Part shown: piece after piece, positions 1-5,232 of the stretch
Layout: every line of letters begins with the position of its first letter
Position numbering within the stretch: position 1 is the stretch's first letter
NCBI GenBank assembly: GCA_030630935.1
Contig: DAOVMD010000249.1
Location: forward strand, 1-5,232
Length of the DNA stretch: 5,232 nt
Source: Candidatus Mcinerneyibacteriota bacterium
Lineage (GTDB): Bacteria; AUK180; JAQVHJ01
Reading direction: 5' to 3'
Position numbers and translations under genes: made by a program
Notes under the pieces: generated by a model
What the model saw: only the letters and a program-made list of their open reading frames with translations
The model's database searches: none
What the model was told of the DNA's origin: nothing

Positions 1-13
1 GCACGATTATTGA

Positions 14-22
14 TGCTATAAT
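14..22 (+). promoter_or_regulatory. Possible extended -10 promoter element
   Basis: TGCTATAAT matches the extended -10 consensus TGnTATAAT exactly. Any -35 box would lie outside the window. If active, transcription would begin near base 29 and run into the repeat-rich region, giving about 400 bases of leader before the gene at 427, or a separate short RNA. In AT-rich DNA a chance match is quite possible. Confidence 0.3.
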
Positions 23-120
23 ATTGTGAAGTTAAAAAATCGCTCTTTGACTCTGAAGATTAGAAATTATTAAATTACAAATCACGCATCGAAGATCTAG
101 CTTGCGTCCAGATTCTTAGC

Positions 121-144
121 CACGAAAACGCAAAAACTCGAAAA
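121..144. repeat. Three degenerate 8-base tandem units
   Basis: The sequence divides into CACGAAAA, CGCAAAAA and CTCGAAAA, three octamers of the form C-N-C-R-AAAA. They are preceded by TTCTTAGC. This resembles a widespread intergenic motif of the kind TTAGCCACGAAGRCACGAAG that I recall from many environmental genomes. Its function is unknown. Confidence 0.5.
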
Positions 145-158
145 TAAATATTTTTACT

Positions 159-176
159 GGGATTGACGGGATTAAT
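159..176. repeat. Two 9-base tandem units (GGGATTRAY)
   Basis: GGGATTGAC (159-167) is followed directly by GGGATTAAT (168-176), and a decayed third unit GGAAAAGAA may follow. The pattern resembles the intergenic AGGATTAAC-type 9-base arrays that I recall from several uncultured phyla. Confidence 0.5.
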
Positions 177-288
177 GGAAAAGAAAAAACAAAAAAATAA
201 CAGGGACTTGAACGAGATATGTAATGGACTTACTTATATTGTTTATAATTGTTTAGAACGAAGGAACTTTAGAATGCTTCTTTAACCG

Positions 289-307
289 CCCCGAAGTAAA
301 TTCGGGG
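289..307. repeat. Perfect 7-bp GC-rich hairpin
   Basis: CCCCGAA (289-295) and TTCGGGG (301-307) are exact inverted complements around a five-base loop, GTAAA. There is no following T-run, so it is not a classical intrinsic terminator on the plus strand. Read on the minus strand it is followed by GCGGTTAAAG, also without a T-run. It could be a dispersed palindromic repeat or an RNA stem in the leader of the gene at 427. Confidence 0.55.
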
Positions 308-317
308 TAAATTCTGG

Positions 318-335
318 ACATGAAGAGCATGAAGA
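318..335. repeat. Two 9-base tandem units (RCATGAAGA)
   Basis: ACATGAAGA (318-326) is followed directly by GCATGAAGA (327-335). It is the third short-period block in this intergenic region and sits just ahead of a strong Shine-Dalgarno sequence (340-345). Read as protein it gives only 12 codons before a stop, so I do not treat it as coding. Confidence 0.5.
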
Positions 336-426
336 AAAAAGGAGGTATTATGGTTTAATCATTGTGGGTGGTGATGTTGATTATAGTTGGTGTTGAATAA
401 AATTCATAAAAAAGTAGGAGGAGAAA

Positions 427-777
427 ATGGTAAAATCAATTAACTTAGAAACAGAATATAAGGTGGAAGATGAAGAGCAAGTCTCTTTAAGTATTGTCAT
501 TGGTGATGCACAAATTGGATCGTCAATTGTTTTTTTAGATGATAATGAATTAGGACGTAGAGAAATTGAAAATTTAAACATCGGTTTAGGTAAGGATATA
601 AAAGGGCAAAAAATAATTATCAAATCTATCGTAAAGGATATAAATGATATGACCAATTATACTAGTATTACTTATATTTTAAAAGGTGGAATATTTGATC
701 AAACATTTTATTCAAAAGGCGTTGTTGATGAAAATGGCGATTCAATCATATATCGAGCTACTTTCTTTATAATATAA
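427..777 (+). CDS. Small all-beta conserved hypothetical protein
   Basis: This encodes 116 residues with no signal peptide and no membrane segment, so it is probably cytosolic. The start is fixed by AGGAGG at 416-421, five bases before the ATG. The sequence alternates short hydrophobic strands with acidic or glycine turns: LSIVIGDAQIGSSIVFLDD (residues 21-39), GLGKDIKGQKI (53-63), VKDINDMTNYTSITY (69-83), LKGG (85-88), VDENGD (100-105) and a hydrophobic C-terminal strand. This suggests a compact beta-sandwich. The pattern of Q-IGSS, LG-D-KG, D-N-TN-TS-TY and a final YRATF strand resembles uncharacterised proteins I recall from Bacteroidota-like genomes, but no function is known to me. It is the first gene of a run of three. 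Only 26 bases separate it from the next gene, so co-transcription is likely. A binding or regulatory role for the two membrane proteins downstream is inference. Confidence 0.85.
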   Translation: MVKSINLETEYKVEDEEQVSLSIVIGDAQIGSSIVFLDDNELGRREIENLNIGLGKDIKGQKIIIKSIVKDINDMTNYTSITYILKGGIFDQTFYSKGVVDENGDSIIYRATFFII

Positions 778-803
778 CCTATTGGTTCTGGAGGATATTT
801 ATA

Positions 804-1886
804 ATGAAAACTATAAATGACATAAAAAAAATCTTTTTATTTTTAGTGGTTTTATTCATTTTTCACGTTAGCCAATTATATGCTCAAGATGAATTTAAAT
901 TTTCCAACTTTGATGAATTAAGAGTTCCCAATTCACCTGCTCTAAACCTACTTGGTATATCTCCAGCTGACATAAACCGACCAGTCACTCCAAAAGCATT
1001 TATGATTTCAATATTAGAGTCGACAGGTCAATCGAAGAATTTTGCACTTGAAATAACGCCTTATTGGTGGTCTTCACACCCGGAATTAACATTTGATGAT
1101 TATTACTTTGACAAGAGGGGATATGGAGAATCTATGCTGCAAACACTTGCGATTTCAATGGGAAAAACTGAGTTTTCAACAGAAAGGAATGGTAATACAA
1201 TTAGTATTACAAGGATTGGAATGGGATTTCGTCTAAATATTATTAAAGGTCATGTTTCGGAAAAATTTAAAGACGAACTTAAAAAGTTCAAAACCAATAT
1301 CATGTCAATACAACTTAAATATTTAAGTGAACCAGATTCAGAAGATTCTGAAAAGTTGAGGATAAAAGAAGAAGATGATGAGGTTAATAGATTTAGTTTG
1401 GCAATAGAACAATTAGATAAAGAAAGAGTTGGTTGGCAATTGGAATTTGCAACTGCGGTAACTTATGATTTTCCTGAAAATGAATTAGATAATGAGAGAT
1501 TTTCTCGTTTTGGTGCATGGCTTACAGCCTCATATCATCCACACTCATTGGATAAATTGACTTTCCTCGGAATTGGTCGTTATATTTATGAAGATTTATT
1601 TAAAGAAAAAGAAGAAATTTATGATGTTGGTTTTAGTTGTATTCTAAAGTTTAAGCAACCACGAGTTTTAATTTCATTGGAATATTTGCATAGATTTATT
1701 GAAAATGATGATGCTAATCGTTATGTTTTAATATTAGATTACAAAATAAGTGATTCTTATTTTATTTATGTTAATTTTGGTAAAACATTTAATAATGACT
1801 TTAAAAACGATGGAGATTTAGTTGCAACAATTGGATTAAATTGTGGATGGAAAGGAGGTCATGTTGTCAAAGAGAAATTCCAATAA
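804..1886 (+). CDS. Exported beta-rich protein, probable outer-membrane beta-barrel
   Basis: This encodes 360 residues. GGAGG at 790-794 precedes the ATG by nine bases. A clear signal peptide covers residues 1-27: KK at 8-9, a hydrophobic core IFLFLVVLFIF at 10-20, and likely cleavage after LYA before QDE. The mature N-terminus carries VPNSPALNLLGISPADINRP (41-60), then TPKAF and FALEITPYWW (80-89). This matches a motif I recall (P-SPAF-LLG-P-RP-TP, then A-APYW) at the start of uncharacterised outer-membrane proteins of Bacteroidota and relatives. Many alternating amphipathic strands follow, for example GWQLEFATAVTYDF, RFGAWLTASYHP and the final hairpins near SYFIYVNFGKTF and LVATIGLNCGW, as expected of a barrel. 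A charged loop (about 170-205) interrupts them. The C-terminus lacks the usual terminal aromatic, so the barrel assignment is inference. Substrate and role are unknown. The gene lies between a soluble beta protein and an inner-membrane protein, all in one direction. Confidence 0.85.
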   Translation: MKTINDIKKIFLFLVVLFIFHVSQLYAQDEFKFSNFDELRVPNSPALNLLGISPADINRPVTPKAFMISILESTGQSKNFALEITPYWWSSHPELTFDDYYFDKRGYGESMLQTLAISMGKTEFSTERNGNTISITRIGMGFRLNIIKGHVSEKFKDELKKFKTNIMSIQLKYLSEPDSEDSEKLRIKEEDDEVNRFSLAIEQLDKERVGWQLEFATAVTYDFPENELDNERFSRFGAWLTASYHPHSLDKLTFLGIGRYIYEDLFKEKEEIYDVGFSCILKFKQPRVLISLEYLHRFIENDDANRYVLILDYKISDSYFIYVNFGKTFNNDFKNDGDLVATIGLNCGWKGGHVVKEKFQ

Positions 1887-1967
1887 TGAGTTGAAGGCAG
1901 ATAAATATAATTGAATTCAAGAAAAGGATATACGCTATATGTTTGAACAAGGGAGGATTAATTAAAT

Positions 1968-2780
1968 ATGAGCGAAAAAAATAAAAACATAAATCCTGAA
2001 TTTGAAGAATCCATTGAAGCTCTTAAGAAGAGAAAAGAGCATGTACAGCAGAGGATTGAAAGTTTAAAATTTAAGCTTTTCTGGTTAACATTTGCAATTA
2101 TCATATGTGGATTAGTAGGTTATTCTCTGGCATCGTTTTCCAATATTAGGTCTAATAACTTTATACTTCTATCAACTGGAAACCGATTATCCTACATAAT
2201 TATAAGTGCTTTGGTCGGGACATTTATGTATGGATATGTTATCACTTTATTTCGTTTTTCATCACAAGGTACACTGCGGAGAACTGAATATAAATTAGTT
2301 CAACTTGAAGCTAAGGAGGTGCAAGAAAAAATTGAAGAGAGCTTTTTTAGCCAGCTTATTAAAATAAACCTCAAGTACCTTGACCAATACTATCTACAAA
2401 CTCAAGAACAATCAGATAAAAGTTTTCGACTTGCTTCCTCGGCATCAATAATTGGACTTGTAATTATTGCAACGGGAATAATAATGATGTTTTTAGAAAT
2501 GGTGAAACCAGCTTATGTAACTACTGCTACTGGAGTAATTTCAGAATTTATCGCTGCAGTTTTCTTTTACTTATACAATAGAACAGTTTTGAAGATGTCG
2601 CAGTATCATCAAAAACTTGTTATTACTCAAAATATAAGTTTGGCATTGAAAATATCAGAAGACATGGATTCAGACAAGAAAGCAAAAGTCCAAGAAATGA
2701 TTGTTGATAGATTGACATCAGATATAAATAAATATTTATCGATTTCAGATATAAATAAGCATTTATCAATTGAGGATTAA
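1968..2780 (+). CDS. Four-TM inner-membrane protein with TRADD-N-associated-type 2TM domain
   Basis: This encodes 270 residues. The start is supported by GGAGG at 1952-1956, 11 bases upstream. An N-terminal charged coiled-coil-like helix (about 10-35) leads into TM1 (about 36-57) and TM2 (about 75-97). A long helical segment (101-150) follows, with TYR/GLN-rich YLDQYYLQTQEQSDKSF (137-153). TM3 (about 156-178) and TM4 (about 184-204) are separated by a short turn, VKPAYVTTATGV. A C-terminal helix (205-250) and a duplicated tail end the protein. The second half (Y-Q-SF, then GLVIIATGII, then A-GVISEFIAAVFFYLY, then a helix with Y-KL) resembles the TRADD-N-associated 2TM domain described in bacterial conflict proteins. 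I recognise this from memory and could not test it. No TRADD-N, enzyme or nuclease domain is visible in this protein. A signalling or structural membrane role is inferred. It is probably the last gene of the 427-2780 run. Confidence 0.85.
   Translation: MSEKNKNINPEFEESIEALKKRKEHVQQRIESLKFKLFWLTFAIIICGLVGYSLASFSNIRSNNFILLSTGNRLSYIIISALVGTFMYGYVITLFRFSSQGTLRRTEYKLVQLEAKEVQEKIEESFFSQLIKINLKYLDQYYLQTQEQSDKSFRLASSASIIGLVIIATGIIMMFLEMVKPAYVTTATGVISEFIAAVFFYLYNRTVLKMSQYHQKLVITQNISLALKISEDMDSDKKAKVQEMIVDRLTSDINKYLSISDINKHLSIED
2718..2771 (+). repeat. In-frame 27-base tandem duplication at the C-terminus
   Basis: Units 2718-2744 and 2745-2771 match at 24 of 27 bases. They encode SDINKYLSI and SDINKHLSI, which make up residues 251-268 of the membrane protein and are followed only by Glu-Asp and the stop. 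The three differences are A/G, T/C and G/A, one silent in each of the Lys and Ser codons and one changing Tyr to His. This is a fairly recent duplication that extends the cytosolic tail by nine residues. Confidence 0.9.
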
Positions 2781-2854
2781 ACTGCGTTGTATGTTTGGTT
2801 TTGCTTGTTTGATACTTGTGTAACCGCCTTTATTCGGGTTTCTGTACTTAGGTC

Positions 2855-2883
2855 TTTACTTATTCTTTAAAAAGATATATATT
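2855..2883 (+). promoter_or_regulatory. Candidate sigma-70-type promoter for the 2941 gene
   Basis: TTTACT (2855-2860) and TATATT (2878-2883) are separated by exactly 17 bases, matching TTGACA at 4 of 6 and TATAAT at 5 of 6 positions. A start near 2890 would leave about 50 bases of leader carrying the Shine-Dalgarno sequence at 2928-2933. The site lies in the 160-base gap after the membrane protein gene, where a new transcript would be plausible. The region is very AT-rich, so chance is a real alternative. Confidence 0.35.
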
Positions 2884-2940
2884 AATTTTAATATTAATAA
2901 ATATTTCACAGAACCTAATTAGAGTAAAAGGAGAAGAAAA

Positions 2941-3213
2941 ATGATTGAATATAGTTTTAGTATTTTGAGTTCCAGGGAGGAGACGCTTAAATGTAAACAG
3001 GAAAAGTTTCATGATGTTGAATGTTGTGTTAAAGATATTAATGATTCGGGAAAGAATAATCAACAAACTGAAATTGTACCTGTATTAGAAAAAGCAGGAT
3101 ATTTTTTCCCTGATAAAAAAATAATTAAAAAATTTCCTGAGGAACTAAGAAAAAAATTAATAGTAAGAATTAAAAGTTATTTAAGAAACCAAAAGCAGCA
3201 AGGACTTTTATAA
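2941..3213 (+). CDS. Hypothetical 90-aa basic protein
   Basis: I do not recognise this protein. The start is well supported by AAGGAG at 2928-2933, seven bases before the ATG, with an in-frame TAG upstream at 2920. There is no signal peptide or membrane segment. The N-terminal third has a possible strand (IEYSFSIL, residues 2-9) and three cysteines (18, 28 and 29). A polar NQQ-rich linker (38-44) follows, then EIVPVLEKAGYFFPD (44-58). The C-terminal part is Lys/Arg-rich and helical (KKFPEELRKKLIVRIKSYLR, 63-82), which could bind nucleic acid or an acidic partner. It is separated from the membrane protein gene by 160 bases with a possible promoter, so it may be an independent unit. It could equally be a decayed remnant of a larger gene. 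The good ribosome site and the biased composition make expression plausible, but no function can be assigned. Confidence 0.6.
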   Translation: MIEYSFSILSSREETLKCKQEKFHDVECCVKDINDSGKNNQQTEIVPVLEKAGYFFPDKKIIKKFPEELRKKLIVRIKSYLRNQKQQGLL

Positions 3214-3300
3214 ATGATGAAAAAATTGATTATTAGAAACTTGACTTTTAGTACATATTATGCTATTCTAATATTACAAACTATGAGAGCAAATGAGTAA
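3214..3300 (+). CDS. Doubtful 28-aa short ORF
   Basis: ATG-ATG directly follows the TAA of the 2941 gene with no gap, and 28 codons run to TAA at 3298-3300. The product would begin MMKKLIIRN and have a mildly hydrophobic middle (TYYAILIL). It has no separate ribosome site, so it could only be translated by coupling to the preceding stop. Its length is easily reached by chance in AT-rich DNA, and a possible promoter overlaps it. Confidence 0.15.
   Translation: MMKKLIIRNLTFSTYYAILILQTMRANE
3241..3269 (+). promoter_or_regulatory. Weak candidate promoter for the 3428 surface-protein gene
   Basis: TTGACT (3241-3246) and TATTCT (3264-3269) are 17 bases apart. The -35 match is 5 of 6 and the -10 match 4 of 6. 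It would give a leader of about 150 bases before the 3428 start. A promoter is expected somewhere in this 214-base gap because the following gene is of a different kind from its upstream neighbours, but this exact site is a guess. Confidence 0.28.
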
Positions 3301-3415
3301 ATTAGGAAAGACACCGCTAAAGCACCATATATTCGTGAAAAGGTCTAATATTGTTTTTCATTTAAAGAACTTAAAGTATTTTATTAAACTTATCAATAAA
3401 ATTAACATAATGTAG
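3293..3415 (+). CDS. Doubtful 40-aa short ORF
   Basis: This ORF starts within the end of the 28-codon ORF (ATGAGTAA overlap) and ends with TAG at 3413-3415, inside the TAGGAGG ribosome site of the next gene. The product would be basic and helical (MSKLGKTPLKHH, then KNLKYFIKLINKINIM). There is only a poor GAGAG upstream as a possible ribosome site. Translation coupled to the neighbours is possible, but chance is the simpler explanation. Confidence 0.15.
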   Translation: MSKLGKTPLKHHIFVKRSNIVFHLKNLKYFIKLINKINIM

Positions 3416-3427
3416 GAGGATATTAAT

Positions 3428-5232
3428 ATGAAGAGAGTGATGGTAACATTGTTTATGATAATATTTATGGTATCGACAGCTTTTTCTGCCGGTCCTTTTC
3501 AGCCTATACTTACAGATGTTGCTAATATCCCTGAATTAGAAGATTTGAATTTAATTAAGAGTGATGAACTGCTGACCTTCGGTAATTCATTAACAAAACT
3601 ATATCTATGGGATTTGAACTCAAGGGATTCGATTAATAAAAACTTCCCGATTGAATTGAACGGAAAACTCCTTACTCAGCCGATAACTCAAAGGATTTTT
3701 AATGATGGTCTTAATTACTTAACATATTGTGTTGAGGGTATTGAGGGTAATATTTATTTTCACTGCATTGACTTTAAAGGTTCTGAGTATCCCGGTTTCC
3801 CATTGCTGCTGCAGGATAAGCCTGTTACAACTCCAGTATTTTTACTTATAGAGACCAATGTTTATATAATGTATAGTACAGAATCCGGTCAGGTAATTTA
3901 CTTTGATTTGACTCACAGCTTAATCCCGGAAGAACATCATTCTATTCAAACATCAGGGACTGATACAGAGATTTATCTTAAAGATATTTCCGGAGATACC
4001 CAGAAAGAGTTAATCTGTAAAACATATATTACAGAGAATTATTATGTGATTGAATATTATGAGTATTTAAATGAGGTTTGGGAACTGAGCTCGAATTCTT
4101 TAGATTTTACAGGGGAGATTGGTTCTAATCTTTTATTTCTCGATGTAACAGGAGATAACATTGAAGAGGTAATTTTTGGTGATTCAACCGGGCAATTATT
4201 TATATATTCCATCTTTCCTAACTTTACTTTGATTCCTAACTATCCAAAGGTTATTTCAAACGGTAGTATTGAAATAATTAATTATATTCATGGCAATACA
4301 GTTGCAGTTACAGATTCAAGGAAAAATACGTATGAAATTTCTCTTGATTCATTTTCAAAGGAAAAGATATTAGATAGGAAGTATGCAAATCAATATTCGA
4401 ATTATTCTTTATCTACGTATTTAGATATACCTGGATTTACAGGCATAGTAAATTACTTCACAAGATTTGGGAGCGATGTTACAATAATTAAGGATACCGG
4501 AGAACTTGAGAAATGGGGATACTTCAATCATTCAATTGATAATACATATACAAAACCAATTATCCAGATGCCTTTAGAGAGTATAATCCTTTGTTCAGAA
4601 TTAACAACCGACTACATCCCCGTTATTGCATCCATTACTGCTCCTAATTATTACCCGGATGATTGTACATCCGGTGAGATTTACTGGGCGGCATACCTGA
4701 TTGAAAGTCCATCGAAAGGACTAATAAGATTACCGGTTTCAGATGCGTATATCTTTAATTCCAATCCGAACTTAGGTAAGCGTTCAGAAGTCTGTGCTTT
4801 CAATGATGAAGTTGTTAAGATCCCATTGAATTTAATTTCATCCGGAAATTATACGTTGCTATTAATTGTTCAGGATGGCTTTGGCAGTTTTAACTATGCA
4901 TTACAGGAACTAAATCTTTCATTTGAAGATAAACCGATTGCCGAGATTTATTTCCCTGAAAATTTTGAGATCATTGACACAGAAAAGACAGGGACCCAGC
5001 CTTACATAATCGGTACTGCTGATTTTATTAATCACGATTTCGGTACAGGTTGGCCGATTAATTTGGATTTAATTTTTCATTATTATTTATCATATTCATT
5101 CTTTGAGACACCCGGGAATAAGATTGATTTACCCTGGGGAATTGAACCTGTTATTAACGATGAACTTGGTATATTTGATTTATCACCTTTAAACTCAGAT
5201 AGATATATTATCTACCTTGATGTTGAAATAAC
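3428..5232 (+). CDS. Large secreted beta-propeller/Ig-like surface protein (5' part; runs off window)
   Basis: 601 codons are present with no stop before the right edge, so the protein is longer. AGGAGG at 3414-3419 lies eight bases before the ATG. A signal peptide covers about residues 1-21: KR near the start, hydrophobic VTLFMIIFMVSTAF, cleavage near FSA-G. Residues 30-380 show propeller-like repeats. FG-GAP-like acidic motifs occur at DISGDTQKELI (186-196) and DVTGDNIEEVIFGDSTGQLF (239-258). Blade ends have a recurring aromatic-then-P pattern: NFPIEL (72-77), YPGFPLLL (121-128) and IPNYPKVI (269-276). From about 395 the sequence resembles Ig-like domains (NYTLLLIVQDGFGS, 474-487; PIAEIYFP then YIIGTADF, 503-533). 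Such proteins are often cell-surface or secreted adhesive or carbohydrate-interacting factors in Bacteroidota-related phyla. No catalytic motif is visible, and the C-terminal sorting signal, if any, lies beyond the window. It appears unrelated to the upstream cassette. Confidence 0.85.
   Translation, partial: MKRVMVTLFMIIFMVSTAFSAGPFQPILTDVANIPELEDLNLIKSDELLTFGNSLTKLYLWDLNSRDSINKNFPIELNGKLLTQPITQRIFNDGLNYLTYCVEGIEGNIYFHCIDFKGSEYPGFPLLLQDKPVTTPVFLLIETNVYIMYSTESGQVIYFDLTHSLIPEEHHSIQTSGTDTEIYLKDISGDTQKELICKTYITENYYVIEYYEYLNEVWELSSNSLDFTGEIGSNLLFLDVTGDNIEEVIFGDSTGQLFIYSIFPNFTLIPNYPKVISNGSIEIINYIHGNTVAVTDSRKNTYEISLDSFSKEKILDRKYANQYSNYSLSTYLDIPGFTGIVNYFTRFGSDVTIIKDTGELEKWGYFNHSIDNTYTKPIIQMPLESIILCSELTTDYIPVIASITAPNYYPDDCTSGEIYWAAYLIESPSKGLIRLPVSDAYIFNSNPNLGKRSEVCAFNDEVVKIPLNLISSGNYTLLLIVQDGFGSFNYALQELNLSFEDKPIAEIYFPENFEIIDTEKTGTQPYIIGTADFINHDFGTGWPINLDLIFHYYLSYSFFETPGNKIDLPWGIEPVINDELGIFDLSPLNSDRYIIYLDVEI

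Follow-up and report, generated by a model that had tools for sequence, protein, structure and literature searches.

A putative envelope-linked gene pair from two apparently undescribed families, with varied membrane-protein neighbours, in distantly related bacteria

We identified a gene pair, here called g1 and g2, that recurs in distantly related bacteria and that, judged from its sequences and their distribution, is a real, undescribed and co-diversifying two-gene unit. The pair lies in the window analysed here, a stretch of 5,232 bases that makes up an entire contig (genome G000, 80% complete) and holds five open reading frames (ORFs). Counting the window, the pair was found at 26 loci, which belong to six or more family-level groups, Bacteroidota included. 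A third gene in the window, g3, encodes a predicted membrane protein, and the strict g1-g2-g3 triple is unique to this contig. The original prediction, made from the letters of the contig, had placed all three genes in one envelope module. That interpretation is partly supported: in its strict form it fails, and a weaker form, a pair with exchangeable membrane partners, survives.

All three genes lie on the + strand and start with ATG: g1 at positions 427 to 777 (116 amino acids), g2 at 804 to 1886 (360 amino acids) and g3 at 1968 to 2780 (270 amino acids). The gaps are exactly 26 bases between g1 and g2 and 81 bases between g2 and g3. Shine-Dalgarno-like sequences precede g1, g2 and g3 (AGGAGGAGAAAATG, GGAGGATATTTATAATG and GGGAGGATTAATTAAATATG, respectively), and the ribosome-binding sites read from the sequence fall at 414 to 424 (AGTAGGAGGAG), 790 to 796 (GGAGGAT) and 1949 to 1956 (AAGGGAGG), all on the + strand. 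The predicted layout of three co-directional genes with ribosome sites and small gaps was reproduced in its coordinates, starts and spacing. We take g1, g2 and g3 to be real genes because they are conserved, with relatives at 18 to 49% identity for g1 and g2 and at 44 to 69% for g3. Farther along the window, a 90-amino-acid ORF (2941 to 3213) and the 5′ part of a gene for a long exported protein (3428 to 5230) had no family match in Pfam or NCBIfam.

The 69% identity of g3 to a Flavobacterium protein led us to consider a misbinned Bacteroidota contig. We rejected this because the tetranucleotide profile of the window is nearer to G000 (0.179 to sampled G000 contigs versus 0.252) and because dispersed intergenic repeats at 173 to 326 (no strand), including the hairpin CCCCGAAGTAAATTCGGGG (perfect, CCCCGAA...TTCGGGG), recur in other G000 contigs (blastn against sampled contigs). 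A phage or plasmid origin was likewise set aside after searches of phage, plasmid and viral records gave no support. Phage records, plasmid records and viral contigs contained no match to g1, and plasmids, viral contigs and phages contained none to g2 or to one of its homologues. For g3, viral contigs gave nothing, and the plasmid matches were weak ones from Rhizobium.

Neither g1 nor g2 had a usable match in Pfam, NCBIfam, PADLOC, PHROGs or the sequences of solved structures, and both appear to represent undescribed families. g1 is soluble, with no signal peptide or transmembrane (TM) segment. Comparison of homologues shows Y11 and G26 to be invariant and Q29, G31, G53, D71 and G104 to be nearly so; a single-sequence structure model of g1 reached a pLDDT of only 35, and the all-beta character given to g1 in the original prediction is a possibility. 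The predicted export of g2 is borne out by one N-terminal signal-like hydropathy segment, at about residues 10 to 28 (...HVSQLYAQ), and across 14 homologues the residues P45, L49, P60, P86, G141, G149, W239, R259, G276, E293, Y313 and G326 are invariant. An N-terminal hydrophobic segment ending in LYAQ is what the signal peptide of an outer-membrane beta-barrel protein would look like, and g2 may be such a barrel. Like proteins of that type (e.g., PorP/SprF, TIGR03519), it has a signal peptide, a predicted strand-rich sequence and Gram-negative hosts; unlike them, it has no barrel family match, and its match to TIGR03519 is noise (E 0.038, residues 7 to 68). Strand alternation in g2 was no better than in shuffled sequences, in a test without power, as PorP-like positive controls failed equally. 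Among known anti-phage defence families (PADLOC 2023, at least one core gene), none was found for g1, g3 or g4, and g2 gave only MTase_II at noise level (E 0.0088).

The case for a two-gene unit comes from the loci themselves, which comprise the window, G015, G181, G183, G144, G146, G343, G240, G786 and 17 further Bacteroidota genomes. A g2 or a g2 remnant adjoins g1 at all 26, either directly downstream, with a spacing of 5 to 45 bases, or fused to it, so this part of the proposed linkage holds throughout. g2 is full length at 24 of the 26 loci, one of these being the fusion in G240, where g1 and g2 form a single uninterrupted ORF. At the remaining loci, g2 ends early close to a contig end (G015) or is largely deleted with g1 kept (G1047). 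The two genes also diversify together: their pairwise distances correlate across 14 loci (Mantel r 0.87, p ≤ 2e-4), as they do when the syntenic Bacteroidota set is reduced to one member (r 0.64, p ≤ 2e-4).

The distribution of the pair is very patchy, occurring sporadically across lineages. When 98 relatives were searched with g1 and with g2, both were found only in G015, adjacent and on the same contig. This genome, which lies outside the class of G000, carries the nearest relatives of the g1 and g2 of the window, and both genes were absent from every other searched genome of that class. The phylum of G015 has four more g1 relatives, each with a g2 relative directly downstream (5 of 132 genomes). 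A profile search of 386 genomes added the pair in G343 and the fusion in G240, giving 4 of 386 with G000 and G015 counted. The pair was present in one of 395 Bacteroidota genomes searched, G786, and the family of that genome, presumably Chryseobacterium-like in appearance, contributed 17 more (18 of 320 genomes).

The third gene has a family of its own. Hydropathy places TM segments in g3 at residues 37-55, 77-95, 161-179 and 184-202, and residues 145-208 match positions 2 to 66 of the 68 in PF20712 (E 8.5e-19; 67.9 bits versus a Pfam cut-off of 24.3). PF20712 is the "Cyanobacterial TRADD-N associated 2-Transmembrane domain" (CyanoTRADDas_TM). Because the match passes the cut-off, the resemblance of this four-TM protein to the TRADD-N-associated 2TM family, proposed in the original prediction, was correct. 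The structure model is all-helical and of low confidence (pLDDT 61). g3 thus belongs to a described family, unlike g1 and g2. At the 3′ end of g3, a 27-base tandem duplication (2711 to 2764) that is absent in relatives lengthens the C-terminus (DINKYLSI / DINKHLSI).

Relatives of g3 occur in Bacteroidota at 69, 58, 44 and 44% identity, and those nearest to it, from Flavobacterium, Pedobacter and one further Bacteroidota genome, are single genes in varied surroundings. In five Bacteroidota genomes they stand alone: one beside a DNA cytosine methyltransferase gene, two near candidate defence genes, and the remaining two among sugar-metabolism or other housekeeping genes. The g1 profile had no match in these five genomes, an empty result that is weak on its own, but the same profile did match another Bacteroidota genome. 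None of the 25 other g1-g2 loci has g3 beside the pair. Since its relatives stand alone without g1 and no other g1-g2 locus includes it, g3 falls outside the conserved unit, and the proposed three-gene set, whose homologues rarely occur together, was not upheld. A rival account is that g3 is a chance neighbour, an independent and horizontally acquired standalone gene, with g1-g2 as the whole system. The differing contexts of the five solitary relatives, the missing g1 in their genomes and the missing g3 at the other loci all favour this, and the 81-base gap has room for a promoter of its own. However, the interval between g2 and g3 has no terminator-like site, and in two other genomes the pair lies independently beside TM proteins of the YLATT type. 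We consider a chance neighbour a plausible account that falls a little short of probable.

In one of these two genomes, G944, the gene for a YLATT-pYEATS protein (E 6e-20 and 7e-7; both names are taken from Pfam descriptions) lies about 21 bases downstream of g2, the position that g3 has in the window. In the other, G974, a YLATT protein (E 4e-12) is encoded directly upstream of g1. Seven other Bacteroidota genomes have a 2TM protein of 107-125 amino acids directly upstream of g1, which was below threshold for the TM-effector families (PF18142, E 0.27; SLATT_1, E 0.083). In the tests made, none of the YLATT, YLATT-pYEATS and small 2TM proteins proved homologous to g3. The TM partner is optional, because most loci outside Bacteroidota (G181, G183, G144, G146, G343 and G240) have no TM gene adjacent to the pair; many Bacteroidota pairs also have none. 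A membrane protein from a conflict-associated family thus lies beside the pair here (PF20712) and in two distant genomes (YLATT type), but g3 is not a fixed partner. At the locus in G944 (L071:6483-9325), two-component genes are broken by frameshifts, and the divergent g1-g2 and the YLATT-pYEATS gene are intact, a layout that suggests replacement of the locus content.

Other surroundings were seen at single loci. In G240 (L024:5000-11700), the fused gene is part of an AT-rich island (GC mostly 0.32-0.48, contig GC 0.5-0.6) whose same-strand genes include those for PNP-family and HARE-HTH proteins, together with one attC-like palindrome. Only one of five intergenic sites there folds better than shuffles (z -3.6), and we do not claim an integron origin for the fused gene. 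In G015 (L011:649-4534), the genes ahead of the pair on the same strand encode a papain-family peptidase with a GHSAGS hydrolase-like motif in its C-terminal half, a 316-amino-acid exported protein and a 154-amino-acid membrane/TPR-like protein. As candidate partners, the upstream C1-peptidase/hydrolase gene of G015 and the upstream PNP gene of G240 occur once each.

Most pairs in the G786 family occupy a fixed chromosomal site flanked by ribosomal-protein genes and eno, which is not a defence island. At 16 loci a co-directional run of genes ends with the pair, which is placed between eno and the ribosomal-protein side; the order is NarL-type response regulator, slot 1 (about 260 amino acids), six-TM protein, histidine kinase, a variable slot, g1 and g2. 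Across the 18 Bacteroidota loci the pair follows the regulator and kinase on the same strand, except in L070; in L071 the arrangement is broken. Median pairwise identity falls from 0.88 in the regulator through 0.74 in g2, 0.725 in g1 and 0.71 in the kinase to 0.28 in the six-TM protein and 0.175 in slot 1. Slot 1 encodes a hypervariable soluble protein at 17 loci (L036, L055-L069 and L071; e.g., L055:8439-9851, − strand), and most of these proteins share a short C-terminal tail (YYDMGSLYP, YYDQGSLEP, VYDRNGLCPPP...). Similarity in slot 1 tracks similarity in the six-TM protein (Mantel r 0.88), and it still does so at r 0.86 once the similarity of the kinase, the regulator and g1 is taken out; the two may form a variable ligand-receptor cassette that feeds the two-component system. 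We offer this match as a hypothesis, because linkage of neighbouring genes alone could produce the co-variation. At L059:4936-5703 (+), L060:7045-7758 (−) and L064:5180-5809 (+), the slot just upstream of g1 encodes, in place of a membrane protein, a further soluble one with the same C-terminal tail (LDMGHLYP, LDMGSLYP and NGLCPPGC).

This setting suits a reading of g1-g2 as an ordinary pair for transport or envelope biogenesis, such as a cytosolic helper with its outer-membrane protein, that in Bacteroidota is simply the output of a two-component system and not a conflict module. The same-strand position behind the regulator and kinase at the eno site in nearly all 18 Bacteroidota loci, the stability of both genes there and the several pairs that stand alone amid housekeeping genes are all consistent with it. 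Against it are the very patchy spread across lineages, the neighbours from TM families described in conflict systems and the AT-rich accessory island in G240; we find it credible, at slightly less than an even chance. A small secretion device, in which g2 and an inner-membrane partner export g1 or other cargo, is improbable: g1 is always coupled to an exported protein yet has no signal peptide, TM partners recur and hypervariable soluble proteins with a common C-terminal tail are encoded in the same Bacteroidota operon, but there is no ATPase or known translocase gene, most loci have no TM partner, and the G240 fusion has g1 N-terminal to the signal segment, which would be the cytosolic side if that segment acts as a signal.

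Known systems offer partial parallels. Bacterial TRADD-N systems (eLife 2021, PMC8195603) share with g3 the PF20712 domain, which scores above the curated cut-off. Unlike those conflict systems, the five ORFs of the window have no TRADD-N, variable effector domain, or STAND or caspase partner by Pfam, NCBIfam and PADLOC, and g1 and g2 are not among the TRADD-N neighbourhoods in section 9 of that paper. YLATT (PF20303) and pYEATS (PF20305) proteins are encoded beside the pair in G944 and G974; unlike them, g3 is not YLATT, and g1 has no detectable pYEATS match, PF20305 being unlisted for 20 of 20 g1 homologues at E values as high as 3. In conflict systems, 2TM proteins of the SLATT type are predicted to act as pore-forming effectors (PMC7159879). 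The small 2TM protein beside g1-g2 in seven Bacteroidota genomes shares their 2TM layout but has only sub-threshold matches and no nucleotide-signal enzyme nearby.

The explanation we favour, to which we would give an even chance, is an accessory, envelope-linked g1-g2 unit with an exchangeable inner-membrane partner, g3 being the probable output here. g1 would stay in the cytosol as a small soluble protein, g2 would reach the periplasm or the outer membrane by means of its Sec-type signal peptide, and both would serve one shared pathway at the envelope. The unit would move between lineages and gain a membrane protein as an exchangeable third component, here the Bacteroidota-type TRADD-N-associated TM protein g3, on the same strand 81 bases downstream. 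g3 would then be an inner-membrane output, either a permeabilising or a signalling element, with g1 as its cytosolic partner and g2 as the envelope-side component. We infer the localisation beyond the g2 signal peptide, the joint transcription of g3 and the role in conflict or stress; the proposed span of cytosol, inner membrane and outer membrane would follow from guesses at fold. Against the favoured explanation, the pair can do without a TM partner, PADLOC gives it no usable match, and the fixed site is not a defence island. In all, a chance neighbour and an ordinary envelope or transport pair are nearly as likely, and a conflict role for g1-g2 is possible.

A broader reading is unlikely. 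In it, an undescribed system for conflict or kin recognition would span the envelope, with g1-g2 as its constant core and an inner-membrane element swapped among the non-homologous PF20712, YLATT, YLATT-pYEATS and small 2TM families. In one Bacteroidota family, a two-component system that includes a hypervariable ligand-like protein and a six-TM receptor co-varying with it would control expression of this core. That two-component operon is itself a candidate Gram-negative variable ligand-receptor system. g1 and g2 represent two families that are tightly paired over distant bacteria and that are missing from the general family libraries searched; a function common to many genomes is therefore hidden from annotation at present. 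Membrane partners that recur without being homologous, several of which come from conflict-system families, provide a specific and testable connection from an exported envelope protein to effectors in the inner membrane.
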